Shown here one piece after another: positions 1-41,727 of a DNA stretch of 41,727 nt. The translations under genes were made by a program, and so were the position numbers. The notes beneath the pieces were generated by a model that saw only the letters and a list, made by a program, of their open reading frames with translations, was not told where the DNA came from and did not search any database. Within the stretch, counting starts at the first letter, position 1. The number at the start of each line of letters is the position of its first letter. The DNA comes from Polyangia bacterium (GTDB lineage Bacteria; Myxococcota_A; Polyangia; Polyangiales; Sandaracinaceae). The stretch lies in contig JAUHXR010000041.1 of the NCBI GenBank assembly GCA_030426845.1, positions 1 through 41,727 on the forward strand. The letters are read 5' to 3'.

Positions 1-537
1 GAGCGCGCCCGACGGGACGCGCGGGTAGTGCACGAGCCGCAGCATGTGCGGCGCGCCGCGGGCGACGTCGTCGAGGAACGCGGGCGGCATCTCGACCACC
101 TCGCTGAGCAGGCGCATGACCGGGCCGAGGCAGCGCGCCAGCGCGACGTCGAGCGCCGCGAGGGTCGCGTCGAAGCCGGCGACATCGGGGACCGCGCGGT
201 TCGGCCCGCCGTGCGCGTGGTGCCAGAGCTCCTTGAGGTCGGGGACCCGCGCGCGGAGCGCCTGCTCGACCCCGCCCGCGATGTAGCCGACCGCGCCGTC
301 GCCCTTGGCGTGGGCGGCCTTCGTCGCGGCCGGGAGCGCGAAGAACGCGCGGAGCGCCTCGTAGCCGCGCTCGAGGAGGGCCGGGTCGACCCCGTGCTCG
401 ACGAGGACCAGGAAGCCGGTCTCGCGCAGGGCGCGCCGGGCCGCCTCGATCACGGCCGCGCGCTCGCGCTCCTCGCCGGCCTCGTAGCGCGCGAGATCGA
501 CCGCGTGGGCCGGATCGAGCCGGTACGTCTCGGGCAC
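1..537 (-). CDS. 2-oxoglutarate/Fe(II)-dependent oxygenase, isopenicillin N synthase-like (N-terminal part, cut by window edge)
   Basis: The reverse strand reads as one open frame of 179 codons from a GTG at 537 to the window edge. The product has the typical N-terminal (DIOX_N) region of isopenicillin N synthase-like oxygenases: a helix rich in Glu and Arg, then the strand-turn GFLVLVEHGVD (about residues 36-46), a 'FF.LP...K' segment and a 'DLKELWH' segment. The family couples 2-oxoglutarate or substrate oxidation to O2 activation at an Fe(II) held by HxD...H. Those ligands should lie in the missing C-terminal half, so activity cannot be judged here. The GTG start is preceded by no Shine-Dalgarno, but by TATGCT ending six bases upstream. 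It is divergent from the membrane-protein trio beginning at 579. The exact substrate is unknown. Confidence 0.82.
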   Translation of the reverse strand, partial: MPETYRLDPAHAVDLARYEAGEERERAAVIEAARRALRETGFLVLVEHGVDPALLERGYEALRAFFALPAATKAAHAKGDGAVGYIAGGVEQALRARVPDLKELWHHAHGGPNRAVPDVAGFDATLAALDVALARCLGPVMRLLSEVVEMPPAFLDDVARGAPHMLRLVHYPRVPSGAL

Positions 538-543
538 GCGCTC

Positions 544-549
544 AGCATA
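544..549 (-). promoter_or_regulatory. Putative leaderless -10 element (TATGCT)
   Basis: TATGCT on the reverse strand ends 6 nt before the GTG at 537. There is no Shine-Dalgarno. The same hexamer at the same distance precedes the ATG at 7689. Transcription would begin at or next to the start codon. Inferred from sequence only. Confidence 0.5.
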
Positions 550-578
550 ACCCGAGGCCTCATGGCAGACTCCCGCCG

Positions 579-3314
579 ATGAGCGCGGAGCCGCCCTCGC
601 GCGCTTGGCGCGCGGTCGACGTCGCGATCGGCGCGCTGGCGCTGGCGCAGGCGGCGGTCGCCGCGTGGGTCACCGCGACCCGGCTCGGGATGCGCCAGCT
701 CGACGCGCAGCTCTTCGACTACGCCTGGCAGCTCGAGCTGGCGTGGCGAGCGGCGCACGGCCAGTGGAGCGGGCTCGACTTCCAGTATCCGCGCGGGCCG
801 CTGTGGCAGCTCCTGGCGCTCGGCGCGGGGCTCCTCGAGCCGATGGCGCCGGGCCCGGCCCTCGCGATCCTCGAGCTGTCGTTCCGCGTTGCGGCGATGG
901 CTTCGGCCGCGCTGATCGCGCTCCGCTGGACCCGACCCGGCCCGCGGCGCAGCGCGCTCCTGCTCGGGCTGATCGCGCTGAGCCACGGCGCCGGGATCGC
1001 GACCGTGCGCGGGCTCCTCACCGCGCTGCTCGTGCTCCTCGCGGTGGACGCGCTCCTGAGCGCGCGGCGCGCGCGCGCGTCGATCGGGTGGGCGGCGCTC
1101 GTCTTCACCGCGGGGGCGCTCGTCTCGATCGACCGCGCGCTCCTCGGGGGCCTCTGCGTTGTCGCGGCGGCGCTCAGCGCGCTCGCGGTGGGCGGCGCGC
1201 CCCGCCGCACGGTGGCCCGCCGCGCGGTGGGTCTCCTGGCCGCCTGCGCGGGCGCGGTCGGCGCGGTCGCGCTCCTCGCCTGGGCGCTCGGCGCGAGCCC
1301 GCTCGAGTACCTCCTCGCCCAGCGCCGGTTCGCGGCCGCCTACGGCGCGAACCTCGCCACCCCGTGGCGCGAGGTGGTCGCGCCCGCCAACGTCATCGCG
1401 CTGATCCTCGCCGCGTCCGGCGTCGCGCTCGCTGGCCTCCGCCGCCCGGGCCCCGCGACCTGCTGGATCGTCGGCGCGCTGCCGGCCGCGCTGTTCGGCG
1501 TCGTGCAGTCCGACGCGGGGCACGTCTACCTCGCGGTGCTCCCGCTGGTGGTCGCGATCCTGATCACCGCGCTCGCGACGCCGCCGCCCGAAGCGCGGCT
1601 CGGACCGGTCGCGCGCGGCATGGCCGGGCTCCTCGGGGCGGTGTTCCTCCTCGGCTGGTTCGGGCTCCACCCGAAGGCGCTCGCGCTCTCGCCGCGCCCG
1701 TTCGTCGAGCTGGCTCAGCCGGCCGAGCGCGCCGGGGATCGGTTCGAGACCGACGTGCTCCACACGTTGCGCTACGCGCGGGAGCGAGCCGCGGTCGACC
1801 GCTGCCTCGGCGTTCAGCCGGGCCTCACGGTGGTGCACGCCCTCGCCGACGTCGACGGACCGACGGTCCTCGGCCTGCGCTGGAGCCGGCCGCAGCAGGC
1901 GGAGCTCGCCCGGGCGATCGAGGAGGCGCGCTGCCCCCGCTACGTCTACCGCGTGCACTCGTTCGACTGGCGGGGGAGCGGCTGGGCGTTCGGAGAGGAC
2001 TTCCTCGCGATCGCGCGGAGCTACGCGCCCGAGCGGCGGCTCGGCCCGGCGGTCTGGGCGCTCTCGCGGCGTGACGCGCCCCGCCGGTTGGAGGCGCGGG
2101 TGCTGCCCGGCGCGGGCGCGCCGCGGACGGTGATGTCCCCTGGCGCGACGCTCCACGTCGACCTCGGCGAGCCGGTCGCGTCCGAGGCGCTCGTCGAGCT
2201 CGACGCGACCCTGGACGTCTCGCCGCTCCGCGCCGCGCTCGGCGGCACGCCGCGGCTCGAGTACCGGTTCACCCGTGACGGCGCGCCGATCCACGACTGG
2301 CGGCTCGTCTTCCAGCTCGAGGTCGGCGCGCGGGGGAGGATCACGCTCGCGGCCGATCCCGACGGAGCGGAGCGGCGCTGGATCACGGGTGAGCCGAGCC
2401 GGACGCCGACCACCGCCGATGGGGTCGAGCTGCGGGCGGTGCCGCTCGGGCGGCTCAGCGATCCGGCGGCCGCGCTCACGGTGCACGGCGCCTCGGTCCG
2501 GCCTCCGCCGCCGGCCGCGCGGGACGAGTCCCCCGAGCGCTGCGACGGCGAGGTGTCGCTGAGCGCGGCGATGGCGGCCGGGGAGGGCTTCGCGCGCCAC
2601 CTGCACCCGCGCTCGACCGAGCACGTCGTGTTCGTCCAGCCGACGGCGCCGCCCGAGCCGGCGGCCGAGGTGTTCTTCCCGATCCGCCCGTGCGCGCTCT
2701 CCTGCTTCCACGCGGAGGTGGGCCTGCGCCCGGACGAGGACGGCGACGGCGCTCGCTTCGTGTTCGACGCGATCGACGCCGGCGCCCGCCCCCACCTCGG
2801 CGCGCTCCATGTCCCGTCCGGGGCGCGGGTCCCCTTCGAGCTGCCGCTCGGCGGCTTCGCAGGGCAGCGGCTCTTGCTGAGGGTGCAGGCCCACGGCGGC
2901 GACGACCCGTCGGACGAGCCCTACCTCGAGGTGCCGCGGGTGGGGCAATGCACCGCGCGCACGCACCTCGCCTACGTGCTCTCGCGCGGCTACGCGACGG
3001 TGGAGCGCGGCCGAGCCGCGGCGGTCGGCCCGGACGTCGAGGTGTCGGGCGGGGCGCGCGTCGTCTACGTGATGTACGCGCTCGAGGAGACGTGCCTCCA
3101 CCTCGGCTGGCGCGCCGAGGCGCCAGTGACGATCACCGCGCTCGCGCGGAGCGAGGGGCTCGAGCACGTGGTCGGGCGGCTCGAGGGCGCGACCGGGGAG
3201 GCCGAGGTCTCTCTTCGCGACTACGCGTGGCGGCGCGTGACCGTCGGGCTCGAGGTGGACGGCGCGGCGCGCCTCGAGCGCCCGGAGCTGCGCCGGTGCG
3301 AGGGCGCGCGGTGA
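579..3314 (+). CDS. Large GT-C-like membrane protein with extracytoplasmic C-terminal half (paralog 1)
   Basis: 911 residues, start ATG. About the first 370 residues are strongly hydrophobic, with many predicted membrane spans. The first long loop carries the pattern 'DYAWQLELAW...G....DFQYPRGPLWQLL', which resembles the first extracytoplasmic loop of GT-C-type membrane glycosyltransferase-like proteins with a conserved acidic residue. The rest (about 370-911) is soluble, beta-rich and lies outside the membrane. It holds the block 'D.DGPTVLGLRW' (about residues 425-436) and a paired-Cys segment 'PCALSC'. The next gene is a clear paralog and overlaps this one by four bases (GTGA). No catalytic function can be proven from the sequence; a role in making or modifying a cell-surface polymer is inference. 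The upstream region has CAGACT ending seven bases before the ATG and no good Shine-Dalgarno. Confidence 0.8.
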   Translation: MSAEPPSRAWRAVDVAIGALALAQAAVAAWVTATRLGMRQLDAQLFDYAWQLELAWRAAHGQWSGLDFQYPRGPLWQLLALGAGLLEPMAPGPALAILELSFRVAAMASAALIALRWTRPGPRRSALLLGLIALSHGAGIATVRGLLTALLVLLAVDALLSARRARASIGWAALVFTAGALVSIDRALLGGLCVVAAALSALAVGGAPRRTVARRAVGLLAACAGAVGAVALLAWALGASPLEYLLAQRRFAAAYGANLATPWREVVAPANVIALILAASGVALAGLRRPGPATCWIVGALPAALFGVVQSDAGHVYLAVLPLVVAILITALATPPPEARLGPVARGMAGLLGAVFLLGWFGLHPKALALSPRPFVELAQPAERAGDRFETDVLHTLRYARERAAVDRCLGVQPGLTVVHALADVDGPTVLGLRWSRPQQAELARAIEEARCPRYVYRVHSFDWRGSGWAFGEDFLAIARSYAPERRLGPAVWALSRRDAPRRLEARVLPGAGAPRTVMSPGATLHVDLGEPVASEALVELDATLDVSPLRAALGGTPRLEYRFTRDGAPIHDWRLVFQLEVGARGRITLAADPDGAERRWITGEPSRTPTTADGVELRAVPLGRLSDPAAALTVHGASVRPPPPAARDESPERCDGEVSLSAAMAAGEGFARHLHPRSTEHVVFVQPTAPPEPAAEVFFPIRPCALSCFHAEVGLRPDEDGDGARFVFDAIDAGARPHLGALHVPSGARVPFELPLGGFAGQRLLLRVQAHGGDDPSDEPYLEVPRVGQCTARTHLAYVLSRGYATVERGRAAAVGPDVEVSGGARVVYVMYALEETCLHLGWRAEAPVTITALARSEGLEHVVGRLEGATGEAEVSLRDYAWRRVTVGLEVDGAARLERPELRRCEGAR

Positions 3315-6136
3315 GCCGCCGGGACGCGCCGAGCCTCGCGGTCCTCGCGGGCCTCGGGCTGCTCGTGGTCGCGAGCGCGCTCGACTGGGCCGCGCACCTC
3401 GGGTGGCGCGAGCTGACGCTGCGGCCCCACGACTACGCGTGGGAGCTGCAGCTCGCGTGGCTCGCGGCGCGCGGCCGCGTCGCCCAGGTCGACTTCGCGT
3501 ACGCGGTCGGCCCGCTGCATCAGCTCCTCGCCGCGCTCGGGGCGGGCCTCTCTCACGAGCCGGCGCGGATCGTCGGCGGCATGCACCTCGCGTTTCCGCT
3601 CGCGTCCCTCGCGGTCTGCGTCGGGCTCTCGCGCGCGCTGACCGACCCGGACGACCCCGCGCTCGCCTGGCGGCGGGTCGGGCTGCTCCTCGGCCTGGCG
3701 CTCTTCGCGCTGCACGACGACGTGCGCTCGCTCCGCGGGCTCGCCAACGCGATCGTGATCTTCGCCTACCGACCGGGCCGGATCGCCGAGGACGTGTGGC
3801 CGGGCCCCGACCGCGCCGGCGCGCTGCGGGTCGGCGGGGCCCTCGCCCTCGCGGCCGCGCTCTCGGTCGACACGCTCCTGCTCGGCCTCGGCTCGATCGG
3901 GTTGATGGCCGTCTACGAGGTCGGGGTCCGCGGGCGCCTCGGGCTGGTCCCGGCCGCGCGGCGGCTCGGCGGCGCCCTCGGGGTCCTGCTCGCCGCGCTC
4001 GCGCTCTGGGCCGCGGTCGTGACGCTCCGCGGCGGCTCGCCCGTCGAGCTGCTCGACCAGACCGCGGCCATCCTCCGCGCTTACCCCGTAGCGATGTCGC
4101 TCGGCGCAGGCCGGGTGCCCGTCGCCTCGATCCTTCTCCTGCTCGCGCTGGCCGCGCTGCCGCTCGCGTGGATCGGTCGGCTCGAGGTCCCGCGCTACAC
4201 CGCCGGCGTCTGGATCGTCGGGGCCCTCGCGGTGACCGCGCGCGCCCTCTACCGGACCGACCCGGAGCACGTCTACGGCGCGCTCGTCCCGCTCGCGGCC
4301 GTCCTCGTCGCGCTCGCGGTGCGGCGGAGGACCGACGGCGGCACACGGTTCGTGGCGTCGTCGCTCGCGGTGCTGCTGCTGCTCGCGAGCGTCTTCCCCA
4401 TGTCGCGCCGGACAGCGTGGCGCCCCGGCGCGCTCGTCGAGGCGGTCCGCGCGCTCGGCGGCGAGGCGCGACCCGCGCCCGTCGCGACCGATCTCGCGCG
4501 CGCGACGGCCGCCCTGAGGGACGCGCCCGCGGGCTGCGGCGGGGTCACCCTCGGGCTCGGCGTGGCCCACGTGGCCGCGGATCGTGACGGCCCCACCGTG
4601 CTGCAGCTCCCGTGGACCGACGCGCTCCGGCGTGACCTCGCGGCGCGGATCGAGGGGTCAGCCTGCCCGACGATGGTCACCGGGCTCTTCACCTTCGACG
4701 CCCCCTACGCGCAGGCGGGCTGGACCTTCGGGCCCGATCTGCTCGCGCGCGCCGCCCTCTACGCGCCCGCGCGTCGCCTCGGCCCCGCGCTCTTCGAGGC
4801 GCGCCTGCGCGACGAGCCCGCGCGCTCCGTAGCCCGCGCGATCGAGGTCGACGGGGTGCCGCTCGATCGCGAGGTGCAGACGCCCGCCTCGGTCACGCTC
4901 CGCTTCCCGACGCCGATCGCGGCCGACCACCTCCTGCGCCTGCGATACCGGGTCGAGCCGGATCGCGGCGCGCTCTGGGGCGCCCCCGTCTACCTCACGG
5001 CGCGCGCCCTCGCGGGGCCCGACGCGCTGCGCGACGCGACGCTGGTGGGGGGGCTCGAGGAGGGGGTCGACGCGACCGCCGTCGTGCCGCTCGACGCGGA
5101 GCACGCCGAGTGGCGCTGGATCGCGGGGTGGGACGGCGAGGCGCCGCGCGCCGACCGGATCGAGCTGCGGGTCGAGAGCCTCGGCGCGCGCCCGACCCGC
5201 GCGCGCTTCCGGGTGGACGCGGTCGAGGTCCTCGCGCCGCCGCCCGCGGAGCGCCGGCCTGCGCCGGTCTGCCAGGGATCGTCCGCGCTCCTCGCGCGGC
5301 CCCGCTGGACCCGCATGGCCGCCCCCCGGATCGGCGGCGACCCCGATGACGAGACCCTCACGCTCCAGGCCAACCGCGCGGGCGAGCCGCACGCGGAGAC
5401 GTTCGTCGAGGTCACCCCCTGCGCGGACGCGTGCCTCGTGGGCGAGGTCGGGCTCGCGGAGGGCGCGACGACCGCCCGCCTCGAGGTCCACGCGATCGAC
5501 GGGCCGGTGCGCGCGCTGCTCTTTGCGCGCGACGTCGCGCCCGGGTTCCGGACCCCGTTCGAGGTGCCGCTCGCGCCGCACGCGGGGCGCCGCATCCTCC
5601 TGCGGTTCGGCGCGCCTCCGCCCGCCGAGGGGGCGGGCGGAGCGCTGCGCGTTCGTCGGCCGCGCGTCGCGCCGTGCGCCTCCCGCGAGAGCCTCGTCCA
5701 TGCGCTCCATCAGGGGCGCTTCGAGGCGGTGCGAGGCGACCCACGGGTGGAGGGCGATCGGCTGGCGCTCCCGGTGCCGCCGTGGGGGAGCGCGCCGGCC
5801 GAGGTGCGGCTGCCGGTGCCCGCGCGGGCGCTCGATGAGCACGCCTGCCTCGCGTTCGACGCCTCGGGCGAGGCGCTCGACGGGACCGCGGTGCTCCACG
5901 TCGAGGCGCTCCGTCGCGGGCGCGCCGAGCCGATCGCCCGCGTCGAGCTCCGGCCCGGCGAGGCGCGGCGGGTAGCCGACGTCCCGCTCGCGGCGTGGGC
6001 GGGCGAGGATCGGACGCTGGTGGTGTCGGTCCACGCGAGCGAGGCCGCGTCGGGGGGCGCGCTGTACGTCCTGCGCCCGCGGGTGCACGGTTGCGGCGAC
6101 GGCGCCCCGTGGGCGTTCGGAGGGGAGGGCGGGTGA
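3311..6136 (+). CDS. Large GT-C-like membrane protein with extracytoplasmic C-terminal half (paralog 2)
   Basis: 941 residues from the GTG at 3311, which overlaps the upstream stop (GTGA). This start is preferred because it gives a membrane-inserting N-terminus directly. The frame stays open upstream, but that part is antisense-like Arg/Gly/Ala-rich shadow sequence. The layout matches the upstream gene: 'HDYAWELQLAWLAARG...DFAYAVGPLHQLL' near residues 40-80, a multi-span region to about residue 370, then a beta-rich exterior half with 'DRDGPTVLQLPW' and 'PCADACL'. These matches show tandem duplication followed by strong divergence. The stop overlaps the start of the methyltransferase by four bases. 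Coupled translation suggests the three products act together; what they synthesise or modify is unknown. Confidence 0.8.
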   Translation: MSRRDAPSLAVLAGLGLLVVASALDWAAHLGWRELTLRPHDYAWELQLAWLAARGRVAQVDFAYAVGPLHQLLAALGAGLSHEPARIVGGMHLAFPLASLAVCVGLSRALTDPDDPALAWRRVGLLLGLALFALHDDVRSLRGLANAIVIFAYRPGRIAEDVWPGPDRAGALRVGGALALAAALSVDTLLLGLGSIGLMAVYEVGVRGRLGLVPAARRLGGALGVLLAALALWAAVVTLRGGSPVELLDQTAAILRAYPVAMSLGAGRVPVASILLLLALAALPLAWIGRLEVPRYTAGVWIVGALAVTARALYRTDPEHVYGALVPLAAVLVALAVRRRTDGGTRFVASSLAVLLLLASVFPMSRRTAWRPGALVEAVRALGGEARPAPVATDLARATAALRDAPAGCGGVTLGLGVAHVAADRDGPTVLQLPWTDALRRDLAARIEGSACPTMVTGLFTFDAPYAQAGWTFGPDLLARAALYAPARRLGPALFEARLRDEPARSVARAIEVDGVPLDREVQTPASVTLRFPTPIAADHLLRLRYRVEPDRGALWGAPVYLTARALAGPDALRDATLVGGLEEGVDATAVVPLDAEHAEWRWIAGWDGEAPRADRIELRVESLGARPTRARFRVDAVEVLAPPPAERRPAPVCQGSSALLARPRWTRMAAPRIGGDPDDETLTLQANRAGEPHAETFVEVTPCADACLVGEVGLAEGATTARLEVHAIDGPVRALLFARDVAPGFRTPFEVPLAPHAGRRILLRFGAPPPAEGAGGALRVRRPRVAPCASRESLVHALHQGRFEAVRGDPRVEGDRLALPVPPWGSAPAEVRLPVPARALDEHACLAFDASGEALDGTAVLHVEALRRGRAEPIARVELRPGEARRVADVPLAAWAGEDRTLVVSVHASEAASGGALYVLRPRVHGCGDGAPWAFGGEGG

Positions 6137-6756
6137 GCCTGGGCGAGTGGCTGATGCGGCGGGTCTACCGTCGTGCCGGGGGAGACCCGAGGCGCGTCGT
6201 GTGGGACGACCCGGCGCCCTCGTCGCTGCTCGTCGACGCGGTCGAGGCGGTCGAGGCGAGGGCGCCGGGGGGGCGCGCGCTCGACCTCGGGTGCGGCGCG
6301 GGCGGCGTCGCGGTGTGGATGGCCCAGCGCGGGCTCGACGTGGCCGCGGTGGATCTGTTCGAGGACGCGATCGCGATGGGCCGCGCCCGGGCCGCGCGCG
6401 CCGGGGTGGCGGTCGAGTGGATCGTCGGTGACGCCCTCGGCCCCGCGCCGCCGGGCCCCTTCGCGCTGGTGCACGACCGCGGCTGCCTGCACTCGCTCGT
6501 GCGCGGGGACGCCGCGCGCTACCGGGCGCGCCTCCTCGCGGCGCTGGCCCCCGGGGGCGCCTTCGTGCTCGAGCACTGGCTGCTCGCGTCGTGGCGCGAT
6601 CACCGGCCGATCGGCCCGACCCGCCGCCGCCGCGACGCGCTCCTCCGTCTGTTCGCGCCCGAGCTGCGGCTGGTCGACGAGCGGACCGAGCGGGTCTGGG
6701 CGCGGCCGCCGCACGGGCCGCGCCTGACGATCGGCCGCTTTCGGTTCGTCCGCTGA
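6133..6756 (+). CDS. Class I SAM-dependent methyltransferase
   Basis: 207 residues, GTG start overlapping the previous stop (GTGA). Motif I 'ALDLGCGAGG' at residues 49-58 binds S-adenosylmethionine. The acidic residue ending strand 2 is in 'AAVDLFEDAI' (D74), and motif 'VGDAL' at about 98-102 contacts the adenine. The post-motif 'DRGCLH' (115-120) is typical of the thiopurine/tellurite-type (TPMT/TehB-like) branch of small methyltransferases. The Rossmann core is complete and ends in a short strand-rich C-terminus. The substrate is not identifiable. Its place as third gene in an overlapping unit with two membrane proteins suggests, by inference only, modification of something those proteins make. 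It converges on the glutathione transferase gene nine bases downstream. Confidence 0.9.
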   Translation: MSLGEWLMRRVYRRAGGDPRRVVWDDPAPSSLLVDAVEAVEARAPGGRALDLGCGAGGVAVWMAQRGLDVAAVDLFEDAIAMGRARAARAGVAVEWIVGDALGPAPPGPFALVHDRGCLHSLVRGDAARYRARLLAALAPGGAFVLEHWLLASWRDHRPIGPTRRRRDALLRLFAPELRLVDERTERVWARPPHGPRLTIGRFRFVR

Positions 6757-6765
6757 CGGGACCGC

Positions 6766-7614
6766 TCAGCCGTCGACCAGCGCGTCGAGGTCGCTCGCAG
6801 CGTGGCGCTCCTTGAGCTGCTTCTGCCCCCACACCTTGTTGACCAGCCGACCGCGCTGCGCCGCCGGCCGCGCCGCGATCGCGTCCGTCCAGCGGATCAC
6901 GTTCTCGTACTCGTGGACCGAGAGGAACTCGGCCGCGTCGTAGACGAGCCCCTTCACCAGCGCGCCGTACCAGGGCCACACGGCGATGTCGGCGATCGAG
7001 TACTCGCTGCCCGCGAGGTAGGGCTGCTCGGCGAGCCTTCGATCGAGCACGTCGAGCTGACGCTTGGTCTCCATCGCGAAGCGGTCGATGGGGTACTCGA
7101 GCCGGGTGGGGGCGTAGCGGTAGAAGTGGCCGAAGCCGCCCCCGAGGTAGGGCGCGCTGCCCATCTGCCAGAACAGCCAGCTCAGCGCCTCGGTGCGCTC
7201 GGCCGGCGCCTCGGGCAGGAACGCGCCGAACTTCTCCGCCAGGTAGAGCAGGATCGAGCCGGACTCGAACACCCGCTGCGGCGGCGACGCGCTCCGATCG
7301 AGGAGCGCGGGGATCTTGGAGTTCGGGTTGATCGCGACGAAGCCGCTCCCGAATTGGTCGCCCCGGTTGATGTCGATCAGCCAGGCGTCGTACTCCGCGC
7401 CGGCGTGGCCCGCGGCGAGCAGCTCCTCGAGCATGACCGTGACCTTCACGCCGTTGGGGGTGGCGAGGGAGTAGAGCTGCAGCGGGTGCTCGCCGACCGG
7501 CAGCTCCGCGTCGTGGGTGGGCCCCGCGATCGGCCGGTTGATGCTCGCGAAGCGGCCGCCGCTCTCTTTGTTCCAGGTCCAGACCGCCGGGGGGGTGTAC
7601 TCGTCGCTCGCCAT
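6766..7614 (-). CDS. yghU: Glutathione S-transferase / disulfide-bond oxidoreductase, YghU type
   Basis: 282 residues, close to the 288 of E. coli YghU. The thioredoxin-like N-terminal domain carries 'TPNG' (52-55), 'NPNSKIPAL' (about 97-105) and 'ESGSILLYLAEK' (117-128), the glutathione-binding blocks of the Nu-class/YghU family. The helical C-terminal domain follows, with 'YSIADIAVWPW'. Family members bind two glutathiones and reduce disulfides or organic hydroperoxides in the cytoplasm. The start is the ATG at 7614 because GAGGAG sits a few bases upstream; an in-frame ATG at 7640 would place this ribosome site inside the coding region. The gene is a single unit flanked by convergent and divergent neighbours. 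Confidence 0.93.
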   Translation of the reverse strand: MASDEYTPPAVWTWNKESGGRFASINRPIAGPTHDAELPVGEHPLQLYSLATPNGVKVTVMLEELLAAGHAGAEYDAWLIDINRGDQFGSGFVAINPNSKIPALLDRSASPPQRVFESGSILLYLAEKFGAFLPEAPAERTEALSWLFWQMGSAPYLGGGFGHFYRYAPTRLEYPIDRFAMETKRQLDVLDRRLAEQPYLAGSEYSIADIAVWPWYGALVKGLVYDAAEFLSVHEYENVIRWTDAIAARPAAQRGRLVNKVWGQKQLKERHAASDLDALVDG

Positions 7615-7676
7615 GGGTCGCTCCTCGGGACGGTTCATGGGGCGCGCGGCGCGGTCGGTAAAGCCGCTTCGTGCGG

Positions 7677-7682
7677 TATGCT
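7677..7682 (+). promoter_or_regulatory. Putative leaderless -10 element (TATGCT)
   Basis: TATGCT ends 6 nt before the ATG at 7689. There is no Shine-Dalgarno. Hexamer and spacing are identical to those upstream of the gene starting at 537 on the other strand. Inferred. Confidence 0.5.
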
Positions 7683-7688
7683 CTGCGC

Positions 7689-8204
7689 ATGCACGGATTC
7701 GTCGAGCCTTGCTCCCAGTGCGCGCGCTTCGTGCGCGTGGAGGACCCCACCTGCCCGTTCTGCGGCGCGGCCCACGCGCCGTCGGGCCAGGAGCCGCCGC
7801 GGAGCAGCCTCCGATCGCGCCTCGCGGCGGTCGCCGGCGCGGCTCTGTTGGTGAGCGCCTGCAACGGCGCGGGCGCGGGCGACGAGGGGACCGGCGGCGG
7901 GGACACCGGCGCGGGCGACGGCACCGGCGGCGGCGAGGTCGTCGAGTCCGACGGCGCTGGGGATGGCGCAGGGGATGGCGCAGGGGACGGCACTGGGGAC
8001 GGCACTGGGGACGGCACTGGGGACGGCACTGGGGACGGCAACCCCGACGGGGAGGTCGTCGAGGGCGGCGGGCTCCCCCCCGACCTCGAGCAGAGCTGCG
8101 CGGGCCGGTGCGGCAGCCACCACCATCCGGCCTGCATGGACGATCCGGTCGATCCGTGCCCGGCGCCGCCCTACGGCACCCCGCCGATCGACGACCTCGT
8201 CTGA
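7689..8204 (+). CDS. Small zinc-ribbon lipoprotein-like protein with Gly-Asp repeats
   Basis: 171 residues. An N-terminal zinc-ribbon-like knuckle has Cys pairs at 8/11 and 22/25 (CSQC and CPFC). An Arg-containing stretch follows, then a hydrophobic segment (about 45-57) ending in a lipobox-like 'VSAC' with Cys58. After this comes a Gly/Asp/Thr-rich region encoded by 12-bp tandem repeats (GDGA/GDGT units). The C-terminus is Cys/His/Pro-rich ('CAGRCGSHHHP...', about 131-160). The family is not named. The arrangement predicts a cytoplasmic metal-binding tip and a periplasmic or surface tail, or alternatively a lipoprotein with an unusually long n-region. The ATG at 7689 is preferred over the GTG at 7671 because the putative -10 would overlap the longer reading frame. 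It is divergent from the YghU-type gene. Confidence 0.72.
   Translation: MHGFVEPCSQCARFVRVEDPTCPFCGAAHAPSGQEPPRSSLRSRLAAVAGAALLVSACNGAGAGDEGTGGGDTGAGDGTGGGEVVESDGAGDGAGDGAGDGTGDGTGDGTGDGTGDGNPDGEVVEGGGLPPDLEQSCAGRCGSHHHPACMDDPVDPCPAPPYGTPPIDDLV
7958..8040 (+). repeat. 12-bp in-frame tandem repeat (about 7 units)
   Basis: Units of the form GGGGAYGGCRMW repeat head to tail: two 'ggggatggcgca' copies, then four 'ggggacggcact' copies and a degenerate last one. Each unit encodes Gly-Asp-Gly-Ala/Thr in the zinc-ribbon protein. The near-identity of the last units at DNA level suggests recent slippage. Confidence 0.85.
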
Positions 8205-8297
8205 ACCACGCCCGGCTCACTCGTTCGGGGGATGGACGCGACGGGGGCTCGTCGCGCGCACGCGGATTTGCGACCATCCCGGCCGAGGAGGGCGTCG

Positions 8298-9950
8298 ATG
8301 AGCAAGAAGGTCGGGGTCGTGGGTGCGGGCGCGTCGGGGTGCTCGCTGGCGTGGGCGCTCACGCAGGACGAGGTCCGGGCGAAGGTCGATGTCACGGTCT
8401 TCCACGACGAGGACGTGGTGGGCGGCCACTCCAAGACGATCCCGGTGTGGTTCGACGACGCGGGTCAGGGGCACGTCGCGGACGCGGCCAACCCGGCGCC
8501 GGCCGGCAAGACGACGTACCCGGTCGACATCGGCGTGCAGTTCGTCTGTCCGACCCTCTACCCGAACCTCTACAAGATGCTGAAGCTCCCGGAGCTGCAG
8601 GGCGTCGGCCTCACCAACCACGCCGAGCTGAAGCTCTCCGGCTCGTTCGCCGCCGACATGAACTGGGGCAACTTCGCGCCGTACCAGTCGGGCCCGCGCT
8701 TCGACGCCCTCTACGACGCGATGACCAAGGCCCGCGCGGCCGAGTTCCAGCTCGACATGCGCCACGGCCCGTTCACGCCGCTCGACGGGATCAGCTTCTC
8801 CACCAACATGGAGAAGTACCTCCGCGTGAAGGGGTGGGGCTGGGACGAGAGCTTCTTCCGCTACCTCCTCATCCCCTACCTCTGCATCATCAACGGCTAC
8901 GGGACGGGCGACCTCCTCGAGACGACGGTCGAGGACCTCTACCCGATCTTCGTCGACGTGCCGCTCCTCCAGGGCGCGGGGCCGTACGGGAACTTCCTCG
9001 ACGTCGGCCGCGGCTGGGACCGCTTCACCACCGGGGCCACCTCGTGGTGCGAGGGCATGGCGAGCTACGCGACGACCAAGGGCGCGCGCTTCGTCAACGG
9101 GACCTGGGTGCTCCGTGTCACCCCGCGTGCCGACGGCAAGGTCGTCCTCGTCACCGCGCCGACCGTCGACGTGATGGCCCGGCGCGCCGACCCGGCGCAC
9201 CCGGTGGTCGAGACCGAGCACGTCTTCGACGAGGTCGTGCTCACCACCGACATGCGGACCAACGACGAGCTCCTCGGGCACCCCGACAACCCGCTCTACG
9301 CGGTGCAGAAGGAGTACATCTCACAAGACAAGTTCGCGCTGATCCCGGGCGTCTGCTACATCCACCAGGACGACGAGTGCCTGTCGCCGCACCTCCGCGA
9401 CAAGCTGGAGGACGGGCAGTTCGTGGGCGCCTACGCGTGGGATCCGGCCAACGCGGCCAGCCACCCCTACGGCCTGCCCTACGACCTCGGATCGTCCTTT
9501 CAGACCTACCTCATGAAGAACATCCTGGGGACGCCGTACGACTGTCACGTCTCGATGTACGCCCGCGACGACACCGCCAAGCGCCCCGACCCGGCCAAGG
9601 TCATCTACCGCAAGGACTGGCGGCACGGGCGCTGGGTCGCGAGCTTCTTCGATCGAGCCAAGCGGGAGCTCCACCGCATCCAGGGCCTCGGCAACGTGTG
9701 GTTCGCCGGCAACAACACCACCATCGACTCGGAGGAGGGCGCCCTGATCAGCGCGATGGTCATCGCCAACAAGATCGAGCCCGACTTCGTCTACCCGTTC
9801 GACGTCGCCTCCGAGGCGTTCTTCTTCTTCGAGTACTTCCAGAACACCATGTTCCCCAAGGCCTCGTTCCCCTGGGTCCTCGGGCAGGCGGCCGCCGACG
9901 CGGCCGAGCAGCTCAAGGGGCTCTTCGGCGGCTCGTCCTCCACCCCATGA
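8298..9950 (+). CDS. FAD/NAD(P)-binding oxidoreductase (amine-oxidase/desaturase-like, COG2907-like)
   Basis: 550 residues. The ATG at 8298 is chosen over an in-frame ATG at 8232 because a GAGGAGG ribosome site precedes it. The N-terminal dinucleotide fold has GAGASG (9-14), then an acidic end of strand 2 and 'DVVGGHSKTI'. A 'VDIGVQFV' segment corresponds to the FAD-proximal region of amine-oxidase-like flavoproteins. The C-terminal 'NVWFAGNNTTIDSEEGALISA' region, quoted in part here, is the usual FAD-closing motif. Length and layout fit the predicted NAD/FAD-binding proteins related to amine oxidases and phytoene-desaturase-like enzymes. The substrate is unknown. The next gene overlaps its stop (ATGA), so the two are co-translated. 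Confidence 0.8.
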   Translation: MSKKVGVVGAGASGCSLAWALTQDEVRAKVDVTVFHDEDVVGGHSKTIPVWFDDAGQGHVADAANPAPAGKTTYPVDIGVQFVCPTLYPNLYKMLKLPELQGVGLTNHAELKLSGSFAADMNWGNFAPYQSGPRFDALYDAMTKARAAEFQLDMRHGPFTPLDGISFSTNMEKYLRVKGWGWDESFFRYLLIPYLCIINGYGTGDLLETTVEDLYPIFVDVPLLQGAGPYGNFLDVGRGWDRFTTGATSWCEGMASYATTKGARFVNGTWVLRVTPRADGKVVLVTAPTVDVMARRADPAHPVVETEHVFDEVVLTTDMRTNDELLGHPDNPLYAVQKEYISQDKFALIPGVCYIHQDDECLSPHLRDKLEDGQFVGAYAWDPANAASHPYGLPYDLGSSFQTYLMKNILGTPYDCHVSMYARDDTAKRPDPAKVIYRKDWRHGRWVASFFDRAKRELHRIQGLGNVWFAGNNTTIDSEEGALISAMVIANKIEPDFVYPFDVASEAFFFFEYFQNTMFPKASFPWVLGQAAADAAEQLKGLFGGSSSTP

Positions 9951-10411
9951 AGCCCTTCGTCGTCGAGTCCTCGCCCGCGTGGTCGCTGGCCGTGCAGGAC
10001 AACCTCCTCGTCAGCGTCTGGCGGACCAGCGTCGAGCTTGGCGGCATCCGGGCGACGGACGTCGCGATCGAGCGCATCCTCGCGCAGCCGCGGTTCCCCC
10101 ACTACGGCTCGATCACGGTCGTCGAGCCGCAGATGTCGCTGCGGCTGAGCGACGAGGCGCGCGAGGCCGGGACCCGGCTCCAGGCGCGCTGGAAGGACCG
10201 GATGCGCTGCTCGGCCTACCTCGTCGAGGGCAACAGCTTCGCGATGGCCGCGGTGCGCGGGCTGACCGCGGGGCTGAGCCTCATGACGCGCTCCCCGTTC
10301 CCCATCCGCTCCTTCCACGACGCGCTAGGGGCCTCGGAGTGGGTCGCCGAGGTGCTGAGCATGCCCCCGACGCGCGTCCGCGAGACGATCGGCGCCGCGC
10401 GGGGCGGCTGA
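9947..10411 (+). CDS. Small protein coupled to the FAD oxidoreductase (STAS-like fold possible)
   Basis: 154 residues, ATG overlapping the previous stop by four bases. The alternating pattern 'DNLLVSVWRTSVEL' followed by a helix, 'GSITVVEPQMSL' and another helix looks like the beta-alpha layout of STAS/SpoIIAA-like domains seen in many myxobacterial hypothetical proteins. No enzymatic motif, signal peptide or membrane span is evident. Its translation is tied to the flavoprotein, so a partner or regulatory role is likely, by inference only. I do not recognise a named family. Confidence 0.65.
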   Translation: MKPFVVESSPAWSLAVQDNLLVSVWRTSVELGGIRATDVAIERILAQPRFPHYGSITVVEPQMSLRLSDEAREAGTRLQARWKDRMRCSAYLVEGNSFAMAAVRGLTAGLSLMTRSPFPIRSFHDALGASEWVAEVLSMPPTRVRETIGAARGG

Positions 10412-10413
10412 GC

Positions 10414-10439
10414 CCACGAGGGAGCTTAACGCTTCGTGG
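10414..10439 (+). terminator. Possible hairpin terminator after the flavoprotein pair
   Basis: CCACGA (10414-10419) pairs with TCGTGG (10434-10439), with an inner AGC/GCT pairing. It begins three bases after the stop at 10411. There is no T-run, so intrinsic termination is uncertain. Confidence 0.35.
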
Positions 10440-10509
10440 AGAGCGCGCCACTGGCCGGGCTCGCGACGACCTTCGCGTTCCGCTGAGCGCACCGAGGGCG
10501 CGGCCAGGG

Positions 10510-10515
10510 TAGGAT
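10510..10515 (+). promoter_or_regulatory. Putative leaderless -10 element (TAGGAT)
   Basis: TAGGAT ends 7 nt before the GTG at 10523. There is no Shine-Dalgarno. It fits the TAnnnT-N6/7-start pattern seen repeatedly in the window. Confidence 0.45.
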
Positions 10516-10522
10516 TCGGGTC

Positions 10523-12010
10523 GTGCGCCCGCCGCTGCCCCGGTCCCGCCTCGTCGCTCGGCGAGCCTCCCGATCCTCCCTCGGGCTGCTCTGCGGGCTC
10601 CTCGCGGCCTCGGCGCTCGGGACCGCCGACACGGCCCGCGCGCTCCGCGTGGCGATCCCGCCCCCGCGCCCGACCGGCGTCGACGTGCTCCTCGTGTCGG
10701 ACGCCGCGACCGGCGACACCAACCTCCAGGCCGCGCTGACCTACGACGGCCACAACGTCACCGTGGTCACCGGCGACTTCGCCACCCAGAACCAGGCGCT
10801 GCGCGGCGACCTCTCGCGGTATCGCCTCGTCGTGTGGATCGCCTCGGCCAGCGGCTTCGGCGACGCCCACCCGGACCCCGCCTTGTTCAGCGCGCTCGAG
10901 GCCTACGTTCAGCGCGGCGGGCGCGTGCTCGTCACCGGCTACGACGCGATCGCCAGCCCCGTCGACCCGCTCCTCATCGCGTTCCTCGGCGGCACGGGCG
11001 CGCGCGACGTGCCGTCGCCCCCGGGCGCGCTCTCGTCCGTCCCGAGCAGCCTCACCACCGGCGTGGTCGACATCCGCAACCTCACCCCGGTCGGCGCCTC
11101 GTCGGATCGCGACGCGCTGACGGGGACGGGCCCCGACACCGTGATCGTGTGTCCGTCGTCCGGCGATCCGGGGCAGGGCCAGTGGACGGTGCGGCGCCTC
11201 GGCGACGGAGAGATCGCCTGGGTCAGCAACGGCCGCGCCGAGGAGGCCGAGCCGAACTGGCTGCTGCGCGACCCGGGCGCGGCCGGCGTCTACAACGCGG
11301 CGCTCCGCAACTTCGCCTTCGCCGCCGCGCGCGGCGCGATCGCGCCGGTGCCCGTGCCGGAGCCGGAGCCCCCGCCCATCGAGGTCCCGGCCACCGACGT
11401 CGTGCCGCCTCCGCCCGATCTGTCCGACGGCGATGTCCCCGACGGCGATGTCCCTGATGACGATGGCGCGCTGCGCTTCAACTCCGACTCGCGGGCCGGC
11501 TTCGGTTGGAGCGTGGGGGTGCTCGGGCTCGGCGCCCACACCACCGCCGAGCAGCGCTGGTTCGCGGGCGGCACCCTCGAGGCGGCGGTCACCTTCGACC
11601 TCGGGCGCCGGGCCGCCGACGGTCGGCGCGCCCCCGCGCTCAACGGGGTGGTCGGCGACCACTACGCGCTCACCGCGCGCGGTCACGTCTTCGCGCGGCT
11701 CGATCGCGGCGGCGACGCGCGCTGGGCGGTCGCGGTCGGCGGGCAGCTCGCGGCGGCCAACGCGCTGCTCGGCGACAACGTGCGCATCCCGAGCCTCCTC
11801 GGCCTCGTCTCTCCGGAGGTCGGCGCGGTGTTCCGGAGCGACCGTGACCCGGGGCTCTACCTCGCCTGGCACGCGCCGTTCGCGTTCCTCCTCGAGGACT
11901 GGCTCGCCCTCGAGCTGCGCGCGAGCTTCTTCGTCATCGAGGGCTGGCGCGCCGACCCGGAGGATCGCGAGGCGCTGTTCACGGTGTCGGTCGGGCTCTC
12001 GGGACGCTAG
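10523..12010 (+). CDS. Secreted protein: GATase/ThuA-like domain fused to a beta-barrel-like domain
   Basis: 495 residues, GTG start. The Arg-rich n-region and hydrophobic stretch (about 1-40, ending ARA) form a signal peptide. Residues about 50-280 look like a class I glutamine-amidotransferase-like or ThuA-like alpha/beta domain: 'VDVLLVSDAATGDT', 'HNVTVVTGDF', 'YRLVVWIAS', and 'YVQRGGRVLVTGYD'. There is no clear catalytic Cys. A Pro/Glu-rich linker and two 15-bp repeats encoding GDVPD follow (about 285-330). The last about 180 residues alternate hydrophobic and polar residues with aromatic ends ('GFGWSVGVLGLGAH'...), as in outer-membrane beta-barrels. It may bind a ligand in the periplasm while anchored in the outer membrane. 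Function is unknown. Confidence 0.75.
   Translation: MRPPLPRSRLVARRASRSSLGLLCGLLAASALGTADTARALRVAIPPPRPTGVDVLLVSDAATGDTNLQAALTYDGHNVTVVTGDFATQNQALRGDLSRYRLVVWIASASGFGDAHPDPALFSALEAYVQRGGRVLVTGYDAIASPVDPLLIAFLGGTGARDVPSPPGALSSVPSSLTTGVVDIRNLTPVGASSDRDALTGTGPDTVIVCPSSGDPGQGQWTVRRLGDGEIAWVSNGRAEEAEPNWLLRDPGAAGVYNAALRNFAFAAARGAIAPVPVPEPEPPPIEVPATDVVPPPPDLSDGDVPDGDVPDDDGALRFNSDSRAGFGWSVGVLGLGAHTTAEQRWFAGGTLEAAVTFDLGRRAADGRRAPALNGVVGDHYALTARGHVFARLDRGGDARWAVAVGGQLAAANALLGDNVRIPSLLGLVSPEVGAVFRSDRDPGLYLAWHAPFAFLLEDWLALELRASFFVIEGWRADPEDREALFTVSVGLSGR
11426..11466 (+). repeat. 15-bp in-frame tandem repeat
   Basis: Two copies of a 15-bp unit 'gacggcgatgtcccy' (11426-11440, 11441-11455) and a partial third encode the acidic linker between the two domains of the 10523-12010 protein. 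Confidence 0.75.
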
Positions 12011-12061
12011 GGCCGACGCGCGCCAGGCGGCCGCCGGCCGGGTCGTCTGCTACACCCTCAC

Positions 12062-13738
12062 GTGCGTCGGGGGATCGTGCCTGGGTTTCTGGCTGGGTTT
12101 CTGGCTGGGTTTCTGGCTGGGCTTCTGGCGGGGCTCGCGAGCTGGCCGGCCACCGCGTCGGCGGCGGTGCTCACCGTCGACGCCCGCTGCTCCCTCTCGA
12201 GCGCGATCCACGCGGCCAACCTGGACCGGGCGTTCGGCGGCTGCCCCACCGGCTACGGGCGCGACGAGATCGTGATCCCGGCCGGCACCGCGGTGCCGCT
12301 CGTCCACGTCGATCACACCGGCCCGGGCGGGAGCGGGCCCACCGCGCTGCCCGCGATCCGCAGCGACATCACGATCCGCGCGAGCGGCACCACCGGCGTC
12401 GCGATCGTGCGCCGGCTCGCGTCCGCCCCGCCCATGCGGATCCTCCAGGTCGAGGCCGGCGGGGCGCTGACCCTCCAGCGGGTCTCGCTCCAGGGCGGCC
12501 TCCTCACCGGGGCCAGCGCGGACGACCGCGGCGCCTGCCTCGAGGCGCGGAGCGGCAGCCTCGGCGTCACCGCCGACGAGGTCACCTTCGAGGGCTGCGC
12601 GGCGAGCGCCGACGGGCTGGCGATTCACTCCCGCGCGGGCACCGTCCGGATCACCCGCTCCGCGGTGGTCGGCAGCCGCTGGCTCGGGCCTGCCGGAGCG
12701 GCGGGGCCGGCGGTGCACGTCGGGGGCGAGGCGCTCTTCGAGAACTGCACCCTCAGCGACAACGACGGCGCCAGCTACGCCCAGGTCGGAGGCCTCGGGA
12801 CCCTCGCGCACTGCACGGTGGTCGGCACGGTGCTTGGCTCGGGGGGCGGCGCGCCGGCGACGGTCGGGGCCGAGCTGAGCGCGACGCTGCGCCTCCGGGG
12901 GACGGTCCTGGCAGGGACGACCTCGGCCCTCACGGGCGGCCGCGTCGTGCTCGAGGGCGTCAACCTCGTGGACGCGGCGGTAGCCCTCGACCCGCTCGGG
13001 AGTCACGGTGGCCTGTCGCTCACGCACCTGCCGGCCAACATGGGCCCCGCGATCGACGCGGCCGATCCCGCCTACTGCCCGCTCACCGATCAGCGCCGCG
13101 TCCGGCGGCCGCAGGGGACCGGCTGCGACGTGGGCGCGGTCGAGCTCGAGAGGCCCGTCCTCTCGACCTGCGGCAACGCGGTCGTCGATCCGGGCGAGGA
13201 GTGCGACGACGGAGCCGTCAGCTTGACATGCGACGCGGACTGCACGCGCGCGGAGTGCGGGGACGCCACCCTCAACCCGGTCGCGGGCGAGCAGTGCGAC
13301 GACGGCGTCGCCTCGCGGAGGTGCAACGCGGACTGCTCGCTCGTCATCTGCGGCGATCGGGTGGTCAGCGCGGCGGCGGGCGAGCAGTGCGACGACGGGG
13401 GCGACACGAGCAGCTGCGACGCGGACTGCTCGATCGTCGAGTGCGGCGATCGCTACGTGAACGCGGTCGCGGGGGAGGAGTGTGACGACGGCAACACGAC
13501 CGACCACGACGGCTGCTCGCGACGCTGCCGCGCCGAGCGGGACGCCGGCCCGCGAGCGGACGGCGGGGCGCGCCCCGACGCGGGCGAGCGTGGCGAGCCC
13601 GACGCGGGCGGCCCGGGGGGCGAGGCGGGCTGTGCGGTCCGATTTGGCCGGGCTCGTGTATCGTGGTGGCCGGTGTTGGCGATGGCCCTGGTGATCGGCG
13701 CTCGCCGGGCGCGCCGCGGCGGAGCGGGGCGCGGGTGA
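12062..13738 (+). CDS. Secreted beta-helix protein with Myxococcus cysteine-rich repeats and MYXO-CTERM-like tail
   Basis: 558 residues, GTG start. The signal peptide (about 1-35) contains four FLAG/LLAG repeats. Residues about 36-370 show the right-handed parallel beta-helix style (many 'LTLQRVSL', 'FENCTLSDND', 'LRGTVLAG' turns; polymorphic outer-membrane-protein-like). Four Myxococcus-type cysteine-rich repeats follow (about 378-500, each with 'CGD/N...N.V...G.E.CDDG......C...C'). Next is an Ala/Gly/Asp linker ('PDAGERGEPDAGG'). The tail has Cys, then a hydrophobic span ('WWPVLAMALVI') and an Arg cluster, which matches the layout of MYXO-CTERM cell-surface sorting signals. It is therefore probably a surface-anchored adhesin-like or binding protein. 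The next gene overlaps by GTGA. No enzymatic residues are evident. Confidence 0.85.
   Translation: MRRGIVPGFLAGFLAGFLAGLLAGLASWPATASAAVLTVDARCSLSSAIHAANLDRAFGGCPTGYGRDEIVIPAGTAVPLVHVDHTGPGGSGPTALPAIRSDITIRASGTTGVAIVRRLASAPPMRILQVEAGGALTLQRVSLQGGLLTGASADDRGACLEARSGSLGVTADEVTFEGCAASADGLAIHSRAGTVRITRSAVVGSRWLGPAGAAGPAVHVGGEALFENCTLSDNDGASYAQVGGLGTLAHCTVVGTVLGSGGGAPATVGAELSATLRLRGTVLAGTTSALTGGRVVLEGVNLVDAAVALDPLGSHGGLSLTHLPANMGPAIDAADPAYCPLTDQRRVRRPQGTGCDVGAVELERPVLSTCGNAVVDPGEECDDGAVSLTCDADCTRAECGDATLNPVAGEQCDDGVASRRCNADCSLVICGDRVVSAAAGEQCDDGGDTSSCDADCSIVECGDRYVNAVAGEECDDGNTTDHDGCSRRCRAERDAGPRADGGARPDAGERGEPDAGGPGGEAGCAVRFGRARVSWWPVLAMALVIGARRARRGGAGRG
12082..12130 (+). repeat. 12-bp tandem repeat inside a signal peptide
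   Basis: The unit 'tgggtttctggc' repeats about four times head to tail, the last with changes. It encodes Gly-Phe-Leu-Ala repeats in the hydrophobic core of the signal peptide of the 12062-13738 protein. Confidence 0.85.
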
Positions 13739-14343
13739 GCTCGTTCAAGCTCGTCGACGGTTACCTCGAACGGCTCCCGCGCGGACTCGACTCACACCCC
13801 GAGTGTCTGGTGAAGGCCGCGGTCATGCGGGACCAGATTCGGACCCGACCCTTCGACGCGTCGCACCTCCGCCGCCTGCCGGGCCCGGTGGCCGAGCTGG
13901 TGCGGGACCCCCCGCCGGTCTCGAGCTGGGTCCCCGAGGTGCACGCGATGGTGATCCTCCTCGCGATGCGAGAGGCGCACTTCCCCGCGGACTCGGAGGT
14001 CGAGTACGAGGAGTGGACGCACGAGCGCAACCGACGCTTGCTCGGCTCCCGGCTCTACCGCGCGGTGTTCATGGTCATGAGCCTCGAGCGCCTCTTCCGC
14101 GGGGCCGGTCGTCGCTGGTCACGCGTACGCCGGGGCAGTCACCTCGAGGTCGTCGAGCTGGGGCCCGGACATCGTCGCCTCGAGACGCACTACCCCTCCT
14201 ACCTGCACCCGCGGGAGCTCGCGATCGGTCTGCGCGGCGCGTTCCGAGCGGTCGCGGACCTCGCGGGCGCTCAGGACGTCGAGCTCGGGGAGCCCGTGGT
14301 AGGTGAGCATGCGATGACCTTGGACCTGCGCTACCAACCCTGA
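13735..14343 (+). CDS. DUF2378-like small myxobacterial protein
   Basis: 202 residues, GTG start overlapping the upstream stop (GTGA). It is an all-alpha-beta protein of about 200 residues with no signal peptide or membrane span. Its size and features ('EWTHERNRRLLGSRLYRAVF' followed by strand-rich 'HLEVVELGPGHRRLETHY' and 'ELAIGLRGAFRAVADLAG') resemble the DUF2378/TIGR02265 family, a myxobacteria-expanded relative of the HNOB heme-NO-binding fold. The family has no established function. I see no clear conserved His suitable as heme ligand, so heme binding is not claimed. Coupling to a surface-anchored protein gene is unexplained. Family assignment is moderate. Confidence 0.6.
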   Translation: MSSFKLVDGYLERLPRGLDSHPECLVKAAVMRDQIRTRPFDASHLRRLPGPVAELVRDPPPVSSWVPEVHAMVILLAMREAHFPADSEVEYEEWTHERNRRLLGSRLYRAVFMVMSLERLFRGAGRRWSRVRRGSHLEVVELGPGHRRLETHYPSYLHPRELAIGLRGAFRAVADLAGAQDVELGEPVVGEHAMTLDLRYQP

Positions 14344-14352
14344 GCGTCCGGC

Positions 14353-14390
14353 CGTCGAGGCGTGCGCGTCGAGGCGGCCGCGTCGAGGCG
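14353..14390. repeat. Three direct copies of cgtcgaggcg at 14-bp spacing
   Basis: Copies begin at 14353, 14367 and 14381, in the gap between convergent genes ending at 14343 and 14410. No function is assigned. Confidence 0.6.
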
Positions 14391-14409
14391 GACGCGAGGT
14401 GAACGGGCG

Positions 14410-15126
14410 TCAGCCCCGCAGCAGCCAGACGCCGATCACGATCGCCATCAGCAGGCCGCCGACGAGGAACACCGCGCCGGCGCCGATGAGCGCGAGCACG
14501 ATCGGCGACGGCCCGCTCTTGGGCGCGTGCGGCGCGGCCGGGGCAGGCGCGACGCCGGGGGCGGAGGCGACCGGCGAGGCGTAGCTCGGGGCCGCGTAGC
14601 CGCCGGGGGACGGGTAGCCGGGGCTCGCGCCGGGCGCGGAGGGGTAGCCGGGCGCGGCCGGGGCGGGCGCGCCGGGGACGGGGAGGGCCAGGCCGTGGAT
14701 CGCGACCGTGCGCGCCAAGCCGGGACCGGAGGGCGCGGTGGGGGGACCCGGAGCCGGGGGCGCCGGCCCCGGCGAAGGCTGCGGCGCGTGCGCCGACCCG
14801 GGCGGCTGCGGCGCGGGTTCCGGCCCCCGCGGGGCGGAGGCCGGTCCCGGAGGAGCGGCGGTGGGCGCGGAGGCCTCGGCGGCCATCTGACGCATGCGCT
14901 CGTCGTACGAGAGCCCGGCGACCTGGGTCGCCGGCTCGGCCGCGTCCGGCTCGGGCGGGAGGCCCATCGCGGCGAGGCGCTCGTCGTAGGACGGCGCCAT
15001 GGCGGTCTTGCCGAACGGGTCCGGCGCGGGCGGACGCGCGTCCTTCGCCTCCGCGATCTCGTCCGCGAAGGAGACGCCCACCACCGTGGGCCCCTGGTCG
15101 AACTGATCGTCGCCGGTGCCGCTCAC
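14410..15126 (-). CDS. Proline-rich protein with C-terminal membrane anchor
   Basis: 238 residues, GTG start. The N-terminal third is polar and has short repeated motifs 'PSYDERLAAMG' and 'LSYDERMRQMA' (about 46-85). The middle (about 85-205) is low-complexity Pro/Ala/Gly. The C-terminus is a single membrane span ('IVLALIGAGAVFLVGGLLMA') with a very short exterior end, so it is tail-anchored with its body in the cytoplasm. No catalytic domain is seen. The repeated SYDER motif may be a docking element; this is inference. The start is preceded by CATCCT seven bases upstream and no Shine-Dalgarno. Confidence 0.7.
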   Translation of the reverse strand: MSGTGDDQFDQGPTVVGVSFADEIAEAKDARPPAPDPFGKTAMAPSYDERLAAMGLPPEPDAAEPATQVAGLSYDERMRQMAAEASAPTAAPPGPASAPRGPEPAPQPPGSAHAPQPSPGPAPPAPGPPTAPSGPGLARTVAIHGLALPVPGAPAPAAPGYPSAPGASPGYPSPGGYAAPSYASPVASAPGVAPAPAAPHAPKSGPSPIVLALIGAGAVFLVGGLLMAIVIGVWLLRG

Positions 15127-15182
15127 AGGCCGAAGGATGCCTCGAATGGCCCGCGTTCTCGAGTCTTCGGCGCGCGCGCCTC

Positions 15183-15989
15183 TCAGCCGGGCGGCGGCGC
15201 GGCCCGGATCGCGCCGGCCGGGGCCCCGTCGAGCACGCTGGCCGCCGCCTCCGCGAAGCCGACCCAGCTCACGATCGATCGCGGCGCCTCGAGGGCCCAG
15301 AGCTCGCCGCGCGCGACGGCTCCGATCGCCTGGGCTTCGGGACGGGCCGCGATCCGGCGCGCCTCCTCGGCCGCCTCCTCCAGCCGATAGCCGCAGGGCG
15401 CGAGGAGCACGCGGTCCGCCTCCGCCTGGACGAGCGCGCGACCGTCGACGAGCCGCGCGGCCGCGCCGGGCTCGGTGAGCCGCGCCTCCGCGCCGATCGC
15501 CGCGAGCAGCTCGGCCGCCAGACCGGACGCGACCCACGGCGGGTCGGCCCACACGAGGGCGAGACAGGCGGCCCGTTCCCGGCCGGGGCGGGCCAGCCGC
15601 GCGAGCCGCGCCTCCAGCGACGCCCGAAGCGCGTGGCCGGCCTCGGGCGCGTCGAGGGCCGCGCCGAGCCGCTCGAGCTCGTCGAGGCCATCGGCGAGGG
15701 AGCGCGCGTCGAGTGAGAACGCGTCCGGGCGCGCGGCCGCGCCGACCCCGAAGGCGGTGACGACGACGTCCGGAGCGAGCGCGGCGAGGGCGCCCTCGTC
15801 GACCGTCACGATCGGGGTGCCGTCCTCGCGCGCGTCGCGCACCTGCAGATCGACCCGCTCCGGCGGCTCGGCCGGGGCGCAGCCGAGGGCGCTCCGGGCG
15901 AGCGCGTCGGCGCGGCCCACCAGGCGTGCGCCGAGGCCCATCGCCTCGATCGCCTCGGTTGCCGCGGGGCTCAGGCTAGCGACGCGCAT
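15183..15989 (-). CDS. Cobalamin/iron-complex-binding protein, BtuF-like (no signal peptide)
   Basis: 268 residues from the ATG at 15989. This is preferred over an upstream in-frame ATG at 16058 because TACGGT sits six bases before it and the domain starts immediately: 'MRVASLSPAATEAIEAMGLG'. The first half ('LVGRADA...', 'VDEGALAALAPDVVVTAFG') and second half ('ALVWADPPWVASGL', 'AEADRVLLAPCGY') are the two lobes of the class III periplasmic-binding-protein fold. They are linked by a long helix. Homologs of this branch (COG0614, YvrC-like) are often annotated as cobalamin-binding proteins. There is no signal peptide or lipobox, and no permease or ATPase gene nearby, so a cytosolic binding role or a solitary role is likely. 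The ligand is not proven. Confidence 0.78.
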   Translation of the reverse strand: MRVASLSPAATEAIEAMGLGARLVGRADALARSALGCAPAEPPERVDLQVRDAREDGTPIVTVDEGALAALAPDVVVTAFGVGAAARPDAFSLDARSLADGLDELERLGAALDAPEAGHALRASLEARLARLARPGRERAACLALVWADPPWVASGLAAELLAAIGAEARLTEPGAAARLVDGRALVQAEADRVLLAPCGYRLEEAAEEARRIAARPEAQAIGAVARGELWALEAPRSIVSWVGFAEAAASVLDGAPAGAIRAAPPPG

Positions 15990-15995
15990 CGCCGC

Positions 15996-16001
15996 ACCGT
16001 A
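15996..16001 (-). promoter_or_regulatory. Putative leaderless -10 element (TACGGT)
   Basis: TACGGT ends 6 nt before the ATG at 15989 on the reverse strand. The same hexamer at the same spacing precedes the divergent gene at 16298. Inferred. Confidence 0.45.
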
Positions 16002-16130
16002 GATCGTCCTGACGCGGACCGCGAGCGGCGGCGATCCGCGCTCTGGCTGCACGTTCACCGCCGAGAGCGCGGCTCAGGAACCCCTCCCGTCGCGTGCCGG
16101 GCGGCGCGGGCCCCGGTCGCTCCTCGAGCA

Positions 16131-16160
16131 TCCCTCGTGATCCCTCGTGATCCCTCGTCA
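16131..16160. repeat. 10-bp tandem repeat tccctcgtga (3 units)
   Basis: Two perfect units and one with a single change (tccctcgtca) lie head to tail in the roughly 310-bp divergent region between 15989 and 16298. The 10-bp period places the copies on one face of the helix. No regulator is assigned. The rest of this gap shows only the two -10-like hexamers. Confidence 0.7.
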
Positions 16161-16285
16161 CGGCCAGCCACGCACGGGACCCACGGCGCTCCGGCATGCT
16201 CGGTCCGAGGTCCCTGGTCGGCGCTCCGGCTGCGCTCCGCCGAAATCGGCGCTTCCCGACGCGCGGCGGGGCGCGCGAGCTGTGA

Positions 16286-16291
16286 TACGGT
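16286..16291 (+). promoter_or_regulatory. Putative leaderless -10 element (TACGGT)
   Basis: TACGGT ends 6 nt before the GTG at 16298. There is no Shine-Dalgarno. It fits the window-wide TAnnnT-N6/7-start pattern. Confidence 0.45.
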
Positions 16292-16297
16292 GCCGGC

Positions 16298-18253
16298 GTG
16301 AACCGGGTGCGACGACCCATGACACTGGCGGTCGCGCTCGCCCTCTCCCTGGTGGCCTGCGAAGAGCGCGGCCCGCGGTCCGAGGCGAACGTCGACTACG
16401 TCTGCGCGCTCGACGAGCCCGGGTGCGAGCCGGACGAGACGCCGGGCCACTGCCTCGCCATCGTCGCCACGGCGACCGAGGGTGGCGCGCGCCGGACGCT
16501 GCCGATCTTCGATCCCGACATCGAAGAGATGGACGCGCCGGACGGCGGCTTCGGAGAGATCCGCTTCCTCTTCGGAGAGGTCGCGGAGTTCGACATCCCC
16601 GCGGTCAGCCCGATGGCGCAGGTCGAGCTCGAGTTCCGCTACTACCAGGGCTTCAACGAGCGACCGACGTACGGTGCGATCCTCGGGGACGTCACCGCCC
16701 GGCTACAGGCGGGGGAGGCCCTGGAGGTCGTGATGTATCCCGTCGCCCGGTGGGCGCGGCCCGGGGTCACCGCCAGGCTCGGCGCGCCGGTGGCGCGGGC
16801 GTTCCATCAGGCGATCCCGCTGCCCTCCGGCGACGTGCTGATCGTCGGCGGCGTCCAGGGGCTCGGCCTCACCGCCCAGCCGGGCAACGGCGCGGCCGCG
16901 GTGGGCGAGGTCGAGCTCTACGACGAGTCCGCCCACACCTACGTCCGCGTCGTCACCGAGGGCGTCGAGACCGAGGCCTTCGTGCGCGCGCTCTCGAGCT
17001 ACCGCTACCTCGGCGTGGTCGACGGCGAGCACCGCATCCGGATGATCGGCGGAGTCACCACCGCCCCCGGCGACGACCTCCTCGACTTCGAGGCGGAGGG
17101 GCCGAGCACGATCGGCGGCGCGCCCGTGGTGCCCCACGCCGACGCGGTGCTCGCGCGGACGTTCGACCTGTTCCTCGACCTGTCCGATCCGACCCAGCCC
17201 ACGATCACCCACGCCGAGGACGTGACCGGGACGGAGCCCCTCGGGGTCAGCCTCGCGCTGTCAGACCCGGCGCCGGAGGTCAGCCCCAACCCGGACGTGA
17301 ACGACGCGAGCGGGCTCGCGATCCCGGAGCTGATCGGCGGCGCGACCCTCTCGGTCGGAGGCCGGGCCTACGGCCTGGGCCCGACCGCGGTGGCGGGCGA
17401 CGCGTTCGACCTCGCCCACGCGCGCCTCGGCGCGAGCCTCACCGCGCTCGCCGACGGCAGCGTCCTGGTGCTCGGCGGCAACCTGGGCCCCGGCGTGACT
17501 GACGTGACGGGCACCGCGGCCGAGGTGGTCGTCCCCGCCGACGCGACCAGCGCGCTCGCGACGTTCCTCGGCGCGCCCCAGGCGACCGGCTTCCACCGCG
17601 CGCTCCGGGTGGGCGACGACGTCGTCCTCGTGGTCGGCGGGTTCGACGTGGTGGTGGGCGGCGACGGGCAGGCCCGCGTCCTCGCCGACGTCCCGCCCGC
17701 GCCGATCCGGCTGCTCGAGGTGGGGCCTGGGCCCATGGTCACGGTGCTCGCGGACCTCCCGGCGGGCGACTACGCGTCTTCCGTGTTCCATACGCTCACG
17801 GACCTCGGCGACGGGCGCTATCTCGTGATCGGCGGCGGCACGCGCGGCGCGGGGGCGGGCGTGCCCTCGCGCCTCGTGGCGTCCGATCAGGTCGGGGTGA
17901 TCACCGGCGCGGGCTACGAGGCTGGGCCGGCGCCGCTCAACGTGGGGCGCTTCGGTCACACCACGACTCGCCTCCCGGGGCAGCGCGTGCTGGTGCACGG
18001 TGGCTTCTCGAGCAGCGAGGCCGGTGACGTCCTGAACCCGAGCGTCGCGCCGAGCCCCGAGCTCCTCTACCTCCCTGACCTGAGCCGCGCGGGCCTGCTC
18101 GAGGCGGGGCAGTGTGTCGGTCAGGCGGGCCTCCCCGACGCCGGCCCGCGCCAAGACGCCGGGCTGCCCGCCCGGCCGGACGCCGGGGTCGACGCCGGCC
18201 CGCCGATCCCCGACGCGGGGCCATCGGACGCGGGCGAGCCCGACGCCGGCTGA
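16298..18253 (+). CDS. Kelch-repeat lipoprotein
   Basis: 651 residues, GTG start giving a charged n-region (NRVRRP) and a lipobox LVAC with Cys21, so it is a lipoprotein. After an N-terminal domain (about 25-165), at least five kelch-type blades are visible. Each has a His/Arg strand followed by 'dG.vLvvGG': 'GDVLIVGGVQ', 'GSVLVLGGN', 'DDVVLVVGGF', 'GRYLVIGGG' and 'QRVLVHGGF'. They would form a beta-propeller. The C-terminus is a flexible DAG-rich linker ('PDAGVDAGPP...') typical of myxobacterial surface lipoproteins. The propeller probably binds protein or carbohydrate outside the cell. There are no enzymatic residues and no operon partner. Confidence 0.83.
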   Translation: MNRVRRPMTLAVALALSLVACEERGPRSEANVDYVCALDEPGCEPDETPGHCLAIVATATEGGARRTLPIFDPDIEEMDAPDGGFGEIRFLFGEVAEFDIPAVSPMAQVELEFRYYQGFNERPTYGAILGDVTARLQAGEALEVVMYPVARWARPGVTARLGAPVARAFHQAIPLPSGDVLIVGGVQGLGLTAQPGNGAAAVGEVELYDESAHTYVRVVTEGVETEAFVRALSSYRYLGVVDGEHRIRMIGGVTTAPGDDLLDFEAEGPSTIGGAPVVPHADAVLARTFDLFLDLSDPTQPTITHAEDVTGTEPLGVSLALSDPAPEVSPNPDVNDASGLAIPELIGGATLSVGGRAYGLGPTAVAGDAFDLAHARLGASLTALADGSVLVLGGNLGPGVTDVTGTAAEVVVPADATSALATFLGAPQATGFHRALRVGDDVVLVVGGFDVVVGGDGQARVLADVPPAPIRLLEVGPGPMVTVLADLPAGDYASSVFHTLTDLGDGRYLVIGGGTRGAGAGVPSRLVASDQVGVITGAGYEAGPAPLNVGRFGHTTTRLPGQRVLVHGGFSSSEAGDVLNPSVAPSPELLYLPDLSRAGLLEAGQCVGQAGLPDAGPRQDAGLPARPDAGVDAGPPIPDAGPSDAGEPDAG

Positions 18254-18328
18254 GCCGTCGGTCGTCGCTGTCCGCGCCGCGGAGCTGGATCCGCGCACCT
18301 CGCGTCACGCCGCGCGCCGGGGGAGCTG

Positions 18329-18357
18329 TTGACCCCGCTCGGCCGGGGTGCCAGATC
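18329..18357 (+). promoter_or_regulatory. Putative promoter of the thiolase gene
   Basis: TTGACC (18329-18334), a 17-bp spacer and CAGATC (18352-18357), which ends 6 nt before the ATG at 18364. The -35 is close to consensus and the -10 weak. The placement predicts a leaderless or nearly leaderless transcript. Confidence 0.45.
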
Positions 18358-18363
18358 GACCCC

Positions 18364-19542
18364 ATGAGCAAGCGTGAAGTGTTCATCGTCTCGGCCGCCC
18401 GCACCCCGATCGGGGCCTTCCAGGGCGCGCTGTCCACCGTCCCCGCTCCCGAGCTCGGCGCGGCCGCGATCGGCGCTGCGATCGAGCGCGCGGGGGTCGG
18501 CGTCGAGGACATCGACGAGACCTACATGGGGAACGTGCTGACCGCGGGCGTCGGTCAGGCCCCCGCGCGTCAGGCCGCCAAGTACGCGGGCGTACCGGAC
18601 GGCGTCCCCGCGACCACGGTCGGCAAGGTCTGTGGCTCGGGCCTGCAGTCGGTGATCCTCGCGACCAAGTCCATCCTGCTCGGCGACGCGGATGTCGCGC
18701 TGGCGGGCGGCATGGAGAACATGTCACTGGCGCCCTACCTGCTGCAGAAGGCCCGCGCCGGCTTCCGCATGGGTCACGGGACGGCCCACGACTCCATGAT
18801 CCTCGACGGCCTCTGGGACCCGTACAACGACCAGCACATGGGCAACTGCGGCGAGCTCTGCGCCCGCGAGATGAGCTTCAGCCGCGAGGCGCAGGACGAG
18901 TACGCGGTCGAGTCGTACAAGCGCGCCCTCGCCGCGCAGGAGGCCAACGAGTTCGCGGGCGAGCTCACCCCGGTCACGGTCAAGGGTCGCAAGGGCGACA
19001 CCGTGGTCGAGATCGACGAGCAGCCGGGCAAGGCGCGGCTCGACAAGATGGCCAGCCTCCGCCCCGCCTTCGACAAGGAAGGCACGATCACGGCCGCGAA
19101 CGCGTCGCCGATCAACGACGGAGCCTCCGCGCTCGTGCTCGCCGACGCCTCGGTGGTCCAGGCCAAGGGCCTGACCCCGCTCGCGAAGGTGGTGGCCTAC
19201 GGAGGCCACGCGCAGGCGCCCGAGTGGTTCACCACCGCGCCGGTCGGGGCCATCCAGACCACCCTCGCGCGCGCCGGCCTCAAGGCGAGCGACATCGATC
19301 TGTGGGAGGTCAACGAGGCCTTCGCGGTCGTCGCGCTCGCGGCGATGAAGGAGATCGGCATCGAGCGGTCGCAGATCAACGTCCGCGGCGGCGCGGTCGC
19401 GCTCGGCCACCCCATCGGCTGCTCGGGCGCCCGGATCCTCACCACGCTCGTCCACGCGATGAAGGACCGGGGCGCCAAGCGCGGCCTCGCCACCCTCTGC
19501 ATCGGCGGCGGCGAGGCGGTCGCGGTCATCGTCGAGCGCTGA
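18364..19542 (+). CDS. atoB: Acetyl-CoA acetyltransferase (thiolase)
   Basis: 392 residues, the normal length for biosynthetic-type thiolases. It condenses two acetyl-CoA to acetoacetyl-CoA or performs the reverse cleavage, in the cytoplasm. The acyl-accepting Cys90 lies in 'GKVCGSGLQSV', the catalytic His349 in 'GHPIGCSG' and the second catalytic Cys379 in 'CIGGGEA'. 'NEAFAVV' (317-323) is also present. All active-site residues are intact. Together with hbd and crt 3-5 kb downstream it covers the first three steps from acetyl-CoA to crotonyl-CoA, or the reverse in beta-oxidation. The gene is separated from hbd by two unrelated genes. Symbol by function; phaA or thlA would be equally acceptable. 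Confidence 0.95.
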   Translation: MSKREVFIVSAARTPIGAFQGALSTVPAPELGAAAIGAAIERAGVGVEDIDETYMGNVLTAGVGQAPARQAAKYAGVPDGVPATTVGKVCGSGLQSVILATKSILLGDADVALAGGMENMSLAPYLLQKARAGFRMGHGTAHDSMILDGLWDPYNDQHMGNCGELCAREMSFSREAQDEYAVESYKRALAAQEANEFAGELTPVTVKGRKGDTVVEIDEQPGKARLDKMASLRPAFDKEGTITAANASPINDGASALVLADASVVQAKGLTPLAKVVAYGGHAQAPEWFTTAPVGAIQTTLARAGLKASDIDLWEVNEAFAVVALAAMKEIGIERSQINVRGGAVALGHPIGCSGARILTTLVHAMKDRGAKRGLATLCIGGGEAVAVIVER

Positions 19543-19568
19543 ACGAGCCCGGCGGCCGTTGAGCGAGG

Positions 19569-19594
19569 GCGCCCCCCCAGCCGGGGGAGGGTGC
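19569..19594 (+). terminator. Possible terminator hairpin after the thiolase gene
   Basis: GC-rich imperfect stem (gcgccccccc with gggagggtgc, about nine pairs, one mismatch, six-base loop) in the gap between 19542 and 19640. No T-run follows, so the assignment is tentative. Confidence 0.35.
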
Positions 19595-19626
19595 ATCTCG
19601 TGAGCGCCCGCCGACGCGCCGGCTGC

Positions 19627-19632
19627 TACTCT
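19627..19632 (+). promoter_or_regulatory. Putative leaderless -10 element (TACTCT)
   Basis: TACTCT ends 7 nt before the ATG at 19640. There is no Shine-Dalgarno. Confidence 0.45.
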
Positions 19633-19639
19633 CCGCCGA

Positions 19640-21490
19640 ATGGAGCTCACCGCCGCCGTCGCGCCCGCGGAGGTACGCGCGCTCGAGGAGGTCGGCCGCG
19701 GGGACGTCGCGCAGCTCGGGGGCGAGGCGGAGGACCTCGAGATCCTCCGCGCGCTCGGTGTGCCCGTCGCGAGCGGCTGGGTCGCTCCGGTCACCGTCGA
19801 GCCGGCGCGCCTCGCCGAGGTGCTCGGGCCCGCGCTGCTCCAGCCGGTGACCCCGCCGCGCGCGAGCCTGCCGCCCCTCGGCGACGCGCCCCGGGTGCGG
19901 CTGCGGCCCTGGTTCAAGACCCTCGCGCACCAGCAGCGCAGCCGCGCGCACTTCCCGCCGGGCGACGTGACGGAGCCGGCCGGGCTCGCGGCCGCGATCG
20001 AGGGCTTCGCGCGCGAGGCGCGGGGACCGGGCGGCGCCGGGACGAGCCCCGGGTCGATCTGGATCCGCGCGCTCCTCTGCGAGGCGCCGATCGGCGGGCT
20101 CGCCTCGAGCGTCGGCCGCGACGACGGAGATCCGGCCTTCGTGACGGTCCGCCTCCCCGAGCACCCCGCGTGGCGCATCGAGCGCAAGTCGATGCGCATC
20201 GTCGAGGCGGGGGACGCGGTGCTCCAGCCGCCGGTGGTCGAGCGGGTCGCCGACCTCGTCGATCGGGCCCAGCTCGCGCTCGGCTGGCCGGTCGAGCTCG
20301 AGTGGGTGGTCAGCCGCGGCCGCCCGGCCGTCGCGCGCGTCCGGCCCATCACGCCGACCTGGCGGTTCACCGACGACTCCTTCCGGCTCGTGGAGGTGCT
20401 CTGGCACGACGAGGGCCCGATGGCCCCGCTCTCGGTGGACGCGCTCGACAAGGCGCTCCGCGAGGACGGCGACCCCGTGGATCAGCCGCGCGTGGTGCGG
20501 ACCTTCGCGCGGCCCTACCGCCGGGTGGAGGCGGGGCGCGGCCGCCACGGCGAGCGGCGCCAGGGCTTCCTCGCCGCGGCCGCGCGAGCCGCGCGCGTGC
20601 TCGGCGACGCGGCCCGCCCCATCGCGGCCGCGCGCGCCTTCGCCCGGACCCTGGACGACCGGCTCCGCTCGTTCGACGGCGACGCGCTCGAGCGCATGGA
20701 GGATCCGGAGCTGGCCAAGTCGCTGCGCGAGCGTCAGCAGCTCGTCATCGAGGCCTACGAGCTGCTCGACCGCGGGCGCCAGGCGACGGCCGCGGTGCTC
20801 GGCGCCATCGAGGCGGCGCTCGGGACGGTGCCCCGCGACTGCGTGGTCGGCCTCGCCGCGATCCGCCGGACCCGGACGCGCCGCCGGCTCGACGAGCGGC
20901 TCGCGGCGGCCGCCGCGAAGCTCGGCGAGCTCCCCGAGCAGCTCGATCCGCCGCCCCCGGCGCTGCGGCAGAGCTTCGCCGAGCTGCGCCGCGAGCTCGC
21001 CCAGAAGCGCCCGCTCGGCCTCGACGTCCTCCCCGACGCCTATGGCGCGAGCGACACGAGCCTCGTGGCCGGGATGCGCGCGGCGGTCGACGGTCGCGCG
21101 GAGCGAGCCGAGCGCGAGCAGCGGGGGGCGGTCCGGCGGCTGATGGCGACGGCGCGCTCGCGCCCGCTGGGTCGCGGCCGCGGGGCCCTCGCGCGGAGCC
21201 TCACGCTCACGATCGAGCGCCTCGCCGACGCCAAAGGCCAGGTCGCCGAGGGCCTGGCGGACGCGAACCTCCGGCTCCGGGCGGTCGCCCTGGTGATCGG
21301 CCGTCGCCTCGTCGACCAGGGGATCCTCGACGAGCCCGAGGACGCCCTCTACCTCCACGTCGCCGAGCTGACCGACGCGCTCGCGGGCGAGCCGGGGGCC
21401 TACACCGCCCGGGTCCGGCTGCGGCGCGAGCAGGACGACCGGTGGCGGCGGTTCAAGCCGCCCACCCGGCTGCCCGCGCGTCGCGGCTGA
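19640..21490 (+). CDS. PEP-utilising-enzyme-like protein lacking the phosphohistidine domain
   Basis: 616 residues. Residues about 25-260 resemble a reduced PPDK/PEP-synthase ATP-grasp region, ending in 'VELEWVVSRGRPAVARVRPIT', given here in part as 'GRPAVARVRPIT'; the family shows 'QARPIT'. The remaining part is helical, and its end 'ANLRLRAVALVIGRRLVDQG...EPEDALYLHVAEL' is the hallmark of the middle domain of PEP synthase-like and rifampicin-phosphotransferase-like proteins. The C-terminal swivelling domain with the phosphohistidine (usual 'TSHAAI' motif) is absent: the protein stops at 'RRFKPPTRLPARRG'. The ATP site also looks truncated. It may be a non-catalytic relative or use another phosphotransfer partner. 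The start is supported by TACTCT seven bases upstream. Confidence 0.72.
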   Translation: MELTAAVAPAEVRALEEVGRGDVAQLGGEAEDLEILRALGVPVASGWVAPVTVEPARLAEVLGPALLQPVTPPRASLPPLGDAPRVRLRPWFKTLAHQQRSRAHFPPGDVTEPAGLAAAIEGFAREARGPGGAGTSPGSIWIRALLCEAPIGGLASSVGRDDGDPAFVTVRLPEHPAWRIERKSMRIVEAGDAVLQPPVVERVADLVDRAQLALGWPVELEWVVSRGRPAVARVRPITPTWRFTDDSFRLVEVLWHDEGPMAPLSVDALDKALREDGDPVDQPRVVRTFARPYRRVEAGRGRHGERRQGFLAAAARAARVLGDAARPIAAARAFARTLDDRLRSFDGDALERMEDPELAKSLRERQQLVIEAYELLDRGRQATAAVLGAIEAALGTVPRDCVVGLAAIRRTRTRRRLDERLAAAAAKLGELPEQLDPPPPALRQSFAELRRELAQKRPLGLDVLPDAYGASDTSLVAGMRAAVDGRAERAEREQRGAVRRLMATARSRPLGRGRGALARSLTLTIERLADAKGQVAEGLADANLRLRAVALVIGRRLVDQGILDEPEDALYLHVAELTDALAGEPGAYTARVRLRREQDDRWRRFKPPTRLPARRG

Positions 21491-21506
21491 CGCACGGCGG
21501 TGAATG

Positions 21507-21568
21507 GTGCTCGACCGTGAATCGTCGTTCGCATCGAGGCCGCGAGGCGTGAACGGACCGTCGAGCAC
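21507..21568. repeat. 9-bp inverted repeat in an intergenic region
   Basis: GTGCTCGAC (21507-21515) and GTCGAGCAC (21560-21568) are perfect inverted copies separated by 44 bases, between the gene ending at 21490 and the lipoprotein at 21690. This could be an operator or a long hairpin; unassigned. Confidence 0.4.
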
Positions 21569-21650
21569 GCCAGGTCTGCGCCACGTCACCACATCACCAC
21601 ACAAGGGATCCCGCCTGGCCCGCGGGTTGCTAAAGCTGGCTTGACTTCAC

Positions 21651-21672
21651 GCGGACCCCGGGGAAGGTCCGC
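21651..21672 (+). promoter_or_regulatory. 5'-leader hairpin upstream of lipoprotein gene
   Basis: GCGGACC and GGTCCGC form a perfect 7-bp stem with an 8-base loop, ending 17 bases before the ATG at 21690. A TTGACT lies at 21641. It could be an operator or a leader structure. Confidence 0.35.
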
Positions 21673-21689
21673 TCAACTTGGGGAATCTG

Positions 21690-22361
21690 ATGAACGCCAA
21701 CTCTCGCCTCGGTCTCTTCGTCGTCGTAGCCGCGCTCGCGGGCTGCTCCAGCACGCACTACGTGGAGATCCGTCACCCGCTCCAGGTCGGCCAGGTCGAC
21801 CCGAACTCCGTGCCGTTCGAGGCCCGCACCGAGGAGTCGGCCCGCGGCTTGCCGACGGGCTCGCTCGTCGACGAGGCGTCGCTCACCGAGGTCACGCCCG
21901 AGCGCGTCTGCGCGCGCATCACGATGTGGTCGCTCGACGAGGTCGACCCGGGCCGTGGCGACTACAACTCCTTCCGCATCGCGATGCTCAACGACCAGGA
22001 CGGCGTCGAGGTGGACCAGGCCACGGTGCAGATGGAGCAGCCCATGACCCAGCAGTTCCAGGGCCACATCGCCCGCCGGGAGCCGGTCGGCTGGCGCAAC
22101 GTCTGCGCAGGGACCCGCAACGGGCGTTGCGTTCGCTACCGCCGCGAGCGGGTCTACCGCACGGTCTACTACCCGCACATCTGGCAGGTCACCAACCACC
22201 CGGCGACCGTCTGCTTCGCCAACGGCGGGTTCATCACCCCCGCGACCACGCGGGCCGCGATCGAGGTCGACCGCCGCGGCCCGGGCCGGATGATCTTCGA
22301 GTGGCAGTTCCAGTCCGCCGTCCAGGGCGGCCCGCCCCCGCAGCAGCAGGCGGCGAACTGA
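21690..22361 (+). CDS. Hypothetical lipoprotein
   Basis: 223 residues, ATG start. The signal peptide has a lipobox LAGC (Cys19), so it should be anchored in the outer or inner membrane. The mature part has no named domain. It carries three Cys in the middle and C-terminal parts ('WRNVCAG...GRCVRYRRERV...ATVCFANGG'), several Tyr/Arg-rich strands, and a Gln/Pro-rich end. The start follows a short hairpin leader, and a strong terminator-like hairpin lies downstream, so it is probably transcribed alone. The function is unknown. Confidence 0.75.
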   Translation: MNANSRLGLFVVVAALAGCSSTHYVEIRHPLQVGQVDPNSVPFEARTEESARGLPTGSLVDEASLTEVTPERVCARITMWSLDEVDPGRGDYNSFRIAMLNDQDGVEVDQATVQMEQPMTQQFQGHIARREPVGWRNVCAGTRNGRCVRYRRERVYRTVYYPHIWQVTNHPATVCFANGGFITPATTRAAIEVDRRGPGRMIFEWQFQSAVQGGPPPQQQAAN

Positions 22362-22392
22362 GCCCGAGCCCCGCTCCCTGACGCGTCCAACC

Positions 22393-22423
22393 GCCGCCGC
22401 GCGCCCCCGGGCGTCGCGGCGGC
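22393..22423 (+). terminator. Strong intergenic hairpin (likely terminator)
   Basis: GCCGCCGCG (22393-22401) pairs perfectly with CGCGGCGGC (22415-22423). The inner CGCC/GGCG pairing and one bulged T give about 13 pairs. It is followed by TTGACGTT. It separates the lipoprotein gene from hbd. Confidence 0.6.
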
Positions 22424-22451
22424 TTGACGTTCGGCGTCGCGCGCTGATAGG
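22424..22451 (+). promoter_or_regulatory. Putative promoter of hbd-crt
   Basis: TTGACG (22424-22429), 16-bp spacer, GATAGG (22446-22451), followed by a GAGGAGG ribosome site and the ATG at 22479. The -35 is good and the -10 weak. Confidence 0.4.
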
Positions 22452-22478
22452 CCCACGGCCCCCACGCGAGGAGGAGCC

Positions 22479-23339
22479 ATGGCGGAGATTCAGGAGATCG
22501 GAGTGATCGGCGCGGGCCAGATGGGCCGCGGGATCGCGCAGGTCGCGGCGCAGGTCGGGATCGACGTGCGGCTGCTCGACGTCGACGAGGCCACGGCCGA
22601 GAACGGCGTGGAGCAGATCGCCAAGTCGCTCTCGCGCCTCGTCCAGAAGGAGAAGCTCACCGCCGACGAGCGCGCCGCGATCCTCAAGCGCATCCGCCCC
22701 TCCGGCGACTACGGGTCGCTCGCGAGCGCGGGCCTGGTGGTCGAGGCCGCGACCGAGAAGATCGACATCAAGACGAAGATCTTTCGCATGGCCGACGAGG
22801 CGATCGCCGACGGCGCGATCCTGGCGACCAACACGTCCTCGATCAGCATCACCAAGCTCGCGGCCGTCTCCTCGCGGCCGGAGCGCGTGGTCGGCATGCA
22901 CTTCATGAACCCGGTGCCGGTGATGAAGCTCGTCGAGCTCATCCGCGCGCTGCAGACCGACGACGCGACCTACGAGGCGACGCGCGCGCTCGCGGTGCGC
23001 ATGGGCAAGACGGTCATCACGTCGAAGGACCGCCCGGGCTTCATCGTGAACCGGATGCTCATCCCGTTCCTCAACGAGGCGTGCTTCGCGCTGCAGGAGG
23101 GGATCGGCTCGCCCGAAGACATCGACGAGGGCGCCAAGCTCGGGCTCAACCACCCGCTCGGCCCGCTCGCGCTCGCCGATCTGATCGGCCTCGACACCTG
23201 CCTCTTCATCGCCGAGGTGCTCCACTCCGAGCTCGGCGAGGACAAGTACCGGCCGGCCCCGATCCTGCGCAACCACGTCGCCGCCGGCTGGCTCGGCCGC
23301 AAGACCGGCCGCGGCTTCTACGACTACGGGGCGAAGTGA
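22479..23339 (+). CDS. hbd: 3-hydroxybutyryl-CoA dehydrogenase
   Basis: 286 residues, the usual single-domain bacterial length. It interconverts acetoacetyl-CoA and 3-hydroxybutyryl-CoA with NAD(P)H in the cytoplasm. The Rossmann motif GAGQMG is at 11-16. The active-site block 'GMHFMNPVPVMKLVE' holds His141 and Glu153, which form the catalytic dyad. Ser120 and Asn144 complete the substrate site, and 'RPGFIVNRML' starts the helical domain. 'GRKTGRGFYDY' closes the protein as in the family. The start is set by GAGGAGG seven bases upstream. The stop overlaps the crt start (TGATG), so the two enzymes for consecutive steps are translated together. Confidence 0.96.
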   Translation: MAEIQEIGVIGAGQMGRGIAQVAAQVGIDVRLLDVDEATAENGVEQIAKSLSRLVQKEKLTADERAAILKRIRPSGDYGSLASAGLVVEAATEKIDIKTKIFRMADEAIADGAILATNTSSISITKLAAVSSRPERVVGMHFMNPVPVMKLVELIRALQTDDATYEATRALAVRMGKTVITSKDRPGFIVNRMLIPFLNEACFALQEGIGSPEDIDEGAKLGLNHPLGPLALADLIGLDTCLFIAEVLHSELGEDKYRPAPILRNHVAAGWLGRKTGRGFYDYGAK

Positions 23340-24115
23340 TGAGCGATCTCGTGCTCTTCGAGGTCGACGGCCCGATCGCGACCCTCACGATCAACCGCCC
23401 CGACAAGTACAACGCGCTCAACGTCGCGGTCCTCGACGCGCTCCACGAGGCGGTGGCGCGCCTGGCGCGCGAGGAGGGGGTGCGCTGCGCGATCCTCACC
23501 GGCGCGGGCAAGGCCTTCGTCGCGGGCGCGGACATCGGCGAGATGCGAGGGTTCGGGGAGGAGGAGGCGCACGCGTTCTCCGCGCGCGGCCACGAGGTGC
23601 TCGCGGGGCTCGAGGCGCTCCACGTGCCCGTCATCGCGGCGGTGAACGGCTTCGCGCTGGGCGGGGGCTGCGAGCTCGCCCTCGCGTGCGACTTCATCCA
23701 CGCGTCGTCGCGCGCCAAGTTCGGCCAGCCCGAGGTCAAGCTCGGGGTGATCCCGGGCTTCGGCGGGACGAGCCGCCTCGCCCGGCGCGTCGGCGTCGCG
23801 CGGGCGCGCGAGCTGGTCTACTCGGGCGCGATGATCTCGGCCGAGGAAGCCGCCCGCTTCGGCCTGGTCAACCAGGTGCACGAGCCGGACGCCCTGATGG
23901 ACGGCGTGCGTGCCCTCGCGGGCCAGATCGCGCAGATGGGGCCCTACGCGGTCGGGGTGGCCAAGAAGGTCCTCCTCGAGGGCGAGGAGCGGCCGCTGGC
24001 CGAGGCCAACGGGATCGAGACCGCCGGCTTCGCGTCCTGCTTCGCGACCGACGACCAGCAGGAGGGCATGACCGCCTTCCTCGAGAAGCGCGACGCGGCC
24101 TTCACCGGGCGCTGA
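23339..24115 (+). CDS. crt: Enoyl-CoA hydratase (crotonase)
   Basis: 258 residues, the normal crotonase length. It hydrates crotonyl-CoA to 3-hydroxybutyryl-CoA or performs the reverse dehydration. The oxyanion-hole segments are 'FVAGADI' (60-66) and 'ALGGGCELALACD' (106-118). Catalytic acids Glu112 and Glu132 ('GQPEVKLG') are both present, as in true hydratases rather than isomerases. 'PGFGGTSRLAR' follows as expected. The gene overlaps hbd by one base. No acyl-CoA dehydrogenase or ETF gene follows; the next gene is convergent. The pair therefore forms a minimal C4 acyl-CoA unit with the thiolase at 18364. Confidence 0.96.
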   Translation: MSDLVLFEVDGPIATLTINRPDKYNALNVAVLDALHEAVARLAREEGVRCAILTGAGKAFVAGADIGEMRGFGEEEAHAFSARGHEVLAGLEALHVPVIAAVNGFALGGGCELALACDFIHASSRAKFGQPEVKLGVIPGFGGTSRLARRVGVARARELVYSGAMISAEEAARFGLVNQVHEPDALMDGVRALAGQIAQMGPYAVGVAKKVLLEGEERPLAEANGIETAGFASCFATDDQQEGMTAFLEKRDAAFTGR

Positions 24116-24116
24116 A

Positions 24117-25049
24117 TCAGAACGTGGTCTCCAGCTCCTCGAGCGCGCCGCACTCCGTGACCATGGTCGGCGGGAGGTGGTAGCCGCCGAGGAGCAGCGG
24201 CTCGGCCAGCGCGTCCTCGTCGAACGCCTCGAGGGCGCGCGCGCGCAGGGCCCGGTCGAAGAGCGCGCGAGCCCCGTCGCAGTCGCCGCGGGTCGCCGCT
24301 AGCTCCGCCTCGAGCTCGAGCGCGGGGGCCTCCGTGAGGCCCATCCGGCGCGCCTCTTCGAGCTGGGCTCGGGCCCGGCGGGGCTCCTCGCGCGCGCTGG
24401 CCGCCCAGGCCGCCGCGAGCATCGCGGTCGCGTCCCACGGGTCGACCCGGAGGCGCCAGTAGGCGGACGAGCCCGACGTGGTCGGCGCCTCGGCGATCGC
24501 GATCGGGGTGACGAGCACCGGCAGCGCGGCCGCGCAGGCGATCGCGCCGCCGAGCGTCGCGCCGACGATCCAGCCGGGGCGATCGCGCCGGTCGGGCGCG
24601 CGCCCGAACGACCAGAGCCCGCCGAGGGCGAGGGCGCCCGCCACGACCGCGACCTGGGCCTCGCCGGTGGCCGCCCAGGTCGCCGCGTCGAGCGCGGCCG
24701 CGCCGCCGAGCAGGAGCGCGAGGTCCCGCGGGGGCGCGCCGCGGGAGAGCCCGGCGCGAGCCGCCGCGTAGGCGTCGGCGGCGAGGAACAGGCCCGCGCA
24801 GGCGAGCCCGAGGGCGTGGCCGGCGACGGTGTCGCGCGCCGACGCGAGCGCCGGCCCGAGGGCGGTGGCGCCAAGGGCGTAGGCCAGGCCGAGCGAGAGC
24901 GCGCGGGGTAGGGCGAGGGCCGAGCCGCGGGCCGCGTCCGTGTCGAAGAACGAGCGCACCGCGCGGACCACGAGCGGCCCGAGCCCCGCCGCGACGCAGG
25001 CGGTCGCGATCGGCCTCAGCCACACCTCTTCGATCGGCCATGCGTCCAT
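24117..25049 (-). CDS. Polytopic membrane protein with helical C-terminal domain
   Basis: 310 residues from the ATG at 25049. A GTG at 25079 would add ten residues and nearly touch the divergent ridA gene, so it is less likely. Residues about 15-195 form six or more Ala/Leu-rich membrane spans. The C-terminal part (about 205-300) is soluble and made of helix pairs like TPR units ('WAASAREEPRRARAQLEEARRMG', partly quoted; 'LAATRGDCDGARALFDRALRA'). No catalytic motif is seen. It resembles unassigned myxobacterial membrane proteins whose tail may bind partners. It converges on crt with only one base between stops. Confidence 0.65.
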   Translation of the reverse strand: MDAWPIEEVWLRPIATACVAAGLGPLVVRAVRSFFDTDAARGSALALPRALSLGLAYALGATALGPALASARDTVAGHALGLACAGLFLAADAYAAARAGLSRGAPPRDLALLLGGAAALDAATWAATGEAQVAVVAGALALGGLWSFGRAPDRRDRPGWIVGATLGGAIACAAALPVLVTPIAIAEAPTTSGSSAYWRLRVDPWDATAMLAAAWAASAREEPRRARAQLEEARRMGLTEAPALELEAELAATRGDCDGARALFDRALRARALEAFDEDALAEPLLLGGYHLPPTMVTECGALEELETTF

Positions 25050-25085
25050 CGTGCGCTCGCGGCCGGGGTCTGATAGCACGGCGGG

Positions 25086-25472
25086 ATGAACCGACAGGTG
25101 ATCCAGACCGACGGGGCCCCGGCCGCCATCGGCCCCTACTCCCAGGCCGTCCGCTGCGGAGACCTCGTCTTCTGCAGCGGGCAGATCGCGCTCGATCCAG
25201 CGACGGGTGAGCTGGTGGGCGCGGGCGACGTCGCGGCGCAGACCGAGCGCGTGATGGACAACCTCGCCGCGGTCCTGGCCGCGGCGGGGTCGTCCTTCGC
25301 CAGGGTGGTCAAGGCGACGATCTTCCTGACCGACCTCGGCGACTTCGGGACCGTGAACGCGGTCTACGGCGCCCGCTTCGAGGGGCTCGAGCCGCCAGCG
25401 CGTGCCTGCGTCGAGGTGTCCCGCCTGCCGAAGGACGTGCAGGTGGAGATCGAGGTCATCGCGACGGTGTAG
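25086..25472 (+). CDS. ridA: RidA-family enamine/imine deaminase
   Basis: 128 residues, the typical length. RidA hydrolyses reactive 2-aminoacrylate and related imines formed by PLP enzymes to keto acids plus ammonia, protecting PLP-dependent enzymes. The key residues are Tyr18 in 'GPYSQAV', Arg106 in 'PPARACVEV', which binds the substrate carboxylate, and Glu121 in 'QVEIEVIA'. The N-terminal 'AIGPYSQA' and central 'CSGQIALDPATG' blocks match RidA rather than distant Rid groups. It is a single gene, divergent from the membrane protein at 25049. A TAGCAC ends six bases before the ATG, and there is no good ribosome site. Confidence 0.95.
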   Translation: MNRQVIQTDGAPAAIGPYSQAVRCGDLVFCSGQIALDPATGELVGAGDVAAQTERVMDNLAAVLAAAGSSFARVVKATIFLTDLGDFGTVNAVYGARFEGLEPPARACVEVSRLPKDVQVEIEVIATV

Positions 25473-25530
25473 GCGCCGCCGAAGGGAGGGGACGCGCGAC
25501 GCCGCGGCCGTCCCCCTCCCGCGGCTCGCC

Positions 25531-27066
25531 TCAGAGGGGCGTGCAGCCCTGGACGTCGCCGTCGCCGATCTCGGCGACCATGTTCAGCGAGCCGTCCTCG
25601 AAGACCACGCCGACCTCGGTGTCACCCAGGTAGAAGCGGACCCAGTCGTACTCCGCGCCGTCGATCACCAGGGTGCGCACGTCGAGGGTGTTGTCGTCGA
25701 CCCGGTCCAGCACCTCGAGGAGCGAGTCGCCGCGGCCGGCGCGCTCGTAGTCGAACAGGTGCACCGCGGCGTGCATGACCTGGCGCCACATCGTCGAGTA
25801 GACGCGGTTGTTGCGGTCGACGACGCGGGTCGCGGTGACCGAGCTCTCGAGGTCGGCGCTCGTCCCCGCGAACGGGGCGGGGAGGGTGTAGGAGCACGTC
25901 GCGCTCCTCGCGAAGGTGATCGCGTCCTCGATCCCGTCGACGCACGTCCAGGCGCTGTGGTCCTCGAGCCAGCGGACCACGCAGCGCTCGCGCGCCGCGG
26001 TGACCGGGCCGCCGCAGGCGTCGCTCGCCGCGGCGACGTCGACGTCGCAGCGCTCCTCGCAGCCGTAGTCGCTGTCGCAGATCCCGTCGAGGTCGTCGAC
26101 GTAGGCGCCGTAGCTCGCCTCGCACTCCGCCGTGCACGCCCCCGCGCTGTCGGCGAGCAGGTCCCCGCCGCAAGCCTCGTGGTCGCGCGCGTAGCCGTCG
26201 CAGGTCCCGTTGAACCCCTGGCTCCAGCACATCGAGATCGCGCTCGCCGCGAGGGAGTCGCCGTAGCCGTAGTCGGCGTCGTGGCACAGGTCCATGCAGC
26301 TCTCGAGGACGGCCACGCAGCCCGCGGTCTGGTCGGCCCAGAAGGGCAGCGAGGTGATCAGATCGTCGCAGATGGGCCGCGCCTGGTCGTCGCCGTCGTC
26401 GGGGTTCGTCCAGTCGCAGGCCGCGCCGCAGGTGCCGCCGGCGACCGACCCGAGGCAGTCCTGGAAGATCGTGCGGGCGCGGACGTCGCCGACCCGGCCG
26501 TTGTAGGCGGGCAGCGCCTCGAACGCGCAGACGCGCGCGGCCTCGAGGCACGCGTCCACGTCGGAGAAGTCCATCTCGCGCTCCACCGGCGGCGGCGTCA
26601 CGCCCGCGCAGAGCCCGCCCGTACAGGCGACGCTCATCTCGTAGCTGCCCTCGCCCTGGCCCCGGTAGGCCCGCACCACGAGCAGGTAGGTGCCCGCGGT
26701 GTCGACGACGTAGTCCTTCGTCAGGGCGCCGCCGTCGAGGCTCCAGGCCTCCGAGTCGATGTAGGTCGAGGTGCCGCGGTAGAGCGAGACCTGCGGGTTG
26801 AGATCGCCGTCGGTCACCCGGGCCGTCACGCGCAGCGCGTCGGTGCGGCCGAGCTCGATCCGGTAGAGGTCGAGGTTGTCGCCGGTGATCGTGCCGGTGA
26901 CGGACTCGCCGAACGCGATGGCGGGCACCGCGTCGAGGACGCCGTCGGCCTTGCCGCCCTCTGCGAAGATCGAGTCGTCGTGCCAGCCGGCCTCGAAGTC
27001 ACCCGGGGCGGTGCAGCCACCGGCGAGCGCGAGGGAGACGGCGAGGGTGAGCGCGCCACGAGTCAT
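25531..27066 (-). CDS. Cys-rich secreted lipoprotein with PPC-like domain
   Basis: 511 residues. The ATG at 27066 is fixed by GGAGG six bases upstream. The signal peptide ends in a lipobox-like LAGGC. Residues about 45-150 look like a bacterial pre-peptidase C-terminal (PPC)-type beta-sandwich ('VTGTITGDNLDLYRIEL', 'DGDLNPQVSLYRG', 'AGTYLLVVRAYRGQGEGSYEM'). The centre (about 155-400) has around thirty Cys in pairs such as 'CDSDYGCEERCDVD' and 'CMDLCHD', probably disulfide-bonded. The last about 100 residues form an alpha/beta domain ('MWRQVMHAAVHLFDYERAGRGD') of unknown type. No protease residues are recognised. It would lie on the cell surface; its role is unknown. Confidence 0.75.
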   Translation of the reverse strand: MTRGALTLAVSLALAGGCTAPGDFEAGWHDDSIFAEGGKADGVLDAVPAIAFGESVTGTITGDNLDLYRIELGRTDALRVTARVTDGDLNPQVSLYRGTSTYIDSEAWSLDGGALTKDYVVDTAGTYLLVVRAYRGQGEGSYEMSVACTGGLCAGVTPPPVEREMDFSDVDACLEAARVCAFEALPAYNGRVGDVRARTIFQDCLGSVAGGTCGAACDWTNPDDGDDQARPICDDLITSLPFWADQTAGCVAVLESCMDLCHDADYGYGDSLAASAISMCWSQGFNGTCDGYARDHEACGGDLLADSAGACTAECEASYGAYVDDLDGICDSDYGCEERCDVDVAAASDACGGPVTAARERCVVRWLEDHSAWTCVDGIEDAITFARSATCSYTLPAPFAGTSADLESSVTATRVVDRNNRVYSTMWRQVMHAAVHLFDYERAGRGDSLLEVLDRVDDNTLDVRTLVIDGAEYDWVRFYLGDTEVGVVFEDGSLNMVAEIGDGDVQGCTPL

Positions 27067-27261
27067 GGGGTACCTCCGCCCGGCGCCCTTCGCAGGACGT
27101 GTACCAGCCGCGTCGCGCGTCGTCGCGCCGCCCGATCCCCCGCGAGGGTGGCTGCTGCAGCGGTCGATCGTCGGGCGGGTGGCCACTGGCATGGTCACCG
27201 CCGGCGCTGGAGGGCGTGCTTCGGAGCTGCGCTCGTCCGGCGTGCTCGTCCGGCGTGCTCG

Positions 27262-27483
27262 TCAGCGCAGCCGCGCGACGACCTCACCGTCGTCGGGGAA
27301 GCGGCCCTCGACGTTGCGCTTGTCCCAGAAGATCTCGTCGTCGCGCTTGACGATGAAGTCGCCGCGCCCGCCGCCGATCAGCTCGACGGTCGCGCCGGGG
27401 AAGCTCGCCTCGATCTCGGCGGCCAACCTGACCGCCCGGGGCTTGTAGCTTCACATCACGCAGTATTCGATCGTCACCCGCAC
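27262..27483 (-). CDS. selW: SelW/Rdx-family selenoprotein with in-frame TGA (CxxU)
   Basis: 73 codons read through an in-frame TGA at 27453-27451. The N-terminus is MRVTIEYCVMU (U = TGA, residue 11), and the protein continues SYKPRAVRLAAEIEA, then 'VELIGGGRGDFIVKRD' and 'IFWDKRNVEGRFPDDGEVV', ending at a TGA at 27264-27262. This is the SelW/Rdx fold: strand 1, then CxxU (Cys8-Sec11) where other bacterial members have CxxC, then a helix and two strands. The family is a thioredoxin-like thiol redox protein. The start GTG at 27483 has GAGGA seven bases upstream. A hairpin with a GG-containing loop lies right after the TGA. The homology continues unbroken for over 60 residues past the TGA, so a frameshift or pseudogene is unlikely. 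It lies downstream of purA on the same strand. Sec machinery (SelA, SelB, SelC, SelD) must be elsewhere. Confidence 0.88.
27418..27436 (-). promoter_or_regulatory. Bacterial SECIS-like hairpin within selW
   Basis: On the reverse strand GGCGGUC (27436-27430), loop AGGUU (27429-27425) and GGCCGCC (27424-27418) form a 7-bp stem (one G-U pair). The loop starts 22 nt after the TGA and carries GG, as in bacterial SECIS elements bound by SelB. It lies inside the coding sequence, as bacterial SECIS elements do. Confidence 0.7.
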
Positions 27484-27530
27484 GCGTTCATCCTCGCGCC
27501 CGCCCCCGTCGCGTCAAGCCCGGACCTCAG

Positions 27531-27622
27531 CAGCCCATTGAGGAACCGACCGTGATGGATCGCGGTTGCGCAGGCGCGGGCTCCCGGCCGCGAGGCGCGC
27601 GGGGAGGTTCTTCAACGGGCTG
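27531..27622. repeat. 92-bp element with 17-bp imperfect inverted ends
   Basis: Left end cagcccattgaggaacc (27531-27547) and right end ggttcttcaacgggctg (27606-27622) are inverted copies with 15 of 17 matches. The interior is GC-rich with no gene. The right end abuts the purA stop codon (27623-27625), and the left end lies about 48 bp upstream of the selW start. It could be a MITE-like or REP-like remnant or a bidirectional terminator. The rest of the 27484-27622 gap holds nothing else recognisable. Confidence 0.65.
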
Positions 27623-28897
27623 TTAGGCCCACACATCGCGCAGGCGGATCGTCTCCTCGCGGTCCGGCCCCACGCTCACCAGGGTCACCGGCACCCCGGC
27701 GAGCTCCTCGATGCGACGGATGTAGGCGCGGGCCGTCTCCGGGAGCGCGTCGAGCGTGCGCGCGCCGGCGACGTCCTCCGTCCAGCCCGGCAGCTCCTCG
27801 TAGATCGGCGTCACCCGCTCGAGGCCGCGGCTCGGCGGCCGCTCGAGCCGCGCGCCGTCGAGCTCGTAGGCCACGCAGACCTTCAGCGTCTCGAGCCCCT
27901 GCAGCACGTCGAGCTTCGTCAGCGCCAGCTCGGTGAGCCCGTTGACCCGGACCGCGTGGCGGAGCACCGGCCCGTCGAGCCAGCCGCAGCGCCGCGGACG
28001 GCCCGTCGTCGCGCCGAACTCGTGGCCCGCGCGGCGCAGCGCCTCGCCCGCCTCGCCGTGCAGCTCGGTGGGGAAGGGTCCCTCACCGACCCGCGTCGTG
28101 TACGCCTTGCTGATGCCGACCACCCGATCGATGTGGCCCGGCCCCAGGCCGCTCCCGGTGCACGCGCCGCCCGCGGTCACCGACGAGCTGGTCACGAAGG
28201 GGTAGGTCCCGTGATCGATGTCGAGCATCGTCCCCTGCGCGCCCTCGAGGAGGATCCGCTCCCCCGCCTCGCGCGCGGTGTGGACCGCGTCTTCCGCGTC
28301 GCCGATCCACGGGCGCAGCTCCTCGGCGAGCGCGAGCAGCTCGTCGGCGACCTGCACCGGGTTCGGGGGCGTGCCGCCGAGGGCCTCGATCTCCGGACGC
28401 CAGCCCGCGAGGCTCGCCGCGACCCGCGCCTTGAGGTGGGCCGGGTCGTCGAGATCGCCGATCCGCACGCCGCGCCGGGCCGCCCGGTCCTGGTAGCACG
28501 GCCCGATCCCGCGCTTGGTCGTCCCGATCGCGCCGGGGCCCCGCTCGCGCAGCTCGTCGACGAGGAAGTGCACCGGCAGGACGAGGTGGGCCCGCTCGCT
28601 GATCGTCACGCGACCCTCGCTGAGCAGGCCGCGCCGCCGCATCTCGGCGAGCTCGTCGATCAAGACGCGCGGGTCGATCACCATGCCCGCGCCGAGGATG
28701 CAGCGCGGCCGGGTGTGGAGCGCGCCCGAGGGCACGAGGTGGAAGACGACCTTCTCGCCGTCCACCACGAGGGTGTGCCCCGCGTTGGCCCCGCCCCCGA
28801 AGCGCACGACCGCGTCGGCCTCCGCGGTGAGCAGGTCGACGACCTTGCCCTTGCCCTCGTCACCCCACTGAACCCCGACGATCACCACCGCGCTCAT
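27623..28897 (-). CDS. purA: Adenylosuccinate synthetase
   Basis: 424 residues, normal length. It makes adenylosuccinate from IMP, aspartate and GTP, the first committed step to AMP. The GTP/IMP phosphate motif 'GDEGKGK' is at 12-18, with Asp13 as the catalytic base, and His41 lies in 'NAGHT'. Further family blocks are 'GTTKRGIGPCYQDRAARRG', 'EGAQGTMLDIDHGTYPFV' (in part) and 'TTGRPRRCGWLD'. The start overlaps the hisZ stop by four bases (ATGA), which is the conserved hisZ-purA pair seen in many bacteria. The stop touches an inverted-repeat element. Confidence 0.97.
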   Translation of the reverse strand: MSAVVIVGVQWGDEGKGKVVDLLTAEADAVVRFGGGANAGHTLVVDGEKVVFHLVPSGALHTRPRCILGAGMVIDPRVLIDELAEMRRRGLLSEGRVTISERAHLVLPVHFLVDELRERGPGAIGTTKRGIGPCYQDRAARRGVRIGDLDDPAHLKARVAASLAGWRPEIEALGGTPPNPVQVADELLALAEELRPWIGDAEDAVHTAREAGERILLEGAQGTMLDIDHGTYPFVTSSSVTAGGACTGSGLGPGHIDRVVGISKAYTTRVGEGPFPTELHGEAGEALRRAGHEFGATTGRPRRCGWLDGPVLRHAVRVNGLTELALTKLDVLQGLETLKVCVAYELDGARLERPPSRGLERVTPIYEELPGWTEDVAGARTLDALPETARAYIRRIEELAGVPVTLVSVGPDREETIRLRDVWA

Positions 28898-30144
28898 CGC
28901 GACCCGCTCCCTCCGCGCGCCCAGCGGGCGACGCCGTCCCAGTCTCGCGCCCGCGCGCTCCGGGTCGCGCCGTCACGCACCCGTGTCACCTTGGCTCCCG
29001 CGCACACCACCGCGTCGTATCCCCACGCGCGCCCGTAGTCGAGCGCCGCCCGGACTCCGCCGTCCAGGACCGCGGCCACGTGCCCGCTCGCCCGGATCTT
29101 CCGCGCGACGTCGATCCGGTCGCGCCGCGCCCCGATCACCAGCAGCTTGGCCTGCGGTCCCCGGTCGATCGCGGCCCCCGCCGCGTCGAGGGCGCGCTCG
29201 AGGTTGCCCAGATCGAGCGCGAAGCCGGTCGCCGGCAGATCGGAGCCGAAGCGCCGGAGCAGGCCGTCGTAGCGGCCCCCGCTCGCGATCGCCTCGCCGG
29301 GCCCTCGCGCGAGCAGGCTGAAGCTCGCTCCCGTGTAGTAGGCCTGACCGCGGACCTCGCCGAGGTCGACGCTCAGATCGAGCCCGTCCAGCTCGCGCAC
29401 GATCGCCCCTACCGACCGGAGCGCGGCCTTGGCCTCGTCGCCGTCGAAGACCCGCCGCGCGGCGCGCAGGGTGGGGCCCGGCTCGCCGTAGAGGCCGACC
29501 GCGCCGAGGAGGGTGCGCCGGACCGCGGTCGGGGCCTTGGCCGCTCGGAGCGCCGCCTCGAGCCCCGCCCGATCCTTGCGGCTCAGGGCCTCCTCCGCCT
29601 CCGCGCGGGCCTCGCCCTCGAGCCGGCGCAGCGCGCTCCGGGTCGGCCCGACCAGCGACACGACGACGCGGAACTCCGGCAGCCCCGCCGCCTCGAGCGC
29701 GCCCGCGGCCAGCTTGATCACCTCGAGGTCGCCGTCGGTCCCCGGCGCGCCGAGGTGCTCGACCCCGACCTGCGCGAGGAGCCGCTGCGTTCGCGCCCGG
29801 AAGCGCCGCCGGCGCACCACCGAGCCGCGGTAGCAAAGCCGGTAGGGGGCGGGGCGCCCCGCGAGCTGGGTCGCGACGACCCGCGCGATCTGCGGCGTGA
29901 TGTCCGGACGCAGGAGCGCGCTCTCGCCGGACTCCGGGTCGACGAAGCGGAACAGATCGCGCCGATCGAGGCCGTCGAGCCCGCGCTCGATGACCTCGGC
30001 CCGCTCGAACGGCGGGGTCGTGACGAGCTGGTAGCCCCACGACGCGAACCGCGCGGTGAGGCGGGACGCGAGCGCGGCGCGCGCCTCGGACTCGGGCGGC
30101 AGCAGATCGCGCATCCCGGCCGGGGGTGCGAGGAGTGACGACAT
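28894..30144 (-). CDS. hisZ: ATP phosphoribosyltransferase regulatory subunit HisZ
   Basis: 416 residues. It is a histidyl-tRNA-synthetase-like protein that activates the short form of HisG, the first enzyme of histidine synthesis. Class II synthetase core motifs are visible: 'PAGMRDLLPPE' at the start, 'LLRPDITPQIARV' and 'YRLCYRGSVVRRRRFRARTQ' (motif 2). 'YYTGASFSLLA' and 'GGRYDGLLRRFG' (motif 3 region) follow, then a C-terminal anticodon-binding-like lobe. The substitutions in motif 2 and the pairing with purA favour HisZ over HisS. A GGAGG site lies six bases before the ATG, so this start is well supported. Neighbour purA overlaps by four bases. Confidence 0.9.
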   Translation of the reverse strand: MSSLLAPPAGMRDLLPPESEARAALASRLTARFASWGYQLVTTPPFERAEVIERGLDGLDRRDLFRFVDPESGESALLRPDITPQIARVVATQLAGRPAPYRLCYRGSVVRRRRFRARTQRLLAQVGVEHLGAPGTDGDLEVIKLAAGALEAAGLPEFRVVVSLVGPTRSALRRLEGEARAEAEEALSRKDRAGLEAALRAAKAPTAVRRTLLGAVGLYGEPGPTLRAARRVFDGDEAKAALRSVGAIVRELDGLDLSVDLGEVRGQAYYTGASFSLLARGPGEAIASGGRYDGLLRRFGSDLPATGFALDLGNLERALDAAGAAIDRGPQAKLLVIGARRDRIDVARKIRASGHVAAVLDGGVRAALDYGRAWGYDAVVCAGAKVTRVRDGATRSARARDWDGVARWARGGSGSR

Positions 30145-30214
30145 CGCGCGCCTCCAATAGCAGACTCCGGCGAAGATGCGCGCGGCGGCGGGGCGGCGCG
30201 CCCTCGATGGCCGC

Positions 30215-32152
30215 TCAGGACGGGGCCGCGTCCGGGGTCATCCACCGCACGAGATCGAGCGCGAGCGCGAGGCGGATCGCCCGGTAGGGGCGGTGGCGAT
30301 CGCGATCGAGCGGATCCTCGAGCGCGTCGACCACCTCCTGGAGGGGGCGCGGGCGCCGGGTGACGGCGAGGACCTCGTGGACGGCCTGGGGCAACCCGTC
30401 GGGGGGCGTGGTCGGGGTCCGCCCGAGGTGGTCGAGCATGTGCGCGGTGAACCGCTCCTGCATCAGGCCGGCGCCGAGGCGGCGATCGATTCCGTCGCCG
30501 AGCACCGACCACGCGTCGAGCCCGAGCGGGAAGTAGCGCTCCGGCGGCGCCACGCCCTCGTGGAAGCGCGCCGTGCCGTCCGTCCACGAGAACAGCTCCA
30601 TGAGCTTCTCGTTCACCTGCGCGCCGATGTGCCGGAACAGCTCCACCGGCTCGATGAGCCCGAGCGCGGCGAGGGTGTCGCCGAGCCGGCCTTCGAAGCG
30701 CGGCAGGACCGCGAGCGCCATGTCGAGCTCGTCGCGGCGGAGCACCTCGGTGGTCACGAGGAACTCACCGAGCAGCTCCTCCGGCAGGTTCGAGCTGACG
30801 AACTCGGGGGTGCCCTCGATGAGGTAAACCTCCTTGCGTACCTCGCCGCGTCGGCAGACCCAGACCCCGGTCGAGCGCGCCGCGATCGAGCGCGCGAGGC
30901 CGTCCAGGAACGCCCCCGAGCCGAGGTCGAGCGCGTCGCCGGACTCGGCCCCGCGCCGATCGCCGGGGAGGTAGCCCGTCAGCTCACCGATGTCGCGGAC
31001 GCGGCGCGACGGCCCCTCGCCGACGCGCACCCGATCGCCGTGGGCCACCTTGCCGGTGGTGACCGCCTCGACGAGCTGGGCGAAGGTGAGCGGGCCGAGC
31101 CCGGTCCCGCCCGACTCGGGCTCTACGTGGTAGTCGTCGAGCGGCGGCTCGAGCGTGACCGCCTCGTCGCGGGCGTCGTCCTCGACCACCGGGCCGCCCA
31201 TCGCCTCGGCCACCACGTGGGCGAGGGCCTCGGCGAGATCGGCTGGGGCCGCGGTGACGCGCGGGGCCAGGAGCGCGTGGAGCGCGGCCGCGCTCGGGAG
31301 GCGATCGGCGGGGTCCCGCGCGAGGCCGGCGAGCAGCGCGTCGACCACGCCCTCGGGGAGCTGGTCCCGCCGCGCCTCGAGCGGACCGACCTGGGCCTCG
31401 CGCACCGCGAGCAGGGTCATCAGCTCGCTGCCGCGCGCGAAGAGCGGCTCGCCGACGAGCATCTCCGCGATGAGCACGGACGCGGCGAAGACGTCTGCGC
31501 GACGATCGGTGGGCTCGCCCCGCACCTGCTCGGGGCTGAGGTAGCCCAGCTTGCCCTTGGTGCGCCGGGCCGCGGCCTGGGGGAACGACTGCCGGAGCCG
31601 CGCCTCGGCGATGCCGAAGTCCGCGAGCTTCACCTCCCCGTGGATCGAGACGAGCACGTTGCTCGGGCTGACGTCACCGTGGACGATCCCGAGCGGCGCG
31701 CCGTCCCCGTCCAGGGCTTCGTGGACCGCGTGGAGCCCGGCGAGCAGCTCGCAGGCGGCGAAGAGGGCGAGCGCCGGCTCGAGGGCGAGATCGCCGGCGC
31801 GCAGCCAGCGCCCGAGCCGGGCCAGGTCCAGGCCGGGGACCAGCTCCAGCGCGAGGTAGGGGGTGCCGTCGACGTCGCCCAGCTCGATGACCTGGACGAC
31901 GTTGGGGTGATCGACCCGCTGCCCGAGCCGCGCCTCCTCCTGGAACATCCGCTCCGCCCCGGGCTCGGCCGCGATGTGGGGGAGCATCCGCTTGACCACC
32001 ACCGCGCGGGGCGCGCCGGCCCGGGGCCGGGTCTCCGCGCGGAAGACCTCGGCCATCCCGCCCACACCGATCCGCTCGAGGAGCACGTAGTCCCCGAACT
32101 CGGTCGCCTCGACGATCGGCGGCGGCGGCTCCGGCAGCTGGCTCGAGCGCAC
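30215..32152 (-). CDS. Ser/Thr protein kinase with GYF_2-like and DUF4388-like C-terminal domains
   Basis: 645 residues from the GTG at 32152, chosen because TACACT ends seven bases upstream and the kinase domain starts soon after. Kinase domain (about 20-285): Gly-loop 'IGVGGMAEV' (28-36), Lys54, Glu72/73, catalytic loop 'HGDVSPSNVLV' (Asp160, Asn165), DFG (178-180) and SPEQ. All catalytic residues are present, but HRD is HGD, so it is a non-RD kinase. Next comes a GYF_2-like segment ('LGPLTFAQLVEAVTTGKV') and a DUF4388 (PATAN-like) region ('VWVCRRGEVRKEVYLIEGTPEFV...LLGEFLV', partly quoted), as in many myxobacterial kinases. There is no membrane span, so it is cytoplasmic. The substrate is unknown. 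Confidence 0.9.
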   Translation of the reverse strand: MRSSQLPEPPPPIVEATEFGDYVLLERIGVGGMAEVFRAETRPRAGAPRAVVVKRMLPHIAAEPGAERMFQEEARLGQRVDHPNVVQVIELGDVDGTPYLALELVPGLDLARLGRWLRAGDLALEPALALFAACELLAGLHAVHEALDGDGAPLGIVHGDVSPSNVLVSIHGEVKLADFGIAEARLRQSFPQAAARRTKGKLGYLSPEQVRGEPTDRRADVFAASVLIAEMLVGEPLFARGSELMTLLAVREAQVGPLEARRDQLPEGVVDALLAGLARDPADRLPSAAALHALLAPRVTAAPADLAEALAHVVAEAMGGPVVEDDARDEAVTLEPPLDDYHVEPESGGTGLGPLTFAQLVEAVTTGKVAHGDRVRVGEGPSRRVRDIGELTGYLPGDRRGAESGDALDLGSGAFLDGLARSIAARSTGVWVCRRGEVRKEVYLIEGTPEFVSSNLPEELLGEFLVTTEVLRRDELDMALAVLPRFEGRLGDTLAALGLIEPVELFRHIGAQVNEKLMELFSWTDGTARFHEGVAPPERYFPLGLDAWSVLGDGIDRRLGAGLMQERFTAHMLDHLGRTPTTPPDGLPQAVHEVLAVTRRPRPLQEVVDALEDPLDRDRHRPYRAIRLALALDLVRWMTPDAAPS

Positions 32153-32159
32153 GGCAGGG

Positions 32160-32165
32160 AGTGTA
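32160..32165 (-). promoter_or_regulatory. Putative leaderless -10 element (TACACT)
   Basis: TACACT on the reverse strand ends 7 nt before the GTG at 32152. There is no Shine-Dalgarno. Confidence 0.45.
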
Positions 32166-32228
32166 CCCCTGAGCGCCCCGGACGTTTCACTCTCTGTCCG
32201 TTCGTGCTCCCGGATCGACCCGTGAGCC

Positions 32229-32257
32229 TTGACCCGCGGCGAGGATTCGCGGATAAA
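32229..32257 (+). promoter_or_regulatory. Putative sigma-70-type promoter of the 32371 gene
   Basis: TTGACC (32229-32234), 17-bp spacer, GATAAA (32252-32257), about 113 bp before the GTG at 32371. It lies within the 218-bp divergent region between the kinase and this gene. Good -35, moderate -10. Confidence 0.45.
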
Positions 32258-32370
32258 CCGGCGCGATCGACGCGCTCGAGGTCCCCCCCTTGACGTCGCG
32301 GAGAGTGACCCTACGGCCCGCGCCGATCCCCGCACGAGCGTGGAGCGGGGCGAGCTCCGGCAGAGAAGCA

Positions 32371-32859
32371 GTGCCCGAACGGGACACGGACAGAGGATGG
32401 CCGAGGTGGTTGTGGTGGCTGGGGATCGTGGTGGTGCTGGGCGGCGCGTTCTTCGCGCTGCGTGGCCTGCTGGGATCGCCGGACGACACGATCGGACCGA
32501 TCCGTGGGCTCCGCCTGGGCTACGCGACCTCGATGGCGCGCGCGCGCTTCACGCCGGCGGCCCCGGGCCGGTTCCGCAGCGAGGCGATGGACGAGGACCT
32601 CGCGCTGATCTGGACGCCGTCCTCGCCCGACGCGCCGGTGCGCGGCGCCCGGATGGAGTTTCATCTGGGCCTTCTCGTGGCCGTCCGGCTGACCCTAGCC
32701 CCCGATCAACCCGAGGCCGAGGGGCCGCCGCTGGCGATCTCCGAAGCCTCCGTCCTGGCCCGCGATCGGGTCGAGGGCGGGGTGGAGCTCACGTGGCTCG
32801 CCCGGACCTGTCCGACCCACGCAGACGAGGTAGCGCGGCGCATCTCACAGCGCCGCTGA
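32371..32859 (+). CDS. Small single-span membrane protein, unknown
   Basis: 162 residues from the GTG at 32371, preferred because a GAGAAG precedes it and the protein then starts just before its membrane span; the frame is open further upstream (TTG at 32290). Residues about 13-29 ('LWWLGIVVVLGGAFFAL') form one membrane segment with the rest outside. The exterior domain has beta-strand-like segments ('GRFRSEAMDEDLALIW', 'ARMEFHLGLLVAVRLTL') and two features near the end, 'WLARTCPTH' and an Arg-rich tail. No family is recognised. It is divergent from the kinase and lies 138 bp before actA. Confidence 0.6.
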   Translation: MPERDTDRGWPRWLWWLGIVVVLGGAFFALRGLLGSPDDTIGPIRGLRLGYATSMARARFTPAAPGRFRSEAMDEDLALIWTPSSPDAPVRGARMEFHLGLLVAVRLTLAPDQPEAEGPPLAISEASVLARDRVEGGVELTWLARTCPTHADEVARRISQRR

Positions 32860-32913
32860 GCCGGGTGGAGTAAGGCCCGTCTCGGTGCCCGTGCTCGGGG
32901 GGCCTCATCGTGG

Positions 32914-32942
32914 TTGTCCCCCGGACCCCTTGCCCGTATATA
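32914..32942 (+). promoter_or_regulatory. Putative promoter of the act operon
   Basis: TTGTCC (32914-32919), 17-bp spacer, TATATA (32937-32942), about 55 bp before the ATG of actA at 32998. It is the most AT-rich patch in the region. Confidence 0.55.
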
Positions 32943-32997
32943 GCGCCCGCCTCGCCTCCCCGGCGGGGCCCCGATCGAAGCCCTGAACGAGCGAAAC

Positions 32998-33641
32998 ATG
33001 CAGATATTTCCCAAGCCGCTCAACTTCCTCCCGCTGGTCGCCGCCCTCGGCGTCGCGGCGGGCGGCGGAGTGGTGACGTTCGTCTTCGTGTACTACTTCT
33101 CCCCCTCCAACCTGCAGGTCGGCTACGCGCCGGAGCAGCCGGTGCCCTACAGCCACCGACTCCACGCGGGGCAGCTCGGCATGGACTGCCGCTACTGCCA
33201 CGCGAACGTCGAGCGCTCGGGTGAGGCGATGGTCCCGCCGACCCAGACCTGCATGGGCTGTCACTCGCAGGTCCGGACCGAGTCCGCGCGCCTCGCGCCG
33301 GTGCGCGAGAGCTGGGAGACGGGGATGCCGGTCGAGTGGGTCCGGGTGCACAACATCCCCGACCACGCCTACTTCGACCACAGCGTGCACCTCGCGGCCG
33401 GCGTCGGCTGCGTGAGCTGCCACGGGCGGGTCGATCGCATGGAGGTGGTGACGGTGCAGGAGCCGCTCTCGATGGGCTGGTGCCTCGATTGCCACCGCAA
33501 CCCGGATGACCACATCCGGCCGATCTCCCGGATCACCGACATGGCCTGGACGAGCGAGGACGCGACCGAGGCCGAGCGCCGCCAGATGGCGGGCCTGCTC
33601 GCGCGCGCCGTCCCGCCGGAGAACTGCTCGGGGTGCCACCG

Positions 33642-33645
<4 letters not shown>
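32998..33645 (+). CDS. actA: Alternative complex III subunit ActA, pentaheme cytochrome c
   Basis: 215 residues. One N-terminal signal-anchor span (about 10-33) holds a periplasmic domain with five CxxCH heme sites: CRYCH (64-68), CMGCH (85-89), CVSCH (138-142), CLDCH (162-166) and CSGCH (210-214). Five hemes match ActA, the electron exit subunit of alternative complex III. This complex oxidises menaquinol or ubiquinol and delivers electrons to an acceptor such as cytochrome c or an oxidase. Many spare His residues (for example 'VHNIPDHAYFDHSVH') can serve as sixth ligands. The stop overlaps the actB start (ATGA). It heads the operon, with a good promoter 55 bp upstream. Confidence 0.95.
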
Positions 33646-36760
<3,115 letters not shown>

Positions 36761-36761
<1 letters not shown>

Positions 36762-38212
36762 TGGCTCACTACAAGCCCATCCTCGACGAGACGCCGCTCG
36801 TCTCCGAAGGCACCTCGTTCAAGGAGATCACCGAGATCGTCTCCCGGGTGACCGAGCAGAAGGCGCCCCGGCTCTGGTGGATCCTCTTCGTGCTCAGCGT
36901 CAGCGGGACGGGGATCCTCGGCGGCACGATCGGCTACCTGCTCTGGACCGGCATCGGCGTCTGGGGGAACAACTCCCCGGTCGCGTGGGCCTGGGACATC
37001 ACCAACTTCGTGTGGTGGATCGGCATCGGCCACGCGGGGACGCTGATCAGCGCAGTCCTCTACCTCTTCCGCCAGTACTGGCGGACGGCGATCAACCGCT
37101 TCTCCGAGGCGATGACGATCTTCGCCGTCATCTGCGCGCTCCTGTTCCCGACCATCCACACCGGTCGGCCCTGGTTCATCTACTACCCGCTCCCGATCCC
37201 GAACCAGATGAACATGTGGCCGAACTTCAAGAGCCCGCTGCTGTGGGACGTGTTCGCGGTGAGCACGTACTTCACGGTGTCGCTGCTCTTCTGGTACGTC
37301 GGCCTCGTCCCGGACTTCGCGACCCTGCGCGACCGCGCGAAGAACAAGATCCGCAAGTGGATCTACGGCTTCGTCGCCCTCGGCTGGCGCGGCAGCAACC
37401 GGCACTGGAGCAACTACGAGCGCGCCTACCTCATCCTCGCCGCGCTCAGCACCCCGCTCGTCCTCTCGGTGCACTCGGTCGTTAGCTTCGACTTCGCGAC
37501 CAGCGTCGAGCCGGGCTGGCACACGACCATCTTCCCGCCGTACTTCGTCGCCGGCGCCGTGTTCAGCGGCTTCGCGATGGTCATGACGCTCCTGCTCATC
37601 GCGCGGACCGTCTACGGCATGCACGACCTCGTGCGCATCCGGCACCTCGAGCTGATGAACAAGATCATGCTCACGACGGGGACGCTGGTCGGCTACGCGT
37701 ACGGCATGGAGTTCCTGATCGCCTGGTACTCCGGCAACCCGTACGAGAAGTACGTGTTCATCAACCGCGCCACCGGCGACTACTGGTGGGCGTACTGGTC
37801 GATGATCAGCTGCAACGTCATCAGCCCGCAGCTCTTCTGGTTCAAGAAGATCCGGCGGAGCATCCCGGCGATGTTCGTCATCTCGATCGTCATCAACATC
37901 GGGATGTGGTTCGAGCGCTTCGTCATCATCGTGACGTCGCTGCACAACGACTACCTGCCGAGCGCGTGGGGCAACTTCACCCCGACGCTGTTCGACATCA
38001 CGACCTTCCTCGGCTCGCTCGGGCTGTTCTTCACCGCCTTCCTCCTCTTCCTCCGGTGGATGCCCATGATCGCCATCGCCGAGGTCAAGATGGTCATCCC
38101 CCAGGCCGACCCCCACCACCACCCGGAGGGGGACGACCACGGTCACGACCACGACGACGAGGACGAGGAAGACGGACACGCGGACCTCGAGCCGGCGCTG
38201 GCGGAGGAGTAG
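36761..38212 (+). CDS. actC: Alternative complex III subunit ActC, NrfD/PsrC-like quinol-binding membrane protein
   Basis: 483 residues with eight to ten membrane spans of the NrfD/PsrC type, for example '[25 protein letters not shown]' (partly quoted), the '[18 protein letters not shown]' helix, and '[19 protein letters not shown]', a periplasmic-side block typical of ActC. It holds the quinol oxidation site next to ActB. The family size and helix pattern are intact. The last 40 residues (about 443-483) form an unusual tail rich in His and Asp/Glu ('[17 protein letters not shown]'). The start overlaps the actB stop by one base, and actD follows after four bases. Confidence 0.95.
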
Positions 38213-38216
38213 GACG

Positions 38217-38813
38217 ATGGCCGCTTCGAAGAAGAAGACGAAGAAGTCTCACACGCCCGCGACCGACGCGGACGGGCGCCCGCTCCTGTACCTCGCGGAG
38301 TACGACACCCCGGCCGACGTCATGCACGCGGCCGAGAAGGTGCGCGACGCGGGCTACTCGCGCTGGGACGTCCACACCCCGTTCCCCGTCCACGGCATGG
38401 ACCGCGCGATGGGGATGCCCGACTCGAAGGTCGGCTGGATCGTCCTCGCGATGGGCCTCACCGGCTGCACCACCGCGTTCCTCCTGATGTGGTGGACGAA
38501 CGGCATCGACTACGAGCTGGTCATCGGCGGCAAGCCGGGCTTCTCCATCCCGTCGATGATCCCGGTCATGTTCGAGCTGACCATCCTGCTCAGCGCGTTC
38601 GGCGCGGTGTTCGGGATGTTCGGCCTGAACCAGCTCCCCAGGCACTGGCACCCGGTGTTCTTCTCGGACCGGTTCGACCGCTGCTCGGACGACAAGTTCT
38701 TCATCTCCATCGAGGCCGCGGACCCCGAGTTCGACCTCGCCGACACCCGCTCGCTGCTCGAGGACACGCACCCGACGAACATCGAGCTCATCCAGGAGGA
38801 GGTGGCCCAATGA
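38217..38813 (+). CDS. actD: Alternative complex III subunit ActD
   Basis: 198 residues. The N-terminus is Lys-rich ('SKKKTKKSH'), followed by a soluble domain beginning 'YLAEYDTPADVMHAAEKVRDAGY' (partly quoted). Two membrane spans come next ('VGWIVLAMGLTGCTTAFLL' and 'MIPVMFELTILLSAFGAVF'), joined by a short loop, and a short C-terminal domain. This two-span layout with DUF3341-type N-terminal region is ActD, a structural subunit of the complex. A ribosome site (GAGGAG) precedes the ATG. Its stop overlaps the actE start (ATGA). Confidence 0.93.
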   Translation: MAASKKKTKKSHTPATDADGRPLLYLAEYDTPADVMHAAEKVRDAGYSRWDVHTPFPVHGMDRAMGMPDSKVGWIVLAMGLTGCTTAFLLMWWTNGIDYELVIGGKPGFSIPSMIPVMFELTILLSAFGAVFGMFGLNQLPRHWHPVFFSDRFDRCSDDKFFISIEAADPEFDLADTRSLLEDTHPTNIELIQEEVAQ

Positions 38814-39463
38814 GCGCCGCCGACACGCTCCCCCGCCCCGCGTGGGGCGCGCCCGCGCTGGCGGTGATGGCCCTGGCCATGATCGCGGGCTGTCAGGGCC
38901 AGACCTCGGCCGAGCCGCCGATCGTCCCCGTGCGGAACATGCACGAGCTGCCGCGCTACGACGCGCAGGAGGCGAGCCCCTACTTCGCCGACGGCCGCGC
39001 GATGCGCCCCCCGGTCCCGCACACCATCGCGCGGGAGATGGAGGTCGACGAGGCGATCGACACCGGCGTCGACGTCGAGGGCGACTACGTGCTCAGCATC
39101 CCCGAGGCGGTCGTCGCTCGGGCGGGCGGGCTCGAGGACCTCACTCGGCGCGGCCACGAGCGCTACGACGTCTACTGCGTGCCCTGCCACGGCGGGCTCG
39201 GCGACGGCAACGGCATGGTCCCCGAGGTGTCGGGGGTCGGCACGATCCGGCCGCCCACCTTCCACGACGACCGCCTGCGCCACGCGCCGGACGGCCAGAT
39301 CTACGCGACCATCCGCAACGGCATCCGGAACATGCCGGCCTACGCCCACAACGTCCCGGTCCATGATCGCTGGGCGATCGTGGCCTACGTCCGCGCCCTC
39401 CAGGTGAACCAGGCGGACGGTCGCACGGCGGCGCTCGAGCCCCAGACGGGAGCTGGACGATGA
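38810..39463 (+). CDS. actE: Alternative complex III subunit ActE, monoheme cytochrome c lipoprotein
   Basis: 217 residues. The signal peptide ends in a lipobox IAGC (Cys28), so it is membrane-anchored by lipid on the periplasmic side. One heme site CVPCH is at 123-127, with Met175 in 'RNMPAYAH' as the likely sixth ligand, typical of class I cytochromes. The N-terminal extension 'MHELPRYDAQEASPYFADGRAMRPPVP', partly quoted, is a hallmark of ActE, which wraps around other subunits. It is an electron-transfer subunit of the complex. Start and stop overlap neighbours by four bases (ATGA). Confidence 0.94.
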   Translation: MSAADTLPRPAWGAPALAVMALAMIAGCQGQTSAEPPIVPVRNMHELPRYDAQEASPYFADGRAMRPPVPHTIAREMEVDEAIDTGVDVEGDYVLSIPEAVVARAGGLEDLTRRGHERYDVYCVPCHGGLGDGNGMVPEVSGVGTIRPPTFHDDRLRHAPDGQIYATIRNGIRNMPAYAHNVPVHDRWAIVAYVRALQVNQADGRTAALEPQTGAGR

Positions 39464-40968
39464 GCAAGCCCAAGAAGAAGTCGGCCGCGAAGGGCGAGTC
39501 GCCCAAGGCCAGCAAGAAGAAGGCGGAGGCCAAGAGCCCCACCTATCGCATCCCCGCAGACAGCCCCTGGGCCAACGCGTGGAAGGTCGCCGCGGCCTTC
39601 GGCGGCATCGGCCTGGTCGCCTCGATCTTCGGGATGACCAGCGACCCGGACCGCTTCGCCTACAGCTGGCTGTTCGCGTTCATGACCTTCCTGGCGGTCG
39701 GGCTCGGCGCGCTCTTCTTCGTGCTCGCCCAGCACCTCACGGGCGCCGGCTGGGGCGTCACGCTCCGGCGCGTCAGCGAGTTCCTGATGAGCGGCCTGCC
39801 GGTGTTCGCGCTGCTCTTCGTCCCGGTGTTCTTCAACATGGACCGCCTCTACCCGTGGCTCGAGCACGGCGAGCACGGCGAGGCCCACGAGGAGGAGCAC
39901 GGCGACGGCGAGCACGGTGATGGCGAGCACGGGGACGAGCACGGCGAAGAGGCCGAGCACGGCAGCTGGCTCGGCCTCGGCGACGGTACCGCTCAGGCGC
40001 AGGACCCGCGCGACCCCTGGGACATGCACCCGGACGAGGTCGCCGCCCAGGCCGCGGAGCACGGCGCCGAGGAGCACGGCGAGCACCACGACCCCGAGCA
40101 CCAGCTCCACGGCGAGATCCTCGAGTCGAAGAACTGGTTCCTGAGCCGGGGCTTCTTCCTCGTCCGGATGGCGCTCTACTTCGCCCTCTGGATCGCGATG
40201 TTCTGGTTCTACTTCTCCAACTCCACCCGCCAGGACAAGGAGAAGGGGAAGCTCGCGATCACCAAGCGGATGGAGCTGCTCGCGCCCGTCTGCACCATCC
40301 TCTTCGGCGTCACGCTGACCGGAGCGGCCATCGACTGGACCATGTCGATGGAGCCGAGCTGGTACTCGACCATCTTCGGGGTCCAGTACTTCGCGGTGAG
40401 CGCGGTGATCGCCCACGCGGTCATCATCCTCATCACGATGGGGCTGCGCCGCTCGGGCCTCATCGGCAACGCGGTGCACGTCGAGCACTTCCACGACATC
40501 GGGAAGCTGCTCCACGGCTTCATCATCTTCTGGGCCTACATCAGCTTCAGCCAGTTCATGCTGATCTGGTACGCGGGCATCCCCGAGGAGTCGACCTACT
40601 ACCACCTGCGCTGGTGGGGCGGCGGCGGCTTCCTGAACCTCAGCGTGATCATGATCCTCGCCGGGTTCATCGTGCCCTTCTTCATCCTGATGTCGCGCAA
40701 CGCGAAGCGGAACCTGCCGGTGCTGACCTTCGGCGCCGCCTGGGTCGCCGTGATGCACATCGTCCAGTGCTACTGGCTCTACATGCCCTACGCGGAGCAG
40801 ACCGGGCTCGTGGCTACCTCGCTGCGCCTGCACTGGCTCGACATCGCGTCGCTGCTCGCGGTGGGCGGCATCTACCTCGCGGTCGTGTTCTGGAACATGA
40901 CCCGCTACCCGCTGATCCCGGTGGGCGACCCGCGCGTGGAGCGGGCGCTGCACCACGAGGTCGTCTGA
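39460..40968 (+). CDS. actF: Alternative complex III subunit ActF with His/Glu/Asp-rich loop
   Basis: 502 residues, longer than the roughly 400-430 usual for ActF. It starts with a Lys-rich cytoplasmic tail (1-27), then about ten spans of the ActF/NrfD-like group, with blocks 'GAAIDWTMSMEPSWYSTIFG' (partly quoted) and 'LLHGFIIFWAYISFSQFML'. Residues about 136-217, after the third predicted span, form a charged loop with about 15 His plus many Glu/Asp in HGE/HGD repeats. ActF supports proton or quinone handling in the complex. It overlaps the actE stop and is followed after 13 bases by a small single-span protein gene with its own GAGGAGG site. Confidence 0.93.
   Translation: MSKPKKKSAAKGESPKASKKKAEAKSPTYRIPADSPWANAWKVAAAFGGIGLVASIFGMTSDPDRFAYSWLFAFMTFLAVGLGALFFVLAQHLTGAGWGVTLRRVSEFLMSGLPVFALLFVPVFFNMDRLYPWLEHGEHGEAHEEEHGDGEHGDGEHGDEHGEEAEHGSWLGLGDGTAQAQDPRDPWDMHPDEVAAQAAEHGAEEHGEHHDPEHQLHGEILESKNWFLSRGFFLVRMALYFALWIAMFWFYFSNSTRQDKEKGKLAITKRMELLAPVCTILFGVTLTGAAIDWTMSMEPSWYSTIFGVQYFAVSAVIAHAVIILITMGLRRSGLIGNAVHVEHFHDIGKLLHGFIIFWAYISFSQFMLIWYAGIPEESTYYHLRWWGGGGFLNLSVIMILAGFIVPFFILMSRNAKRNLPVLTFGAAWVAVMHIVQCYWLYMPYAEQTGLVATSLRLHWLDIASLLAVGGIYLAVVFWNMTRYPLIPVGDPRVERALHHEVV
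39865..40110 (+). repeat. Low-complexity His/Glu/Asp-coding repeat in actF
   Basis: The DNA repeats the theme gagcacggcgac with variation and codes for about 15 His in 82 residues. It forms a loop between predicted spans of ActF and is absent from the ordinary layout of the family as I know it. Confidence 0.7.
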
Positions 40969-40981
40969 GGAGGCACCTGCG

Positions 40982-41440
40982 ATGGCCGAACCGAAGCCCG
41001 AGTACGGACCCCCGAGGAACGGGATCATCTTCTTCTTCGTCGTGCTGTCAGTTCTGACGCTGGCGTCGTTGAAGCCCGCCTTCGACTCCTACTACGACAG
41101 CATGCACACGGGCGCGGTCCAGGACCGGCTCGAGACCTACAGCGACCTCGGCGACGTGGACGCGGCCCGCGCCCGCTGGGCGAGCTCGCTGCGCGGCATC
41201 GACCAGAGCATCACCGACTTCGCCGAGGGCCGGCCCGGGCTGGTCCGTCCGCAGGCGGGGGCGGAGATGAACCTTGACCCGCTGGTCGGGTGGAACCAGC
41301 TCCCTCAGGCCGTGCCGGATCGCGCCCAGCCGGAGCCGGAGCCCGAGGTGATCGAGGACGAGACGCTCTCGCCCGACGCGATCGACGCGCTCGAGGAGCT
41401 CGCTCCGACCGGCGAGCCCGACGAGGCCCCCGCCGAGTGA
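40982..41440 (+). CDS. Single-span membrane protein in the act operon, unknown
   Basis: 152 residues. The ATG at 40982 follows a GAGGAGG site. Residues about 14-30 form one membrane span, and the rest faces the periplasm: 'KPAFDSYYDSMHTGAVQDRLETY' (partly quoted), a helical part, then a Pro/Glu-rich acidic tail. There is no heme, copper or FeS motif and no Cys. Its place between actF and a SCO gene suggests a role in assembly or stability of alternative complex III or the linked oxidase; that is inference. It is not clearly ActG or ActH as known in Rhodothermus. Confidence 0.75.
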   Translation: MAEPKPEYGPPRNGIIFFFVVLSVLTLASLKPAFDSYYDSMHTGAVQDRLETYSDLGDVDAARARWASSLRGIDQSITDFAEGRPGLVRPQAGAEMNLDPLVGWNQLPQAVPDRAQPEPEPEVIEDETLSPDAIDALEELAPTGEPDEAPAE

Positions 41441-41450
41441 GACCCGGCCC

Positions 41451-41727
41451 ATGACCTGTCCCCGCCGCACCGCGCTCACCCTGACGCTCGCCGCCCTCGT
41501 GGCCGGCGTGGTGTTTGGCGTGGGCGCGCGCGCTGGGGCTCAGGTCAGCCCGGACGCGCCCCCCGGGCTCGAGAACGTGGGCGTGGACGAGCACCTCGAG
41601 CAGGCCATCCCGATGGACCTCGTGTTCCGCAACCACCTCGGCGAGCGCGTCCGGCTCGGCGACCTCGTGACGGCCGATCGCCCGGTGGTGCTGAACCTCG
41701 TCTATCACTCGTGCCCGTCGTTCTGCT
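41451..41727 (+). CDS. SCO-family copper chaperone (N-terminal part, cut by window edge)
   Basis: 92 codons to the window edge. The signal peptide (about 1-30, ending 'ARAGAQ') is followed by 'SPDAPPGLENVGVDEHLEQA', partly quoted, and a thioredoxin-like strand 'DRPVVLNLVYHSCPSFC'. The CxxxC pair (Cys88, Cys92) is the copper-binding site of SCO proteins; the later His ligand lies beyond the edge. SCO proteins deliver copper to the CuA centre of cytochrome c oxidase subunit II. Placed just after the act genes, it points to oxidase genes downstream and a combined quinol-to-oxygen branch. The start is 10 bases after the upstream stop. Confidence 0.9.
   Translation, partial: MTCPRRTALTLTLAALVAGVVFGVGARAGAQVSPDAPPGLENVGVDEHLEQAIPMDLVFRNHLGERVRLGDLVTADRPVVLNLVYHSCPSFC

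Follow-up and report, generated by a model that had tools for sequence, protein, structure and literature searches.

The window analysed here, a stretch of 41,727 nt from a Polyangia bacterium, carries on its reverse strand (27262-27483) a gene of the SelW-like (Rdx) family whose frame is interrupted by one TGA. Reading from 27483 to 27262, the frame comprises a GTG start codon at 27483 and nine further codons, an in-frame TGA at 27451-27453, 62 sense codons and a TGA stop at 27264-27262. A probable ribosome binding site, GAGGA (27495-27491), lies 7 nt upstream of the GTG as judged from sequence alone, and relatives such as L036 (M-RITIKYC) and L040 have an ATG start at the corresponding position of the alignment. 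With the in-frame TGA translated as selenocysteine (U), the product is a 73-residue protein, VRVTIEYCVMUSYKPRAVRLAAEIEASFPGATVELIGGGRGDFIVKRDDEIFWDKRNVEGRFPDDGEVVARLR, in which the predicted selenocysteine is residue 11 and occupies the second redox position of a C8-V-M-U11 motif. This motif follows the first beta strand and aligned with the CxxU and CxxC motifs of relatives. The Pfam Rdx profile (PF10262) matched the read-through protein at 2e-18 (66.8 bits, cut-off 22.6) over profile positions 1-73 of 74. Two NCBIfam models also matched over nearly the full length: TIGR02174 (CXXU_selWTH) with 49.4 bits, above its cut-off of 34.2, and NF041051 (SelTWH_Campy, 'SelT/SelW/SelH family (seleno)protein') with 85.3 bits, just below its equivalog cut-off of 88. 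GC content by codon position was 0.65/0.45/0.95, similar to that of the neighbouring purA (0.77/0.50/0.97), and together with the Pfam score this excludes a chance frame. An earlier note on this DNA had proposed the read-through frame, its membership of the Rdx/SelW family and a good ribosome site at the GTG start, and the translation and the Pfam match bear out the first two, while the GAGGA sequence fits the third.

When a profile built from the Sec-type relatives was compared with solved structures, Rdx/SelW proteins matched at 1e-12 to 2e-8, including 3dex (1.5e-12) and 2obk, annotated 'SelT/selW/selH selenoprotein domain' (1.7e-10). Eukaryotic selenoprotein W (2npb, 4e-4) belongs to the same family by sequence and shares the CxxU motif; it differs in that its SECIS element lies in the 3′-UTR, whereas that of the window gene lies within the coding region. 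No other Rdx gene was found in the 9.4 Mb host genome. A coding role for the opposite strand was rejected, as the 717-aa open reading frame at 25402-27555 of the forward strand had no Pfam match, lacked a third-position GC peak (0.92/0.56/0.69) and gave a sole tblastn match to the antisense of a relative's SelW gene.

The conservation of the TGA was analysed in 116 genomes of the host order, host included. An Rdx gene was present in 43 of them, and 31 genomes, the host among them, carried a total of 33 Rdx genes with exactly one internal TGA. In the alignment this TGA fell at the second position of the CxxU motif in 33/33 cases, and at the residue-11 column these genes aligned with 12 clear Cys-type genes, so that relatives show either TGA or Cys there, in line with the proposal of the earlier note that the TGA sits at the redox Cys site. 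Rather than ending at the TGA, an outcome which that note had named as fatal to its reading, the homologs continue past it. Outside the order, a TGA-containing DNA pattern found at least 118 stretches in genome_contigs, and all 118 listed matched the family profile (E <=3e-9); among the matches listed were Gemmatimonadetes, Acidobacteria, Poribacteria, Desulfobulbaceae, Planctomycetes, Myxococcaceae, Archangium violaceum, Sulfidibacter corallicola and others. Comparison of the window gene with its close relative L044 over the 60 codons that could be aligned 3′ of the TGA gave a dN of 0.32 and a dS of 0.72, and the differences were mostly at third positions (26 versus 17 and 13), which is the pattern of a translated sequence. 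The region downstream of the TGA is therefore under purifying selection.

Immediately 3′ of the TGA, at 27418-27436 of the reverse strand, the RNA can fold into a bacterial SECIS hairpin (GGCGGUCA, loop GGU, UGGCCGCC) that spans nt 18-36 counted from the T of the TGA. Over 25 distinct stems, 193/200 pairs were kept, with changes on both sides at several pairs, and nt 26 in the loop was a G in 25/25. As a control, synonymous codons were shuffled within alignment columns, which leaves every protein unchanged but does not correct for kinship among the sequences; shuffled sets kept 168.5 +/- 3.2 pairs, and 193 was reached in 0/2000 trials. Relative to the common stem, that of the window shows paired changes from C-G to G-C at 21/33 and from G-C to C-G at 24/30, and the changes in its 3′ arm are synonymous Leu/Ala codon switches. 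Because the single-sequence fold was of modest stability (z -1.1 against shuffles) and the 8 pairs were also formed by 333/20000 random synonymous recodings, the case for a SECIS element rests on the covariation across relatives. Rfam gave no match in the window at gathering score. The hairpin, which had not been part of the earlier note, adds independent evidence for the selenoprotein reading.

The selenocysteine machinery that the earlier note had called for, selA, selB, selC and selD, is all present in the host genome. selA (3.9e-124), selB (1.9e-73) and a tRNA-Sec (selC; 78.3 bits, anticodon TCA) form one cluster on contig C428. The host selD (3.4e-100; L019:1501-2427) contains one TGA in the motif SGGUAAK and is itself a predicted selenoprotein gene, and fdhA, encoding the formate dehydrogenase alpha subunit (8.2e-243; G000:C429:6156-8168), also carries one TGA. 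No TGA was found inside the AhpC-TSA or thioredoxin matches of the host genome. Among the families searched, SelW, SelD and FdhA are thus the three predicted selenoproteins of the host. Across the order, selA scored above the cut-off in 25/31 genomes with a TGA-type Rdx gene, and two more had a partial selA, compared with 12/85 genomes without such a gene. With partial genes counted, co-occurrence was 27/31 versus 12/85 (Fisher p about 4e-13; 4e-11 when partial selA genes were left out), p-values that do not refer to independent events since the genomes are related. Four TGA-type genomes lacked selA, and three of them (G022, G058 and G104) had a clear tRNA-Sec of 62-69 bits. In the fourth, G007, the tRNA-Sec search gave only a 49-bit match, as in selA-less genomes; because this assembly is fragmented and its SelW resembles that of another family of the order, missing or foreign contigs probably lie behind the exception.

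All in all, five features that can be read from sequence, namely the open frame, its family membership, the conservation of the TGA, the covariation in the hairpin and the presence of the machinery, make it almost certain that 27262-27483 is a genuine SelW-like selenoprotein gene, whose UGA is predicted to be read as selenocysteine through SelB and the hairpin. We also considered that the TGA might mainly act as a real terminator after a 10-codon leader, the downstream frame being reached only rarely or conditionally, for example as a selenium-sensing switch. As a rule, selenocysteine is inserted with low efficiency and in a manner dependent on the supply of selenium, and the leader before the TGA is very short, both of which would fit such an arrangement; against it, most of the conserved functional domain is encoded by the downstream frame, and an internal start would lose the redox Cys8, which lies upstream of the TGA. 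We judge this explanation to be highly improbable, and since it would still need selenocysteine insertion to yield the full protein, it describes regulation more than a true rival. Equally slight is the probability that the gene is a pseudogene or a sequencing error, that is, a Cys-type Rdx gene in which TGC or TGT was mutated to or misread as TGA: Cys-type genes do occur in the order (for example L022-L033) and TGC and TGA are one base apart, but a TGA at the same position in all 33 genes of 31 genomes and in stretches from many phyla, the dN and dS values after it, and the covarying SECIS hairpin refute this explanation. The full selenocysteine machinery also speaks against it, as does the different-looking subfamily sequence of the Cys-type genes (RWLxRAAWLAQELLTTF...), both types being present in G057 and G078.

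For the selenoprotein, we infer a mechanism in which SelB carrying Sec-tRNA(Sec) would bind the hairpin just 3′ of the UGA during translation, so that selenocysteine would be inserted at residue 11 instead of termination taking place. The 73-residue product would then adopt the Rdx (SelW/SelT/SelH) fold with C8-x-x-U11 as its redox pair, and, by analogy with the family, this pair would carry out selenol/thiol exchange with its presumed partners, U11 attacking and C8 resolving the selenenyl-sulfide. The protein is most likely a small thiol/selenol oxidoreductase. The only non-Sec relatives found in genomes that bear selA and have no TGA-type copy came from G055 and G109; these are distant members that have lost the first Cys and retain a Cys at position 11, a weak hint that the attack is made by the residue at this position.

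The Cys-type Rdx proteins of the order (L022-L033) are of one family with the window protein and have CxxC where it has CxxU. They differ from it not only in carrying Cys for Sec but also in their distinct conserved subfamily sequence and in occurring mostly in selA-less genomes. With both types side by side in G057 and G078, and with the forms from G055 and G109 that lack the first Cys as the only non-Sec relatives in selA-bearing genomes without a TGA-type copy, the Sec-type SelW of the order might represent a subfamily of its own for which Cys counterparts are almost absent, and not the Cys-type Rdx with Sec exchanged for Cys, a tentative proposal about which we remain somewhat doubtful. 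If true, it would imply that the lineage as a whole has a Sec-dependent function different from the one served by the Cys-type Rdx. An aligned set of Sec-type and Cys-type sequences makes the role of bacterial SelW-like proteins easier to test. We also observed, in G015 and G038, a second TGA-type Rdx gene (L074 and L075) that has its own hairpin and in which the FP motif is preceded by a longer insertion (ending RLLGTDGFP or RLLGADGFP); G109 has this long form with Cys in place of Sec and without the first Cys (L076).

The gene adds a member to a family whose bacterial representatives have been known since 2005, and its mechanism is nothing new; in this respect the earlier note had overstated the novelty of the locus. 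SelW-like selenoproteins with bacterial SECIS elements were first reported in 2005, from the Sargasso Sea (PMC1088965), and in 2006 they were described from Geobacter sulfurreducens, Desulfotalea psychrophila, Symbiobacterium thermophilum and others, with Cys forms of SelW being rare among Sec-decoding organisms (PMC1794560). The window gene resembles these proteins in its Rdx family membership, in the CxxU motif with an in-frame UGA, in the bacterial SECIS just 3′ of the UGA, whose small apical loop contains a G, and in a Sec-decoding genome that also has a Sec-containing SelD and FdhA; it differs only in the host lineage and in points of sequence, two one-residue insertions among them. SelW in myxobacteria was not named in the accessible text of the open papers covered by a limited literature search. 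A small gene with an in-frame stop is a clean case of the type that is easily lost in standard gene finding, and as TGA-type genes are present in 31/116 genomes of the order and in many other phyla, it may well be that not all small selenoproteins of these groups have been annotated.

Upstream of the SelW-like gene and on the same strand lie purA (27623-28897) and a gene for a HisRS-type protein, hisS or hisZ (28894-30144), which overlap by 4 bases. Neither purA nor hisS/hisZ had a match in the flanks of the order's relatives, which were only 0.5 to 1.5 kb long; a conserved linkage of purA and SelW is thus without support within flanks of that length, and the neighbours give no functional clue. 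Between the purA stop codon and the SelW-like gene we found a 92 bp element (27531-27622) with 17-bp inverted ends (CAGCCCRTTGARGAACC). Single ends of this element occur 87 times in the genome at <=1 mismatch, compared with 0 for a reversed-pattern control; full copies are about 160 bp long and flanked by 4-bp repeats (e.g. CTAA, CTGA and CTAG), and the copies examined land next to stop-like triplets. Given the inverted ends, the genomic copies and the 4-bp flanking repeats, the element resembles a MITE with CTNR-type insertion sites. Elsewhere in the window, the forward strand carries at 33633-41440 the genes of an alternative complex III (act) operon, including an Fe-S/molybdopterin-type subunit, an NrfD subunit, ActD and a cytochrome c.
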